NCBI RefSeq assembly: GCF_003363135.1
Contig: NZ_QRBB01000002.1
Coordinates: 248,001 to 312,000, forward strand
From: Alteriqipengyuania lutimaris
GTDB taxonomy: Bacteria; Pseudomonadota; Alphaproteobacteria; Sphingomonadales; Sphingomonadaceae
Direction: 5' to 3'
DNA length: 64,000 nt
The notes beneath the pieces were generated by a model that searched no databases, was not told the origin of the DNA, and saw only the letters and a list, made by a program, of their open reading frames with translations. Made by a program: the position numbers and the translations under genes. Below, piece after piece: positions 1-64,000 of this stretch (position 1 is its first letter; every line of letters starts with the position of its first letter).

Positions 1-134
1 GGCAGGCGCAGTTCGGAAACGATCAGCAGCGCGCGCGGCTCGTCGAGCGAAAGGATCGCGGCGCGGCCCGCCAGCAGCGAGAGCGGGATCGCGACCACGA
101 GGCCGCCGAGCAATATCCAGCTGGCGCGAGTCAT
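1..134 (-). CDS. btuC: FecCD/BtuC-type ABC transporter permease, N-terminal fragment
   Basis: This is the first 44 or so codons of a minus-strand gene that runs off the left edge. The translation begins MTRASWILLGGLVVAIPLSL and continues with a run ending in SELRLP, which matches the first membrane helix and the following segment of BtuC/FecD permeases. Its ATG overlaps the stop of the preceding substrate-binding protein gene (ATGA), so the two are translationally coupled. Known role of the family: the inner-membrane channel for vitamin B12 or Fe-siderophore import. The B12 assignment is inferred from the cobalamin riboswitch at the head of the operon. Only the fragment can be judged. Confidence 0.8.
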   Translation of the reverse strand, partial: MTRASWILLGGLVVAIPLSLLAGRAAILSLDEPRALLIVSELRL

Positions 135-961
135 ACTGACCCGTCCCGGATCGCGGCCAGCCGATTACCCGCGCGGATGAGGCTCGGCCCGCCGCAGAAA
201 TAGAGCTGCGGGTCGAACTGGGCGCGGCGCGTGTCGAGCTTGCGCAGGGCCGGGTGATGGAGCGTGCGCGACTGTTCGTCGCCCTGCGCGCCTGCATGGA
301 GCAGGATGTCGGGCGGATCGACCAGTACCGCTTCCAGAGGCAGCCGGTCGCCCTGCCCCAGTCCGCGCGTCGCCGCAGCGGGTTGCAGCCCGACCCGGCG
401 CATGAGGTCGACCACCAGCGCGCCGTCGCCCGGCACGATTCCGCCCGCCTGCCACAGGATCGCGGTCTGTCCCGCGTCGCCCGGGCGCGGCGCGGCATCG
501 CCGAGCGCGCGTTCGATCCGCGCAACCAGCGCATCGCCCGCCTCCGTCTCGCCGACCGCGTCGGCCAGCGCGCGCACCTGCGCCAGGTTTTCCTCGACGC
601 TGTTCGACATGCCGAGCACCACCACGGGTATGCCGAGCTGGTCGAGCGCGGCGCGGGTCGCGGGCGGCAGGAAGCTCGACGCGACCACCAGGTCGGCGTG
701 TGCCGCAACGATCTCCTCCACCGAACCCCCGGTTGCAGGCCAGAGGCGCGCCTCGCTCACCGGCATCGACGCGGCGGAGGGGTCGTGGCTGTAATGCGAC
801 ACAGCCGCCAGCTTGCCCGGCGCGATCTCGGCCAGGATCGCATCGCTGCACGGATTGAGGCTCACGATGCGCAAGCCGTCTTGCTCGCGCGGCTCCGGCG
901 AGGGAGCACACCCCGCCAGAGCGCACGCGATCATGCCGCTCAGCAATGGCGCGGCGCGCAT
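131..961 (-). CDS. btuF: Cobalamin ABC transporter substrate-binding lipoprotein (BtuF-like)
   Basis: The product has 276 residues. The N-terminus carries a lipoprotein signal with lipobox LAGC (Cys18), so it is probably membrane-anchored in the periplasm. The body has the two-lobed helical-backbone metal-receptor pattern: an early IVSLNPCSDAI segment, HADLVVAS, and a mid-protein LGIPVVVLGM strand. It should bind cobalamin and deliver it to the BtuC permease that begins at its stop codon. It lies 2 bases downstream of the TonB-dependent receptor, in one operon under the cobalamin riboswitch. A siderophore-binding role is the alternative if the riboswitch is ignored. The family call is firm and the ligand is inferred from context. 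Confidence 0.85.
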   Translation of the reverse strand: MRAAPLLSGMIACALAGCAPSPEPREQDGLRIVSLNPCSDAILAEIAPGKLAAVSHYSHDPSAASMPVSEARLWPATGGSVEEIVAAHADLVVASSFLPPATRAALDQLGIPVVVLGMSNSVEENLAQVRALADAVGETEAGDALVARIERALGDAAPRPGDAGQTAILWQAGGIVPGDGALVVDLMRRVGLQPAAATRGLGQGDRLPLEAVLVDPPDILLHAGAQGDEQSRTLHHPALRKLDTRRAQFDPQLYFCGGPSLIRAGNRLAAIRDGSV

Positions 962-963
962 TG

Positions 964-2925
964 CTACAGCCCCACGCGGATCCCGGCGAAGGCCCCGCGC
1001 GGCGCCTGGTTGTAGCCGGCGGCGGTTTGGTACTCCTCGTCGAACAGGTTCTCGACCCGCCCGAAGACCTCGACCGGCCGCTCGCCCGCGATCAGCCCCA
1101 GCGGCACGCTCACGCGCAGGTCGAACACGGTGTAGCCATCCAGAAGCACGTTGTTGCCCGCATCGTCGAACGCCTCGCCCACGATCCGCAGATCGCCGCC
1201 GATGACGGGCGCGCCGATGGTTTCGGGCAGCGGCGCCCAGTCGAGCGACAGCGTGCCCGCGTGTTCGGGGCGCCGGGCCAGCCGGTTGCCGAAATTGGCG
1301 GTGCCATCGCTGCGATTTTCGGCCTCGGTATAGGCATAGGCGGCGCGCAGCCGCAGACCCTCGACCGGCGATGCGCCCGCTTCCACCTCGATCCCGCGCG
1401 CCCGCGCCTGCGTCACATTGTCGTAGGTGCCGAAGGGCCGGTTTTCGCAGATGCCGGTCTGGTCCGGACAGCCAATAAAGGCGATCAGGTTCTCGCTGTC
1501 GCGCTGGAAGGCGGTGACGCTGGCATAGAACGGCGAAATCCGCGTCCCGTAGGCGAGCCCCAGATCGTAGCTGGTGCTTTCTTCGGGCTGGAGCGCCGCG
1601 TTGCCGTAGTCGGAGAAGAGCTGGTACAGCGAAGGCGCCTTGAAACCTTCGCCCACGCTCGCGCGCAGGCGCAGGTCGGGCACGATCTCGTAGGTGAAGT
1701 CGCCGCCGAAGCTCGTCGCTCCGCCGAAATCCTCATGTTCGTCCTGCCGCAGGCCGAGATGGCCGGAAATGCCGCGGAATTCGATCCCGAGCTGCGCGTA
1801 GGCCCCGAAGATCGAGGTTTGGGCGTCGCTGACCGCCCCGTACGACGTGCTCTCGTAGTCGGACCAGAGGTTCTCGGCCCCGAAATTGACGATCAGCGGA
1901 CCGATCGGCCGCCATTCGCCGCGCAGTTCGACCCGTTCGGAACCCCCGTCGCTTTCGAACGTCGGGTCGAGCCCTGAGCCGGGCAGGTTCGCGCGCTCGA
2001 TATCGGATACCGAATAGGCCCCGCGCAGGTAGAGCGGCCCGCCGTCGTAGAGCGCGCCGACCACGCCCGAAAGCTGGCGCGTCTCCTGCACCTCGGGCGT
2101 GTCGCCGAGGGTGAAGCTGGGCGCAGGGAAGCCATCGATTTCGAGCGTGCCGTCGGCATAGCGGCCGCTCGCGAAGATTTCGAACGTGCGGCTGAGATAG
2201 GCGCGCCCGCGCAGGTTGTAGGCCTGCTGGCGGAAACCGTCGGGCTCGGTCCCGCTGGCGGCGGCCGAGAAACCGTCGGTCGTCAGGTAGCTCGCCGATC
2301 CGCCGAGAAAGCCGATATCGCCCGCAATGCCGCCTTCCACGCTGGTGGAAACGGTCTCGCGCGAGCCCGCCTCGACCGAGCCGGCGAGGCCCGTGCGCTC
2401 GAAAGTAGAGGCGACGAGCACCCCGGCGAGCGCATCCGCGCCCCAGATCACGGAGTTGGAGCCGCGCAGCAGTTCGACCTTGGCAAGGTTGCTGCTGGTC
2501 AGCGTGCCGAAGTCGAAACCGCCAGCGGGCGCGGCGGTATCGGCCACCCGCACGCCGTCGATCAGCACCAGCAACTGGTCGTTGCTCGCGCCGCGCACCG
2601 ATACGCCGGTCGTCGCGCCCAGCCCGCCGGTGCGGTTGATGGTGACGCCGGGCACGCGCTGGAGCACGCGGGTGAAGTCGGGGCCCTGGATGTCGGCGAT
2701 TTCCTCCGCCCCGATCACGGTCACGGGCTGGCCTGTATCCTCGACCTCGCTCGGGCTGCCGGTGACGGTGATCGTCGTGGCTTCGTCGTCGAGGGTGTAG
2801 GCTTCGGACGCCAGAACCGGATCGCCCCCGCCCTGCTGCACGTCGTCCTGCTGCACGTCGTCCTGAGCAAGCGCCGGTGTGGCCAGCCCCAGGATCGAGC
2901 ACCCGAGAAACAGAAATTTACGCAT
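964..2925 (-). CDS. btuB: TonB-dependent outer-membrane receptor, vitamin B12 type (BtuB-like)
   Basis: The product has 653 residues, starting at MRKFLFLGCSILG. It has a Sec signal peptide ending near ALAQ. A TonB-box-like TITVTG (about residues 38-43) precedes a plug domain (about 45-160) with motifs VTVIGAEEI, RVPGVTINR and VLIDGVRV, followed by a 22-strand-type beta barrel to the C-terminus. The 654-codon length is typical of BtuB. A longer reading frame extends upstream but runs into the riboswitch, so the internal ATG after the RBS-like GGAGAAG is preferred. Just after the signal peptide a 15-bp unit is tandemly duplicated, giving QDDVQQDDVQQ. It takes up cobalamin across the outer membrane using TonB energy, and is first in an operon with btuF and btuC. 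Confidence 0.9.
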   Translation of the reverse strand: MRKFLFLGCSILGLATPALAQDDVQQDDVQQGGGDPVLASEAYTLDDEATTITVTGSPSEVEDTGQPVTVIGAEEIADIQGPDFTRVLQRVPGVTINRTGGLGATTGVSVRGASNDQLLVLIDGVRVADTAAPAGGFDFGTLTSSNLAKVELLRGSNSVIWGADALAGVLVASTFERTGLAGSVEAGSRETVSTSVEGGIAGDIGFLGGSASYLTTDGFSAAASGTEPDGFRQQAYNLRGRAYLSRTFEIFASGRYADGTLEIDGFPAPSFTLGDTPEVQETRQLSGVVGALYDGGPLYLRGAYSVSDIERANLPGSGLDPTFESDGGSERVELRGEWRPIGPLIVNFGAENLWSDYESTSYGAVSDAQTSIFGAYAQLGIEFRGISGHLGLRQDEHEDFGGATSFGGDFTYEIVPDLRLRASVGEGFKAPSLYQLFSDYGNAALQPEESTSYDLGLAYGTRISPFYASVTAFQRDSENLIAFIGCPDQTGICENRPFGTYDNVTQARARGIEVEAGASPVEGLRLRAAYAYTEAENRSDGTANFGNRLARRPEHAGTLSLDWAPLPETIGAPVIGGDLRIVGEAFDDAGNNVLLDGYTVFDLRVSVPLGLIAGERPVEVFGRVENLFDEEYQTAAGYNQAPRGAFAGIRVGL

Positions 2926-3029
2926 GTCTTCTCCATCACAAGCCTTGCTGTCGCTCATGACGGAAGGCGTCGGACGCATTGCGACACCCTTCCTCCGCTG
3001 CCCTCGGTACACCCCGCCCGTGGCCGAAC

Positions 3030-3250
3030 GACGTATCGCAGGCAGGTCTCCTGGCTCCCGGATCGTCGCGGCTCCCCCCACCTTCCCGTTCCCGCGCCGA
3101 AGCGTCGAGGGACAGTGGCGTTTTGGGCGGACCGCTCCCCGGTCACAGTTGCGGGGGCAGCCGGGGCTTGTCCGCTCCGCTATTCGCGGTCCGGCTCCCC
3201 GTTCCCTCTTAGGCGGGCGGGCCATCCGCCCACCCACACCTGCAATACGC
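3030..3250 (-). promoter_or_regulatory. Cobalamin (AdoCbl) riboswitch
   Basis: On the minus strand the conserved core elements of a cobalamin riboswitch occur in order. Near 3150-3165 there is CCCCCGCAACTGTGACCGGG, then GCCACTGTCCC near 3110-3120, then the closing segment GAGCCAGGAGACCTGCC at about 3042-3058. All of these lie upstream of btuB, about 110 nt from its start. Known function: binding of adenosylcobalamin represses expression of the downstream genes. The exact 5' end (GGTGTGGGTGGGCGG region, about 3245) is approximate. Confidence 0.93.
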
Positions 3251-3449
3251 GGGCGGCCGTAGGCGCATTCACGCAGGCGGGCAACACCGCTCTTTCGAGC
3301 CGTTGGACAAGTTAGCTGGGCGTTAACCAGATTGCTTTACCTGTAGGTACGATATGTCCCGTAATGTAACCGTGCGGTCAGTCCCAGGCGCGCCCCAACC
3401 CCTATCGTCTTAGACTGACCGTATCTTTTCCGCTTCAGTCAGGATTGCT

Positions 3450-4565
3450 TTGCCCCAGGCCTCCCGCCCGACACCACCGGCCGCGCGTTCGCCGAGAACC
3501 CGTAGGCCATGGCGCGGGATTGCGGTGCTGGTGGGTGCCATCACGCTCCCCGCGATGGGCGCGCAGGCCGAGTGGCGCATGCAGCAGGTCGCCCCGCAGG
3601 CGAGCGAGATCGTGGCGAATGCACAGATCGAACCGCTCGAGAGCGAGCGGGCGGGCGCGACCTTCCCCGGCTCCGCGCTCTATTTCCTCGCCGATCCCCC
3701 CGCTGCGGCCAGCTTTGCCAATGTCGCGGTCGACACACCGGGCGCGGTCAATCCGATCGCGGCGTGGAACGGCGATCCCGATGCGGCGATCGCGATCGAG
3801 ACGGCGGGGCCGGCCGCACGCGGCTTCGTCAGCCGCGGTACCGGGATCGACAAGGCGCGCGCGCTCGATTGCCTTGCCAAGGCGGTCTATTACGAGGCCG
3901 CGAGCGAGAGCGAGGGCGGCCAGCGCGCGGTGGCGCAGGTGGTGCTCAACCGCGTGAGCCATCCGGCCTATCCCAGGACCGTGTGCGGCGTCGTCTACCA
4001 GGGATCGCAGCGGCGCACCGGCTGCCAGTTCACTTTCACCTGCGATGGGTCGCTGAACCGCAAGCCTTCGGCGACGCACTGGGCACGCGCGCTCTCGGTG
4101 GCGCGCCGTGCGCTCTCGGGCGAGGTCTATGGGCCGGTCGGCCTCGCGACCCATTATCACACGACCTGGGTGAATCCCTACTGGGCGCCCAGCCTCGCGC
4201 ATATCGGCACGATCGGTGCGCACCGCTTCTACCGCTGGCCGGGCGCCGCCAGCCGCCCCGCGGCCTTCAGCGATTTCTACTCCGGCGGCGAACCTTCGCC
4301 CTCGCCCGCACGCGCGGCCCAGGCCAGCGATCCCGCACCCGATCCGGTGGAAGTCGCGCGGGACTATGCAAGCGCGGGCGCAGCGCGCGAGCCGGCATCG
4401 GCATCGGCACCGTCCTACACCGTGGCTGCCGGAGCGAACGGCAGGCAACCAGACCCGGCCGCCGGCCGCACGCAGCCCGATCGCCCGCAACCCGCGACCG
4501 AGGGACCGGGCAGCGTCCGGCCGGAATATGCCAATAGCGGGCAGTGGATTTCCCGCCCGCAATAA
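3450..4565 (+). CDS. SleB-type cell wall hydrolase
   Basis: The product has 371 residues. An N-terminal hydrophobic stretch (GIAVLVGAITLPAMGAQA, about residues 24-41) looks like a signal peptide or anchor. The Hydrolase_2 (SleB) domain spans about 138-265 and includes ALDCLAKAVYYEA, where the Glu of YYEA is the expected catalytic acid, then VAQVVLNRV, CQFTFTCDG and ATHYHTTWVNPYW. The C-terminal 100 residues are Ala/Pro-rich and probably disordered. The family cleaves peptidoglycan (lytic transglycosylase type). The frame opens with TTG at 3450 and no better ATG is present before the hydrophobic segment, so the start is uncertain. It is transcribed away from the btu operon. Confidence 0.85.
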   Translation: MPQASRPTPPAARSPRTRRPWRGIAVLVGAITLPAMGAQAEWRMQQVAPQASEIVANAQIEPLESERAGATFPGSALYFLADPPAAASFANVAVDTPGAVNPIAAWNGDPDAAIAIETAGPAARGFVSRGTGIDKARALDCLAKAVYYEAASESEGGQRAVAQVVLNRVSHPAYPRTVCGVVYQGSQRRTGCQFTFTCDGSLNRKPSATHWARALSVARRALSGEVYGPVGLATHYHTTWVNPYWAPSLAHIGTIGAHRFYRWPGAASRPAAFSDFYSGGEPSPSPARAAQASDPAPDPVEVARDYASAGAAREPASASAPSYTVAAGANGRQPDPAAGRTQPDRPQPATEGPGSVRPEYANSGQWISRPQ

Positions 4566-4704
4566 GGCCGCGAGGGCGCGTCCGACCCGGCCCGGCTCGC
4601 GGGACGAGGTTAATTGCGCTAAACCTTGATTATCCGCATAAAATTCACGCTGTGTACCTACCGCTGAAGGGACAGCGAACACACGTTCAAGGATTGTCCC
4701 ATAC

Positions 4705-5019
4705 ATGAGTCGCGGCCTCGCCCCCACGCGTCCTTCCTACCGGCTCTCTTACTCCGGCGCCCTGCCCGTACGCATCCCGGAAGCCGCCAACGACAATGTC
4801 GCGCCGGGTCGCACCGCGCAGAGCGAGGGCGAGCTGCGCGCTGCGCTCGACCATTTCGCGCGCCACCACCTCAACGCCGCGCACGACGCCTACGAGCGCG
4901 CCAATCATGCGCTGGCAAAAGGGGACCAGACCGATTTCCACTACTGGGCGGACGTCTGCCGCGCGCTCGATCGCCGTCTGGCGGGCACCCTCGCCAGCGG
5001 AAGAGACGGCCAGCCCTGA
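4705..5019 (+). CDS. Small conserved hypothetical protein
   Basis: The product has 104 residues and no signal peptide. The N-terminal 45 residues are Pro/Arg-rich and include AANDN, a motif seen in many small alphaproteobacterial proteins. Residues 46-100 form a predicted amphipathic helical region (ELRAALDHFARHHLNAAHDA and following). I do not recognise the function. A 139-nt intergenic region separates it from the cell-wall hydrolase. Coding bias matches its neighbours, and the opposite-strand frame has no recognisable domain. Confidence 0.6.
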   Translation: MSRGLAPTRPSYRLSYSGALPVRIPEAANDNVAPGRTAQSEGELRAALDHFARHHLNAAHDAYERANHALAKGDQTDFHYWADVCRALDRRLAGTLASGRDGQP

Positions 5020-5120
5020 GACATCCAGGGCCCCCGCCGACCGCATTCGGCTCCGGTTTTGGGTGCGAGGGAGTGGTAACGCTCCCGTTAAGCAATTCGT
5101 GACGGTTACTGCTTAGTCCG

Positions 5121-7082
5121 GTGTCCACGATGATGCCCGGAGATATCCGTCGAGCCTACAGGATGCTTCTTCGCCGATTGTCCGGCGACGAGATGAGCGA
5201 ACGCGCGCGCCGTGTGCTCGTCACGACGCTCTACACGCACCCCTTCAGCCTCGCGAGCGGCGCGGTCATCGGCACTCTGATCGGCGTCTTCCTCGCGATT
5301 AACGTTCCCGAACCGCCGGTGATCGCCTGCGTGGTGGTGTTCTCGCTGGTGGGGATCGCCCGCGTGTGGTCCTCGCTCCGGCTGGTGAAGACCGACGACA
5401 CGTCGACCCACGCGCTCGAATTCTGGTTCGAGATCGGCGCGTTCTCCTACGCCCTGCTGTTCGGCGTGATCGGCGCGATGGCGCTGGTGTACGATACACC
5501 GACCCACGTCGCCGTGGTCGTCGTCGTCAATGCGGTCGGTTACGGCATGGCCATCACCGCACGCAACGCCGGCCGGCCCGAGATCGCGCTGGGCCAGATG
5601 ACCCTGGCGTTCCTGCCCATGTTCATCGTGTCGCTGTGGATCGGAACCTTCCCGCTCTACGTGCTCGCGCTGACCATGTTGCTGGTCGCCCCCACCATGG
5701 CGCTGGTGACGCTCAACGTCGCGCGGCTGCTGCGCACCTCGATCTCGGAAGCGGAGACCAGCGAGCGGCTGGCACGCAAGATGGAGGTCGTGGCGCACAC
5801 CGATGTCGTCACCGGCCTGCACAACCGTGCGGGGCTGAACGACATGCTGGTCAACCAGCTGATGAAGTCCGATCCGAACCGCCCGATGGCGCTGTTCTGG
5901 ATGGATCTCGACCGGTTCAAGGAGGTCAACGACCTGCTCGGCCACCAGATCGGCGACCGCGTGCTGTCCGAAATCGCGCGGCGCCTGCGCGACGGCCTGC
6001 CCGAAGATGCGGGGATCGCGCGCTTCGGCGGCGACGAATTCGTGTTCTTCTGCAACGTCGAAAGCCGCAAGCAGAGCGAAACGCTGGCGAACCGCATCCT
6101 CGAGCAGATCATGCGCCCCATGCGCCTCGACGGAGAGCGGCTGGAAATTAGCGGCTCGCTGGGGATCGCGCTGATGCCCGAGGACGGCACCGATGCCGAC
6201 CGCCTGATGCAGGCCGCCGACCTCGCGCTGTTCTACGCCAAGAAGGAAGCGCGCGGGCGCTATCGCTATTTCGACCCCGCGATGACGCGCGAACTTGCGA
6301 GCCGCCGCGAGATCGAGGCGGAGCTGCGCCTCGCGATCAAGCGCGACGAGCTGTCGCTGTTCTTCCAGCCGGTCGTGGACCTCAAGACCGGCCACATCCG
6401 TTCCTTCGAGGCGCTGCTGCGCTGGTTCCACCCGGTGAAGGGCGAACTGCGCCCGGCCGAGTTCATCCCCGTCGCGGAAGAGACCGGCGTCATCGTGACG
6501 CTTGGCAACTGGATCACGCGGCAGGCCGCGCTCGCCTGCGCGCAGTGGCCCGAGCATGTCAGCGTCGCGGTCAACCTCTCCCCGCTGCAGATCAAGGCGC
6601 CCGGCGCGGTGCTGGCGATCGAATCCGCCCTGCGCGAGGCACAGCTGGATCCCAGCCGGCTCGAGCTCGAAGTGACCGAAAGCCTGTTCGTAGAAGACAG
6701 CGAGCAGACCGCCGCCTTCATCAGCGAGCTGTCGGCCAAGGGCGTGCGCTTCGCACTCGACGATTTCGGCACCGGCTATTCCTCGCTGTCCTACATTCAC
6801 AAATATCCCTTCTCCAAGATCAAGGTCGATCGCTGCTTCGTGTCGGGCGACGACGTGGGCCCGCGGGCGCACGCGATCATCCGCGCCGTCGCGGCCATGG
6901 GCCACCAGCTCGACATGGAAATCGTCGCCGAAGGGATCGAGGAGCAGGAGCAGGTCGAGTCCGTGCGCGATGCGGGATGCACGCTGGGCCAGGGCTATTT
7001 CTTCAGCCGCGCCGTGCCCGATTACCTCGCCGCCATGCTGCTGGCGCAGGATCGCGACGGCGACGGGCTGCGCGCGGCGTAG
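5121..7082 (+). CDS. Membrane-anchored GGDEF-EAL c-di-GMP turnover protein
   Basis: The product has 653 residues. The N-terminal half has about 5-6 membrane segments (residues 40-205). A GGDEF domain covers about 225-385 with an intact RFGGDEF at 301-307. An EAL domain covers about 395-645 with EALLRW at 430-435, EVTESLF, DDFGTGYSSL, KVDRCFV and AEGIEE, so the metal-binding and catalytic residues of the phosphodiesterase appear present. The residue where the allosteric I-site Arg would sit is not Arg (LPED instead of RxxD). It could make or degrade c-di-GMP, and both activities look possible. The start is GTG at 5121, with ATG codons 9 and 12 nt downstream as alternatives. Confidence 0.92.
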   Translation: MSTMMPGDIRRAYRMLLRRLSGDEMSERARRVLVTTLYTHPFSLASGAVIGTLIGVFLAINVPEPPVIACVVVFSLVGIARVWSSLRLVKTDDTSTHALEFWFEIGAFSYALLFGVIGAMALVYDTPTHVAVVVVVNAVGYGMAITARNAGRPEIALGQMTLAFLPMFIVSLWIGTFPLYVLALTMLLVAPTMALVTLNVARLLRTSISEAETSERLARKMEVVAHTDVVTGLHNRAGLNDMLVNQLMKSDPNRPMALFWMDLDRFKEVNDLLGHQIGDRVLSEIARRLRDGLPEDAGIARFGGDEFVFFCNVESRKQSETLANRILEQIMRPMRLDGERLEISGSLGIALMPEDGTDADRLMQAADLALFYAKKEARGRYRYFDPAMTRELASRREIEAELRLAIKRDELSLFFQPVVDLKTGHIRSFEALLRWFHPVKGELRPAEFIPVAEETGVIVTLGNWITRQAALACAQWPEHVSVAVNLSPLQIKAPGAVLAIESALREAQLDPSRLELEVTESLFVEDSEQTAAFISELSAKGVRFALDDFGTGYSSLSYIHKYPFSKIKVDRCFVSGDDVGPRAHAIIRAVAAMGHQLDMEIVAEGIEEQEQVESVRDAGCTLGQGYFFSRAVPDYLAAMLLAQDRDGDGLRAA

Positions 7083-7224
7083 GACGAACATCGCTCTTGC
7101 GAAGCATTATCTAAACCGCCGCAAAACATCGCTTTTTGCCGGTTGCAATCCCCCACGCCCAAGCCTAGGTCCTCTCGCGATAAAGGCGGCCTTTCGCGCA
7201 TCTTCACCCCGGGGACGCCGGTGA

Positions 7225-9643
<2,419 letters not shown>

Positions 9644-9784
9644 GCGTCTATAATGAGCCCCGGCGAGAGCCGGGGTTCGTCCCGCGTCGGAGGAACGGTT
9701 GGCAGAGGGCTTCGTCTACTTACTGACCGGGCATGAAATGCCATTGGATTGCCGCACAGGTTTTGCGGCGCACAGGTGAGTTGG

Positions 9785-12655
9785 ATGGGTAACGAAAACC
9801 AGTCATTTCTGCCGGAACTCGGCGATCAGGAAGGTCCGCAGAAAGGTCCGAGCTGGGCGAATCCCCGCTGGCCGCTGACCGATCTGGGCAGCGAAGCCGA
9901 CCTGACGCAGGCGCTCGACCCGACCGCGATGAAGGCGGCGGTGAAGAAGGCGGCGGACAAGGCGGGCAAGCCGGTCGACCAGGCCAGCGTGACGCAGGCC
10001 GCGGAAAACGCGATCCGCGCCATGCTGCTGATCCGCACCTTCCGCGTGCGCGGGCACCTCGCGTCCGATCTGGACCCGCTGGGCCTGTCCAAGCGCGAAC
10101 TGCCCGAAGACCTGAAGCTCGAATGGCACTTCCCGCCCGAGGCGATGGATCAGGAGATCTACGTCGGCGGCAATCTGGGCATGGAGTGGACCACTCCGCG
10201 AGAGCTCTACCAGGTGCTCAAGGCCAATTACTGCGGCAAGGTCGGCCTCGAATACATGCATATCTCGGACGTGGAGGAGCGCCGCTTCCTCCAGGACCGG
10301 ATCGAGGGGCCCGAAGAGGTCATCCAGTTCACGCCCGAGGGCAAGCGCGCGATCCTTTCCGCCGTGATCCGGGGCGAGGAGTTCGAGAACTTCCTCGGCA
10401 AGAAATACGTCGGCACCAAGCGCTTCGGCCTCGATGGCGGCGAGGGGATGATCCCCGCGCTGGAGGCGGTCATCAAGTACGGCGGCCAGATGGGCGTGCG
10501 CGAGATCATCTACGGCATGGCGCACCGCGGGCGGCTGAACGTCCTCGCCAACGTGATGGCCAAGCCTTATCGCGTGATCTTCCACGAATTCTCGGGCGGC
10601 AGCGCCAATCCCGAGGATGTCGGCGGGTCGGGCGACGTGAAATATCACCTCGGTACCAGCACCGATCGCGAATTCGACGGCATTGCCGTGCACATGAGCC
10701 TGGTGCCCAACCCCAGCCACCTCGAAGCGGTCGACCCCGTGGTGCTCGGCAAGGCGCGCGCGCAGCAGGCAATCCGCGACGACCTTAAGCGGCACGAGCA
10801 GGTGCTGCCCGTGCTGATCCACGGCGATGCGGCCTTCGCGGGCCAGGGCATCGTGTGGGAGACGCTGAGCTTCTCCGGCATTCCCGGCTACAACACCGGC
10901 GGCGTCATACACTTCATCATCAACAACCAGATCGGCTTCACCACCAGCCCCAAGTTCGCGCGCAGCTCGCCCTATCCCAGCGACGTGGCGAAGGGCGTCC
11001 AGGCGCCGATCCTGCACGTGAACGGCGACGATCCCGAAGCGGTCACCTTCGCCTGCAAGCTGGCGATCGAATATCGCCAGAAATTCGGTCGCGATATCGT
11101 GATCGACATGTGGTGCTATCGCCGCTTCGGCCACAACGAAGGCGACGAGCCGAGCTTCACCCAGCCTCAGATGTACGATGCGATCAAGAAGCATCGCAAG
11201 ATCAGCGTGATCTACTCGGATCGCCTGCTGCAGGACGGCGTGATCGACGATGGCTTCGTCGAAGGCCAGCGCGAGGAATTCACGACCCACCTGCAGGAGG
11301 AATTCGAGGCGGGGCAGAACTACCAGCCCAACGAGGCCGACTGGTTCGGTGGCCGCTGGGCGGGCCTCAACAAGCCGGCGGACCCCGAAACGGCGCGGCG
11401 CGGCGTCGAGACCGCAATTCCCAAGAAGCTGTTCGACAGCCTTGGACGCACGCTCACCACCGTGCCCGACGAGATCACGATCCACCGCACGCTCGGCCGC
11501 GTGCTCGATGCCAAGCGCAAGATGTTCGACGATGGCGAGGGCCTGGACTGGGCGACCGCCGAGGCGCTGGCCTTCGGCAGCCTCGCCACCGAAGGCTACA
11601 ACGTGCGCCTGTCGGGCCAGGATTCCGGCCGCGGCACCTTCAGCCAGCGGCACGCCGTGTGGCACGACCAGAAGGAAGAGGGGAAGCAATACGTCCCGCT
11701 CGCCACGCTGCCGCACGGCAAGTTCGAAGTCTACGACAGCCCGCTGTCCGAATATGGCGTGCTCGGCTTCGAATACGGCTTCGCGCTCGCCGATCCGAAA
11801 ACGCTGGTTCTGTGGGAAGCGCAATTCGGCGATTTCGCCAATGGCGCGCAGATCATCATCGACCAGTTCATCGCCAGCGGCGAGGTCAAATGGCTGCGCG
11901 CCAACGGTCTCGTGATGCTGCTGCCGCATGGCTATGAGGGCCAGGGGCCCGAGCACAGCTCGGCACGGCTCGAACGCTTCCTGCAATTGTGCGCGAACGA
12001 CAATATCCAGGTGTGCAACATCACCATGCCGCACAACTACTTTCATGTGCTGCGCCGGCAGATGCTGCGTCCGTTCCGCAAGCCGCTGATCATCATGACG
12101 CCCAAGAGCCTGCTGCGTCATCCGATGGCGAAGAGCGGCGCAGAGCAGTTTATGGGCGACAACCAGTTCAAGCGGATCCTGTCGGACCCGTCGATGGAGC
12201 CGGACAGCGCCGCCGACAAGAAGATCAAGCGCCTCGTGCTGTGTTCGGGCAAGGTCGCATTCGACCTGATCGAGCAGCGCGACGCCGAGGGACTCGAGGA
12301 TGTCTCGATCGTGCGGATCGAGCAGCTCTACCCCTTCCCCGGCGATCCGCTGGCGCTGCGCATGAGCCGCATGGACAATCTGCAAGAAGTGGTCTGGTGC
12401 CAGGAAGAGCCGCGCAACAACGGTGCGTGGTTCTTCGTCGAGGAACGGATCGAGGCTGCGCTCAAGGCCGCGGGCAAGGACGGCATGCGGCCATCCTATG
12501 CGGGCCGCGAGGAAGCGGCATCGCCCGCCACCGGCCTCGCCAAGCGTCACAAGGCGCAGCAGGATGCGCTTGTCACCATCGCCCTCGGCCTTGCCGATGG
12601 CGGCGCGGCCAAGCGCGCACTCAAGAAAACCGAAACCGCCGAAAAGAAGGTCTGA
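9785..12655 (+). CDS. sucA: 2-oxoglutarate dehydrogenase E1 component
   Basis: The product has 956 residues from ATG 9785, which has an AGGTGAG-like ribosome site just upstream. An ATG 36 nt earlier is in frame but adds an atypical peptide. Family hallmarks in order are the N-terminal helical E2-binding segment, [13 protein letters not shown], the thiamine-diphosphate region [34 protein letters not shown], and the C-terminal [20 protein letters not shown]. It decarboxylates 2-oxoglutarate and transfers the succinyl group to the lipoyl arm of SucB. It is followed 7 nt later by sucB. Confidence 0.97.
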
Positions 12656-12662
12656 GATAAAC

Positions 12663-13922
<1,260 letters not shown>

Positions 13923-13940
13923 TTCCAACGAAGCTGCCGT

Positions 13941-14014
13941 TCGTCATTCCCGCGAAGGCGGGAACCCAGCTGCGGACGGCAGAAGATGGCTCCCCGCCTT
14001 TGCGGGGATGACGA
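13941..14014. repeat. REP-like inverted palindrome pair between sucB and lpd
   Basis: A left arm, CGTCATTCCCGCGAAGGCGG (from about 13942), and a right arm, TCCCCGCCTTTGCGGGGATG (from about 13991), are near reverse complements. Each also contains its own small hairpin. This is the usual form of an extragenic palindrome in sphingomonads. It could act as an mRNA-stabilising or attenuating hairpin within the operon. Confidence 0.75.
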
Positions 14015-14024
14015 AGGTAGAGAT

Positions 14025-15443
14025 ATGGCTGACCACAACTACGATTACGACGTCCTTGTCATCGGCGCAGGCCCGGGCGGCTATGTCGCCGCAATCCGCG
14101 CCGCGCAGCTTGGCCTCAAGACCGCGTGCGCCGAAGGGCGCGATGCGCTGGGCGGCACCTGCCTCAATGTCGGCTGCATCCCTTCCAAGGCGCTGCTGCA
14201 CGCCAGCGAATATTTCGACGCGGCGACGAACGGCACGATGAAGGAGATGGGCATCGACGTCTCGCCGAAGTTGAACCTCGACCAGATGCACGCGCAGCGG
14301 CGCGACGCGGTGGAGGGCCTGACCAAGGGTGTCGCCTTCCTGTTCAAGAAGAACAAGGTCGACTGGCTGCAGGGCTACGCCACCTTCAAGGATGCACACA
14401 CGGTCGAAGTGAACGGCGAGACCAGGACGGCGAAGAACATCGTCATCGCCACCGGCTCCTCGGTCACGCCCCTGCCAGGCGTCGAGGTCGACAACGAGAA
14501 GGGTGTGGTGGTCGATTCCACCGGCGCGCTCGAACTGGCGCAGGTGCCCAAGAAGATGGTCGTCATCGGCGCGGGCGTTATCGGGCTGGAACTCGGCTCG
14601 GTCTGGCGCCGCCTCGGTGCCGAAGTGACCTGCGTCGAATTCCTCCACCAGGTCCTGCCCGGCATGGATGGCGACGTGCGCAAGGAAGCGAACAAGATCT
14701 TCAAGAAGCAGGGGATCGAGTTCAAGCTGTCGACCAAGGTCACCGGCGTCACGGTCAAGGGCAAGAAGGCGACCCTTACGCTCGAGCCGGCCAAGGGCGG
14801 CGAGAGCGAAACGATGGAGGCCGACTGCGTGCTGGTGTCGATCGGCCGCAAGCCCAACACCGACGGCCTCGGCCTCGATGCGATCGGCCTCGAAACCAAC
14901 GAGCGCGGCCAGATCGAGATCGATCACGACTTCCGCACCAAGGTGGACGGCGTATGGGCGATCGGCGACTGCGTCCCCGGCCCCATGCTCGCTCACAAGG
15001 CCGAGGATGAAGGCATTGCGGTGGCGGAAAACATCGCGGGCCAGACCGGCATCGTGAACCACGATATCATCCCGACGGTCGTCTACACTCTCCCCGAATT
15101 CGCGGGCGTCGGCCTGACCGAGGAGCAGGCGATCGAGAAGATGGGCGGCGACAAGAAGGCCGTGAAGACCTCCAAGTTCCCGATGATGGCCAACAGCCGC
15201 GCGAAGACCAACCACGAGCCCGACGGTTTCGTGAAGGTCATCGCCGAGGCCGAGACCGACCGCGTGCTGGGCGTGTGGTGCATCGCCAGCGTCGCGGGCA
15301 CGATGATCGCCGAGGCAGCCATCGCGATGGAATTCGGGGCGACGAGCGAGGACATCGCCTATACCTGCCACGCGCACCCGACCCACGCGGAAGCGCTCAA
15401 GGAAGCGGCGATGGGCGTGCAGGGCAAGCCGATCCACATCTGA
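14025..15443 (+). CDS. lpd: Dihydrolipoyl dehydrogenase (E3)
   Basis: The product has 472 residues from ATG 14025. The FAD-binding [14 protein letters not shown] is at 10-23. The redox-active disulfide is [12 protein letters not shown] with Cys46 and Cys51. The NAD-binding [13 protein letters not shown] lies near 180, ATGDC-like [15 protein letters not shown] near 313-327, and the C-terminal catalytic [10 protein letters not shown] near 450. It reoxidises dihydrolipoamide for the 2-oxoglutarate complex. The frame continues upstream through the REP element to another ATG (13986), but that extension is repeat DNA and is rejected. Confidence 0.97.
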
Positions 15444-15454
15444 GGTAGCCGATC

Positions 15455-16282
15455 ATGGAAGAGCGCTGGCGAGAGAGATTTCCGGCGCTCTTCGCCATCG
15501 CGCTGCCGGTTCTGGCGGGACTTGCCTACATGGCGCTGTCGGGCGCGCCGCGCAGCTACCCGATCGTCAATGGCGGTTCGCTGATCCTTGCCGGTGCGAT
15601 CGTGCTCGCCGGTCCGCCAAGGCTGGAGCGGCGCGCACGACTCATTGTCGGCGGCGTGCTGCTCGCGCTGTTCGCCTTGCCGCTTCTGACCGGCCCTTCG
15701 GTGAACGGCATCGCCCGCTGGCTGCCGCTGGGCCCGGTCATCCTCCACGCCGGGATGCTGACCGTCCCCGCTCTAGTGCTGCTGGCAGCAGGAGACGACA
15801 AGCTCGGCCCGCCCGCCCTCGCCGCGGCGCTGCTGCTGGCGCTGGCCCAGCCCGATTTCGCGAGCGCCTTCGCGCTCACCGGCGGCGCGGTCGGCATGTA
15901 TCAGGCGCGGCGCAACTGGCGGATCGGTCTGGTGATCATTCTCGGCTTCCTGATCGCCATCGCCGCCGCCTTGCAGGGCGAGCTGCCCGCGGTGCCCTTC
16001 GTCGAGCGGATCGTGATCGATGCGCTGCGGACCTCGCCTGCAATGGCCGCGCTGCTCGCGCTCTCGCTGCTGGGATCGGTCCTGCTGATGCTATTTGCGA
16101 CCGGCCTGCCGCGGGCCGTGCGTTATCCGGTCGGGATGAGCATGTTCGGCTTCCTCCTCGCGTCGCTCATTTCGAACTACCCCACCCCGCTCGCAGGTTA
16201 CGGCGCGGCGGCGATCATCGGTTTCGCGCTCGCGCACGCGCTTGCCTTTGCGCTGCTGGATGCGCACAATGTGGACGCATGA
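15455..16282 (+). CDS. Small polytopic membrane protein with SEDS (FtsW/RodA)-like motifs
   Basis: The product has 275 residues, almost entirely hydrophobic, with about 8 predicted membrane segments. Three stretches resemble SEDS-family signatures in the right order: [12 protein letters not shown] at 83-94 (compare NG..RW...G), [10 protein letters not shown] at 132-141 (compare EPDLGTA), and [18 protein letters not shown] at 243-260 (compare P..LP..SYGGS). It is about 100 residues shorter than a typical FtsW or RodA, so glycosyltransferase activity is doubtful. Function is unknown; the SEDS link is inference from motif resemblance. It lies 11 nt after lpd and overlaps the next gene by ATGA. 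Confidence 0.6.
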
Positions 16283-16713
16283 GCATCCCCCCCTTCCATC
16301 TCGCCTTTCCCGTCCATGATCTCGACGCGGCGCGCAATTTCTACGGCGCACTGCTCGGCTGCCGCGAGGGGCGGTCGGACCGCGACTGGGTCGACTACGA
16401 CTTCTTCGGCCACCAGATCGTCGCCCATGTCGCGCCGGCAAGCGTCGCGGCACGCGCGGCGGGGGAAGACCGCAATGCGGTCGATGGCGAAGCGGTGCCC
16501 GTGCCCCATTTCGGCGTCGTGCTCACCATGGACGCATGGCAGAAGCTTGCCGACCGGCTGACCGAGGCGGGCCTCACATTCATCATCGAGCCGACCGTGC
16601 GCTTCAGGGGCAAGCCTGGCGAACAGGCGACGATGTTCTTCCGCGATCCCAGCGGCAATGCGCTGGAGATCAAGGCGATGGCGGACCCGGACAAGCTCTT
16701 CGCAACCGACTGA
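16279..16713 (+). CDS. VOC-superfamily (glyoxalase/dioxygenase-like) protein
   Basis: The product has 144 residues. Two beta-alpha-beta-beta-beta modules of the vicinal-oxygen-chelate fold are visible. The first starts with [20 protein letters not shown] (6-25) and the second with [20 protein letters not shown], ending in [15 protein letters not shown]. Potential metal ligands are His7, His75 and Glu134-type residues. It could be a lyase, dioxygenase or resistance protein, and the substrate cannot be told. The start overlaps the membrane-protein stop (ATGA). Confidence 0.85.
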
Positions 16714-16786
16714 TCGCATCGCCGGACCGCTAGCGCCGGACCGCTAGCGATTGTCGATCCGGGCGCGCATCGCTAAGGGCGCGGCG

Positions 16787-17488
16787 ATGGCCCGGAAACC
16801 TCTCATGCTGCGCCTCGCGAAGTGGCACATCTGGCTCGGCTGGCTGATCGGCGTGCCGCTGCTGATGTGGACGCTGACCGGGCTGGTAATGGTCTCGCGC
16901 CCGATCGAGGAGGTGCGCGGCGAGCATCTGCGCGCCGAGGTGACCGAGCGCGCCCTGCCCCAGGCGCTGGCGCTGCCGATCGTTCCCGAAGGCCAGCCGC
17001 GCCCGGTCGAGATCCGCCTTGCCGATGGCGATGCAGGCCCGGTGTCGATCGCGCGCTTCGCCGATGGCACGACGCGGCGCTATTCCGCCCAGACGGGCGC
17101 CGCGCTTCCCGCGCTGTCGGCAGGCGACGCGCGCGCAGTGCTCGAGAGCCGGATCGTCACCAACAGTCCGCTGGTCGAGGTCCGCGCCTTCGGCGCCGAC
17201 GAGCCGCCTTTCGATTTCCGGCGCGAAATCGCCGTCTGGCGGGGCGAGTACGAGGACGGGACGCGCGTCTATATCGGCCGCGATACGGGCGAAGTGCTCG
17301 CCGTGCGCACAAAATTCTGGCGCGTTTTCGATTTCATGTGGGGCCTTCATATAATGGACCTGCAGACCCGCGAGGATACGAGCCACCCTATCCTGATCAT
17401 CTTCGCAGCGCTCGGCGCGCTGGGATCGCTGCTCGGGATCGTGCTGCTGTTCCGCCGGAGGAAGGCGAAAATCCGTGCCCGTACCTGA
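16787..17488 (+). CDS. PepSY-domain membrane protein
   Basis: The product has 233 residues from ATG 16787; an upstream TTG in frame is possible. An N-terminal membrane helix covers about 9-34 (HIWLGWLIGVPLLMWTLTGL). A periplasmic PepSY-like region spans about 35-200 with repeated short strand motifs (ARFADGTTRRYSAQTGA, VYIGRDTGEVLAVRTKFWRV). A C-terminal helix (LIIFAALGALGSLLGIVLLF) is followed by basic residues. PepSY proteins are linked to iron reductases or protease inhibition, but no partner is evident here. It overlaps the following TRIC gene by 14 nt. Confidence 0.75.
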   Translation: MARKPLMLRLAKWHIWLGWLIGVPLLMWTLTGLVMVSRPIEEVRGEHLRAEVTERALPQALALPIVPEGQPRPVEIRLADGDAGPVSIARFADGTTRRYSAQTGAALPALSAGDARAVLESRIVTNSPLVEVRAFGADEPPFDFRREIAVWRGEYEDGTRVYIGRDTGEVLAVRTKFWRVFDFMWGLHIMDLQTREDTSHPILIIFAALGALGSLLGIVLLFRRRKAKIRART

Positions 17489-18245
17489 TCCCACCGTGAT
17501 CCTGACGCCGGTGCTCGACTGGCTGGACCTGATCGGCGTCGCCGTGTTCGCACTCTCGGGCGCGCTGATCGCCGCGCGCGAGCGCCAGACCTTCGTGACC
17601 ATGAGCTTCTTCGCGCTCGTCACCGGGGTCGGTGGCGGCACGGTGCGCGACATGCTGATCGATGCACCGGTCTTCTGGGTCAAGCACCCGTGGTACGCGG
17701 CCGTGTGCATCACAATGGCGCTGATCGTCTGGAACACCCCCACGCGCTGGTGGCAGGGCAAGCTGTTCGACTATGCCGACGGCATCGGCCTCGCCGCCTA
17801 CTCGGTGCTCGGCGCGGCCAAGGCGATGAGCTACGGCGTGCCGCCGGTCTCCGCCGCGATCATGGGGATCATCACGGGCATCGTCGGCGGCACCATTCGC
17901 GATGTGATCGCGGGGCGGCCTTCGATCCTGATGCGGCCCGAACTTTACGTGACGGCAGCCGCGCTGTCGGCGTCGCTGTGCAGCTTCGGCCTGTGGCTGC
18001 TCGAACCCTATGGCGTTGACGACTGGAACATCTGGGCGATCGCGGCGCTCGCGGGCCTGATCCTGCGCAGCGCGGCGATCCGCTTCAACCTCGGTCTGCC
18101 CGCCTTCCACGAGCGCGAAATGGCGAGCGCGCGCGAGACCGAAATCGGGACGGAAGCCGTTGCGGAAGCTGCCGAAGCGACCGAGAGCGACGGTCTCTAT
18201 TTCGAGGAAGCTCCGTCAGGGGATGAGAAAAGCCCCCAGACCTGA
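17475..18245 (+). CDS. Trimeric intracellular cation (TRIC) channel family protein (UPF0126/YicG-like)
   Basis: The product has 256 residues from GTG 17475. The duplicated UPF0126 unit is clear: the first half has LIGVAVFALSGALIAARER and GVGGGTVRDMLID, the second has GLAAYSVLGAAKA and GIVGGTIRDVIAGRPSILM, for about 7 membrane segments. Prokaryotic TRIC proteins form K+-permeable trimeric channels. The C-terminal 40 residues are acidic and variable. The gene overlaps the PepSY gene, and its stop lies inside the left arm region of a terminator hairpin. Confidence 0.88.
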   Translation: MPVPDPTVILTPVLDWLDLIGVAVFALSGALIAARERQTFVTMSFFALVTGVGGGTVRDMLIDAPVFWVKHPWYAAVCITMALIVWNTPTRWWQGKLFDYADGIGLAAYSVLGAAKAMSYGVPPVSAAIMGIITGIVGGTIRDVIAGRPSILMRPELYVTAAALSASLCSFGLWLLEPYGVDDWNIWAIAALAGLILRSAAIRFNLGLPAFHEREMASARETEIGTEAVAEAAEATESDGLYFEEAPSGDEKSPQT

Positions 18246-18262
18246 GGTTCGGGGGCTTGTTC
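18231..18262 (+). terminator. Rho-independent terminator after the TRIC gene
   Basis: AAGCCCCC at about 18233-18240 pairs with GGGGGCTT at about 18251-18258 and is followed by GTTCT. The hairpin overlaps the TRIC stop codon. It closes the lpd-to-TRIC run and could also stop the convergent minus-strand gene. Confidence 0.75.
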
Positions 18263-18269
18263 TAGAACC

Positions 18270-19007
18270 TCAATAAGGCTCGCCATCGGCGTAGTCGTCG
18301 TAGCCCTCTTCGCCGGGGAGCGGACCGCCCGGATAGGCGGGCTGTGCCCCGCTGTCGGGGGCGACATATCCGTCGTCCCGGGTATTGGAATAGCTGTCCG
18401 GCGTGGAATAGCTGCTCGCCCGTGCACGGGCATAGGTGCTGTCGGAATATTGCGGGTCGCCGTAGCTATCGCCGCCCGACTGGTAGCGCACGCCGCTCAT
18501 GCCATAATCGACGTCGAGCACGCGGCCCGATCCCGATACCTGGCATGAGAAGTCGGTCCCGTTGTAGAGCGTGCCGCTGACCGAATAGCCCGAACGCGTT
18601 CGCCCGACATTTTCGACAGAGCCGACCCGCTGCTGCCGCTCGATCCGCTTGATGCAACTGTCGACCGCGCGGTCGAAATCGTCGTTCGATACGTAATCAT
18701 TGTCGTAGCGATCGTAGCGATCGTTGCGGTCGTTCCTGCTGGCGGCGGAGGCGATGGCGAAGATTCCGCCGATGATCAGCGCGCCCGCGATCACGTCGCC
18801 CGCGTCGACCCGGTCGCGGTGATGGCGGCGATAGCGCCAGCCACGCCGGTACTCTGCATGATCCGAGGCACCATGGAGAACGGCGGGCGCAGTATAATCG
18901 GCCCGGCCCCCCGGCGCTTCGACCTGCGGCCGTTCCGCCGCCTGGACGGGAGCAACGGCAAGCGCGGCAACCGCCGCGCCCAGCGAAAGCTTGGATAAGT
19001 GGCCCAT
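18270..19007 (-). CDS. Secreted glycine-zipper-like envelope protein, paralog 1
   Basis: The product has 245 residues from MGHLSKLSLG. It has a signal peptide ending near VQAAE. A hydrophobic glycine-rich segment DVIAGALIIGGIFAIASA lies at about 71-88. A conserved region of about 100 residues follows, with two Cys (DSCIKRIE and FSCQVSG) and the ending GRVLDVDYG. The C-terminus is Ser/Tyr/Asp/Pro-rich and low complexity. It shares the segment, the Cys pair and the GRV.D.DY ending with the next gene, so the two are tandem paralogs. Function is unknown; outer-membrane or periplasmic location is inferred. Confidence 0.75.
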   Translation of the reverse strand: MGHLSKLSLGAAVAALAVAPVQAAERPQVEAPGGRADYTAPAVLHGASDHAEYRRGWRYRRHHRDRVDAGDVIAGALIIGGIFAIASAASRNDRNDRYDRYDNDYVSNDDFDRAVDSCIKRIERQQRVGSVENVGRTRSGYSVSGTLYNGTDFSCQVSGSGRVLDVDYGMSGVRYQSGGDSYGDPQYSDSTYARARASSYSTPDSYSNTRDDGYVAPDSGAQPAYPGGPLPGEEGYDDYADGEPY

Positions 19008-19149
19008 AGTCCTTGTTCTTCCTCCATCGGAAGCGACCCGCCTCCATGCGACCGAGACGGAAAATAGGCGGCCAGCCCTGTCACCGGGCTGAACCGCCTT
19101 CCCCTGTCGCGTCACCCGGCGGCGTCCCGGGCGCGACGAACTGAGCGGC

Positions 19150-19701
19150 CTAGATGCGGTTCAGCCCGCGAATGCCGCGATAATCAATGTCGACGACCCG
19201 GCCGCGACGAATCTCACAGCTGAAGCGCCCGCGATCGCCACCTCGGTTGTAACCGCGACGGTCGTACCGGTCGCTATAGCCGCGACGCTGGTCGCGATAG
19301 CCGCGCGCACCGTCGACTTCGATCCGGCCGGTGATGTTCCAGCCCCGGCGCGTGTCGCGCACGCGGTTGATATCGACCACATTGGCATAGCGATAGCCGG
19401 CCCGGCGCGCCTGGTTCTCGGCTACGCGCACGCACTGGTCGATCGCGCCGCGCGGGTTGCCGTTCGAGCGGTAGTAATCGTCGCGATAACGGTTGTCGCG
19501 ATAGCGATCGCGATTGTTGTTCGAAGCCGATGCGATGGCGGCGATGCCGCCGATGATCAGCGCCCCGGCGATCACTTCGCCCGCGCTGATGCCGTCATTG
19601 TCGCGGTCGCGATAACGCTGGGCCTCGGCGGGGGCAGCGGACGTGAAGGCCATGGCACCCGCGGCAGCGGTGCACAGGGCGGCCTTGGTGAAGCTTTGCA
19701 T
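19150..19701 (-). CDS. Secreted glycine-zipper-like envelope protein, paralog 2
   Basis: The product has 183 residues from MQSFTKAALC. Its signal peptide ends near AEAQ. The hydrophobic stretch EVIAGALIIGGIAAIASA (about 41-58) is nearly identical to that of its neighbour. It is followed by an Arg/Tyr/Asp-rich region, Cys residues in DQCVRVAEN and FSCEIRR, and the closing GRVVDIDYRG. Repeated RYRD/DRYDRR strings make it low complexity. Function is unknown; proteins of this pattern are common in sphingomonads (recall, not tested). Confidence 0.75.
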   Translation of the reverse strand: MQSFTKAALCTAAAGAMAFTSAAPAEAQRYRDRDNDGISAGEVIAGALIIGGIAAIASASNNNRDRYRDNRYRDDYYRSNGNPRGAIDQCVRVAENQARRAGYRYANVVDINRVRDTRRGWNITGRIEVDGARGYRDQRRGYSDRYDRRGYNRGGDRGRFSCEIRRGRVVDIDYRGIRGLNRI

Positions 19702-19896
19702 CGGTGGTCTCCTCACTGGATGCCCGAGCGCCATTGCCCGAACACCCACGGTTGTAGGAGACAACCGGTGAGGTGTGACTGAATTGCGGCGAAAGCCACC
19801 GTTCATACAAATAGCGCCAAACCTGAACGGCCGGCACCGTTATGGTTAGCAGCTGGAAACGCAGCGGGAAGGCAGGATGCCCCGCCTCCCATTCGT

Positions 19897-22047
<2,151 letters not shown>

Positions 22048-22127
22048 GGCGGGGCGTCCTCTCGTCGGGGGTGTTTGCCTGAGTATCTATTTCTTTTCGC
22101 TGCGCTTTCAACTCGCGCGGCTTCGGC

Positions 22128-23582
22128 TCACTCGATCGCGGCCAGCACGTCGCGGGTGAAGGCGACGATATCGAACCGGCTGCCGGTGGGGTCTTCGCCC
22201 CGGCGCACGATCACGACATCGCGGCTGGGCACCACGACCACGTACTGCCCGCGATTGCCCATCGCCGCGAAGGTGTCCGCCGGGATTCCTTCGTGATCGT
22301 TGAACAGCCACCAGGCGGCGCCATAGCCCAAGCCATTGTCGGGCTGCGGGCCGCTCGGCCTCGACACGTATTCGCGCCAGTTCTCGGGCAGCAGGCGCTT
22401 GCCGTCCTGCGTCACGCCATCGTTGAGATAGAGCAGGCCGAGCTTCGCGAGGTCCTCCGCCGTGGCCCAGACCTGGCTCGAAAGAATGTAGTCGGAGCCC
22501 CAGTCGGTTTCCGCGACCGTTCCGGTCATGCCGATATCGGCAAACAGGTCCGCCGGATCGTAGCTATCGAACGTATCCTCGATCGCCTTGACCGCCATCA
22601 GCGTGTCGTTGTTGGCGTAGCGGAACACGGTGCCCGGCGGGTGCAGCAGCGGCCATCCCGTCGCGCTTTCCTCCACCAGTGCCCCGCCCATGTAGAGCGG
22701 ATCGGTGCGGTTGCCGGGCGTGTCGGTATAACGACCCGACGCCATGCGCAGGAAATCGTCGATGGTGATGCTGCGGCGCGTATCCCACCGCCAGTCATCG
22801 AAGGCCAGCGCATCGGTCACCTTCGCCTCGCCCCGCTGGACCGCCGCGCCGATCAGCGTCGCGGCGATGCTCTTGGCGAACGACCATGTGCGCTGGGGCG
22901 TGTCGGGGCCGAAACCGGGGGCATAGCGCCCCTGCCCCAGCAATCCGTCGCGATACTCCTTGTGACGCAACACGACCGCCGTGGTGCGCACGCCCTCGCC
23001 GTAGTCCGATGCGAGGGCTCCGCGGAAAACCGCGTCGAGCGACTTGGTCGGAGCGTCGCCGCCGCCTCCGGTTTCGCCCACCATCATGGGAATGGTCAGG
23101 CCACCACCCTTGCGCTCCCCGCCCGCATTCGCGCTCGCCCCGTCCTTCTCGCCCGGCATTGGCGGAACGCGCATCTCGGGCATGCTGGGTTCCAGCCCGA
23201 TCGGTGCGAGGCGGCAGCCCTGGTCATGCGATCCTTCGGCGAAGCGCGGCGGCATGTCGTCCGCCCAGTCGACCTGGATCAGCGCCACCCGCCCGGCGGC
23301 ATCGGGCACGATCGTATAATCGAGATCGCCGATAATATCCGCGATGCGGGGATAGACGCAGGTCAGCTCCCACTGCTCCACGCTCTCTGCCGTGCGCTCC
23401 ACCCCGTTGCGCTGTGCATTGGCGAGCGCGCCGCACAGGAACAGCGCCTTGTATCCGGCGGCGAGCGCGCGGTCGTAGCGCGCCTCCAGCTCCTCTTGCG
23501 ATGTCGATTGCGCCGCGATCGGCTGGGCCGAAAACGACAGGCATGCGATGGCCGCGAGCGCGACGAGGCTGGTCCGGATCAT
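22128..23582 (-). CDS. Beta-lactamase-fold (class C-like) serine hydrolase
   Basis: The product has 484 residues with a signal peptide ending near PIAAQ. Residues 30-180 form a family-specific N-terminal region including GGGGDAPTK. The hydrolase domain follows, with nucleophile motif SFAK at 234-237, the YAN motif (FRYANNDTLM, about 327) and a late GNRGQYVVV segment at the position of the third motif. Such proteins are esterases or peptidases rather than resistance enzymes in most cases. It lies upstream of the prolyl oligopeptidase on the same strand. Confidence 0.85.
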   Translation of the reverse strand: MIRTSLVALAAIACLSFSAQPIAAQSTSQEELEARYDRALAAGYKALFLCGALANAQRNGVERTAESVEQWELTCVYPRIADIIGDLDYTIVPDAAGRVALIQVDWADDMPPRFAEGSHDQGCRLAPIGLEPSMPEMRVPPMPGEKDGASANAGGERKGGGLTIPMMVGETGGGGDAPTKSLDAVFRGALASDYGEGVRTTAVVLRHKEYRDGLLGQGRYAPGFGPDTPQRTWSFAKSIAATLIGAAVQRGEAKVTDALAFDDWRWDTRRSITIDDFLRMASGRYTDTPGNRTDPLYMGGALVEESATGWPLLHPPGTVFRYANNDTLMAVKAIEDTFDSYDPADLFADIGMTGTVAETDWGSDYILSSQVWATAEDLAKLGLLYLNDGVTQDGKRLLPENWREYVSRPSGPQPDNGLGYGAAWWLFNDHEGIPADTFAAMGNRGQYVVVVPSRDVVIVRRGEDPTGSRFDIVAFTRDVLAAIE

Positions 23583-23687
23583 GGGCCGGACTGTGCCATA
23601 GCTTGCGCAAAAGAAAAGGGCCGCGCTCGTGGCTGGGAGCTAGCCGGAGCATGGCTCCCGCCCCCGCGTATCGTTCGGGTCGCCTGC

Positions 23688-24242
23688 TCAGTCTTGGGAA
23701 GGGATGAAGCCGTCGATCACATATACGACACCATTCGAAGCCGCTTTCGAGATATTGGTGAGGTGCGGGGCATCGTCCCCCGCCCCGACCAGAATCTCGC
23801 CGCCGACCTTGCGCAGAAGGATCGGCTGTTCCGCCACGCCTTCCAGCTCCAGCGAACCGCCATTCACTTCCAGCGCGGTTTCGAGGTCTTCGCGCGCGAT
23901 CGCCCCCACCGCGATATGGGTGGTAAGGATCGCGATCACGCCATCACGCCCCTCTTCGCTGCGCAAGAGCTCCAGTTCGCCCTCGGGCAGTTCCTCGAAC
24001 GCCTCGTTCCGCGGAAGGAAGATCGTGTAGGCACCGGCGCCCTCGAAGGGGTCTTCCAGCTCGGCATTGCCGATCACCTCGCTCGCGATGGACAGCTCGT
24101 CGATCGTGCCGATCATGGCGCCAAGCGTGCTGTCGCCGGCACGTGCGGCGGCCTGCGCCGTCTCGCCCGCCTCATCCGGATCGCCGCATCCCGCAAGCAT
24201 CAGGCTCAGCGCACCGAGCAGGGGCACGATCGTACTTCTCAT
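23688..24242 (-). CDS. Fasciclin-domain lipoprotein, copy 1
   Basis: The product has 184 residues from MRSTIVPLLG; GAGG upstream fits this ATG better than the in-frame ATG 12 nt earlier. Lipobox MLAGC sets Cys at residue 18. One fasciclin (FAS1) domain spans about 40-180, with H1-like GAYTIFLPRNEAFEELP and H2-like GVVYVIDGFIPSQ. FAS1 domains mediate adhesion or surface interactions. It is followed about 230 nt upstream by a second, diverged copy. Confidence 0.87.
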   Translation of the reverse strand: MRSTIVPLLGALSLMLAGCGDPDEAGETAQAAARAGDSTLGAMIGTIDELSIASEVIGNAELEDPFEGAGAYTIFLPRNEAFEELPEGELELLRSEEGRDGVIAILTTHIAVGAIAREDLETALEVNGGSLELEGVAEQPILLRKVGGEILVGAGDDAPHLTNISKAASNGVVYVIDGFIPSQD

Positions 24243-24431
24243 CGTCGTCCTCATATCAAGACAGCGGTCGCAGGGGCGACCAGACTGGTCCGCAGGTTGG
24301 CCTCATATACATCGCCGTCGCTTTCGCGATAGAGCATCTCAGGCGGTTAACGCACAATGGACAGACCCCATGCGCCGTGCCGAAAGACAGCGAATTGGCA
24401 CGCGGCCATGTTCGACGATGGAAAAGCGCAG

Positions 24432-24470
24432 AAAAAAGGGCCGCGGGGCGATGACCGGCGGCCCTTCTGC
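24432..24470 (-). terminator. Rho-independent terminator after fasciclin copy 2
   Basis: On the minus strand AAGGGCCGC pairs with GCGGCCCTT across a loop of about 13 nt, followed by TTTTTTC. It lies 15-50 nt downstream of the stop of the second fasciclin gene, so the two fasciclin genes are probably separate transcripts. Confidence 0.8.
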
Positions 24471-24486
24471 CAAAGATGCGACACGA

Positions 24487-25047
24487 TCACTCGCCCGGCG
24501 GGATCAGCCCGTCGATCATGTAGATCACCCCGTTCGATGCGGCGACCGCCTCTCCGATGAGCTGCGGAGAATCGCCACCGCCGATCGCGATCTCACCATC
24601 GATTTCTCGAATGTCGATCGGCGGATCGGCCACACTGGCGAGTTTGATCGCGCCTCCGTTGCGCGCCAGCGCCTGCTCGAGATCGCCGTGCGAAATCGCG
24701 CCGACCGCAATATGGCGGCGCAACAGGGCGATCAGTTCGGGACGCCCCTCCTCGCTTTTCAGCCGGTCGAGATCCTCCTGCGGGAGGGCGCCGAACGCCT
24801 CGTTGCTCGGCAGGAACAAAGTATAGGCCCCGACCCCGACGAAGGTGGTGTCCAGACCCGCAGACCTGATCAGGTCGTGCGCGGTGGAGACCTCTTCGAT
24901 CTCGCCGAGCGTGGCATACAGGCGGCTCGGCCCGGCTTGCGCGGTGGCATCCACCGGATCGGCTTCGGCTTCTGCCGGGTCGCCGCAGGCTGCCAGCGGC
25001 AGGGCGAGAGACAGCGACACGAATGCCGCCCCAAGATGCATCTTCAT
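24487..25047 (-). CDS. Fasciclin-domain lipoprotein, copy 2
   Basis: The product has 186 residues with lipobox LAAC (Cys21). It has a single FAS1 domain with GAYTLFLPSNEAFGALP and GVIYMIDGLIPPGE at the C-terminus. The layout is identical to copy 1 but the proteins are clearly diverged, pointing to an old tandem duplication. An acidic Ala/Glu/Asp linker follows the lipid anchor. It is probably outer-membrane-attached and periplasmic or surface facing. Confidence 0.87.
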   Translation of the reverse strand: MKMHLGAAFVSLSLALPLAACGDPAEAEADPVDATAQAGPSRLYATLGEIEEVSTAHDLIRSAGLDTTFVGVGAYTLFLPSNEAFGALPQEDLDRLKSEEGRPELIALLRRHIAVGAISHGDLEQALARNGGAIKLASVADPPIDIREIDGEIAIGGGDSPQLIGEAVAASNGVIYMIDGLIPPGE

Positions 25048-25057
25048 ATTCGCCCCC

Positions 25058-26026
25058 TCAGGTCAGCAGATCGATCACGGCAGCGACGACGCGGGTCTCG
25101 GGATCGGCCCGGTACACGTAACCATCGCTGTATCGGTACATGGCATCCGGACCGTCGCGATAGCGATCCCGGTACTGGTAGGGCACGTTGTAGACCTCGT
25201 AACCAGAGGGAAGTGGCTGGCCCACCGAGATATCGTCGCCCGTCAACAGGGCTGCTATCCCGGTGATCGCACGATCCTCGGGGTCGACCGAGAACAGCGT
25301 GCGGTCCGCGTAGTAATAACGGTTGTCCGGCTCTTGGCCGAAATAGCTGCCGTAATAGGCTGGCGCGCGATAATTCTCGTAGGAAGAAGGCCACTGGTTG
25401 CCCCCGAAGAGTGCACCGCCGACGAGGGGGATCAGGCTTTCGATCAGGCCGCCGCCCGCCGGGCGATAGGCATAGCCGTCGTAATACTGCCAGTCGTCGC
25501 TAGCGAAGCGCGAATCGGCGGATCGGTAATAATCGCCGAAGCGATTGTCGCCGAGCTTCTTCGCCTGGCCGGGCGGCTGGCATCCATTGTTCTTCTTGGC
25601 GAGTCCGGGCGGGCAGAAGCCGCGAACGCCGCGGTCGCCGCGATCATATTCGTCCAAGGCGCGGCGGACCTCATCGCCCTTGACCGCATCGGCCACGCGA
25701 CCCGCTCCGCGATCGATCCGCTGCTCCACTTCGCGCTCGACCCGGTCGCGGATCGCGGCGCCATTTGCGTTCGCGTTGCCATTGACGCGCTGAGCGACCG
25801 GCGACCCGCCATTGCCGCGGTTGGCGTTGCCGTTGCCACGCATGGCAGGCGGCCCGCCACGCGCGTTGGCGACATTGCCGTTGGCGCGCCCATTGCCATT
25901 GCCGTTGCCGGGATTGGCCTTGGCCCCGGGATTGCCATTGCCATTTCCGTTTCCGTTACCTTGGGCAAGAAGCGGCACCGAAAGCGCGAGAGCGAGAGCG
26001 CTCGTCGCTGCGATTGCGATACGCAT
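25058..26026 (-). CDS. Secreted N/G-rich hypothetical protein (RcnB-like C-terminus)
   Basis: The product has 322 residues from MRIAIAATSA, with the signal peptide ending near LLAQ. Residues 22-95 are low-complexity Asn-Gly-Ala repeats (GNGNGNGNGNPG and relatives). A charged helix follows (RDRVEREVEQRIDRGAGRV), then FCPPGLAKKNNGCQPPGQAKK split as a Cys-bearing motif. The C-terminal half is Tyr-rich with NVPYQYRDRYRDG, reminiscent of RcnB-type periplasmic proteins. Function is unknown. The repeat region is encoded by alternating AAC/GGC-type codons that could slip. Confidence 0.7.
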   Translation of the reverse strand: MRIAIAATSALALALSVPLLAQGNGNGNGNGNPGAKANPGNGNGNGRANGNVANARGGPPAMRGNGNANRGNGGSPVAQRVNGNANANGAAIRDRVEREVEQRIDRGAGRVADAVKGDEVRRALDEYDRGDRGVRGFCPPGLAKKNNGCQPPGQAKKLGDNRFGDYYRSADSRFASDDWQYYDGYAYRPAGGGLIESLIPLVGGALFGGNQWPSSYENYRAPAYYGSYFGQEPDNRYYYADRTLFSVDPEDRAITGIAALLTGDDISVGQPLPSGYEVYNVPYQYRDRYRDGPDAMYRYSDGYVYRADPETRVVAAVIDLLT

Positions 26027-26095
26027 GTTGTTTCTCCTTGGAAAAACAAACATTCAGCAGTGTCTGGGGTTCCGGTGCGCTGGCCATGGCCTAGC

Positions 26096-26131
26096 AAAAG
26101 GGCCGCGCGGGTTGCCCCGGCGGCCCTCATG
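26096..26131 (-). terminator. Rho-independent terminator of the rpsM-rplQ operon
   Basis: On the minus strand GGGCCGCCGGG, loop GCAA, then CCCGCGCGGCCC is followed by TTTTG, starting about 25 nt after the rplQ stop. It is a strong GC hairpin with a U-run at the end of the ribosomal block. Confidence 0.85.
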
Positions 26132-26154
26132 AAATCTGGATATCGACCCCGCGT

Positions 26155-26577
26155 TTACGCGTTTTCGAAGTCGTCCTCGTCGGCCATCACCGGGCCGCTG
26201 TCCTGGCCCTTGGCGTCTTCGTCGCGGTCGACGAATTCGATGATCGCCAGCTGCGCGCTGTCCGAAGCGCGGTAGCCCGCCTTGATGATGCGGACGTAAC
26301 CGCCGTTGCGGTCCGAATAACGCTCCGCCAGAACGTCGAACAGCTTCTTCAACTGCGTTTCGTCCTGCAGGCGGCCCATCGCGAGGCGACGGTTGGAAAG
26401 CCCGCCGCGCTTGGCGAGCGTCACCAGCTTCTCGACATAGGGGCGCAGTTCCTTCGCCTTGGGAAGCGTGGTCAGGATCTGCTCATGCTTGATCAGCGCG
26501 GCCGACATGTTGCGGAACAGGGCCGTGCGGTGGCCCGACTTGCGGCTCAGCTTACGCTGCGAAATTCCGTGACGCAT
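26155..26577 (-). CDS. rplQ: 50S ribosomal protein L17
   Basis: The product has 140 residues. The N-terminal [17 protein letters not shown] and [19 protein letters not shown] are L17 signatures. The C-terminus has an acidic tail of about 20 residues ([17 protein letters not shown]) beyond the conserved core. It is last in the alpha operon after rpoA, just before the terminator. Confidence 0.97.
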
Positions 26578-26658
26578 TCTCTTTTCCTTCGTTTGTAAGG
26601 GGCCCGTACGAGGTAGCCCGGTACTGGCGGCGCTTCGGGTGCGCCGCCGGAACCCGTG

Positions 26659-27717
26659 TTAGCCGAGAAGTTCCTGTTCGAGCTTCTTGGCCATTTCCTC
26701 GATGTTCTCCGGCGGCCAGCCCGGGATGTCCATCCCGAGGCGCAGGCCCATGCTGGAGAGCACTTCCTTGATCTCGTTGAGCGACTTGCGGCCGAAGTTC
26801 GGCGTGCGCAGCATCTCGGCTTCGGTCTTCTGGACCAGATCGCCGATATAGATGATGTTGTCGTTCTTGAGGCAGTTGGCCGAACGCACCGAGAGTTCCA
26901 GTTCGTCGACCTTCTTGAGGAGGTAACGGTTGAGCTGGTTGGCGTCCGATTCCTGAGGTTCTGCAGCCATCCCGATCATCGGGCTCGACGGCTGCGGAAT
27001 GCCATCCTCGAAGTGGACGAACAGCGTCAGCTGGTCCTGCAGGATGCGCGCGGCATAGGCCACGGCGTCTTCAGGGGTGACGGTACCATCGGTTTCGACC
27101 GTCAGGTTGAGCTTGTCGTAGTCCAGTTCCTGGCCGACGCGGGCATTCTCGACCTTGTAGCTGACCTGCTTGATCGGCGAGTAGAGCGAGTCGACCGGGA
27201 TCAGGCCGATCGGCGCGTCTGCCGGGCGATTCTGCACCGCAGGAACGTAACCCTTACCGATATCGGCGGTCAGTTCCATGTTGAGGTTCGCGCCTTCGTC
27301 GAGCTGGCAGATCACGAGATCCTTGTTGAGGATCTCGATGTCACCCGAAACGGCGATGTCGCCCGCCTTCACGGCGCCGGGACCGGTCGCGGAAAGCTGC
27401 AGGCGCTTGGGCCCTTCGCCTTCCATCTTGATCGCGATCTGTTTCACGTTGAGGACGATGTCGGTCACGTCCTCGCGCACACCCGCAAGCGAGCTGAACT
27501 CGTGCAGCACGTTCTCGATCTTGATCGAGGTGATCGCGGCGCCCTGGAGCGAAGAAAGCAGCACGCGGCGCAGCGCATTGCCGAGCGTCAGGCCGAAGCC
27601 ACGCTCGAGCGGCTCGGCCACGAAGGTCGCCTTGCGCTTCTTGTCGGAGCCCGTGTCCTTCAGCTCGAGCGAGGTGGGCTTTTTCAGTTCCTGCCAGTTC
27701 TTGGTGTTGACGGCCAT
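26659..27717 (-). CDS. rpoA: RNA polymerase alpha subunit
   Basis: The product has 352 residues. The N-terminal assembly domain contains [22 protein letters not shown] (about 36-57). After a linker the C-terminal domain has [16 protein letters not shown] and [12 protein letters not shown], the helix-hairpin-helix that binds UP elements and activators. Standard alphaproteobacterial length. It lies between rpsK and rplQ. Confidence 0.98.
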
Positions 27718-27826
27718 GGATGTCCCCTAGGAATTCAAGATCGGCTGGGGCCGGGCACTTTGTTGACAAAGTACATGCGGCCCGAAAATTGTCGGCGGCG
27801 GGAACGGCTCCCACCGCCCGGCAGGA

Positions 27827-28216
27827 TCAGACGCGGCGCCGCTTGGACGGGCGGACCCCGTTGTGCGGGATCGGCGTGACGTCGCGGATGCTGGTGATGG
27901 TGAAACCCACCGCCTGCAGCGCGCGCAGCGCACTTTCGCGGCCCGAACCCGGTCCCTTCACTTCGACTTCGAGCGTACGCACACCGTGTTCGGCGGCCTT
28001 CTTGCCCGCGTCGTCGGCAGCGACCTGCGCGGCATAGGGAGTCGACTTGCGGCTGCCCTTGAAGCCCATCATCCCGGCGCTGGACCAGCTGATCGCATTG
28101 CCCTGCGCATCGGTGATGGTGATCATGGTGTTGTTGAAGCTGGCGTTCACGTGCGCGACGCCGCTGGAGATGTTTTTCCGCTCGCGGCGCCGGATGCGGC
28201 CTGGTTCGCGTGCCAT
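27827..28216 (-). CDS. rpsK: 30S ribosomal protein S11
   Basis: The product has 129 residues. [29 protein letters not shown] and the closing [16 protein letters not shown] identify S11. It sits on the small-subunit platform near the mRNA exit. It lies 58 nt after rpsM and is followed by rpoA. Confidence 0.98.
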
Positions 28217-28274
28217 GTGATGTTCCCCTTAAGGAAGATAGACTGAAGAGACTGGAAGCAGCGCCTGGTGGCGC

Positions 28275-28643
28275 TTACTTCTTCTTGCCGGCGATCGGCT
28301 TGGCCTTGCCCTTGCGGGTGCGCGCATTGGTGTGCGTGCGCTGGCCGCGAACGGGCAGACCGGCGCGATGGCGCAGGCCGCGGTAGGAACGAAGGTCCAT
28401 CAGACGCTTGATGTTCATCGCGGTCTGACGACGCAGGTCGCCTTCTACCGTATGCTCTTCGTCGATCGTTTCACGGATACGCAGCACTTCCTCGTCGGTG
28501 AGGTCCTGCACGCGGGTCTTGTGATCGATGCCGAGCTTGTCGGCGATCTCGACGGCCTTGGTGCGGCCGATACCGTGAATATAGGTGAGCGCGATGATCA
28601 CGCGCTTGTTGGTGGGGATATTGACCCCGGCAATACGAGCCAC
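28275..28643 (-). CDS. rpsM: 30S ribosomal protein S13
   Basis: The product has 122 residues. [22 protein letters not shown] and the C-terminal [20 protein letters not shown] are S13 signatures, ending in a basic tail. It contacts 16S rRNA in the head and intersubunit bridges. It is first of the rpsM-rpsK-rpoA-rplQ unit and is separated from adk by an inserted SRPBCC gene and a 368-nt leader. No rpmJ is found upstream. Confidence 0.98.
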
Positions 28644-29011
28644 TTACTTCTCCATGCTCCACAGGGGATAGGTACAGGCGAGCCTGTACGCCCCTATCTC
28701 ATCGCTCAGTTCATCGACCCGTTGCAGCACCGCTCTTCCGGACGGACGAAAACCGGCAGGTATGACACCAGACCGGTTGCCGGGGAATGCGGATTTGCAT
28801 TGGATCGGACGAACGCCGCACATAGGGGCGTTGGCGCGCAGCGTCAACAGCTACACGACACAATTCGCGCAGCCTACGGAGACGTGGCGCGCGACTGTGT
28901 TACCGGACTGGAAACTACCCCGCTTCGCCGACGCTGTCAAAACCTGACGCCATGCTTTCCCCGTCGATGCGTTCTCGAATCGGAATATTGTCGGCGGAAA
29001 GTCTCCGGATA
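28644..29011. other. 368-nt intergenic leader upstream of rpsM
   Basis: This stretch between the SRPBCC gene and rpsM holds a good minus-strand promoter (28819-28847). The remaining roughly 175 nt before rpsM would be a 5' leader. A 61-residue plus-strand open frame (28762-28947) has no family resemblance and no ribosome site. No RNA gene was recognised. The leader may carry an S4-type autoregulatory site, but I see no conserved structure I can name. Confidence 0.5.
28819..28847 (-). promoter_or_regulatory. Sigma70-type promoter for rpsM-rpsK-rpoA-rplQ
   Basis: On the minus strand there is a -35 TTGACG (28847-28842), exactly 17 nt of spacer, and a -10-like TATGTG (28824-28819). This gives transcription start near 28811, about 170 nt upstream of rpsM. 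It is the best promoter match seen in the ribosomal block and fits the separation of this unit from adk by a non-ribosomal gene. Confidence 0.6.
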
Positions 29012-29707
29012 TCAGCGCCCCCGCCCCTCCTCGAAGGCCTCGGCTTCCTGCTCGTCCTGCGTATCGGAGTCGTCGCTCGCCGGGCCGAAGGCACTGTCGA
29101 ATGCACTCGGGCCTTCGGCGTTTTCGCCGAGAGGTCCGCCCAGCGCCTCGGCCAGGCCGAGCGCCTGCTGGCCGATCACGCCATCGACCGCCTTCGAGAT
29201 CTGCGGAATTTCGAATCGCATCGCCCCGCCGACGATGTATTCCCAGACGATCCGCGTCCCCGCGAGCTCGCCGTCGTCATCCTCGATCGGCTGGAGCGTG
29301 ATCGTCATCACGCCGTCGACCGGCTCGCTCTGCAACGGGCCGAGCGCGCCGCGCATGCGCAGCACCTTGCGCGGCACGGCCTGCAGCACGCTCATATGCT
29401 GCACGCTGCCTTCGAGGCCGGAGGCGTTCTCGCCATCCTCTGCCGGGATCGTCTCGCAGAAACATCCACCCGCCTGCGGGGTGAGCGCCAGATTGGCGGC
29501 ATCGGCGGACCATGTGTGGCTGTCGTTCCACCAGTCGGCGGGCGAAATCAGCGCAAGCCACGCATCGGCAGGCGGCACGGCTACATCGACCGCATGGCGA
29601 GTCACGAAATGCGAATCGGAGGTTTCTGTCACTTCGGCACCGGCGGGCGCGCCGAGCGCGCAGATGGCACAGCATGCGACCAGGGCGGCGCGGACGAAAC
29701 GGATCAT
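29012..29707 (-). CDS. Secreted SRPBCC-domain protein
   Basis: The product has 231 residues with a signal peptide ending near AGAE (about 24). An SRPBCC/START-like fold is suggested by TRHAVDVAVPPADAWLALI, WWNDSHTWSADAANL, AVPRKVLRMRGALGPL and the final long helix. The C-terminal 45 residues are acidic and disordered (DDSDTQDEQEAEAFEEGRGR). The ligand is unknown. It sits on the same strand between adk and rpsM, a place where most alphaproteobacteria go directly from adk to rpsM. Confidence 0.8.
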   Translation of the reverse strand: MIRFVRAALVACCAICALGAPAGAEVTETSDSHFVTRHAVDVAVPPADAWLALISPADWWNDSHTWSADAANLALTPQAGGCFCETIPAEDGENASGLEGSVQHMSVLQAVPRKVLRMRGALGPLQSEPVDGVMTITLQPIEDDDGELAGTRIVWEYIVGGAMRFEIPQISKAVDGVIGQQALGLAEALGGPLGENAEGPSAFDSAFGPASDDSDTQDEQEAEAFEEGRGR

Positions 29708-29779
29708 GAAACAGGGCTCCTTCGTTTGCGCCCGCTATTCCATGCGCGGGCGCCAAAGGAAACCTCTGCTGCGGCGATG

Positions 29780-30424
29780 CTATTTCAGCAGCGAGTCGAT
29801 GCTGGCCGAAACCTCTTCGATCGAGCCCATGCCGTCGATGCGGGTCACCAGCTCCCGCTCTTCGTAGTAGGGCAGGATCGGTGCGGTTTCGGAGCGGTAG
29901 ACGCTCATCCGGTGGCGCACGGTTTCCTCGTTGTCATCGGGGCGCCGCTTGAACTCGGTGCTGCCGCACTTGTCGCACTTGCCCGGCACTTCGGGCTGCT
30001 TGTGGCGGTCGTGATAGCCTTCGCCGCACTCGGCGCAGGTGTAGCGGCCGGTGATGCGATCGACGAGCGCTTCCTCGTCGACCTGCAGTTCGACCACGCG
30101 GTCGAGCTTGCGCCCGTGCTGCGCCAGCAGCGCGTCGAGCCGTTCGGCCTGCTTGCGGGTGCGCGGATAGCCGTCGAAGATCGCCCCGGTCTCGTCTTCA
30201 AGCGCGGTCAGCTCCGCATCGATGAGCGCGGATACGATCTCGTCAGAGACGAGCCCGCCCGCGTCCATGATCGCCTTAGCCTGGCGGCCCACTTCGGTGC
30301 CCGCCTTGACGGCCGCGCGCAGCATGTCGCCGGTCGAAAGCTGGCGCATGCCGTACTGCTCGACGAGGCGGTGAGCCTGGGTGCCCTTACCCGCGCCTGG
30401 AGGTCCGAGAAGAATGATGTTCAT
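29780..30424 (-). CDS. adk: Adenylate kinase, zinc-lid type
   Basis: The product has 214 residues. The P-loop is GPPGAGKGTQ (7-16). STGDMLR binds AMP and DGYPRT follows. The LID domain carries a four-cysteine zinc site (Cys130, Cys133, Cys150, Cys153), as in long-form kinases of Gram-positives and many alphaproteobacteria. It interconverts ATP+AMP and 2 ADP. It follows secY in the spc operon after 78 nt. Confidence 0.97.
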   Translation of the reverse strand: MNIILLGPPGAGKGTQAHRLVEQYGMRQLSTGDMLRAAVKAGTEVGRQAKAIMDAGGLVSDEIVSALIDAELTALEDETGAIFDGYPRTRKQAERLDALLAQHGRKLDRVVELQVDEEALVDRITGRYTCAECGEGYHDRHKQPEVPGKCDKCGSTEFKRRPDDNEETVRHRMSVYRSETAPILPYYEERELVTRIDGMGSIEEVSASIDSLLK

Positions 30425-30502
30425 CGCGCGTGTCCCCTGACGCCGCCACGGGCCGCTGGCAAGGGTGTGTGATGGCAGCCCTCCCCAGCTTTCTTCGTGG
30501 CA

Positions 30503-31867
30503 CTATCGCATGCGGCCCTTGAGCTTGGCCTTCTTGATGAGGTCGCCGTACTGGTGCGCCAGCAGGTGCGACTGGATCTGGCTGATCGTGTCGACGGTGA
30601 CGTTCACGACGATCAGCAGGCTGGTGCCACCCAGGAACAGCGGGATGCCGGTCTGTGCGATCATGTATTCGGGCAGCACGCACACCAGCGTGAGGTAGGC
30701 TGCGCCGACCACGGTGATGCGCGTCAGCACGTAATCGAGATATTCCGACGTCCGCTTGCCCGGACGGATACCCGGAATGAACCCGCCATTCTTCTTCAGG
30801 TTCTCCGCCGTCTCCTCCGGGTTGAACACAACCGCGGTGTAGAAGAAGCAGAAGAACACGATCAGCACTGCATAGAGCAGCATGTAGATCGGCTGGCCGT
30901 GCTGGAGGTAGAAGTTCAGCGTGTTGATCGTCTGCCCGGCGGTGCTGTCCGGATCGACCGAATTGCCCGCGAACTGGCTGATCGTCAGCGGCAGCAGCAG
31001 CAGCGAACTCGCGAAGATCGGCGGGATCACGCCCGCGGTGTTGATCTTAAGCGGCAGGTGGCTGCGATCCGCCTGCATCATCCCGCGCTGCGTGGCGCGC
31101 TTGGGATACTGGATCAGCAGGCGGCGCTGCGCGCGTTCCATGAAGCTGATGAACAGGATCAGGCCGACGATCATCACGATGAAGCCGATGATGATTCCGG
31201 CGCTGATCGCACCGGTCCGGCCACCCTCGAACATGTTGCTCGCAAAGCTGGGGAACTGGGCGACGATGCCCGCCATGATGATCAGCGAAACGCCGTTGCC
31301 AATGCCGCGCGCGGTGATCTGCTCGCCGATCCACAGCAGCAGCATGGTGCCGCCGACGAGGCTGATGACCGATCCGATGCGGAACATGATGCCCGGATCG
31401 ATGACCGCCTGAAGCCCGCTTTGCGCGCCATAGCTTTCAAGCCCGGTGGCGAGGAAGTAGCCCTGGATGACGCACAGGAAGACGGTGCCGTAGCGGGTGT
31501 ACTGGTTGAGCTTCTGGCGCCCGGTCGCGCCTTCCTTCTTCAGCGCCATCAGCGTGGGATGCAGGGCCGAGGCCATCTGCACCACGATCGAGGCGGTAAT
31601 GTAGGGCATCACGCCGAGCGCGATGAGGCTCATCCGCTCCAGGCTGCCGCCCGAAAAGGTGTTGAACAGGTCGAGCACGCCGCCGCGCGTCTGGTCGTAG
31701 AGATCGCCCAGGATCTGCGGGTTGACCCCCGGCAGCGGCACGAAGCTCAGAAAACGGAAAACGATCAGCGCCACAACCGTGAACCAGATGCGCTGGCGCA
31801 GCTCGGTCGCCTTGGAAAAGTTCGCAAGGCTGAGGTTGGACGCGATATTATCGGCGCGTGATGCCAT
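30503..31867 (-). CDS. secY: Protein translocase subunit SecY
   Basis: The product has 454 residues with 10 membrane helices. Signatures include TELRQRIWFTVVALIVFR, IALGVMPYITASIVVQ (plug and lateral gate region), LKINTAGVIPPIFASS and NGGFIPGIRPGKRTSEYLD. It forms the Sec channel with SecE and SecG. It is in the normal position after rplO and before adk. Confidence 0.98.
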   Translation of the reverse strand: MASRADNIASNLSLANFSKATELRQRIWFTVVALIVFRFLSFVPLPGVNPQILGDLYDQTRGGVLDLFNTFSGGSLERMSLIALGVMPYITASIVVQMASALHPTLMALKKEGATGRQKLNQYTRYGTVFLCVIQGYFLATGLESYGAQSGLQAVIDPGIMFRIGSVISLVGGTMLLLWIGEQITARGIGNGVSLIIMAGIVAQFPSFASNMFEGGRTGAISAGIIIGFIVMIVGLILFISFMERAQRRLLIQYPKRATQRGMMQADRSHLPLKINTAGVIPPIFASSLLLLPLTISQFAGNSVDPDSTAGQTINTLNFYLQHGQPIYMLLYAVLIVFFCFFYTAVVFNPEETAENLKKNGGFIPGIRPGKRTSEYLDYVLTRITVVGAAYLTLVCVLPEYMIAQTGIPLFLGGTSLLIVVNVTVDTISQIQSHLLAHQYGDLIKKAKLKGRMR

Positions 31868-31974
31868 GGGAAATCATCGATCCTGCATTAGTCGGCGACC
31901 CCCGGTCGCCCCCGTCGCGCAGTAGATAGGGTGCGGGCCGGTCCTTGTCGAACCCCCCGCACCCCAAATGCTTG

Positions 31975-32517
31975 TCAGTCGGCTTTTTTGCCCGACTTCG
32001 CGGCCTTGTTCGCTTCGGCGCGGGCCGCCTTCTTCTCAGCTTCGGGCTGGGCAGCCGCGATCACTTCGACCTTGCCGCCGGCCTTCTCGACCGCTTCGAT
32101 CGCGCCCTTCGACGCGCCGGCAACCTTGAAGGTGACCTTCGCGGTCAGCTCGCCTTTGCCGAGCAGGCGGACACCGTCCTTGCCGCCCCGAGCGAGGCCT
32201 GCGGCCTTGAGCGCTTCGTGGTCGAGCGTCTTCTTCGCGTCGAGCTTCTTGGCGTCGATGAACTTCTGGACCATGCCCAGGTTCACTTCGGCGAAGTCCT
32301 TGGCGAAGGGATTGTTGAAGCCGCGCTTCGGGATCCGCATGTGGAGCGGCATCTGGCCGCCTTCGAAGCCCTTGATCGCGACGCCTTCACGGCTCTTCTG
32401 GCCCTTCTGGCCGCGTGCCGCGGTCTTGCCCTTGCCCGAGCCGATGCCCCGGCCCACACGCATGCGGGACTTGCGGGCGCCTTCGTTGTCGCGGATTTCG
32501 TTAAGTTTGTAAGCCAT
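31975..32517 (-). CDS. rplO: 50S ribosomal protein L15
   Basis: The product has 180 residues. Core signatures are [38 protein letters not shown] and [17 protein letters not shown]. The C-terminus has a Lys/Ala-rich tail ([21 protein letters not shown]) that makes it about 35 residues longer than the E. coli protein. It follows rpmD in the spc operon. Confidence 0.97.
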
Positions 32518-32613
32518 AGTGCACTCGCTTTCGCTTTTCTTCGCGCTGATGAAAATGGAAACGGCCCGCTACTATGAGCGGGCCGCCGCCGTCAATTGCT
32601 GTCGCGGGGGCGT

Positions 32614-32793
32614 TTAGCCCTCGACCACCTCGACCATGTGCGGCAGCTTTGCGATCGCGCCGCGCACTTCGGGGGTATCTTCCAGTTCGACCACCCGGTG
32701 CATCTTGCCCAGGCCCAGGCCGATCAGGATTTTCTTCTGGCTCTCGGGCCGCCGGATGGGCGAGCCGATCTGCTTGAGCTTGATCTTGGCCAT
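32614..32793 (-). CDS. rpmD: 50S ribosomal protein L30
   Basis: The product has 59 residues. It starts with [19 protein letters not shown], contains [20 protein letters not shown], and ends MVEVVEG. It has the bacterial L30 length and pattern. It lies 5 nt downstream of rpsE and about 96 nt upstream of rplO, the usual spc order. Confidence 0.96.
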
Positions 32794-32798
32794 CGTGT

Positions 32799-33677
32799 TT
32801 ACTCCACTACCGCCGCGGCTTCCGCCTCGACTTCGGCTTCGCTCGCGCCCGGGTTACCGCGCGAAAGCAGGTCTGCAACCTTCTTGCCCCGACGCTGAGC
32901 CACCGACTTCGGCGAGCTCTGGTTCTGGAGCGCGGCGAAGGTCGCACGGATCATGTTGTAGGGGTTCGAGGTGCCGACCGACTTGGTCACCACGTCCGAC
33001 ACGCCCAGGCTTTCGAACACGGCGCGCATCGGACCGCCGGCGATGATGCCGGTACCCGGAGGCGCGGTGCGCACGGTCACCTTGCCCGCACCGAAACGGC
33101 CCTTGCCGTCGTGGTGCAGCGTGCGACCTTCCTTGAGCGCGACGCGGACCATGCTCTTGCGGGCCTCGGCGCTCGCCTTGCTGATCGCCTCGGGCACTTC
33201 GCGGGCCTTGCCCTTGCCGAAGCCGACGCGGCCCTGGCCGTCGCCGACCACCACGAGCGCGGCGAAACCGAAGCGCTTACCGCCCTTCACGGTCTTCGAG
33301 ACGCGGTTGATGTGCACCAGCTTCTCGATGATGCCGTCGTCTTCTTCCTCGCGCTTGCCCCGACGATCGTCGCGACCGCGGCCACGACCGCGGCCACCGC
33401 GATCACCGCCACCGCGATTGTCACGGCCACCACGGCCCTGACGTTCGCCCTGCTGGGTTCTGGGCTGACCTTCGGCACCCTGCGCGGGGCTCTGGTTGTC
33501 GGCGGCTTCCGAAGGCGTGTCGGCGATCGCCGGCTCTTCCTTCTTCACCGCATGCTCGGTTTCCGCTTCGGCGACGCCGGACGCGGCCTTCGCAGCCGCA
33601 ACCTCGGGCGTTTCGGGAACGCCGGGAGCCTGCTCGGGCGTCACTTCGGTGTCGGTCTTCTTGTCGTCAGCCATCAT
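32799..33677 (-). CDS. rpsE: 30S ribosomal protein S5 with long disordered N-terminal extension
   Basis: The product has 292 residues, against about 165-200 in most bacteria. The S5 core begins near residue 115 with [20 protein letters not shown] and continues through [16 protein letters not shown] and [20 protein letters not shown]. Residues 1-110 are first acidic/Ala/Gln-rich, then an RGG-type run ([17 protein letters not shown]). The start is the first of two adjacent ATGs; its A is shared with the TGA of rplR. S5 shapes decoding fidelity; the extension's role is unknown. Confidence 0.95.
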
Positions 33678-34021
33678 CAGAACTCCAGCCCGCCTTCGCG
33701 AGCGGCATCGGCCAGCGCCTTGACGCGGCCATGGAACAGGAACCCGCCGCGATCGAACACGACCGTGGTGACGCCCGCCTTCTTGGCGGCATCGGCGATG
33801 TTCGAACCGACCGTCTTGGCGGCATCGATATTCGCGGTCGAGCCATTCACACCCAGCGTCGAGGCGCTGGCGAGCGTCTTGCCCGCAGCATCGTCGATGA
33901 TCTGCGCATAGATGTGCTTGCCGGTACGGTGGACCGACAGGCGCGGCTTGCCGCCCGACTGCTTGCGCAACGCGGTGCGCACGCGCTGGCGGCGGCGTTC
34001 AAAGAGAGAAAGCTTTGCCAT
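33677..34021 (-). CDS. rplR: 50S ribosomal protein L18
   Basis: The product has 114 residues. [37 protein letters not shown] and the closing [20 protein letters not shown] define L18, which binds 5S rRNA. Its stop shares a base with the rpsE start. Confidence 0.97.
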
Positions 34022-34022
34022 C

Positions 34023-34556
34023 TTACTTCTTCTTCCCTTCCTTGCGGAAGATATACTCGCCCTGGTACTTGATGCCCTTGCCCTTGTAGGGTTCGGGCTT
34101 GCGCCAGCGGCGGATTTCGGCGGCGAACTGGCCTACGGACTGCTTGTCGATCCCGCTGATGTTGATCGTGGTCTGATCGGGCGTTTCCACCGTCAGGCCT
34201 TCGGGCACATCGAGGTCGACATCGTGCGAATAGCCGAGCTGAAGCTTGAGCTTCTTGCCATGCGCCTGGGCACGATAACCGACACCGGAGATCTGCAGCG
34301 TCTTGGTGAAGCCTTCGGTCACGCCGTCGACCAGGTTCTGCACCAGCGTGCGCTGCATGCCCCAGTGGCTGCGCGCGGGCTTGGTGTCGTTCACCGGATC
34401 GACCGCGATCGTGCCGTCTTCCAGCTTGTAGGACACGAGGTCCGACAGGCCCATGGTGAGCGTGCCCTTGGGGCCCTTCACCGACAGGATGCCGTTGTCG
34501 ATCTTGGCCTCGACCCCGCTGGGGATCGCGACCGGGCGTTTGCCAATGCGGCTCAT
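34023..34556 (-). CDS. rplF: 50S ribosomal protein L6
   Basis: The product has 177 residues with the duplicated L6 fold. [16 protein letters not shown] opens it, SVKGPKGTL follows, and [20 protein letters not shown] is the C-terminal rRNA-binding signature. It starts on the last base of the rpsH stop and is followed by rplR after one base. Confidence 0.98.
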
Positions 34557-34951
34557 CAGAACACCTCCGCCAGCACTTCGCCACCGACGTTCTGGCTGCG
34601 CGCTTCCGCATCGGAGAGCACGCCGCGCGGCGTCGAGACGATCGTGATGCCAAGGCCGTTGCGCACAGTCGGCAGCTCGCGGCTGGCCGAATAGATGCGA
34701 CGGCCCGGCTTGGACACGCGGGCGACATGCTTGATCGCAGGTTCGCCTTCGAAATATTTCAGTTCGATCCGCAGCGCCTTGTGCTTGCCGCTGTCGTCTT
34801 CGCTGTAGCCACGAATGTAACCTTCGCGCTGGAGCACTTCCAGAACGTTCGCGCGCAGCTTGGACGCCGGCGAGAGGACGGAGTCCTTCTTCGCCTGCTG
34901 GCCGTTGCGGATGCGGGTGAGCATGTCACCCAGGGGATCGGTCATAGCCAT
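34556..34951 (-). CDS. rpsH: 30S ribosomal protein S8
   Basis: The product has 131 residues. [18 protein letters not shown] and the C-terminal [20 protein letters not shown] are S8 signatures. In other bacteria S8 represses the spc operon by binding near rplE; I did not identify the site here. It lies between rpsN and rplF. Confidence 0.98.
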
Positions 34952-34962
34952 CTATCGATTCC

Positions 34963-35268
34963 TCACCAGCTCGACTTGGTCAGGCCAGGGATAAGACCCT
35001 TGTTGCCCAGATTCCGCAGTTCGATACGGTTGATGCCGAACTTGCGGTAATAGCCGCGCGGGCGACCAGTGGTGGAGCAGCGGTTGCGGACCCGCGTGGG
35101 GTTCGCGTTGCGCGGGATTTCGGCCATCTTCAGACGCGCGATCAGACGCTCGCCGTCGTCGAGCGAGGTGTCGTCCGCAATCGCCTTCAGCTTCGCGTAC
35201 TTGTCCGCGTACTTCTTCACGAGAGCCTTGCGCTTCTCGTTCTTGTTGATGGAACTCAGTTTCGCCAT
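34963..35268 (-). CDS. rpsN: 30S ribosomal protein S14 (zinc-independent form)
   Basis: The product has 101 residues. It ends with [20 protein letters not shown] and [18 protein letters not shown]. The long form lacks the CxxC...CxxC zinc ribbon, as usual in alphaproteobacteria. It lies between rplE and rpsH. Confidence 0.98.
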
Positions 35269-35311
35269 TGGACTTAAGCTCTCTTCGTTTCTTGCGTCAT
35301 GGGGAAGCGGC

Positions 35312-35888
<577 letters not shown>

Positions 35889-35896
<8 letters not shown>

Positions 35897-36209
35897 CGAT
35901 GGTCTCTCCGGACTTGACGGCGACGCGCACTTTCTTGCCGTCGCGTTCCTCGATGCGCACGCGGGTGGGCGCGCCGTCCTTGGGATCGGCGACCGCGACC
36001 TTCGCGATGTGCATCGGCGCTTCGTAGCGGTCGATCCCGCCCTGCGGATTGGTCTGCGAGGGCTTGCGGTGACGGGCGATCATGTTGACGCCTTCCACCA
36101 CGACCTTGCCGTCCTTCGGCAGGACCTTGGCGACCGTACCGGTCTTGCCCTTGTCCTTGCCCGAAAGCACGACGACGCTGTCGCCCTTCTTGATCTTCGC
36201 CATGCCCAT
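35889..36209 (-). CDS. rplX: 50S ribosomal protein L24
   Basis: The product has 106 residues starting [10 protein letters not shown]. The first ATG is favoured because GGAGGT lies 6 nt upstream and it overlaps the rplN stop (TAATG); MAKIKK two codons later is the alternative. The KOW motif [17 protein letters not shown] and [17 protein letters not shown] identify L24. It overlaps rplE by 8 nt. Confidence 0.97.
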
Positions 36210-36577
36210 TACAGCACCTCCGGTGCGAGCGAGATGATCTTCATGAAGCCGCGGCCACGCAGTTCGCGCACCACCGGCCCGAAGATACGGGTGCCGATCG
36301 GCTCTTCGCTCTTGTTCACGAGTACGGCCGCGTTGGAGTCGAAGCGGATCACGCTGCCATCGGGGCGGCGCACATCCTTGCGGGTCCGCACGATCACCGC
36401 GCGGTGAACGTCGCCCTTCTTCACTTTGGCACGCGGCTGGGCTTCCTTCACGGAAACCACGATCACGTCCCCGACACTCGCGAAACGACGCTTAGAGCCG
36501 CCCAGCACCTTGATGCACTGGACGCGCTTTGCGCCGCTGTTGTCCGCGACGTCGAGATTGGACTGCATCTGGATCAT
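36209..36577 (-). CDS. rplN: 50S ribosomal protein L14
   Basis: The product has 122 residues. [19 protein letters not shown] and [17 protein letters not shown] with [10 protein letters not shown] and [11 protein letters not shown] are L14 signatures. It contacts the 16S rRNA h14 region at the subunit interface. It starts a tight rplN-rplX-rplE run. Confidence 0.98.
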
Positions 36578-36671
36578 CGATCCGGTTCCTTCTCATTGGC
36601 CTGCCGGAATCGATCCGGCGGTTCCTTCGTCTAATTCGTTCTCAGCTGCCGTTGGGACAGCTGCGATTGGG

Positions 36672-36971
36672 TCAGCTGTTGCTGGCGTCCGCGGCTTCCA
36701 CGTCCAGGTCGGCATCGACCGCCTGCACGCCGCCCGCGACGACCCGGTCCTTCACGGCCCAGGTCTTGGTCTTCGAGATCGGCTTGGTTTCCTCGATCCG
36801 CACGACGTCGCCGAGTTCGTACTCGTTCTTCTCGTCATGGGCGTGGTACTTCTTCGAACGACGGATGATCTTCCCGTAGAGCGGGTGCTTCACCTTCCGT
36901 TCGACCAGCACGGTCACGGTCTTGTCGGTCTTGGTGGAGGTGACCGTACCGATCAGAATACGTTTTGGCAT
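36672..36971 (-). CDS. rpsQ: 30S ribosomal protein S17
   Basis: The product has 99 residues. [20 protein letters not shown] and [19 protein letters not shown] are S17 signatures. The C-terminal 20 residues ([15 protein letters not shown] region) form an acidic tail not present in the E. coli protein. It lies 10 nt after rpmC. Confidence 0.97.
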
Positions 36972-36981
36972 GGTCTGCTCC

Positions 36982-37197
36982 TTACGCCGTTTTCTTGTCT
37001 GCGGCGGCGCGGGTGCGCTCGTTCTGCAGCGTCTTGATGCGCGCGATCGTGCGGCGGACTTCCTGGACCCGGGCCGGACGCTCGAGCTGGTTGGTCGCGG
37101 CCTGGAAGCGCAGGTTGAAAGCTTCGCGCTTGAGCTCGGTAAGCTCGGCGGTCAGCTGGTCGTCGCTCTTGGCGCGGAGATCTTCGGTGGTGCTCAC
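36982..37197 (-). CDS. rpmC: 50S ribosomal protein L29
   Basis: The product has 71 residues. [20 protein letters not shown] and [12 protein letters not shown] with [15 protein letters not shown] are L29 signatures (two long helices at the tunnel exit). It directly abuts rplP with no intergenic base. Confidence 0.97.
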
Positions 37198-37632
37198 TTA
37201 TTCGCCTTTCAGATGCGACTGGTCGCCGAGCCGGGCAACGACCTTGGTCTTGATTGGCAGTTTCATGGCGGCACGTTCGAAGGCTTCGGCGGCCAGCGGA
37301 CCGGACACACCGTCGAGTTCGAACAGGATGCGGCCCGGCTTCACGCGCGCGGCCCAGTATTCGACCGAACCCTTGCCCTTACCCTGCCGGACTTCGGCAG
37401 GCTTCTTGGACACGGGCACGTCGGGGAACACGCGGATCCAGAGGCGCCCCTGGCGCTTCATGTGACGCGTGATCGCACGGCGCGCGGCCTCGATCTGGCG
37501 AGCGGTGATCCGCTCGGGTTCCATCGCCTTCAGCCCGTAAGAGCCGAAGTTCAGTTCGGTACCGCCCTTGGCATTGCCATGGATGCGGCCCTTGAAGGCC
37601 TTGCGATACTTGGTTCGTTTGGGTTGCAGCAT
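37198..37632 (-). CDS. rplP: 50S ribosomal protein L16
   Basis: The product has 144 residues. [40 protein letters not shown] and [20 protein letters not shown] are L16 signatures. It lies between rpsC and rpmC. Confidence 0.98.
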
Positions 37633-37653
37633 GGTTCTTTCCTAATCCTGCAA

Positions 37654-38349
37654 TCAGCGCGCCGGACGCACGCCGGAAGTCTGCGCTTCCATCATCAGGC
37701 GGTCCTGCGCGGTCGGATCATGGGCGAGAATCTCGCCCTTGAAGATCCAGCACTTGATGCCGATGATGCCGTAAGCGGTCAGCGCTTCGGCTTCGGCATA
37801 GTCGACATTGGCGCGCAGCGTGTGAAGCGGAACGCGGCCTTCGCGATACCATTCCACACGGGCGATTTCGGCACCGCCGAGACGGCCGCCGCAGGTGATC
37901 CGGATGCCTTCGGCACCCAGGCGCAGCGCGGACTGCACGGCGCGCTTCATCGCACGGCGGAAGGCCACACGGCGCACCAGCTGGTCGGCAATGCCCTGCG
38001 CGACGAGCTTCGCGTCGATTTCCGGCTTGCGGATCTCGACGATGTTCAGCTTCACTTCGCTTTCGGTCATCGTCGCGAGCTTGGAGCGCAGCTTCTCGAT
38101 GTCCGCACCCTTCTTGCCGATGATGACACCGGGGCGCGCGGCATAGATCGAGATGCGGCACAGCTTGGCCGGACGTTCGATCACCACCTTCGAGATCGCG
38201 GCCTGCGGCAGCGAGTTCACGATGTGCTTGCGGATCTCGATGTCTTCCTTGAGCAGCTTGGCATAGTCGCGCCCTTCGGCGTACCAGCGGCTGTCCCAGG
38301 TGCGGTTGATCTGCAGGCGCAGACCGATCGGATTGCTCTTCTGACCCAT
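37654..38349 (-). CDS. rpsC: 30S ribosomal protein S3
   Basis: The product has 231 residues. [20 protein letters not shown], the KH-domain [15 protein letters not shown] and [20 protein letters not shown] are S3 signatures. It forms part of the mRNA entry channel helicase. It lies 1 nt downstream of rplV. Confidence 0.98.
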
Positions 38350-38350
38350 C

Positions 38351-38728
38351 TTACGCTTCCTCTTGCTCGCGCACGACGATGCGCAGGCGGCTGAAGGGCT
38401 TCAGGATGCGGGTCGACTTGCCGCGACCGCGCGTCATGAACCGCTTCATGGTGATCGATTTGCCGACGCTGGCTTCGGCCACCACGAGGGCGTCCACATC
38501 CAGATCGTGGTTGTTCTCGGCATTGGCGATCGCGGAGGCGAGCACCTTGCTCGCATCCTTGGCCATCGCCTTCTTCGAAAAGGCGAGGATGTTCATCGCC
38601 TCTTCTGCCTTCTTGCCACGGATCAGCTCGGCAACGAGGTTCAGCTTCTGGGCCGACCCACGGATCGTGGTGCCGACGGCCAGCGCCTCGTTATCGGCGA
38701 CGCGGCGGGGAGCCTTCTGCTTGCTCAT
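38351..38728 (-). CDS. rplV: 50S ribosomal protein L22
   Basis: The product has 125 residues. [35 protein letters not shown] and the beta-hairpin [20 protein letters not shown] are L22 signatures. The hairpin lines the exit tunnel. Its start overlaps the rpsS stop by one base. Confidence 0.98.
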
Positions 38729-39003
38729 CAGCGCTTGCCTTTCTTGTCGGCGGCGTGACCCGGGAAGGTGCGCGTGGGCGCGAATTCACCGAGCTTGTGG
38801 CCGACCATCTCTTCCGAGACAGACACGGGGATAAACTTGTGACCGTTGTAGACGTTGAACGTCAGCCCAACGAACTGCGGCAGGATGGTGGAGCGGCGCG
38901 ACCAGGTCTTGATCGGCGCGGTGCTGGTCTTTTCCTGTGCGTCCTCTGCCTTCTTGAGAAGGCTGAGTTCCACGAACGGACCCTTCCAAACGGAACGTGC
39001 CAT
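38728..39003 (-). CDS. rpsS: 30S ribosomal protein S19
   Basis: The product has 91 residues. [40 protein letters not shown] and [20 protein letters not shown] are S19 signatures. It follows rplB after 6 nt. Confidence 0.98.
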
Positions 39004-39009
39004 TGTCGC

Positions 39010-39846
39010 TTACCTCTTCTTCTTCGCATGGCGCGAACGGATGATCATCTTGTCCGTCTGCTTGTTCTTGCGGGTACGGGCGCCCTTGGTCGGCTTGCCC
39101 CACGGCGTCACCGGGTGGCGACCACCCGAGGTACGGCCCTCACCACCACCATGGGGGTGATCGACCGGGTTCTTGGCGACACCGCGCGTCAGCGGACGGC
39201 GGCCCTTCCAGCGGGTGCGACCGGCCTTCGCGAAGTTCTGGTTCGCGTTGTCCGGGTTCGAGACCGCACCGACCGTGCCCATGCAATCGGACCGCAGGTA
39301 GCGCTGCTCGCCCGAGTTCAGGCGGATGATGACCATGCCGCGGTCGCGACCGACCAGCTGCACGTAGGCACCTGCCGAACGCGCGAGCTGACCGCCCTTG
39401 CCCGGCTTCATCTCCACATTGTGGATGATGGTGCCGACAGGCATGTTGCCCAGCGGCATCGCGTTGCCCGGCTTGGTGTCGACCTTCTCGCCCGCGATCA
39501 CCTTGTCGCCGACGGCAAGCCGCTGCGGCGCGATGATGTAGGCCAGCTCGTCGTCGGCGTACTTGATGAGCGCGATGAAGGCGGTGCGGTTGGGATCATA
39601 TTCGATCCGCTCCACGGTGCCTTCGACGTCCCACTTGCGACGCTTGAAGTCGATGTAGCGATACTTCTGCTTGTGACCGCCCGCGATCCCGCGGCTGGTC
39701 ACGTGGCCCTTGTTGTTGCGGCCGCCCGTCTTGCGCTTGCCTTCGGTAAGCGCCTTGACCGGCTTGCCCTTGTAGAGGCCCGACTTGTCGACCAGGATCA
39801 GGCCGCGACGGGCCGGGCTGGTCGGCTTGTAGTTCTTGAGTGCCAT
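39010..39846 (-). CDS. rplB: 50S ribosomal protein L2
   Basis: The product has 278 residues. [60 protein letters not shown] and [20 protein letters not shown] are L2 signatures; the HPHGGGEG loop near the peptidyl-transferase centre is intact. Confidence 0.98.
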
Positions 39847-39863
39847 GGTTCTGTCCTAGCTCC

Positions 39864-40172
39864 TCAGACGCCGCTCGTGACGTCGATGGAATCGCCGTCC
39901 TTGAGAGTGACGATCGCCTTCTTCATGTCGTTGCGACGATAGGGCTTGCCCCGCCAGCGCTTGACCTTGCCCTTGGTGACGATGGTGTTCACACCGGTCA
40001 CCTTCACGTCGAACAGCGCTTCGACCGCTTCGCGGATCTGCGGCTTCGTGGCGTCGTTCGACACCTTGAAGACCACCGCGTTGTTCTCGCTCGCGAGAGT
40101 CGCCTTCTCGGTGATGTGCGGCGCGAGGATCACGTCGTAGTGCCGCGCGTCGATTTCCTGCTTCTTAGCCAT
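39864..40172 (-). CDS. rplW: 50S ribosomal protein L23
   Basis: The product has 102 residues. [19 protein letters not shown], the extended loop [20 protein letters not shown] and [11 protein letters not shown] are L23 signatures. It docks SRP and trigger factor at the tunnel exit. It overlaps rplD by 8 nt. Confidence 0.98.
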
Positions 40173-40788
40173 TGAAACGCGCCTCCAGCTTTTCGACCGC
40201 GTCCTTGGTGAGGACCAGCGTGTCGTGCTTCAGAATGTCGTAGACATTGGCACCCATCGCCGGGATCACGTTGACGCCCGGCAGGTTGCCCGCCGCCATC
40301 CGGAAACCGTCGTTGACACTCTCGCCATCGATGAAGAGCACCTTGCCGTTGTAGCCCGCCTTGTCGAACTGACCCTTGAGGGCCTTCGTCTTGGCGTCCT
40401 TCAGCTCGAGGCTGTCGACGATCACGAGGCCGTCCTTGGCCTTGCTCGACAGCGCCATGCGCAGGCCGAGCGAGCGGATCTTCTTGTTCAGCGACGGATT
40501 GAAGTCGCGCTTGCGCGCACCGTGTGCCTTACCGCCACCGATGAAGATCGGAGCGCCGCGATCGCCATGGCGAGCGCCGCCCGAACCCTTCTGGCGACCG
40601 AACTTCTTGCCGGTGCGGGCCACGTCCGAACGCTCACGCGTCGGGCGAGCGGTCGCACGGCGCTTTTCGAGCTGCCACGTGACCACACGGTGGAGGATGT
40701 CGGCGCGCGGCTCGACACCGAACACGGCGTCATTGAGCTCGATCTCGCCGGCCTTCCCGCCGTCGATTTTCTGTACCGCGATCTTCAC
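40165..40788 (-). CDS. rplD: 50S ribosomal protein L4
   Basis: The product has 207 residues. RDKT-type loop segments [40 protein letters not shown] and [20 protein letters not shown] are L4 signatures. In enterobacteria L4 also represses the S10 operon; no leader site was identified here. It lies 2 nt after rplC. Confidence 0.97.
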
Positions 40789-40790
40789 GA

Positions 40791-41642
40791 TCAGGACTCC
40801 TTACCCGAATTGTCTGGGCCTTCGGTGCCATCGCTCTCGGCGCCGGCATCCTGCTGTTGCATCAGCTTTTCCTGCTGCTCGGGCGTCACTTCGGTGTGCA
40901 CTTCGTGCTCAGCGCCGCTCTCGACCAGGCCGGCATCCGCTTCCTCGTGCTCGATCTCGTCGGCATTGCGACGGAGCGCACCGGGGAACGGAGCATCTTC
41001 GGGACGCGGAACCTTGACCGCGTCGGCGACCAGCATCCAGCTGTTCTTCGCGCCGGGCACCGAGCCCTTCACGAACAGCAGGCCGCGATCCGAATCCGTA
41101 CGGACGATCTCGAGGTTCTGCTGCGTGCGCATGCGGTCGCCCATGTGGCCGGCCATCTTCTTGTTCTTGAAGACGCGGCCCGGATCCTGGCGGTTACCGG
41201 TCGAACCATGCGAACGGTGCGACAGCGAAACGCCGTGCGTTGCGCGCAAACCACCGAAGCCCCAGCGCTTCATGGCGCCGGCAAAGCCCTTGCCCTGCGT
41301 GTAGCCGCTCACGTCGACAAGCTGCCCGGGGATGAAGTGGCCGGCAAGGATCGTCGCGCCGACGGGAAGGAGGCCTTCCTCGTTCTCGACGCGGAATTCC
41401 GCGACCTTCATCTTCAGGCCCACTTCCGCCTTGGCGAAAGCTTCGCGCTGCGGCTTGTTGACATTCTTCTGCTTCGCCTCGCCCGAGCCGACCTGGACGG
41501 ACCAGTAGCCGTCGCGATCGGCGGTGCGGTTGGCGGTGACCTGGCAATTTTCCAGGGCGAGCACGGTCACGGGTACGTGACGTCCGTCCTCCTGGAATAG
41601 GCGGGTCATTCCGACCTTCTTGGCGATTACGCCAGTGCGCAT
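40791..41642 (-). CDS. rplC: 50S ribosomal protein L3 with acidic C-terminal extension
   Basis: The product has 283 residues from [20 protein letters not shown]; an upstream in-frame ATG is in the leader and is rejected. The core signatures [20 protein letters not shown] and [20 protein letters not shown] are followed by [13 protein letters not shown]. The last 50 or so residues are Glu/Asp/Gln/Ser-rich (beyond about residue 230) and exceed the E. coli length of about 209. Such tails occur in sphingomonads (recall). Confidence 0.97.
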
Positions 41643-41915
41643 CGTAAAACTCCTAAAACAGAGGCACCCCGGCCCATCCGGGGTGCTTGACGAGCCGCTC
41701 TTTCGAACGGCCCCAGCCCGAGTTGTGATGCGTCGCCCCGTCCGGGCTGATTGCACTCCCCAAGGGTGAGGAGCGCGAGACGGGGGACGCAGCCCGGATA
41801 AAAATCCGGCGGTATCCCGATGTCTTGCCAGGCCTTGCGGCCCGGCGGGGCTATCGAGCGCCCCGAAACTTCCCTGCCCGCTTAACGTCCGGCAGGAGGA
41901 CGGAAATCACCTGGC
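41643..41915 (-). other. 273-nt structured spacer between rpsJ and rplC
   Basis: No gene is seen. A perfect 9-bp hairpin lies at 41664-41686 (GCACCCCGG with CCGGGGTGC), 21 nt upstream of the rplC start, and further GC-rich inverted segments are present (for example CCCGTCCGGGC near 41738). The spacer is unusual inside an S10 operon, where rpsJ and rplC are normally close. It may be a processing or autoregulation site, or carry a promoter for rplC onward. Confidence 0.5.
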
Positions 41916-42227
41916 TTAGGCCAGCTTGATTTCAACGTTCACGCCCGCGGCGAGGTCCAGCTTCATCAGCGCGTCGACCGTCTGGGCGTTGGGCTGCACG
42001 ATGTCGAGCAGCCGCTTGTAGGTGCGCACCTCGAACTGCTCGCGCGACTTCTTGTCGATGTGCGGGCCGCGGTTCACGGTGAACTTCTCGATACGCGTCG
42101 GCAGAGGAATGGGGCCGCGAATCAGCGCGCCGGTGCGGCGAGCCGTATCCGCGATCTCGCCCGTCGCCTGGTCGAGCACGCGGTGGTCGAAGGCCTTGAG
42201 GCGAATGCGGATATTCTGTGCGTCCAT
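41916..42227 (-). CDS. rpsJ: 30S ribosomal protein S10 (NusE)
   Basis: The product has 103 residues. [40 protein letters not shown] and [15 protein letters not shown] are S10 signatures. It also acts in transcription antitermination with NusB. It follows tuf after two hairpins and leads the S10 cluster. Confidence 0.98.
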
Positions 42228-42273
42228 GTCCTAGTCTACCAATGCGAAAGAGCCACGGAGGGGCGAACCCTCC

Positions 42274-42323
42274 AAAAAATAAAGAACCGCCCCACCCAAC
42301 CGAAATTCTCGGTGAGGGGCGGC
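42274..42323 (-). terminator. Rho-independent terminator between tuf and rpsJ
   Basis: On the minus strand CCGCCCC pairs with GGGGCGG, with an inner ACCG/CGGT stem, followed by TCTTTATTTTTT (42285-42274). The tail is a strong U-run. It should reduce read-through from tuf into rpsJ. Confidence 0.8.
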
Positions 42324-42338
42324 CCTCGTGAATTCTGA

Positions 42339-42366
42339 CCGGCGGGGAAACGAATCTCCCCGCCGG
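42339..42366 (-). terminator. Perfect hairpin just after tuf
   Basis: Arms CCGGCGGGGA and TCCCCGCCGG are separated by about 7 nt, starting 15 nt after the tuf stop. No U-run follows directly, so it is either a 3'-end stabiliser or the first part of a double terminator with the hairpin at 42274-42323. Confidence 0.6.
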
Positions 42367-42380
42367 TGCAGGCGCCTATA

Positions 42381-43571
<1,191 letters not shown>

Positions 43572-43613
43572 TGTCTCTCAATACCTCTGTCTTAAAATAT
43601 GGATTTTCGCGGG

Positions 43614-43650
43614 AAAAAGGCGGCGCCCGCTCAAAATCAGGCGCCGCCCC
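43614..43650 (-). terminator. Rho-independent terminator after fusA
   Basis: On the minus strand GGCGGCGCC and GGGCGCCGCC form a stem over a loop of about 11 nt, followed immediately by TTTTT. It lies about 20-55 nt after the fusA stop and upstream of tuf. Confidence 0.85.
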
Positions 43651-43667
43651 TAGACCTATCGCTCGCC

Positions 43668-45800
<2,133 letters not shown>

Positions 45801-45873
45801 TGTCAATTCCTCGGAAGAGTCAGAGTGAGGGGGAGCCGGTAAGCTGCACCCCATATGGGTCTTTATGTGACCG

Positions 45874-45908
45874 GATAAAGACGCGCCCACCGCGAGGGCG
45901 GCGCGTCC
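45874..45908 (-). terminator. Hairpin with T-run between rpsG and fusA
   Basis: On the minus strand GACGCGCC and GGCGCGTC pair across about 12 nt and are followed by TTTAT. It may be a partial terminator or attenuator setting the ratio of ribosomal proteins to EF-G. Confidence 0.6.
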
Positions 45909-45919
45909 CGACCCGATTT

Positions 45920-46390
45920 CTACCAGCGGTAGTGGCTGAACGCGCGGTTCGCATCCGCCATGCGGTGCGTGTCTTCGCGCTTCTTCACCGCGTTGCCGCG
46001 ATTGTTCGCCGCATCCATCAGCTCGCCCGAGAGGCGCGCCGACATCGTCGTTTCCGGACGACCGCGCGAGGCGGTGATCAGCCAGCGGATGGCGAGCGCC
46101 TGCGCACGTTCGGGACGCACTTCGACGGGCACCTGGTAGGTCGCACCGCCGACGCGGCGGCTGCGCACTTCGACCTGCGGCTTCACATTGTCGAGCGCGG
46201 CGTGGAACACCTGCACCGGATCGGCCTTCGCACGCGCTTCGACCGTGTCGAGCGCGCCGTAGACGATCTTCTCGGCAACGGCCTTCTTGCCGTCATACAT
46301 CAGGTTGTTCATGAATTTCGAAAGCACCAGATCCTTGAACTTGGGATCGGGCAGGATTTCCCGCTTCTCCGGGCGACGACGACGACTCAT
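45920..46390 (-). CDS. rpsG: 30S ribosomal protein S7
   Basis: The product has 156 residues. [40 protein letters not shown] and [20 protein letters not shown] are S7 signatures. It organises the 30S head. It is separated from rpsL by a REP-bearing spacer of about 180 nt. Confidence 0.98.
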
Positions 46391-46423
46391 GCCGTTATTC
46401 CTTCTGTTGGGCCCTTCCCCTTA

Positions 46424-46558
46424 CCGTCACCCCGAACTCGTTTCGGGGTCCAGTTTTCGGCGCGGGGCGAACCTTTCAATTCAAATTGCACACATCGGAA
46501 CGGAGGACGGCTGGATCCTGAACTGCGGTCGCCTGAGGGCGACCTTTTCAGGATGACC
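46424..46558. repeat. REP-like palindromes in the rpsL-rpsG spacer
   Basis: CGTCACCCCGAACTCGTTTC (from 46424) contains a CCCCGAA/TTCGGGG hairpin. Further on, GATCCTGAA (from about 46513) pairs with TTCAGGATGAC (about 46547). The layout resembles the CGTCATTCC-type element at 13941, so the spacer is probably a REP doublet insertion inside the str operon. Confidence 0.65.
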
Positions 46559-46573
46559 TGTCCCCCGGACAGG

Positions 46574-46945
46574 TCACTTCGGACGCTTGGCGCCATACTT
46601 CGAACGGCTCTGCTTGCGGTCCTTGACGCCCTGCGTGTCGAGCACGCCGCGCAGCACGTGGTAGCGCACGCCGGGAAGGTCGCGCACACGGCCGCCGCGG
46701 ATCAGCACCACGGAGTGCTCCTGCAGGTTGTGGCCTTCGCCCGGGATGTAGCTGATGACTTCGCGCTGGTTGGTCAGGCGGACCTTGGCCACCTTGCGCA
46801 GAGCCGAGTTCGGCTTCTTCGGGGTCGTCGTATAGACGCGGGTGCAGACGCCGCGCTTCTGCGGGTTCTGCTCCATCGCAGGGACCTTCGACTTGGCCTT
46901 CTGCGGCGTGCGGCCCTTGCGGACCAGCTGGTTGATGGTGGGCAT
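46574..46945 (-). CDS. rpsL: 30S ribosomal protein S12
   Basis: The product has 123 residues. [40 protein letters not shown] and [20 protein letters not shown] are S12 signatures; the conserved lysine positions associated with streptomycin sensitivity appear wild type. It is first in the str operon. Confidence 0.98.
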
Positions 46946-46984
46946 ATTTTCTCGCTTCGCTCGTTATTCTCACCTCATCCGGGC

Positions 46985-47007
46985 GTAAAAGTGGTGCCCA
47001 CTTTTAC
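46985..47007. repeat. Perfect palindrome in the rpsL leader
   Basis: Arms GTAAAAGTGG (46985-46994) and CCACTTTTAC (46998-47007) flank the 3-nt loop TGC. It lies about 40-60 nt upstream of rpsL on the minus strand. It resembles palindromes scattered through alphaproteobacterial genomes and could be a repeat, an operator or a leader hairpin. Confidence 0.65.
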
Positions 47008-47080
47008 ATGATGAGGTTCGGTTCTCTTCAGAGACGGCACCGCCGCCTCATCCGTTCTTCGCAGACCGGCCTTGCCAGGC

Positions 47081-47290
47081 CCGTTCGTGCTGAGCTTGTC
47101 GAAGTGCGGGCGGGCCTCAGCGCGACCCTCGCGTTTGCCCTTCGACGGGCTCAGGACAAACGGACCCCAGCGGGACCGTCCATCTGCTGGATGGCTTCGC
47201 GCTTGCGATCGAATGAAGTGTATCGGGGTCGTGCCGGGCGCCCCTCGCAAGAGAGGCCGTTCGTCCTGAGCCTGTCGAAGGGCGCCCCTT
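47081..47290. repeat. Cluster of REP-type repeats upstream of rpsL
   Basis: Three related segments occur: CCGTTCGTGCTGAGCTTGTC (from 47081), the inverted CCCTTCGACGGGCTCAGGAC (from about 47138) and CCGTTCGTCCTGAGCCTGTC (from 47258). They are copies in alternating orientation of a repeat common in many Proteobacteria. The rest of the 46946-47604 gap shows no convincing gene; a 152-codon open frame (47008-47466) runs through the repeats and is not supported. Confidence 0.75.
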
Positions 47291-47604
47291 TTTTCGGGGC
47301 CTCTCGACTGGCAGGCGAAATCTCGCACGAGCCTGAAACGCTCCACCCGAACGCGCCCGCGAGGGACCACCCGGATTACTTTGACGGCTGCCCTTCCCTT
47401 ACGAGAAAGAGGCCGACGCGTTACGCGACAGCCCCGGGACATGACCGGCAATGTTCAGCTCTATAAGCCTTGGCGAGAGCTGGGCCCTGCCTCGGTTGGG
47501 TGTGCGCTTAGTAGGATTTGGGGTGGGGGTCAAGGGATACACCGTATTGACCAACCCTAGCCCGTGAGCGATGCGAACGATCATAGCGAGGAGCATGTGG
47601 AATA

Positions 47605-48645
47605 ATGCAAAGAAGAGCGGAGTTTCGACCCTTCAGTTGGCTTCATGATCTTTGGAGACGAGAGCAGCTCGATCTGTCACCGCCCTACCAAAGACGTAGC
47701 GTTTGGTCGGAAAGGTTCCGGCATGACTTCGTAACGACAGTTACGCTAAATTATCCCTGCCCTGCCATATTCCTATACGAAGAAATCCGGCCAGACGGAA
47801 CCTTCAACTACAAGGTAGTTGACGGAAAGCAGCGCCTCACAACACTCTTGGACTTCGTATCCGGGAATATATCCGTTCCCGAAGACCATCCATCACCGGC
47901 AATCCGAGGACTTACCTTCGATGCACTTCCTGACCCGACAAAGTTGGCCATTTGGCGCTATCAGTTTTCGGTAGAATTCGTTGAGCAGGAAAACGAAAAT
48001 CTAATAAATGATATATTCAACAGAATAAACAAAAACGTAGCAAAACTATCTCAACAGGAATTACGACACGCCCTTTTCAGCGGCGAATTCATTACTAGTG
48101 CAGAATACCTCACTGAGTACATGGAAGAGAAGCTCCCCCAACGATTTCCAAACATTGCACCGCAATCACGGCGCCAGATGAAGGACGTAGAAAATGCCTC
48201 ACTAATGCTTTTATTTATTGAGAACGGAGAGCGATCGTTTTCTCAGTCAGATTTGGACAAAGCATATAGGGATAGGGAAGAGGAATGGCCCGAACGGATC
48301 GCGACGACACAGACCTTCAGGGACGCAGTAGACTTTATCTCCCAGGTTTTGACTATCGATACCAACGGCACGATCTTGAATAGTCGACTTAAGAATCAGG
48401 CCGATTTCTACTCCTTGTTCGGCGCGGTAGTAGAACTGCTTCGACAAGGAAGCCTTCCCATCGCGGACGACGCGAAAGATAGGCTACTTGAGTGGCTCGA
48501 CGAACTGCGAGACGTTGACCAAGGCAACGTAGCCACGGGAACACACCCAGAGACTGAAGCCTATCTCGCTGCCGCTCGAGCGGCGTCAAACGACTCCGGG
48601 CCCCGGCGGGTTCGCATAAATAAACTCAAGGCCGTGTTGGCCTAA
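47605..48645 (+). CDS. DUF262-domain protein (GmrS/ParB-like nuclease-fold), island gene A
   Basis: The product has 346 residues. The DUF262 hallmarks are present: PPYQRRSVWS (26-35), the nucleotide/catalytic-type loop VDGKQRLTTLLDF (72-84), and FNRINKNVAKLSQQELRHAL (138-157), equivalent to the N...LS.QEL motif. DUF262 is a ParB/sulfiredoxin-like fold found in the type IV restriction enzyme GmrSD and other phage-defence proteins. No C-terminal DUF1524 HNH domain follows; the rest is helical. Composition is markedly AT-richer than neighbours, suggesting transfer. A GAGGAG ribosome site lies 10 nt upstream. The stop directly abuts the next gene's ATG. Confidence 0.8.
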   Translation: MQRRAEFRPFSWLHDLWRREQLDLSPPYQRRSVWSERFRHDFVTTVTLNYPCPAIFLYEEIRPDGTFNYKVVDGKQRLTTLLDFVSGNISVPEDHPSPAIRGLTFDALPDPTKLAIWRYQFSVEFVEQENENLINDIFNRINKNVAKLSQQELRHALFSGEFITSAEYLTEYMEEKLPQRFPNIAPQSRRQMKDVENASLMLLFIENGERSFSQSDLDKAYRDREEEWPERIATTQTFRDAVDFISQVLTIDTNGTILNSRLKNQADFYSLFGAVVELLRQGSLPIADDAKDRLLEWLDELRDVDQGNVATGTHPETEAYLAAARAASNDSGPRRVRINKLKAVLA

Positions 48646-49605
48646 ATGGCTTCGATTGACACCCTTTACGCGAGCATAACGTCTAGAATAGACGCGGTGC
48701 ATAATATTGTTAACCCCGCCCTGTCTGACTTCACAGCAGGCAACGAGTTTCTTCTTACATCCCGAAAGAAGCGCCTGCCCTCGCTCTACGAAAAATTATT
48801 CACAGCGAGATACGCCAATATAAGCGAAGTAGATGACCTGCTGGCCTATACTATTGTCATTGACCTTCCATCACAGTCTCAGATTGTGGAGCGCTATCTG
48901 AAGCGCGCTTTTTCCGTTGAAACTATTAGAGGCCCGCAAACGCTTTTCGATGAACGTTTTTTCGATTTTGACAGCACGAGAGTTATTTGCCGCTTAGGCG
49001 CTTCTGGAGACGACTCCCATATACTGAACTCGATTTTATTCGAGGTGCAGATTAAAACGCTTTTGCAGTATGCTTGGTCTAAGATAACTCATCCTATCGT
49101 ATACAAGCCGGAAAAATATGATGCGCAGAAAAGTCGGCTTGCAGCAGAGACATTAGCGCGACTCGAGGCCGTCGATCGTACATTTCAAAACTTCGAAAAA
49201 ATATCCCCAACAGTTAAAACCGTGCGACGGCGCGAGATGGTCGGCGCAGACAAAATTGCTGCTATGTTTCGCAGTTTGCATGAGGATGGCACAATACCCT
49301 CAGAATTAAAGCCGGAAAGCGGCCGCCGAGTTAGCGAGTGCGTGTTCTCCGCCATCAGATCGGATAAGCAGAGAGACTTGGACACCATAATTCCTCAAAT
49401 GCGTGAGTTCATTGCCAGACTCAATCCTATCCCCCGCTCTATCTCTTTGTTTGAGTTGGGCATAGTTTTCTTACACGAGAAAAACTACTTATATTTGGGC
49501 AGCAAGCGCAGGCCGAGATATTATTATATTTCTGATGAGCTAAAATCGTTATTCCCGGAGATGAAGGCGTTCGCACATGCGATGAGCCTCGAACCTCAGC
49601 CATAG
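48646..49605 (+). CDS. RelA/SpoT-fold nucleotidyltransferase-like protein, island gene B
   Basis: The product has 319 residues. I read residues 35-155 as a (p)ppGpp-synthetase-like fold: basic RKKRLPSLYEK (40-50), acidic EVDD (61-64) at the Mg-binding Asp position, and FEVQIKTLLQYAWSKITH (132-149), matching the EVQIRT...AW...H motif whose Glu is catalytic, followed by YK. The canonical GY.S.H nucleotide-stacking motif is not evident; DSTRVICRL occupies that place. Residues 160-319 are mainly helical, with a RRPRYYYIS stretch near the end. It abuts the DUF262 gene with zero spacing and shares its AT-rich composition. Substrate could be a nucleotide or a tRNA end; unknown. Confidence 0.7.
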   Translation: MASIDTLYASITSRIDAVHNIVNPALSDFTAGNEFLLTSRKKRLPSLYEKLFTARYANISEVDDLLAYTIVIDLPSQSQIVERYLKRAFSVETIRGPQTLFDERFFDFDSTRVICRLGASGDDSHILNSILFEVQIKTLLQYAWSKITHPIVYKPEKYDAQKSRLAAETLARLEAVDRTFQNFEKISPTVKTVRRREMVGADKIAAMFRSLHEDGTIPSELKPESGRRVSECVFSAIRSDKQRDLDTIIPQMREFIARLNPIPRSISLFELGIVFLHEKNYLYLGSKRRPRYYYISDELKSLFPEMKAFAHAMSLEPQP

Positions 49606-49652
49606 AACTGCCGCTGTCCTACTTCCCCATATTCTGCAATCTACCTGCGGCT

Positions 49653-50591
49653 ATGCCCTCAGATGAGTCTTTCGATGGGTCCGCCGAGGACCGTCGCCCG
49701 AACACGCCCTCCCCGGCTCCACGCGATCTAGACCCCGCCACGGGGCAGACCGACTGCCACCGGCGGAGGGATGGGTCCGCCGAAGACCGTCGCCCGAACA
49801 CGCCCTCCCCGGCTCCACGCGATCCAAGCTCCACTTCGGGGCAGGCCATTTGCCACCGGCGGACGGGTCGCCAGGCCACCTCCGCCGTGGCCTACACCCG
49901 CCCCGCGCCCGAGGCGGACGATCCGCTGCTCGACTTTGCGCCCTACCTCCACCCGCACCCGCGCTCCAACTCGATCACGCCCGAGCGGCAGCGGCGGTTT
50001 GTCGCCACGCTCGCGGCCACCGGCATCGTCACGCAGGCGGCGCGCTCGGTGGGCAAGAGCATGGAGGCGCTCTACCGCCTGCGCGCGAAGCCGGGGGCGG
50101 AGGGGTTTGCCGCCGCGTGGGATGCGGCGCTGGAGCGCGGGGTGCAGCGGCTGGAGGATTGCGCGCTCGAACGCGCGCTGCAGGGCACGCCCACGCCGAT
50201 CGTCTCGGGCGGGAAGCTGCTGGGCACGTGGAACAAGCCGGACAACGCGCTGCTGCGCTTCCTCCTCCAGCATCGCCTGCCCGCGCGCTACGCCGCCGAC
50301 AGCCACGTCGTGCCCGGGCACCCGCTCTACGAGCGCATCCGCACCGAGGTCCTCGAACAGCGCAGGCGCGAACGCGCGAAGAGCGAGGAGGAGATTTTCG
50401 CCAGCATCGATCGCAAGCTCGCGAACATCCGCTCGCGGCGCGCGGCGTATGCGGCGCGGGACGCGGACGGGGGAGTGGCGGAGCCGGACGACCCGAAGGG
50501 GGGCCGTCGGGACACCGGCTTGGCGGACAGGGACATCGGGGAGGCCGGTATCGACGCTCCAGACGCGGGCGAAACGGACGCGCGGGGCTGA
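49653..50591 (+). CDS. HTH protein resembling phage terminase small subunits
   Basis: The product has 312 residues from ATG 49653, or 234 from GTG 49887. Residues 1-75 are encoded by two 96-bp tandem repeats, giving GSAEDRRPNTPSPAPRD twice, and may not be translated. The conserved part starts at YTRPAPEADDPLLDFAPYLH. A helix-turn-helix follows (RFVATLAATGIVTQAARSVG, then SMEALYRLRAKPGAEGFAAA), the pattern of TerS-like DNA-binding domains. The C-terminus is a charged helix rich in Arg/Glu. GC content is high, so it belongs to the host side of the island boundary. Function is unknown. Confidence 0.6.
   Translation: MPSDESFDGSAEDRRPNTPSPAPRDLDPATGQTDCHRRRDGSAEDRRPNTPSPAPRDPSSTSGQAICHRRTGRQATSAVAYTRPAPEADDPLLDFAPYLHPHPRSNSITPERQRRFVATLAATGIVTQAARSVGKSMEALYRLRAKPGAEGFAAAWDAALERGVQRLEDCALERALQGTPTPIVSGGKLLGTWNKPDNALLRFLLQHRLPARYAADSHVVPGHPLYERIRTEVLEQRRRERAKSEEEIFASIDRKLANIRSRRAAYAARDADGGVAEPDDPKGGRRDTGLADRDIGEAGIDAPDAGETDARG
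49674..49865. repeat. Two tandem 96-bp direct repeats
   Basis: Copy 1 (about 49674-49769) and copy 2 (about 49770-49865) both contain GATGGGTCCGCCGA followed by GACCGTCGCCCGAACACGCC and CCCCGGCTCCACGCGATC. They diverge in the middle (GACCCCGCCACGG versus AGCTCCACTTCGG). Both end with CCACCGGCGGA. The period is 96, a multiple of three, so the overlapping frame stays open. Spacing and length are not those of a CRISPR. Confidence 0.85.
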
Positions 50592-50620
50592 GCCCTGCGC
50601 GCCCGCTTGCGTCGGGCCTC

Positions 50621-51397
50621 TCAGAGGAAGCGGCGCAGCGGGATCGGTTCGTTGCGCGGCCTGTCGTCTTGCGGGCTGGCGTCGTGCGGCGCGGCATCGG
50701 CGGGCGGAGCGGCGCGTTTCTGCGCGGCGGCGGCCTCTTCCTGCCGGCGCGCGGCCTCGTCGATAATGCCCGGGCGGGTGGCGACGCGCCCGGCGGGGCC
50801 GCCGCCTTCGAGCAGCTGCATCAGCTTGGCCGGGGCGAGCGGGCGTTCGAAGCGGATGCCGGTCAGCCCGTCCTCGCGCCGCACGATGCTGGCATTGTGG
50901 AGCGCCTGGCCGCCGACCTCGATCGTGCACAGCGTGCCGGGGGCGAGATCCTCCAGCCCCCTCACCGCGAGGCCCGACATGGAGATGTTGGCCGTCTCGG
51001 TCCAGCGTCCCTTGCAGCCCGCCCATACGCGCACCGGCAGGCAGGTGGGGACGCGGGTGGCGCGGGGCTTGGGGACGTCGACCGGGCTGGCCGGGCCGGA
51101 GAGATTGGCGACGCCGATGCGGTTGCCCTCGACCCAGGCGATGCGCGCCTCGACCGCCTCGATCCCGTCCCACCAGTAGGTGACGCGGGTGTCGGGCTTC
51201 ACGTCGAGCAGGGCTTCGAACATCGCGCCGCCATTGCTGATGTTGCGCAGGATCGCAGGGCGTGCCTCGCCGCCGACGACCACGCAGCAGGTACGGAAGG
51301 TGGCGACCTGCCGCTCGTTGAGGCGGCGATCGTCGGCCGGCGCGCCGATGCCACCGGCCTTGCCCGTGAAATCGGCGAAGTTCGTGACATTCGACAT
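50621..51397 (-). CDS. Tandem PilZ-domain protein
   Basis: The product has 258 residues from MSNVTNFADF; a GTG 24 nt upstream is an alternative. Two PilZ-like units are visible: DRRLNERQVATFRTCCVVV with LRNISNGGAMFE, and RATRVPTCLPVRVW with TANISMSGLAVRG. Both keep the (N/D)xSxxG motif that with upstream arginines binds c-di-GMP. The C-terminus is a charged Ala/Pro/Asp-rich tail. It is probably a cytosolic c-di-GMP effector; the GGDEF-EAL gene at 5121 is a possible but distant source of signal. Confidence 0.8.
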   Translation of the reverse strand: MSNVTNFADFTGKAGGIGAPADDRRLNERQVATFRTCCVVVGGEARPAILRNISNGGAMFEALLDVKPDTRVTYWWDGIEAVEARIAWVEGNRIGVANLSGPASPVDVPKPRATRVPTCLPVRVWAGCKGRWTETANISMSGLAVRGLEDLAPGTLCTIEVGGQALHNASIVRREDGLTGIRFERPLAPAKLMQLLEGGGPAGRVATRPGIIDEAARRQEEAAAAQKRAAPPADAAPHDASPQDDRPRNEPIPLRRFL

Positions 51398-51524
51398 GGC
51401 TGAGACCCACCCCTTTCGCACATCGCAGGCCTGCTTAAGTACCTGTATGGAAAGCGATGGCGCGAAATTCTTACGATCGGGTTAGCGCCCGGCTCCGCGC
51501 TTGCGGCAGCCGCAGCAACCGGCG

Positions 51525-52349
51525 CTAGATCGAGGCCTTGAGGTATTCGACCAGCGCGCGGACCTTCTTCTGGCGCCATTGCGGCGGCGGGGCGACCAGC
51601 CAGTAGGCGCGGCGTCCTTCGACCGGCCCGTCCTCGACCCGCACCGTGCCCGCCGCGATCGCATCGCCGGCGAGCGCGAAGGGCACCCGCGCCGCGCCCA
51701 TCCCCGCGACCACGCTGGCGAGCGCCTGGCCCGCGCTGCCCACACTGATACACGGCTCGCCCGCCGCCCCGCCATCGCCGCCCTCGTCATCCCGCCCGTC
51801 GCCGGGCCAGCCGACCGTGCGGCCCGCGGCGTGCGGCGCATCGACCGGCGCGATCCGGACCCACTGGGCTTGGGATATCTGCTCGCCCGGGAAATCCTCC
51901 GGCCCTTCGGCGAGCCAGATCGCGAGGTCGAGATTGGCTTCGGAAAAATCCGCCCGCTCGCGCTCGCGCAGCTGGAAGCGCACACCGGGCTGTTCGGCCT
52001 GGAACGCGGCGAGGCGCGGCGCGAGCCAGTTTTCGAGCATACCGCGCGGCGCGGCGATGGCGTAGCGGTCGACCGACTGGCCCGCCTGCATCGCCGCGAC
52101 GCTTTCCTCGAACCGCAGGAAGCCGTCGCGCAGCGCGTCGAGCCCGGCATGGCCTTCCTCGGTCAGCTCCAGACCCTTGCTCGTACGGCGGAACAGCACG
52201 GTGCCGAGGTGATCCTCGAGCGCGCGGATCTGCTGGCCGACGGCGGCGGGCGTCACCGCCAGTTCGTCCGCCGCCTTGGTGAAGGAGAGGTGCCGCGCGG
52301 CGGCGTCGTACACGCGCAGGGCGTTCAAGGGCAGGAGCGTGCGCTTCAT
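51525..52349 (-). CDS. LysR-family transcriptional regulator (GcvA-like)
   Basis: The product has 274 residues from MKRTLLPLNALRVYDAAARH. The winged HTH covers 1-62 (HLSFTKAADELAVTPAAVGQ, then QIRALEDHLGTVLFRRTSKG). An effector-binding domain spans about 90-270 (DRYAIAAPRGMLENWLAPRL, FPGEQISQAQWVRI). LysR proteins often control the divergently transcribed neighbour, here the rhodopsin gene 458 nt away; that link is inference. Other targets cannot be excluded. Confidence 0.88.
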   Translation of the reverse strand: MKRTLLPLNALRVYDAAARHLSFTKAADELAVTPAAVGQQIRALEDHLGTVLFRRTSKGLELTEEGHAGLDALRDGFLRFEESVAAMQAGQSVDRYAIAAPRGMLENWLAPRLAAFQAEQPGVRFQLRERERADFSEANLDLAIWLAEGPEDFPGEQISQAQWVRIAPVDAPHAAGRTVGWPGDGRDDEGGDGGAAGEPCISVGSAGQALASVVAGMGAARVPFALAGDAIAAGTVRVEDGPVEGRRAYWLVAPPPQWRQKKVRALVEYLKASI

Positions 52350-52807
52350 GACGTGGGCAGCGCTAGCCAGCGGGGGCGCGCTCGGCAAGCCGGGTTACGC
52401 CGGAGCCGCGTCCACCGACGCCCTGCGGCATGGCAACGCCCTCACCCGACCGGCCTGCCGCAGCCTGCCGAAAGACTTTTCAGCGGGCCATCGGAAAGGC
52501 CGCGAGATTTCTCCCGAAAAAATTCGGTCCCGAGCGATCGGGAGCGAGGGAACCCGGAAGTGCGAGCGGGGCGGCGATTGCCCGCGCAGATCGCGAGGAA
52601 CCGGCCATTCGCCACCAGGCCGTCGGCGGCACGTCTCCGCAGGCCGGGGGCCGGACGGCCTCGAGCGACCGCCTGCCCCAAAGTCCATGTGCAAGGTCAG
52701 GAACTTAAACCCGAATCGCCACTTTGGTTGCAGCGTACCGTGTGCAGGGGGCCTTGGTGGGAAGGCATGTGGTCCGTGATTGTCATCCTTTCGAAAAGGC
52801 TTGAATC
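52350..52807. other. 458-nt divergent intergenic region between lysR and rhodopsin gene
   Basis: No convincing gene is seen; short frames on both strands lack family features. A 6-bp stem with a GCGA tetraloop (TCCCGA/TCGGGA) lies at 52528-52543. AAAAGGC at about 52794-52800 is a good ribosome site for the rhodopsin ATG. No clear sigma70 or ECF promoter was identified. The region should contain the LysR operator if regulation is divergent. Confidence 0.5.
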
Positions 52808-53674
52808 ATGGTCACTTCACAAGTTGCGAGCCAGCTCGGCAGCATCGAGAATGTCGTCGCGCTGAGCGCAGGCCAATACACCTCCGGTTCGCTCATCCTC
52901 ATGGTGAGCTACGGTGCACACTTCGCTTTCATCCTCTTCTTTCTCGCAATGGCCTGGCAACTCGCGCCACGCTATCGCATCGTCCCGATCCTGTCGGCGG
53001 TCGTCATGGCCTCGGCCGGCCTGAGCCTCCTGCGCGAATTCATGATCTGGGAGGAAAGCTACGAGCTTGTCGGCGGCGTCTACAATCCCCTGGCCGAGAA
53101 CACGAGCTTCACCAATGCTTTTCGCTACGGCAACTGGACGATCACCGTTCCGATCCTGCTGACCCAGCTCGCCATCGCATTCGGCCTTGCCCGGCCCGAA
53201 CTGCACAAGCGCGTGGTCCGGATGATCGTGCCCGCGCTGCTGATGATCTGGACCGGCCTGTATGGGCAGTTCGGCGAAACGGGCGACTTCCTGCGGCTCA
53301 ATATCTGGGGCATCATCTCGACCGTCTTCTTCGTCTGGCTGATCGTCGAGGTGCGCGGCGTGATCGGTCGCGGTGTCGCGACCAGTCCCGCCGAACTCAA
53401 GACGTGGCCGAAGAACATCTGGTGGTATTTCCTCGCGACCTGGGGGCTCTACCCCATCGCCTATGCCCTGCCCCAGCTCGGCTTTACGGGTGACGTGGTG
53501 GTCGTGCGCCAACTGCTGTTCTCGATCGCGGACATCAGTTCGAAGCTGATTTACGGCATCATCCTGAGCCGTTATGTTCTGCGTCGCAGCGCGCTGGAAG
53601 GCTATGTTCCGGCAGCCGAGGCGCTCGAAACGTCTCCGCTGGGCGCAACCGTGGCGTCGCAGCGAGGAGACTGA
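52808..53674 (+). CDS. Microbial rhodopsin with NTQ motif, predicted light-driven chloride pump
   Basis: The product has 288 residues with seven helices. Helix C reads RYGNWTITVPILLTQ (106-120), placing Asn109, Thr113 and Gln120 at the positions of Asp, Thr and Glu in proteorhodopsin (DTE). NTQ is the signature of bacterial chloride-pumping rhodopsins, while Na+ pumps have NDQ. The retinal Schiff-base lysine is Lys246 in ADISSKLIYG, with Asp242 as counter-residue. Leu117 aligns with the spectral-tuning Leu105 of green-absorbing proteorhodopsin. It would move Cl- inward using light. Five nt downstream lies a Blh-type gene for retinal. Chloride transport is inferred from motif only. Confidence 0.9.
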   Translation: MVTSQVASQLGSIENVVALSAGQYTSGSLILMVSYGAHFAFILFFLAMAWQLAPRYRIVPILSAVVMASAGLSLLREFMIWEESYELVGGVYNPLAENTSFTNAFRYGNWTITVPILLTQLAIAFGLARPELHKRVVRMIVPALLMIWTGLYGQFGETGDFLRLNIWGIISTVFFVWLIVEVRGVIGRGVATSPAELKTWPKNIWWYFLATWGLYPIAYALPQLGFTGDVVVVRQLLFSIADISSKLIYGIILSRYVLRRSALEGYVPAAEALETSPLGATVASQRGD

Positions 53675-53679
53675 CCGCA

Positions 53680-54492
53680 GTGCTGCGCATAGCGCAACCG
53701 AATGCAAGGGGGCTCCGGCTGGATGCCGGGGCCCTCGTTGCCGTTGTCGCGGTGGGTGCGGCGATTTCGGGTCAGCTGATCGGGGGCACGGTGTCTCTGG
53801 TCGTCGCCTTGGTCCTGTTCGCCGCAGGCGTGCTGCACGGGGCGGGCGACGAGAGCGCCAGCGGCATTCGCCCTTTTTCGATTCCCCACGCCGCGGCGTA
53901 CATCGCGGTCGCGGCGGCCGTCGCCGCGCTCTATCTGGCCGCGCCCCTCGCAGGCCTCGTCGGTTTTCTGGCGATTTCGGGCTGGCATTTCGCGACGAGC
54001 CGGTGCGGCTTCGACCCGGCGGCGCAAGGCGCGATCGCCGCGTGCGCGCTGGGCGGTAGCGCGCTGTTCCACGGCTCGCCGACAGCGCAGGTCTTTGCTT
54101 CGATAACGGGTGGGCCCGTACCCGATCTCTTGATCGGCGGGCTTGCTGCGGTGGGTGTCGCCGGAGTGGCAGCCGCCGGCTACGCGGCTGTGCGCGGGAT
54201 GCGGGGCGCATGGCATGCGATCCTCGCCGTGATGGCGGTCCTGCTGGCCGAACCCGTCCTTGCGGTGGCGCTCATCTTCTTCGTCGCGCATGCCCTTCCG
54301 GTGCAACAGGTTCAGGTCGCCCGATATGGCTTTGCCGATGTCCTGCGGGCGGGCCTGCCGACCGGTCTGCTCGCGCTCGGCGGCATCGCAGCGCTTGGCG
54401 CGCTCGCCTGGTCGGGCGTCGTCGCTCTTCCTTTCGCGGCGGCGATCGCTCTCGGGCTCGCCACGCCGCACATGCTGACCGAAGGGCTCTGA
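53680..54492 (+). CDS. blh: Brp/Blh-family beta-carotene 15,15'-dioxygenase-like protein
   Basis: The product has 270 residues from GTG 53680, with about 8 membrane segments. Family-type histidines are seen at His53 (VLHGAGDES), His103 (SGWHFAT) and His204 (FFVAHALP), and PHMLTE at the end matches the family's C-terminal PH motif. The usual H-x3-H pair in the sixth segment is not kept: Val208 is found where the fourth iron ligand is expected. Known role: cleaving beta-carotene to retinal for rhodopsin. Linkage to the rhodopsin gene (5-nt gap) supports that role, but the missing ligand leaves catalysis uncertain. Confidence 0.78.
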   Translation: MLRIAQPNARGLRLDAGALVAVVAVGAAISGQLIGGTVSLVVALVLFAAGVLHGAGDESASGIRPFSIPHAAAYIAVAAAVAALYLAAPLAGLVGFLAISGWHFATSRCGFDPAAQGAIAACALGGSALFHGSPTAQVFASITGGPVPDLLIGGLAAVGVAGVAAAGYAAVRGMRGAWHAILAVMAVLLAEPVLAVALIFFVAHALPVQQVQVARYGFADVLRAGLPTGLLALGGIAALGALAWSGVVALPFAAAIALGLATPHMLTEGL

Positions 54493-54520
54493 CGGAGCAC
54501 CCTTTCGGCCCGGGGAAAGC

Positions 54521-54919
54521 CTAGTGCGCCGTGGCAGGCGCGGCGAGCGGGAAGAAGGGAATGCGCACCTCGATCGGCGAGCCGTCCTCGCGGTGGAAGG
54601 TGTAGAAGCCTTCCATCGATCCGAAGGGCGTCGTCAGCGGGCAGCCCGAAACGTAGTCGTGGCTGCGGCCCGGCGTCAGCACCGGCTGTTCGCCGACCAC
54701 GCCCTCGCCATCGACATGGCGCACGAGGCCCTGTGCATCGGTGATCCGCCAGTGGCGCATCATCAGCTGCACGCGCTCGTTCGAGGCGTTCTCGATCCGG
54801 ATATGGTAGATCCAGAACCACTTGTTGTTCGAGGGGTCGCTCTGCTCGGGCAGGAAATTGACCGTGACCCGAACGGTGATCCCGTCGGTGGTGGCGGCAT
54901 GGTCGAAGAGATGCTTCAT
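54521..54919 (-). CDS. apaG: ApaG protein
   Basis: The product has 132 residues from MKHLFDHAATTDG. A fibronectin-III-like fold with signature segments WFWIYHIRIENASNERVQL, RHWRITDAQG, VVGEQPVLTPGRSHDYVSGC and GSMEGFYTF is diagnostic of ApaG/DUF525. It is linked to Co2+ resistance and Mg2+ efflux in enterobacteria, with the biochemical role unsettled. The open frame extends upstream without coding character. It is convergent with the blh gene. Confidence 0.93.
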   Translation of the reverse strand: MKHLFDHAATTDGITVRVTVNFLPEQSDPSNNKWFWIYHIRIENASNERVQLMMRHWRITDAQGLVRHVDGEGVVGEQPVLTPGRSHDYVSGCPLTTPFGSMEGFYTFHREDGSPIEVRIPFFPLAAPATAH

Positions 54920-55034
54920 CACGATTCGCAAGCCTAGTGGCTTTCGGGCCGAGGGCAAGGCGGGTTGCCGATGCTTGCCCACAGCCTGTTGCCGATTGGC
55001 CGCAGCCTGGCCTGCCCGTCCCGCCCCTTCGCGC

Positions 55035-56306
55035 TCAGGCCTTGCCGAAATCGGCGCGGGTCCCGTGGGCGGAGATCGCGGCGCACAGCGTGCGCAGCGC
55101 CACGGCATAGGCGGCGGTGCGCATGTCCGTGTCGTATTGCTTCATCGCGTCGCGGACATTGGCGGCGGCGTCGGTCATCCTGGCTTCGAGATAGTCGGAC
55201 ACGTCCTCGTCCGCCCAGTCGATGCCCTGGCGGCCCTGGACCCATTCGGCGTGGCTGATCGTCACCCCGCCCCCGTTGGCGAGGATATCGGGCACCACCT
55301 CGATCCCGGCATCCGCCAGCGCCTGGTCGGCGGCGGGCAGCACGGGCCGGTTGGCGAGCTCGACGATCGCCTTGCAGCGCAGCGCCTTTGCGTCTTCCCC
55401 GTCCGCGATCACGCCGCCCAGCGCGGCGAAGACCATGACGTCGCATTCGGTGGAGAGCACGTCCCTGGAATCGTCCGAGGAGGTCGCATTGCCGCCATCG
55501 AAGGCGGTGACCTTGCCGTGTTCGTCCTTCGCTTCGCTCAGCGCCTCGATATCGAGCCCGTCGGGGTCCGACACGGTGCCCGAGGAATCGGCCACCGCCA
55601 CGACCCGGTGCCCGGCCTTCGCCGCGGCATCGGCGAACCAGCGCCCGGCATTGCCGAAGCCCTGCAGCGCGATGGTCAGCCCGCCCTCTTCGGCGAGGCC
55701 AGCGGGACCGCGCATCTCCTCCAGCGCAATATGCGCGCCGCGCCCGGTGGCGGGCGTGCGCCCGGGCATCCCGCCGAGCGCGACCGGTTTGCCGGTGAAG
55801 GCATGCGGCTGGATCGATCCGGCGATCTCCGAATATTCGCTGACCATCCACGCCATCTCGCGTTCTCCGGTGGCGACATCGGGCGCGGGCACATCGCGAT
55901 CGGGGCCGAGAATCTTCGCCATTGCCCGGACGTAACCGCGTGCGACACGCTCCTTCTCCATGGTCGAGAGGTCGTGCGCATCGACCTCCACCCCGCCCTT
56001 GCCGCCGCCGAAGGGCAGCCCCATCAGCGCGCATTTCATGGTCATCAGGAACGCGAGCGTCTCGACCTCGTCCAGATGGACGCTCGGGTGGAAGCGGATG
56101 CCGCCCTTGGTCGGGCCGAGCGCGGAATTGTAGCGGCAGCGCCAGCCCTTGAGCGACAGGGCCGAACCATCGTCGCGCCGTATCCGCACCGAGGCGGAGA
56201 GCGTTTCGATCGGATCCTTGAGGTGCGCAACGACCTCCGCATCGAACCCGCCGAGATCAGCCGCGCGGTCCAGCCGCTCCTGCGCCGCTGCCAGATGTTC
56301 GCCCAT
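55035..56306 (-). CDS. Glu/Leu/Phe/Val dehydrogenase
   Basis: The product has 423 residues from MGEHLAAAQERLDRAADLGG; AGGAG lies about 10 nt upstream. The catalytic segment MKCALMGLPFGGGKGGVEVD is intact, preceded by YNSALGPTKGGIRFHPS. The Rossmann domain contains ALQGFGNAGRWFADAA and VVAVADSSGTV. It is the NAD(P)-dependent glutamate dehydrogenase type by length, reversibly deaminating glutamate. Leucine dehydrogenase activity is less likely but cannot be excluded. Confidence 0.92.
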   Translation of the reverse strand: MGEHLAAAQERLDRAADLGGFDAEVVAHLKDPIETLSASVRIRRDDGSALSLKGWRCRYNSALGPTKGGIRFHPSVHLDEVETLAFLMTMKCALMGLPFGGGKGGVEVDAHDLSTMEKERVARGYVRAMAKILGPDRDVPAPDVATGEREMAWMVSEYSEIAGSIQPHAFTGKPVALGGMPGRTPATGRGAHIALEEMRGPAGLAEEGGLTIALQGFGNAGRWFADAAAKAGHRVVAVADSSGTVSDPDGLDIEALSEAKDEHGKVTAFDGGNATSSDDSRDVLSTECDVMVFAALGGVIADGEDAKALRCKAIVELANRPVLPAADQALADAGIEVVPDILANGGGVTISHAEWVQGRQGIDWADEDVSDYLEARMTDAAANVRDAMKQYDTDMRTAAYAVALRTLCAAISAHGTRADFGKA

Positions 56307-56410
56307 GTGCGTGGTCTCCTGTTCCTTTTTCGCGTTTACAGGAAAGAACGTGAGGGCGCGGGGGTGTTCCGGGATGTGCCGAAAGGATGGGGGCGGGGAT
56401 GAGGGAGCGG

Positions 56411-56497
56411 AAGCACCAGGCCCGGGGCCGACGCGGGCGAGTTGAGCAATGCCTTCCACTTCCCGTCGCCCCGGGCTTGACCCGGGACTGGTGCTTT
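56411..56497. repeat. REP doublet left of GIY-YIG gene 1
   Basis: There are two inverted elements: AGCACCAGGCCCGGGGCCGA at about 56412-56431 and the oppositely oriented CGTCGCCCCGGGCTTGACCC from about 56464 with GGGACTGGTGCTT. They match the doublet at 56818-56912 on the other side of the gene. Confidence 0.75.
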
Positions 56498-56500
56498 CCT

Positions 56501-56800
56501 TCAGATCAACATCTCATACAGATCGTCCCAGTCGGGATTGGCCTTCTCGACCAGCTCGATCTTCCACGCGCGGTGCCAGCGCTTGATGCGCTTCTCTTGC
56601 GCGATGCAGGAATCGATCGGCTCGCCATGCTCCGCCCAGACGAGCCGCGTAAGCCCGCGCCGTGCGCAGTAATCGGAGCCTTTGCCGGAGCGATGAAGCG
56701 TCACGCGCGCCGCAATGTCGCTGGTGACGCCCACATAGATCGCGCCGCGATACCGGTCCGCCATGATGTAGACCCAGCCGCCGCGCCTTTCCCGATCCAT
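56501..56800 (-). CDS. Small GIY-YIG domain endonuclease (UPF0213-like), copy 1
   Basis: The product has 99 residues. GWVYIMADRYRGAIYVGVTS gives the GIY-YIG-type pair (VYI and IYVG), then DIAARVTLHRSGKGSDYCAR with the catalytic Arg, and later EPIDSCIAQEKRIKRWHRAW with the metal-binding Glu. It has the single-domain URI/SLX1-like fold of the YhbQ group. It is bracketed by REP palindromes on both sides. Function is unknown; DNA nicking or structure-specific cleavage is the family activity. Confidence 0.88.
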   Translation of the reverse strand: MDRERRGGWVYIMADRYRGAIYVGVTSDIAARVTLHRSGKGSDYCARRGLTRLVWAEHGEPIDSCIAQEKRIKRWHRAWKIELVEKANPDWDDLYEMLI

Positions 56801-56817
56801 TTGCGCAGAAGAAGACA

Positions 56818-56912
56818 GCACCGGGCCCGGGTCAAGCCCGGGCCGACGGGAAGGGATAGGGAAGCTATTCGACCTCTACGTCGCCCCGGGTTTGATCCGG
56901 GGTCGGTGCTTG
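56818..56912. repeat. REP doublet right of GIY-YIG gene 1
   Basis: AGCACCGGGCCCGGGTCAAG starts near 56818 and ends CCGACGGGAAG. The inverted CGTCGCCCCGGGTTTGATCC starts near 56880 and ends GGTCGGTGCTT. The first is the near-exact reverse complement of the element directly left of the gene, so the gene lies inside a REP inverted repeat. Confidence 0.75.
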
Positions 56913-58118
56913 CTAAAACCCCGCCGCTTCCAGCGCCTGGTCCATGTCTTCCTTGATGTCCTCGATATCCTCGAGGCCGACATTGATCCGCACCAGCCCC
57001 TCGGTCACGCCCATCTCGGCGCGGGCCTCTTCGCTCAGCCCGGCATGCGTGGTGCTCGCCGGGTGGCAGGCGAGGCTGCGCGAATCGCCGATATTGTTCG
57101 ACAGGTCGATCAGCCGCAGCGCGTCGAGCAGGGCGTGCGCCTTCTCGCGGCTCTCCAAGTCGAAGGCGAAGACCGGACCCGTCGCGCGCATCTGCTTCAG
57201 GGCGAGCGCGTGGCGCGGGTGGCTTTCGAGGCCGGGATGGAGGATGCGCGGCACGCGCGGTTCCATCATCCGCCCCAGCGCGACCGCGTTCTGGCTCTGC
57301 CGGTGGGCACGCAGGTCGAGCGTTTCGAGTCCCTTGTGCACGACCCAGGCGTTGAAGGGCGAGAGGTTGGGCCCGGTGTTGCGCTGGAAGGGCAGCAGCA
57401 CCTCGTCGATCCATTCCTTCGTCCCGCAGATCGCGCCCGCGAGCACGCGGCCTTGCCCGTCCATCAGCTTGGTCGCCGAATACGCGACCACGTCCGCGCC
57501 GAAATCCATCGGCTTCTGCAGCGCGGAGCTGGCAAAGGCATTGTCGACCACCGTCGTGATCCCGTGCGCCTTCGCGAGGCCGCAGACATGCTCCAGATCG
57601 ACGATGTCGAGCGTCGGGTTGGCGGGGGTTTCGAAGAAGAAAACTCGCGTGTTGGGCCGGATCGCCGCTTCCCATGCGTCGTTGTCCGCGCTGTCGATCA
57701 CGCTCGTCTCGATCCCGAAGCGCGGCAGCAGGTGGTCGACCAGCCAGCGGCACGAACCGAAGGCGGCGCGCGCGGCGACACAGTGATCGCCGGCGGACAG
57801 GCTGGCCAGCAGCGCGGCGGTCATCGCGGCCATGCCGCTCGCTTGCACGCGGCACGCCTCGGCCCCCTCCATCAGCGCGATGCGTTCCTCCAGCATCGCT
57901 ACGGTCGGGTTCTGGAGGCGCGAATAGGTCATCCCTTCGGCCTCGCCCGCGAAGCGCGCGGCTACTTCGGCGGCATTGTCGTACGTATAGCCCGAGGTGA
58001 GGAACAGCGCCTCGCTCGTCTCGCCATGCTCGCTGCGCCAGGTGCCGCCGCGCACGGCCTGCGTGGCGGGACGCCACTGCGACGTGACGGAGCGATCCAT
58101 TCCGGTGGTCTTCTTCAT
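56913..58118 (-). CDS. metZ: O-succinylhomoserine sulfhydrylase
   Basis: The product has 401 residues from MKKTTGMDRS; MDRS six codons later is an alternative. Family motifs of Cys/Met-metabolism PLP enzymes are EALFLTSGYTYDNAAEVAAR, YSRLQNPTVAMLEERIA, VDNAFASSALQKP and the PLP lysine in AYSATKLMDGQGR. It forms homocysteine from O-succinylhomoserine and sulfide. A GC-rich leader with several hairpins precedes it, but none fits a known SAM riboswitch. Cystathionine gamma-synthase is the less likely alternative. Confidence 0.9.
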   Translation of the reverse strand: MKKTTGMDRSVTSQWRPATQAVRGGTWRSEHGETSEALFLTSGYTYDNAAEVAARFAGEAEGMTYSRLQNPTVAMLEERIALMEGAEACRVQASGMAAMTAALLASLSAGDHCVAARAAFGSCRWLVDHLLPRFGIETSVIDSADNDAWEAAIRPNTRVFFFETPANPTLDIVDLEHVCGLAKAHGITTVVDNAFASSALQKPMDFGADVVAYSATKLMDGQGRVLAGAICGTKEWIDEVLLPFQRNTGPNLSPFNAWVVHKGLETLDLRAHRQSQNAVALGRMMEPRVPRILHPGLESHPRHALALKQMRATGPVFAFDLESREKAHALLDALRLIDLSNNIGDSRSLACHPASTTHAGLSEEARAEMGVTEGLVRINVGLEDIEDIKEDMDQALEAAGF

Positions 58119-58199
58119 GGCCCCGCCGCTTAAGGCGGCGACCGGTCGCCCGCAAGCGGGGCTTTCGCTCCGCGGCTCTGCCCACCGACCGCACAAACG

Positions 58200-58232
58200 A
58201 AACGGGGCCCCGCGAAGGAGGCCCCGTTCTTC
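58200..58232. terminator. Bidirectional-type terminator hairpin
   Basis: AACGGGGCC (58201-58209) pairs with GGCCCCGTT (58220-58228), and TCTTCTTTG follows on the plus strand. On the minus strand the hairpin follows the stop of the small membrane protein at 58254 and is followed by TCGTTTG. Confidence 0.75.
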
Positions 58233-58253
58233 TTTGTCGCAGGTGGACCCGCC

Positions 58254-58490
58254 TTATGCGCTGACCGAATCGTCTCCGTCGTCGTCGGTCAGTTCCTTCA
58301 GACCGAAGATCAGCGCGGCGCCGATCGCGACGCCGAGCGCGGCACCGGCAATGCCGTTCATGCCCGCGAGGTCTTCGGCCTCGGAGACCGGAGCGGCGAT
58401 GCGCGTCTGGGTGGCACTCGCCTGCGCGGCGAGCGGCGCGGTGGCGATGGCGGCGGCGCCGGCGATGATGGCAAGCTTACGGATAGGCAT
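58254..58490 (-). CDS. Small secreted or membrane hypothetical protein
   Basis: The product has 78 residues from MPIRKLAIIAGAAAIATAPL. A signal peptide probably ends near AAQA (about 23). A second hydrophobic glycine/alanine segment (GIAGAALGVAIGAALIFGL, about 45-63) and a short acidic tail DDDGDD follow. It resembles small exported proteins widespread in sphingomonads. Function is unknown; it has its own terminator. Confidence 0.65.
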   Translation of the reverse strand: MPIRKLAIIAGAAAIATAPLAAQASATQTRIAAPVSEAEDLAGMNGIAGAALGVAIGAALIFGLKELTDDDGDDSVSA

Positions 58491-58761
58491 TGAGACACTC
58501 CCTCGATAGATCACGAATGCGCGCGCTAGGCGTGCTGCATTGCAAAATCACTACGGCGGCCGAAAAAATCTCGCACGGGAAAATCGCGTGGCCGCACAAG
58601 ATTGCGTCTCGCGCGTGTCCTCCGGGCCGCAACTTCGCGGCGGCGGGAGCGGCGCACTCCGCGCGCGACCGCCGATCGCGTGGCGCAATGGCAACGCTCG
58701 CGATGCATAAGCACCACGCCGCTTGATGGTGCCGACGCGCGCCCTTAACGCTGGCTCCACC

Positions 58762-60054
58762 ATGAGCCATGCGCGCGCCGACCGCATCCCGCAACGCGAT
58801 CCCCTGCTGGCCTCGATCGGCCTCGCCATGGCGTTCTTCGGCCTGTGCCTGTGGCGGCTGTGGCTGCCGAGCGGGCCCTATTTCGACGAAATTCACTACC
58901 TGCCCGCCGCGCGCGACCTGCTGACGGGGTACGAATACCGCAATCCCGAGCACCCGCCGCTGGGCAAGGAGATCATCGCTGCCGGGATCGGGCTGCTGGG
59001 CGACAATGCCTGGGGCTGGCGGTTCTTTTCCGCGCTCGCCGGATCGCTTGCGCTGTTCGCCGCGATGCGCGGGCTGTGGCACGCGAGCCGCAGCCGCGAT
59101 GCGGTGCTCGCCTATGGCGTGCTGCTGGCGACGGGTTTCCTGCTGTTCGTCCACGCCCAGATCGCGATGCTCGACATCTTCATGGTCGCCTTCTTCCTCG
59201 CCGCGCTGTGGCAGCTCGCCGCGGCCTTCCGGAACGTGGCGACCGGGCGCGCGCGGGTGCATCTGGCGGCGGCGGGCGTGGCGCTGGGCTGCGCGATCGC
59301 GTCGAAGTGGAACGCCGCGCCGCTCGCGCCCATGCTCGGCCTGTTCTTCCTCGCCGCACGGCTGTGGGCGGTCGGCCCGGCGCGCGCGCTGACCGCACGC
59401 GATGCGGCGCCGGTGCGCGGCGTCGGCCTGGTCGAGGCGGCGCTGTGGCTCGGCCTGCTGCCAATGCTCGTCTATGCCGCGACCTTCTGGCCCGCCTTCC
59501 AGGTCGAGGGCGGACCTTTCGACGGGATGGGCCTGATCGGCGCGCACCGCCACATGCTCGAGTTGCAGCAGAGCGTGAAACAGGGCCATCCCTACCAGTC
59601 GACCTGGGCCCAGTGGGTGCTCAACACCCGCGCGATCTGGTATCTCTACGAGGTGACCGACGGCGCGCAGAGGGGCGTGATGCTGATCGGCAATCCGCTG
59701 ACCATGATGCTGGGGCTGGCGGGCGTCGCATGGTGCGGCTGGGCGGCCGTGGCAGCGCGCCGGGCGGACGCTGCGGCGGTCTTCGTGCTCTATGCCGCCA
59801 GCATCGGTTTCTGGATGATCGCGGCCAAGCCGATCCAGTTCTACTACCACTATTTCCTGCCGAGCTGCTTCCTGCTCGCAGGGCTGGCGCTGGCGATCGC
59901 GTGGCTGAAAGCGCGCGGGATCGCCTGGGCCTACTGGCTGGCGCTGGCGGGCAGCGTTGCGGTGTTCGCGTATTTCTACCCGATCCTGAGCGCAGCCGAG
60001 CTGGAAGGCGAGCAGGCGTTCAACTTCTGGATGTGGCGCGACGGGTGGCGCTAG
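58762..60054 (+). CDS. PMT-family (GT39) glycosyltransferase, phospholipid-carrier dependent
   Basis: The product has 430 residues from MSHARADRIP; an ATG at 58726 is an alternative. Roughly 10 membrane segments are predicted. The first periplasmic loop carries FDEIHYLPAARDLLTG with the acidic Asp-Glu pair and NPEHPPLGKEIIA, as in protein O-mannosyltransferases and ArnT-like enzymes. It transfers sugar from a polyprenyl-phosphate carrier to protein or lipid. The neighbouring convergent GT2-GtrA gene could supply the lipid-linked sugar. Confidence 0.88.
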   Translation: MSHARADRIPQRDPLLASIGLAMAFFGLCLWRLWLPSGPYFDEIHYLPAARDLLTGYEYRNPEHPPLGKEIIAAGIGLLGDNAWGWRFFSALAGSLALFAAMRGLWHASRSRDAVLAYGVLLATGFLLFVHAQIAMLDIFMVAFFLAALWQLAAAFRNVATGRARVHLAAAGVALGCAIASKWNAAPLAPMLGLFFLAARLWAVGPARALTARDAAPVRGVGLVEAALWLGLLPMLVYAATFWPAFQVEGGPFDGMGLIGAHRHMLELQQSVKQGHPYQSTWAQWVLNTRAIWYLYEVTDGAQRGVMLIGNPLTMMLGLAGVAWCGWAAVAARRADAAAVFVLYAASIGFWMIAAKPIQFYYHYFLPSCFLLAGLALAIAWLKARGIAWAYWLALAGSVAVFAYFYPILSAAELEGEQAFNFWMWRDGWR

Positions 60055-60057
60055 GTT

Positions 60058-60217
60058 GTCCTCCCGGTTTTCGCGAAGCGCAAATGGGGAGGTGGCAGAC
60101 GCCGCGAGGCGGCTGACGGAGGGGCGAGGTGTGGCTTGTCCCCCTCCACCCCGAGCCGCGGTCCGCGTCTCGCGGTCCCCCTCCCCACCTGGCCTGCGGC
60201 AAGGCGGGGAGGAACCC
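60058..60217. repeat. Composite inverted-repeat element between two glycosyltransferase genes
   Basis: Two local hairpins, CCTCCCGGTTTTCGCG...GGGGAGG (60060-60092) and CTCCCCACCTGGCCTGCGGC...GGGGAG (60181-60211), flank a middle part with GGAGGTGGCAG and CCCTCCACCC facing each other. It fills the whole gap between convergent genes and resembles a sphingomonad extragenic element. It may also serve as a terminator for both genes. Confidence 0.65.
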
Positions 60218-60218
60218 C

Positions 60219-61316
60219 CTAAACCCGCCCCCACACGAACCGGTTCGACAGCGCGTAATTCCACACCGCACCGACCACGATCCCCGCCAGGGCGGCGAGC
60301 ACCCAGTTGATCCCGCGCATCTGCAGGAAGCTCGCCAGCGCCACGTTGGCCAGCGCACCGACCGCGCAGGCCGTGCAGAACACCGCCCAGCCGCGCAGCC
60401 ACGCGAGGCCCGTGCGCAGCCGCTTGTCGCGATAGGTCAGCCAGTTGTTGAGCCAGAAGTTGAAGGTCATCGCGGCGAAGGTGGCGAGCGCCTGCGCCTT
60501 CCAGAAGGTCGCGGTCATGCCGGGGTAGAAGAGCGCAAGCACGCCCATGTGGACCAGCACCCCCGCCCCGCCGACCGTGCCGAACAGCGCAAAGCGCGTG
60601 GGCACGATCCGGCCCAGATAGCGCTCGTACAGCATCACGAGGAATTCGAAGGCGACCGCGCGGTCGAGCTTGCTTTCGCCGCTGCGCCGCGCGCCGAAGC
60701 GCATCGGCACTTCGGCCACCCGCAGCCGCTCGGGCGAGACGGCGAGGATATCGAGCAGGATCTTGAAGCCGATGCCCGACAGGCGCGGGGCGAGCGCGCG
60801 CAGCCTTGCGGTCTCGATCATGAAGAACCCGCTCATCGGATCGGACAGATCGACCCCGGTGAGCATCCGCGCCAGCCGGTTAGCGAGGCGCGATCCGCGT
60901 TCGCGCCGCGCGCTCGACAGGCCGTCGGCGCTGGCTCCTTCGGCGAAGCGCGAGGCGACCACCAGGTCGGCCCCCTCGCCATCAATGGAGCGCAGCTTTT
61001 CGAGCATCGGCGGGATCAGCGCGGGGTCGTGCTGGTGGTCGGCATCCATCACCGCGATCACCGGCGCTGCGGTCGCGCAGGCCCCCTCGATCACCGCCGA
61101 GGCGAGGCCGCGGCGCCCGATCCGCTGGATCGCCCGGACGCGCGGGTTCGCCTGCGCGAGCGCGCGGGCCTCGTCCGCCGTGCCGTCGCGGCTGTCGTCG
61201 TCGACGATCACCGCTTCCCAGTCGAGCCCGTCCAGCGCCGCCGCCAGCCGCTCGATCATCGGCGCGAGATTGTCGCGCTCGTCGAGCGTGGGCAGGATGA
61301 CGGCAATGTCGGGCAA
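60219..61316 (-). CDS. GT2 polyprenyl-phosphate glycosyltransferase fused to GtrA domain
   Basis: The product has 365 residues from TTG 61316, chosen because GGGGGGAG lies 5 nt upstream and the catalytic domain starts at once. The GT2 domain (1-230) has DIAVILPTLDERDNL, IVDDDSRDGT and VMDADHQHDP (DxD-type). GFFMIETARLRALAP resembles DPM1-type enzymes. The GtrA domain (about 240-365) has four membrane helices ending YALSNRFVWGRV. It likely makes a polyprenyl-phosphate sugar and assists flipping. It follows recO after 23 nt. Confidence 0.88.
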   Translation of the reverse strand: MPDIAVILPTLDERDNLAPMIERLAAALDGLDWEAVIVDDDSRDGTADEARALAQANPRVRAIQRIGRRGLASAVIEGACATAAPVIAVMDADHQHDPALIPPMLEKLRSIDGEGADLVVASRFAEGASADGLSSARRERGSRLANRLARMLTGVDLSDPMSGFFMIETARLRALAPRLSGIGFKILLDILAVSPERLRVAEVPMRFGARRSGESKLDRAVAFEFLVMLYERYLGRIVPTRFALFGTVGGAGVLVHMGVLALFYPGMTATFWKAQALATFAAMTFNFWLNNWLTYRDKRLRTGLAWLRGWAVFCTACAVGALANVALASFLQMRGINWVLAALAGIVVGAVWNYALSNRFVWGRV

Positions 61317-61339
61317 CGCGCTCCCCCCAGGCGATCGCT

Positions 61340-61936
61340 TCAGGCAATTCGGGCCAGCCGCTCGAGCAGCCGACCGCGCGCGGCCATAGCATCGCCGCGC
61401 CGGTCGGCAAGCAGGTAGCGCTCCAGCGCGGGGCCGAGCCTGCGCAGCGCGTCGAGCGTTTGCGGCAGGTCGCCCGCCTCGGGCTTCATCCCGCCGTAGC
61501 CGAGCTCGCGCAGCAGTAGCGCCTCGTAGGAGAGCAGCGCGGGCGCCCAGCCGCGCGCCGAGGGGGCATGGCAGATCGCATCGAGCAATCCGCCCAGCGC
61601 GTCGTGGAGGCTGGGATAGGGATTGCGCTCGGGCAGGGTCGAGGCGGTCAGCGCGGTCACCCAAAGAATCGCGGCTGCGGGCAGCGGCTCGTTCAGCCAC
61701 GGCGCGCGGCTGGTCACCAGCTCGACCTTTCCGAAGGGCAGCTGGCTGGCCGAGCGCGCGCGGATATCCGCCTCCACCGCGTTGCCCGGAATGACGACCG
61801 GCCGCAGCCGCCGCCCCTGCCCGCCCGCAACATAGGCCGCGACCAGCCCCGCCTCATGCGTCAGCGCGCGCAGGATCACCGCATTCTCGCCATGCGGCCG
61901 CGCGGCGAGGACGATGGCGGGAGCTCTCAGGTGCAT
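61340..61936 (-). CDS. recO: DNA repair protein RecO
   Basis: The product has 198 residues. The N-terminal OB-fold segment reads MHLRAPAIVLAARPHGENAV, ILRALTHEAGLVAAYVAGGQ, and PGNAVEADIRARSASQLPFG. A helical domain follows, with WAPALLSYEALLLRELGYG. It is shorter than most RecO (about 240), and the zinc-binding cysteines of some RecO proteins are absent. It loads RecA with RecR at gaps. It is followed by the GT2-GtrA gene. Confidence 0.87.
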   Translation of the reverse strand: MHLRAPAIVLAARPHGENAVILRALTHEAGLVAAYVAGGQGRRLRPVVIPGNAVEADIRARSASQLPFGKVELVTSRAPWLNEPLPAAAILWVTALTASTLPERNPYPSLHDALGGLLDAICHAPSARGWAPALLSYEALLLRELGYGGMKPEAGDLPQTLDALRRLGPALERYLLADRRGDAMAARGRLLERLARIA

Positions 61937-61952
61937 GGTCTTTTCCCATAGC

Positions 61953-61987
61953 CCGTCGCCCCTGCGTAGGCAGGGGCCCAGATGCGG
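61953..61987. repeat. REP-like palindrome left of GIY-YIG gene 2
   Basis: CGTCGCCCCTGCGTAGGCAG followed by GGGCCCAGATGCGG. It contains a CCCCTGC/GCAGGGG hairpin. The same element recurs on the other side of the GIY-YIG gene in both orientations. Confidence 0.75.
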
Positions 61988-61999
61988 CCTCCACCGGCG

Positions 62000-62335
62000 C
62001 TACGCATTGATCGTCTCGAAAAGGTCGTTCCAGTCGGGATTGTCACGCCGGATCAACTTCAGTTTCCACTGGCGCTTCCAGCGCTTCACCGACTTCTCGC
62101 GCTTTATCGCGTCCTCGATCCGGTCGTAGTGTTCGAGGTAGACCAGCCGTGTAAGACTCCATTTCCGGCAGAACTCGGATCCCCGACCTTCCCGATGCGC
62201 CATCATTCTGGCTGGCAGATTGGCAGTCACCCCGATGTAGAGCGTCCCGTGCGGCGCATTCGTCATGATGTAGACCCAGCCGCCGTGCATGGGGTGCGAA
62301 TATCTCAGGGCAGTCGGTTTGGCGAGGTTTCGCAT
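62000..62335 (-). CDS. Small GIY-YIG domain endonuclease (UPF0213-like), copy 2
   Basis: The product has 111 residues from MRNLAKP, or 96 from the second ATG (62290, MHGGWVYIM), which fits the family length better. GGWVYIMTNAPHGTLYIGVT is the GIY-YIG core, ANLPARMMAHREGRGSEFCR has the Arg, and RIEDAIKREKSVKRWKRQWK carries the metal-binding Glu. It is clearly paralogous to the gene at 56501 (same KANPDWDDL/DNPDWNDL ending) yet well diverged. It is flanked by REP palindromes of a second family. Confidence 0.87.
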   Translation of the reverse strand: MRNLAKPTALRYSHPMHGGWVYIMTNAPHGTLYIGVTANLPARMMAHREGRGSEFCRKWSLTRLVYLEHYDRIEDAIKREKSVKRWKRQWKLKLIRRDNPDWNDLFETINA

Positions 62336-62351
62336 GCCGAGAGGTCAGCTA

Positions 62352-62421
62352 GGCCCCTGCCTGCGCAGGGGCGACGGGAAATTGGTTCAGGCGTCGCCCC
62401 TGCGAAGGCAGGGGTCCAGAT
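62352..62421. repeat. REP doublet right of GIY-YIG gene 2
   Basis: GGCCCCTGCCTGCGCAGGGG (from 62352) with CGACGGG is inverted relative to CGTCGCCCCTGCGAAGGCAG (from about 62392) with GGGTCCAGAT. The second has the same orientation as the element at 61953, so the gene lies between inverted copies. Confidence 0.78.
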
Positions 62422-62527
62422 AACATCAGCGCCCCGGATCGCTCGGCGATCGGCTCAAAAAGAGTTTCGGCATGCTGACTGTGAGGACCTCGGCCCACCC
62501 GGGGGCCCGGCACACGAAAACCTACCC

Positions 62528-62764
62528 CTACCCCGCCAGCGTTTCCTTCGACGCCTTCACCGCCATCGAGCGCGGGCGGCCCAGCGACCAGTTGGCCTGC
62601 ATCCGCACTTGCGGATTGGGGGCGCACCAGATTTCGCCGGTCGCGTCGATCGCGGTGACCCAGAGCAGGCTGTGCTCTTGCCCGTAGTCGATGACGCCGA
62701 GAGCATGGCCGTCGCCCTTGCCGAGCACGTGGAGCGGGATGGGGGGATCGAGTTGGGTGAACAT
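62528..62764 (-). CDS. Conserved small hypothetical protein
   Basis: The product has 78 residues from MFTQLDPPIPLHVLGKGDGH. The body reads ALGVIDYGQEHSLLWVTAID and IWCAPNPQVRMQANWSLGR, giving a short beta-rich domain. I recall similar proteins as unnamed in sphingomonads, but cannot assign function. A GAGAGGT site lies upstream; an ATG 30 nt earlier is possible. Soluble, no signal peptide. Confidence 0.6.
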   Translation of the reverse strand: MFTQLDPPIPLHVLGKGDGHALGVIDYGQEHSLLWVTAIDATGEIWCAPNPQVRMQANWSLGRPRSMAVKASKETLAG

Positions 62765-62877
62765 GTCGCGAAGACCTCTCTTGCGAGAAACCAAACGCGG
62801 GGCGCGGCCTGGCGCACCCGATCCATCATTTCCTAGTTTTCAGCGTAAAGGCGCGGCTTTGCCGCCGGTGCGCAAGG

Positions 62878-63123
62878 CTACTTGGCCTTCGCTTCCAGCG
62901 CGTCGAGCCGCTTGGCCAGCGCCTCGTTCTCGGCGCGGGCCTTGGCGGCCATTTCCTTGACCGCGTCGAATTCCTCGCGGCTGACGAAGTTGAGCCCGCC
63001 GACAGTTTCCTTGATCCGCTCGCGCGCGGTTTCCTGCGCCTCGCGTGTCATCCCGGCGAAGGTGCCCGCGGCACCGTTCACGAGCTTCACGAAATCGGCG
63101 ATGATCGGGTTCTGGCTCTGCAT
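62878..63123 (-). CDS. ubiK: Ubiquinone biosynthesis accessory factor UbiK
   Basis: The product has 81 residues. MQSQNPIIADFVKLVNGAAG is followed by an amphipathic helix and a C-terminal coiled coil (REEFDAVKEMAAKARAENEA, then LAKRLDALEAK), the BMFP/YqiC/UbiK pattern. UbiK aids coenzyme Q assembly with UbiJ and may touch the membrane. It is a single gene between unknown proteins and tspO. Confidence 0.85.
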   Translation of the reverse strand: MQSQNPIIADFVKLVNGAAGTFAGMTREAQETARERIKETVGGLNFVSREEFDAVKEMAAKARAENEALAKRLDALEAKAK

Positions 63124-63178
63124 GCGGCCAGAAATGGCTTGCGGGCCCCGGTTTGTCCAGAGCCCGCGCGCGCTCCCC

Positions 63179-63733
63179 TCACAAATCTATCCGCTGCACC
63201 GCGCCGGTCGTCTCGGCGCCGTCCGCCTCGGGGTTCATCCGGAGGATGTCGTAATTGAGCACGGCGGCGAAGATGCTCCACGCGAGGTACGGGATCAGCA
63301 GGGCCGCGGCGAGCTTTCGCACGCGGAAGAACAGCACCATCGTGATCGCGATCATCGCGCACAGCCCGGCGATGAGGTAGAAGGCGTAGGTGATCTCGTG
63401 CTGGCCGAAGAACAGCGGGGTCCACGCGAGGTTCATCGCGAACTGGACGATGAAGGCGATGATCGCGATTCCGCGCCCCCTCGCCCCCCAGGCCGAGCAC
63501 ACCATGGCGAAGGCGAGCCCCATCATGACGTAGAGAATGCCCCAGGCGATGGGGAACAGGCTGGCATCGGGGTAATAGTCCGGCTTGGCGAGCGCCGCGA
63601 ACCACGGATCGCCCTCCCCGGTCCCGGCCAGCTGGCCCGAAAGAAAGCCGAGCAATACGACGGCGGGCACGAGGAACAGTGCCCATCTGATGAAGCTGGC
63701 GCGCAGTTGCGCGCGCGAGGCCAGCGTTGTCAT
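63179..63733 (-). CDS. tspO: TspO/MBR family protein
   Basis: The product has 184 residues with five membrane helices after a short N-terminal helix. Signatures include DPWFAALAKPDYYPDASLFP, AWGILYVMMGLA, QFAMNLAWTPLFFGQHE and LIPYLAWSIFAAVLNYDIL. TspO binds tetrapyrroles and in phototrophic alphaproteobacteria regulates pigment genes in response to oxygen. No photosynthesis genes are in the window. It is transcribed alone. Confidence 0.9.
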   Translation of the reverse strand: MTTLASRAQLRASFIRWALFLVPAVVLLGFLSGQLAGTGEGDPWFAALAKPDYYPDASLFPIAWGILYVMMGLAFAMVCSAWGARGRGIAIIAFIVQFAMNLAWTPLFFGQHEITYAFYLIAGLCAMIAITMVLFFRVRKLAAALLIPYLAWSIFAAVLNYDILRMNPEADGAETTGAVQRIDL

Positions 63734-63856
63734 GAGTCCTCCAGAGGGGGATATTTCACGACTCGCCTAGGCATTCGACCCCCCGACCGACAACCTAAGT
63801 TGCAGGGCCTATACCGAATTGGCACGCGGGCTGCACCTATTCCTAAGACCATTTTT

Positions 63857-64000
63857 TTAAGGTCGTCGTGCGGACACTAGAAACTCGACATTGCCCTTGG
63901 GCCCGGTGATCGGGCTTTCGACGATGCCCTGCACCTGCCAGCCGTTCGTTTCGAGCCAGTGACGCACCTCTTCGCACACCCGTTCGTGCAGCGCGGGATC
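63857..64000 (-). CDS. tlyA: TlyA-family rRNA methyltransferase, C-terminal fragment
   Basis: This is the last 47 codons of a minus-strand gene that enters from the right edge. The translation includes VCEEVRHWLETNGWQVQGIV and ESPITGPKGNVEFLVSA, matching the C-terminal part of TlyA/FtsJ-like 2'-O-methyltransferases (hemolysin A family). Known members methylate 23S and 16S rRNA cytidines. Only the fragment is available, so the call rests on the SPITGPKGN.EFL motif. Confidence 0.75.
   Translation of the reverse strand, partial: DPALHERVCEEVRHWLETNGWQVQGIVESPITGPKGNVEFLVSARRP

Follow-up and report, generated by a model that had tools for sequence, protein, structure and literature searches.

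A recurring gene pair of DUF262 and RelA/SpoT-fold proteins with a rebuilt acceptor loop, probably an undescribed anti-phage defense system

A DUF262 gene followed immediately by a RelA/SpoT-fold (RSH) gene in Alteriqipengyuania lutimaris is probably an undescribed anti-phage defense system, since the pair recurs in unrelated bacteria and lies at a site where sister strains carry known defense genes. The pair was found in the window, a stretch of 64,000 nt (GCF_003363135.1, contig NZ_QRBB01000002.1, forward-strand positions 248,001 to 312,000), whose own numbering is used below. As a full explanation we favor, with reasonable rather than high confidence, a horizontally moving two-gene system against phages or other mobile elements, in which the DUF262 protein would be the sensor and the RSH protein the effector of abortive infection.

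Domain composition of the two proteins

The DUF262 gene (GmrSD_N, ParB/Srx type; 47605 to 48645, + strand) encodes 346 aa and is the proposed sensor or regulator; the RSH gene (48646 to 49605, + strand) encodes 319 aa and is the proposed effector. The stop codon of the former, at 48645, directly abuts the ATG of the latter, at 48646, confirming the statement of the first-pass annotation that no base separates them and giving the pair an operon-like layout. Its assignments of both proteins are likewise upheld by the profile searches: Pfam places GmrSD_N (DUF262, PF03235) in the first protein at an E value of 1.3e-20 and RelA_SpoT (PF04607) in the second at 1e-8, both above cut-off and with no further domain above cut-off in either, and the predicted structure of the second protein matches SAS1/RelQ and SAS2/RelP as its closest folds (Z scores of 18.3 and 17.6). 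Among PADLOC models, the DUF262 protein matches NsnA (1.1e-34) better than PD-T4-2_A (3.7e-15), and the RSH protein matches the candidate model PDC-S33 (7.1e-6).

Two motifs stand out in an alignment of 57 DUF262 proteins. PPYQRRSVW (47680 to 47706, + strand) contains invariant P26, Y28, Q29, R30, S32, and W34, and the nucleotide-pocket motif VDGKQR (47818 to 47835, + strand) is invariant from D73 to R77. The latter is the counterpart of DGQQR in GmrSD and SspE, the role of which is described in PMC10952713, and the window protein combines the GmrSD_N domain with the DG[QK]QR pocket, as GmrSD type IV enzymes do. A PDB sequence search with the DUF262 protein alone returned only chance-level matches. 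DUF262 is an NTP-binding fold, and the window protein would be expected to bind an NTP. A nuclease within the pair, the other activity that had been suggested for it, was not found: Pfam gives only the DUF262 domain, and neither window protein has a DUF1524 or HNH match at an E value of ≤1. A nuclease role of the DUF262 protein was rejected for want of a recognized nuclease domain in Pfam.

Recurrence of the pair in unrelated bacteria, plasmids, and viral contigs

Scanning genome contigs with the single window RSH sequence yielded no relatives, and an alignment query was needed. Among the best 80 of 161 loci from the alignment-based scan, a full DUF262 gene lies directly upstream of the RSH gene in six, namely, in Aurantimonas (L003), Alsobacter (L004), Ancylobacter (L005), a member of the Rhizobiaceae (L006), a member of the Rhodospirillales (L007), and a member of the Bryobacterales of the Acidobacteriota (L008); a seventh (L009) has a C-terminal DUF262 fragment beside the RSH gene at a contig edge. 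These seven loci also score highest for RSH among the 80 (E < 1e-35). The 73 weaker loci show no DUF262 neighbor, although at least five of them (L041, L047, L073, L077, and L079) begin less than 600 bases from a contig end and cannot be judged. Junctions between the two genes range from a 1-bp gap to overlaps. The pair is also found on a conjugative Rhizobium plasmid (L092), on related plasmids with an IS5 insertion that divides the RSH gene (L093 and L096), and on two viral contigs, L103 and L104, the latter with a disrupted DUF262 gene. Viral contigs gave no loci with query A1 or with the DUF262 protein and two loci with query A6; the same query gave none in 298 genomes of the genus of L018, a set without a known positive, so that this result carries little weight.

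A survey starting from the other gene leads to the same association. Run against 296 genomes of one family and 204 of another, the DUF262 profile found 18 loci, and an RSH gene adjoins DUF262 in the best five (L105, L106, L107, L134, and L135; E ≤ 5e-55), three of which are new, since L105 and L134 are known search centers. The RSH frame of L105 overlaps its DUF262 gene. Together, these surveys bear out the earlier proposal that the two genes form one unit, adjacent in unrelated Alphaproteobacteria, in an Acidobacteriota genome, and on plasmid and viral contigs.

No RSH neighbor is present at the 13 weaker loci of the DUF262-first survey. Here, the downstream gene encodes a protein of ~200 aa in nine loci, one of ~280 aa in another, and a kinase-like protein in L137, judged by eye and by tree position; L108 and L136 lack a clear downstream partner, and L136 has an overlapping 201-aa open reading frame upstream. 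Two DUF262 loci of a class search (L084 and L085) also lack a clear partner. Five of the ~200-aa proteins were examined, giving no Pfam match above cut-off and a single PADLOC match to CARF_HEPN at 0.007, and we therefore name these partners by their length and not as HEPN proteins. BLAST among the nine connects several of these proteins, in part weakly, and leaves L113 unconnected.

Co-inheritance and prevalence

Phylogenetic trees support the inheritance of the two genes as a unit. Of the 13 RSH-linked proteins in a tree of 30 DUF262 sequences, 12, including that of L093 with its split RSH gene, fall in one clade (98/96), with L107 apart, while kinase-linked (three proteins; 100/100) and ~200-aa-linked (nine proteins; 98/98) DUF262 proteins form clades of their own. 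RSH linkage requires 2 changes on this tree versus 10.0 in shuffles, a clustering favored by the finding of many RSH-linked proteins via RSH, a bias from which those of the DUF262-first survey are free. In the tree of 35 RSH proteins, 11 of 12 DUF262-linked proteins form one clade (100/100), and the L107 pair again falls outside the main clades. Both trees share a split into clade I (the window, L003 to L006, and L106 in the RSH tree) and clade II (L007, L008, L092, L103, and L135; 95/99 in the RSH tree); L009 and L104, which are outside the trees, were assigned to clade II by sequence and profile. Forks within the clades are partly discordant, with L092 and L103, for example, swapping places.

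The pair is rare in the sampled genomes, and we count this against the defense reading. A DUF262 match at E ≤ 1e-20 occurs in three of 385 genomes of the class, namely, the window genome and two others with 29 to 31% identity. An RSH match at E ≤ 1e-8 occurs in six of the 385, with 2.2e-145 for the window genome and 2e-21 or worse for the other five, which look like members of other RSH families. Among 398 genomes of the phylum, the clade II RSH profile finds the window genome alone at E ≤ 1e-20. A large protein collection includes 1,477 RSH relatives at E ≤ 1e-3; DUF262 relatives number 3,306.

A rebuilt acceptor loop in an otherwise conserved RSH active site

Residues 1 to ~190 of the window RSH protein are predicted to adopt the synthetase fold, and residues 190 to 319 have no structural match among those listed, which is not proof of a new fold. 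The ATP-side motif R40-x-K42 (48763 to 48771, + strand) and the catalytic motif E133-x-Q135 (49042 to 49050, + strand) are kept, the former together with K50, and D63 D64 (48832 to 48837, + strand) includes what we take to be the conserved metal-binding Asp position, D64; E133 is presumably the catalytic Glu. R40, K42, K50, D64, E133, Q135, and H149 are invariant in the 35 aligned RSH proteins. On the acceptor side, the arginine of the GxR motif that follows D64 is T69 here, and FDFDSTR (F106 to R112; 48961 to 48981, + strand) stands in place of the G-loop YxSxH. The profile alignment to SAS1 puts F108 on the G-loop Tyr and R112 on the His; an earlier profile alignment (A2) resolves the loop less clearly and allows a register shift of one or two residues. 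A YxSxH-like match elsewhere in the protein, MFRSLH, lies outside the active site and is due to chance.

The same pattern holds throughout the best 120 of the 1,477 RSH relatives, the window protein among them: FxFDxxR is present in all 120 and YxSxH in none, all 118 proteins that could be parsed have T or S at the position of the GxR arginine (two could not), and E[IV]Q[IV][RK][TS] and RxKxxx[SA]xxxK are found in 118 and 119 of the 120, respectively. In contrast, Yx[SA]xH is kept in all 23 RSH proteins of the tree with NA37, HD, TIR, or AbiH partners (two with Ala), and the divergent DUF262-linked RSH protein of L107 retains the canonical G-loop, indicating that the change marks the main DUF262-linked RSH family and not distant RSH proteins in general.

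The window protein thus has the RSH fold and PF04607 profile but lacks the G-loop Tyr/His and the GxR arginine of (p)ppGpp synthetases, SAS1/RelQ and SAS2/RelP included. It likewise shares the synthetase fold and the ATP-side and catalytic residues of toxSAS and CapRel enzymes but has Phe (F108) at the position of their essential G-loop tyrosine. Judged from these residues, the chemistry of the enzyme might have changed, or the protein might be inactive as a synthetase; as a counterpoint to inactivity, the other active-site residues are near-invariant. New enzyme chemistry is a realistic prospect.

An exchangeable cassette at a chromosomal site shared with known defense genes

The pair lies in an exchangeable cassette of 2,073 bp (47539 to 49611), delimited by blastn of the flanks, boundary sequences, and GC content, which is 48.3% in the cassette versus 63.1% and 71.6% in the flanks. 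As the two genes fill 2,001 of the 2,073 bp, the pair alone is the cargo of the window. We compared the site in eight of nine listed relatives of the same genus (G1349 was left out) and in one genome of another genus. Seven of the eight carry other cargo between the same flanks, with the left flank conserved up to 47534 to 47538 and the right flank from 49612 to 49617 (49684 in L147), and the boundaries match nearly base for base in all seven on the left side and in six on the right, where L147 deviates. The right boundary is absent in the eighth relative (L144) and in the genome of the other genus (L148).

Five of the seven replacement cargoes match PADLOC defense families: a reverse transcriptase (RT) with an HTH gene of a type VI retron in L143 and L145 (RT_VI at 1.8e-60 and 6e-81, each with HTH_VI), an RT with a second gene in L146 (DRT UG36, 6.8e-168), a TIR protein in L147 (Thoeris ThsB, 3.1e-64), and an RT in L150 (DRT6, 1e-122). 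L149 carries a DUF4062 protein and a 169-aa gene without a PADLOC match, and L151 carries genes that, by eye only, are not defense-like; both cargoes were counted against the defense reading, as were the lack of restriction-modification neighbors in clade I and the outlying L107 pair with its canonical loop. L145 and L147 share open reading frames of 152, 76, and 81 aa, after which the left boundary occurs a second time, a layout suggestive of serial cassette addition. A chromosomal site that holds retron, DRT, or Thoeris genes or the pair can be mined for further unknown systems.

This exchange of cargo bears on the simplest reading of an RSH gene, a housekeeping or stress alarmone enzyme with no defense role, which the RelA_SpoT domain by itself would fit. 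However, the window genome already encodes a long Rel (721-aa frame), the pair is patchily distributed and of low GC content, sister strains have defense cargo in its place, and the acceptor loop is non-canonical. We regard an alarmone role as very improbable and rejected it on the grounds of patchiness and cargo exchange.

Methylase and restriction genes beside clade II pairs

The queries for neighboring genes came from L093 (methylase and BsuBI/PstI endonuclease) and L092 (methylase), as named in the plasmid annotation, and from L103 (Eco57I-type methylase, by Pfam). In 6 of 8 clade II loci, the pair has a gene for a DNA methylase or a BsuBI/PstI-type endonuclease beside it, and three of these loci (L092, L093, and L103) are the sources of the queries themselves. 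In L008, one 876-aa protein matches both methylase and endonuclease queries; L104 has an endonuclease match (7.6e-16), and L135 has a methylase match (2.5e-15). The two clade II loci without such neighbors, L007 and L009, are at contig ends. The same queries gave 1 of 28 NA37-linked, 0 of 18 HD-linked, and 1 of 15 other DUF262 loci, groups that differ in locus length. Together with the retron, DRT, and ThsB cargo at the cassette site, these neighbors provide a defense setting, in line with the candidate defense role put forward in the first-pass annotation.

The association raises the possibility that the pair is an accessory of restriction-modification, a guard or back-up for when restriction-modification is blocked or failing, much as PrrC guards EcoprrI. 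The excess of methylase and restriction neighbors over the controls fits this reading, but it is confined to clade II: none of the six clade I loci, the window included, has such a neighbor, and the window cassette holds the pair only. We consider an accessory role quite improbable.

The close packing of the genes, which abut or overlap, and their presence on conjugative plasmids would also suit a plain toxin-antitoxin (addiction) module, in which DUF262 neutralizes a toxic RSH protein and the role is mobile-element maintenance; toxSAS toxins are indeed known from toxin-antitoxin modules (PMC11782079). Such a module seems unlikely, as both the chromosomal site at which the pair alternates with retron, DRT, and Thoeris genes and the methylase and restriction neighbors of clade II indicate defense, and the upstream protein is large and of an NTP-binding type, not a small antitoxin.

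A possible sensor-effector mechanism

In the abortive-infection system that we favor, the DUF262 protein, as an NTP-binding ParB/Srx-type sensor, would watch for an infection cue, most likely the state of DNA or nucleotides, and would keep the adjacent RSH protein inactive in the absence of that cue. Once released, the RSH protein would move pyrophosphate from ATP onto a growth-critical acceptor, most likely an RNA end, such as the 3'-CCA of tRNA, or another nucleotide, and the resulting halt of the cell would stop phage production. Given the rebuilt FxFDxxR loop, this acceptor is probably something other than GTP/GDP, and its binding mode would probably differ from that of known RSH enzymes. 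For the outcome, translation arrest, the best precedent by analogy is the modification of tRNA by toxSAS enzymes, which pyrophosphorylate tRNA CCA ends (PMC11559606).

The assignment of roles follows from what each protein keeps. The RSH protein would be the effector because its ATP, metal, and catalytic residues are kept while its acceptor loop differs. The role of sensor would fall to the DUF262 protein, since it is shared by the RSH, kinase, and ~200-aa pairs and by the published systems and has no recognized effector domain. On this view, DUF262 is a module for control whose partner differs from clade to clade. Tentatively, and as a possibility somewhat below an even chance, the DUF262-linked RSH proteins may form a new subclass of ATP-dependent transferases that retain the RSH catalytic core and whose FxFDxxR pocket takes a substrate not known to be used in this manner by any alarmone synthetase or toxSAS enzyme, with DUF262 as a general, exchangeable infection sensor for RSH, kinase, and ~200-aa partners in separate clades.

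The roles could also be reversed. In CBASS, an infection-triggered nucleotide signal acts on a responder protein; by the same logic, the RSH protein would make a nucleotide signal on infection and DUF262 would respond. RSH enzymes do produce nucleotide messengers (PMC12691689), and the NTP-binding fold of DUF262 (PMC10952713) could receive one. However, the DUF262 protein has no recognized nuclease or other effector domain, and its coupling elsewhere to kinases, to ~200-aa proteins, and, in published systems, to HEPN or OLD proteins (PMC10952713) points to a common upstream part. We consider reversed polarity decidedly unlikely.

Relationship to known systems

Each of the two families united in the pair is known from phage defense. 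DUF262 is present in PD-T4-2, Menshen, Dazbog, BrxU, GmrSD, and SspE, with HEPN or OLD proteins as published partners (PMC10952713). PD-T4-2 couples DUF262 with HEPN, whereas the window partner is an RSH protein. Menshen and Dazbog, like the window pair, lack DUF1524 and need their DUF262 gene for defense (PMC10952713), but Menshen pairs it with a predicted OLD nuclease, a domain that Pfam does not find in the window RSH protein, and no RSH protein appears in the available description of either system. GmrSD, BrxU, and SspE carry a DUF1524 nuclease part (PMC10952713), unlike the window pair. The parts are thus of known kinds, while neither their combination nor the remodeled RSH loop is described among the papers listed in the literature searches, which covered mostly open-access work and excluded bioRxiv; to that extent, the result agrees with the first-pass annotation, which knew of no described system with exactly this two-gene architecture.

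On the RSH side, the defensive activity of CapRel, which is distantly related in fold, resides in its RSH domain and requires the G-loop tyrosine Y155 (PMC9712102). CapRel-SJ46 is a fused toxin-antitoxin (PMC9712102), whereas here the proposed control protein is encoded by a separate DUF262 gene, and CapRel has the G-loop Tyr where the best 120 of the 1,477 relatives have FxFDxxR. Judged from sequence, the remodeled loop argues against a plain equation with CapRel/FaRel2 or with a (p)ppGpp synthetase; a conserved change at the residue essential to CapRel, with the other catalytic residues kept, would imply a new acceptor.

A parallel in organization is a pair of NA37 (YejK/NdpA-type) and RSH genes, likewise two genes that abut or overlap with RSH second, at 28 loci in several phyla. 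The partner there is NA37 (PF04245; 5 of 28 tested) and not DUF262, and the RSH proteins keep Yx[SA]xH in all 17 aligned and form a separate clade (99/94). One of these loci, L035, has a second RSH gene at 10361 to 11344 of the locus, distinct from the NA37-linked one.

Cargo of the cassette site

The cassette site (boundaries at 47538/49612 in the window) lies upstream of rpsL in this genus, and its members comprise the window itself and the same-genus loci L143, L145, L146, L147, L149, L150, and L151. Retron VI, DRT UG36, DRT6, ThsB, and DUF4062 genes are found there as cargo, as are the DUF262-RSH pair and genes of other kinds, and a second copy of the left boundary of the site is present in L145 and L147. 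In L149, the cargo (821-2447) encodes a DUF4062 protein and a 169-aa neighbor, for which a PADLOC search returned no match; these two genes are a candidate unknown defense system. In L146, a gene for a 307-aa protein (2870-3793) overlaps the UG36-type RT gene, and this protein has a weak PADLOC match and nothing stronger. A direct repeat of 39 bp, with copies 97% identical (window 49674-49712 and 49770-49808), is found in the conserved right flank of the cassette. Both copies fall inside an ORF (49653-50591) whose product had no match in a Pfam search.

A divergent DUF262-RSH pair

The DUF262-RSH pair of L107 (455-2508) was placed outside the two main clades of the RSH and DUF262 trees, and its RSH protein retains a canonical YRSVH motif together with GxR. 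This locus suggests that DUF262 and RSH may have been joined twice.

RSH and DUF262 genes with other partners

A second two-gene unit is widespread: a gene for an NA37 (YejK/NdpA-type) nucleoid-associated protein is followed by an abutting or overlapping RSH gene at 28 loci (L010, L014, L018, L020, L035, L042, and others) in Pseudomonadota, Bacteroidota, Bacillota, Verrucomicrobiota, Myxococcota, and Actinomycetota. NA37-linked RSH proteins retain Yx[SA]xH. Five of the 28 upstream genes were examined in Pfam, all five being NA37, and two of the 28 are fragments. At another 18 loci in Clostridia and Bacteroidia (L011, L021, L045, and others), the gene after the RSH gene encodes an HD domain, which either stands by itself or is fused to an amidohydrolase; HD partners were examined in Pfam at 3 of the 18. 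RSH genes also adjoin a TPR-TIR gene in Bacteroidota (L074, 7088-8915) and an AbiH gene in Listeria rustica (L081, 6387-8654).

DUF262 genes likewise have other partners. A DUF262 gene overlaps a protein-kinase gene on an Asticcacaulis plasmid (L095, 3974-6116) and a Pseudanabaena plasmid (L097, 3938-6182), making this combination a candidate for a further two-gene system. Elsewhere (L109-L113 and L138-L141), DUF262 is followed by a gene for a protein of ~200 aa; none of the five such partners examined had a Pfam match above the cutoff, and by analogy with PD-T4-2 the ~200-aa proteins are possibly HEPN-like.

Elsewhere in the window, a rhodopsin gene (52808-53674) precedes a carotene dioxygenase (BCD) gene (53680-54492).
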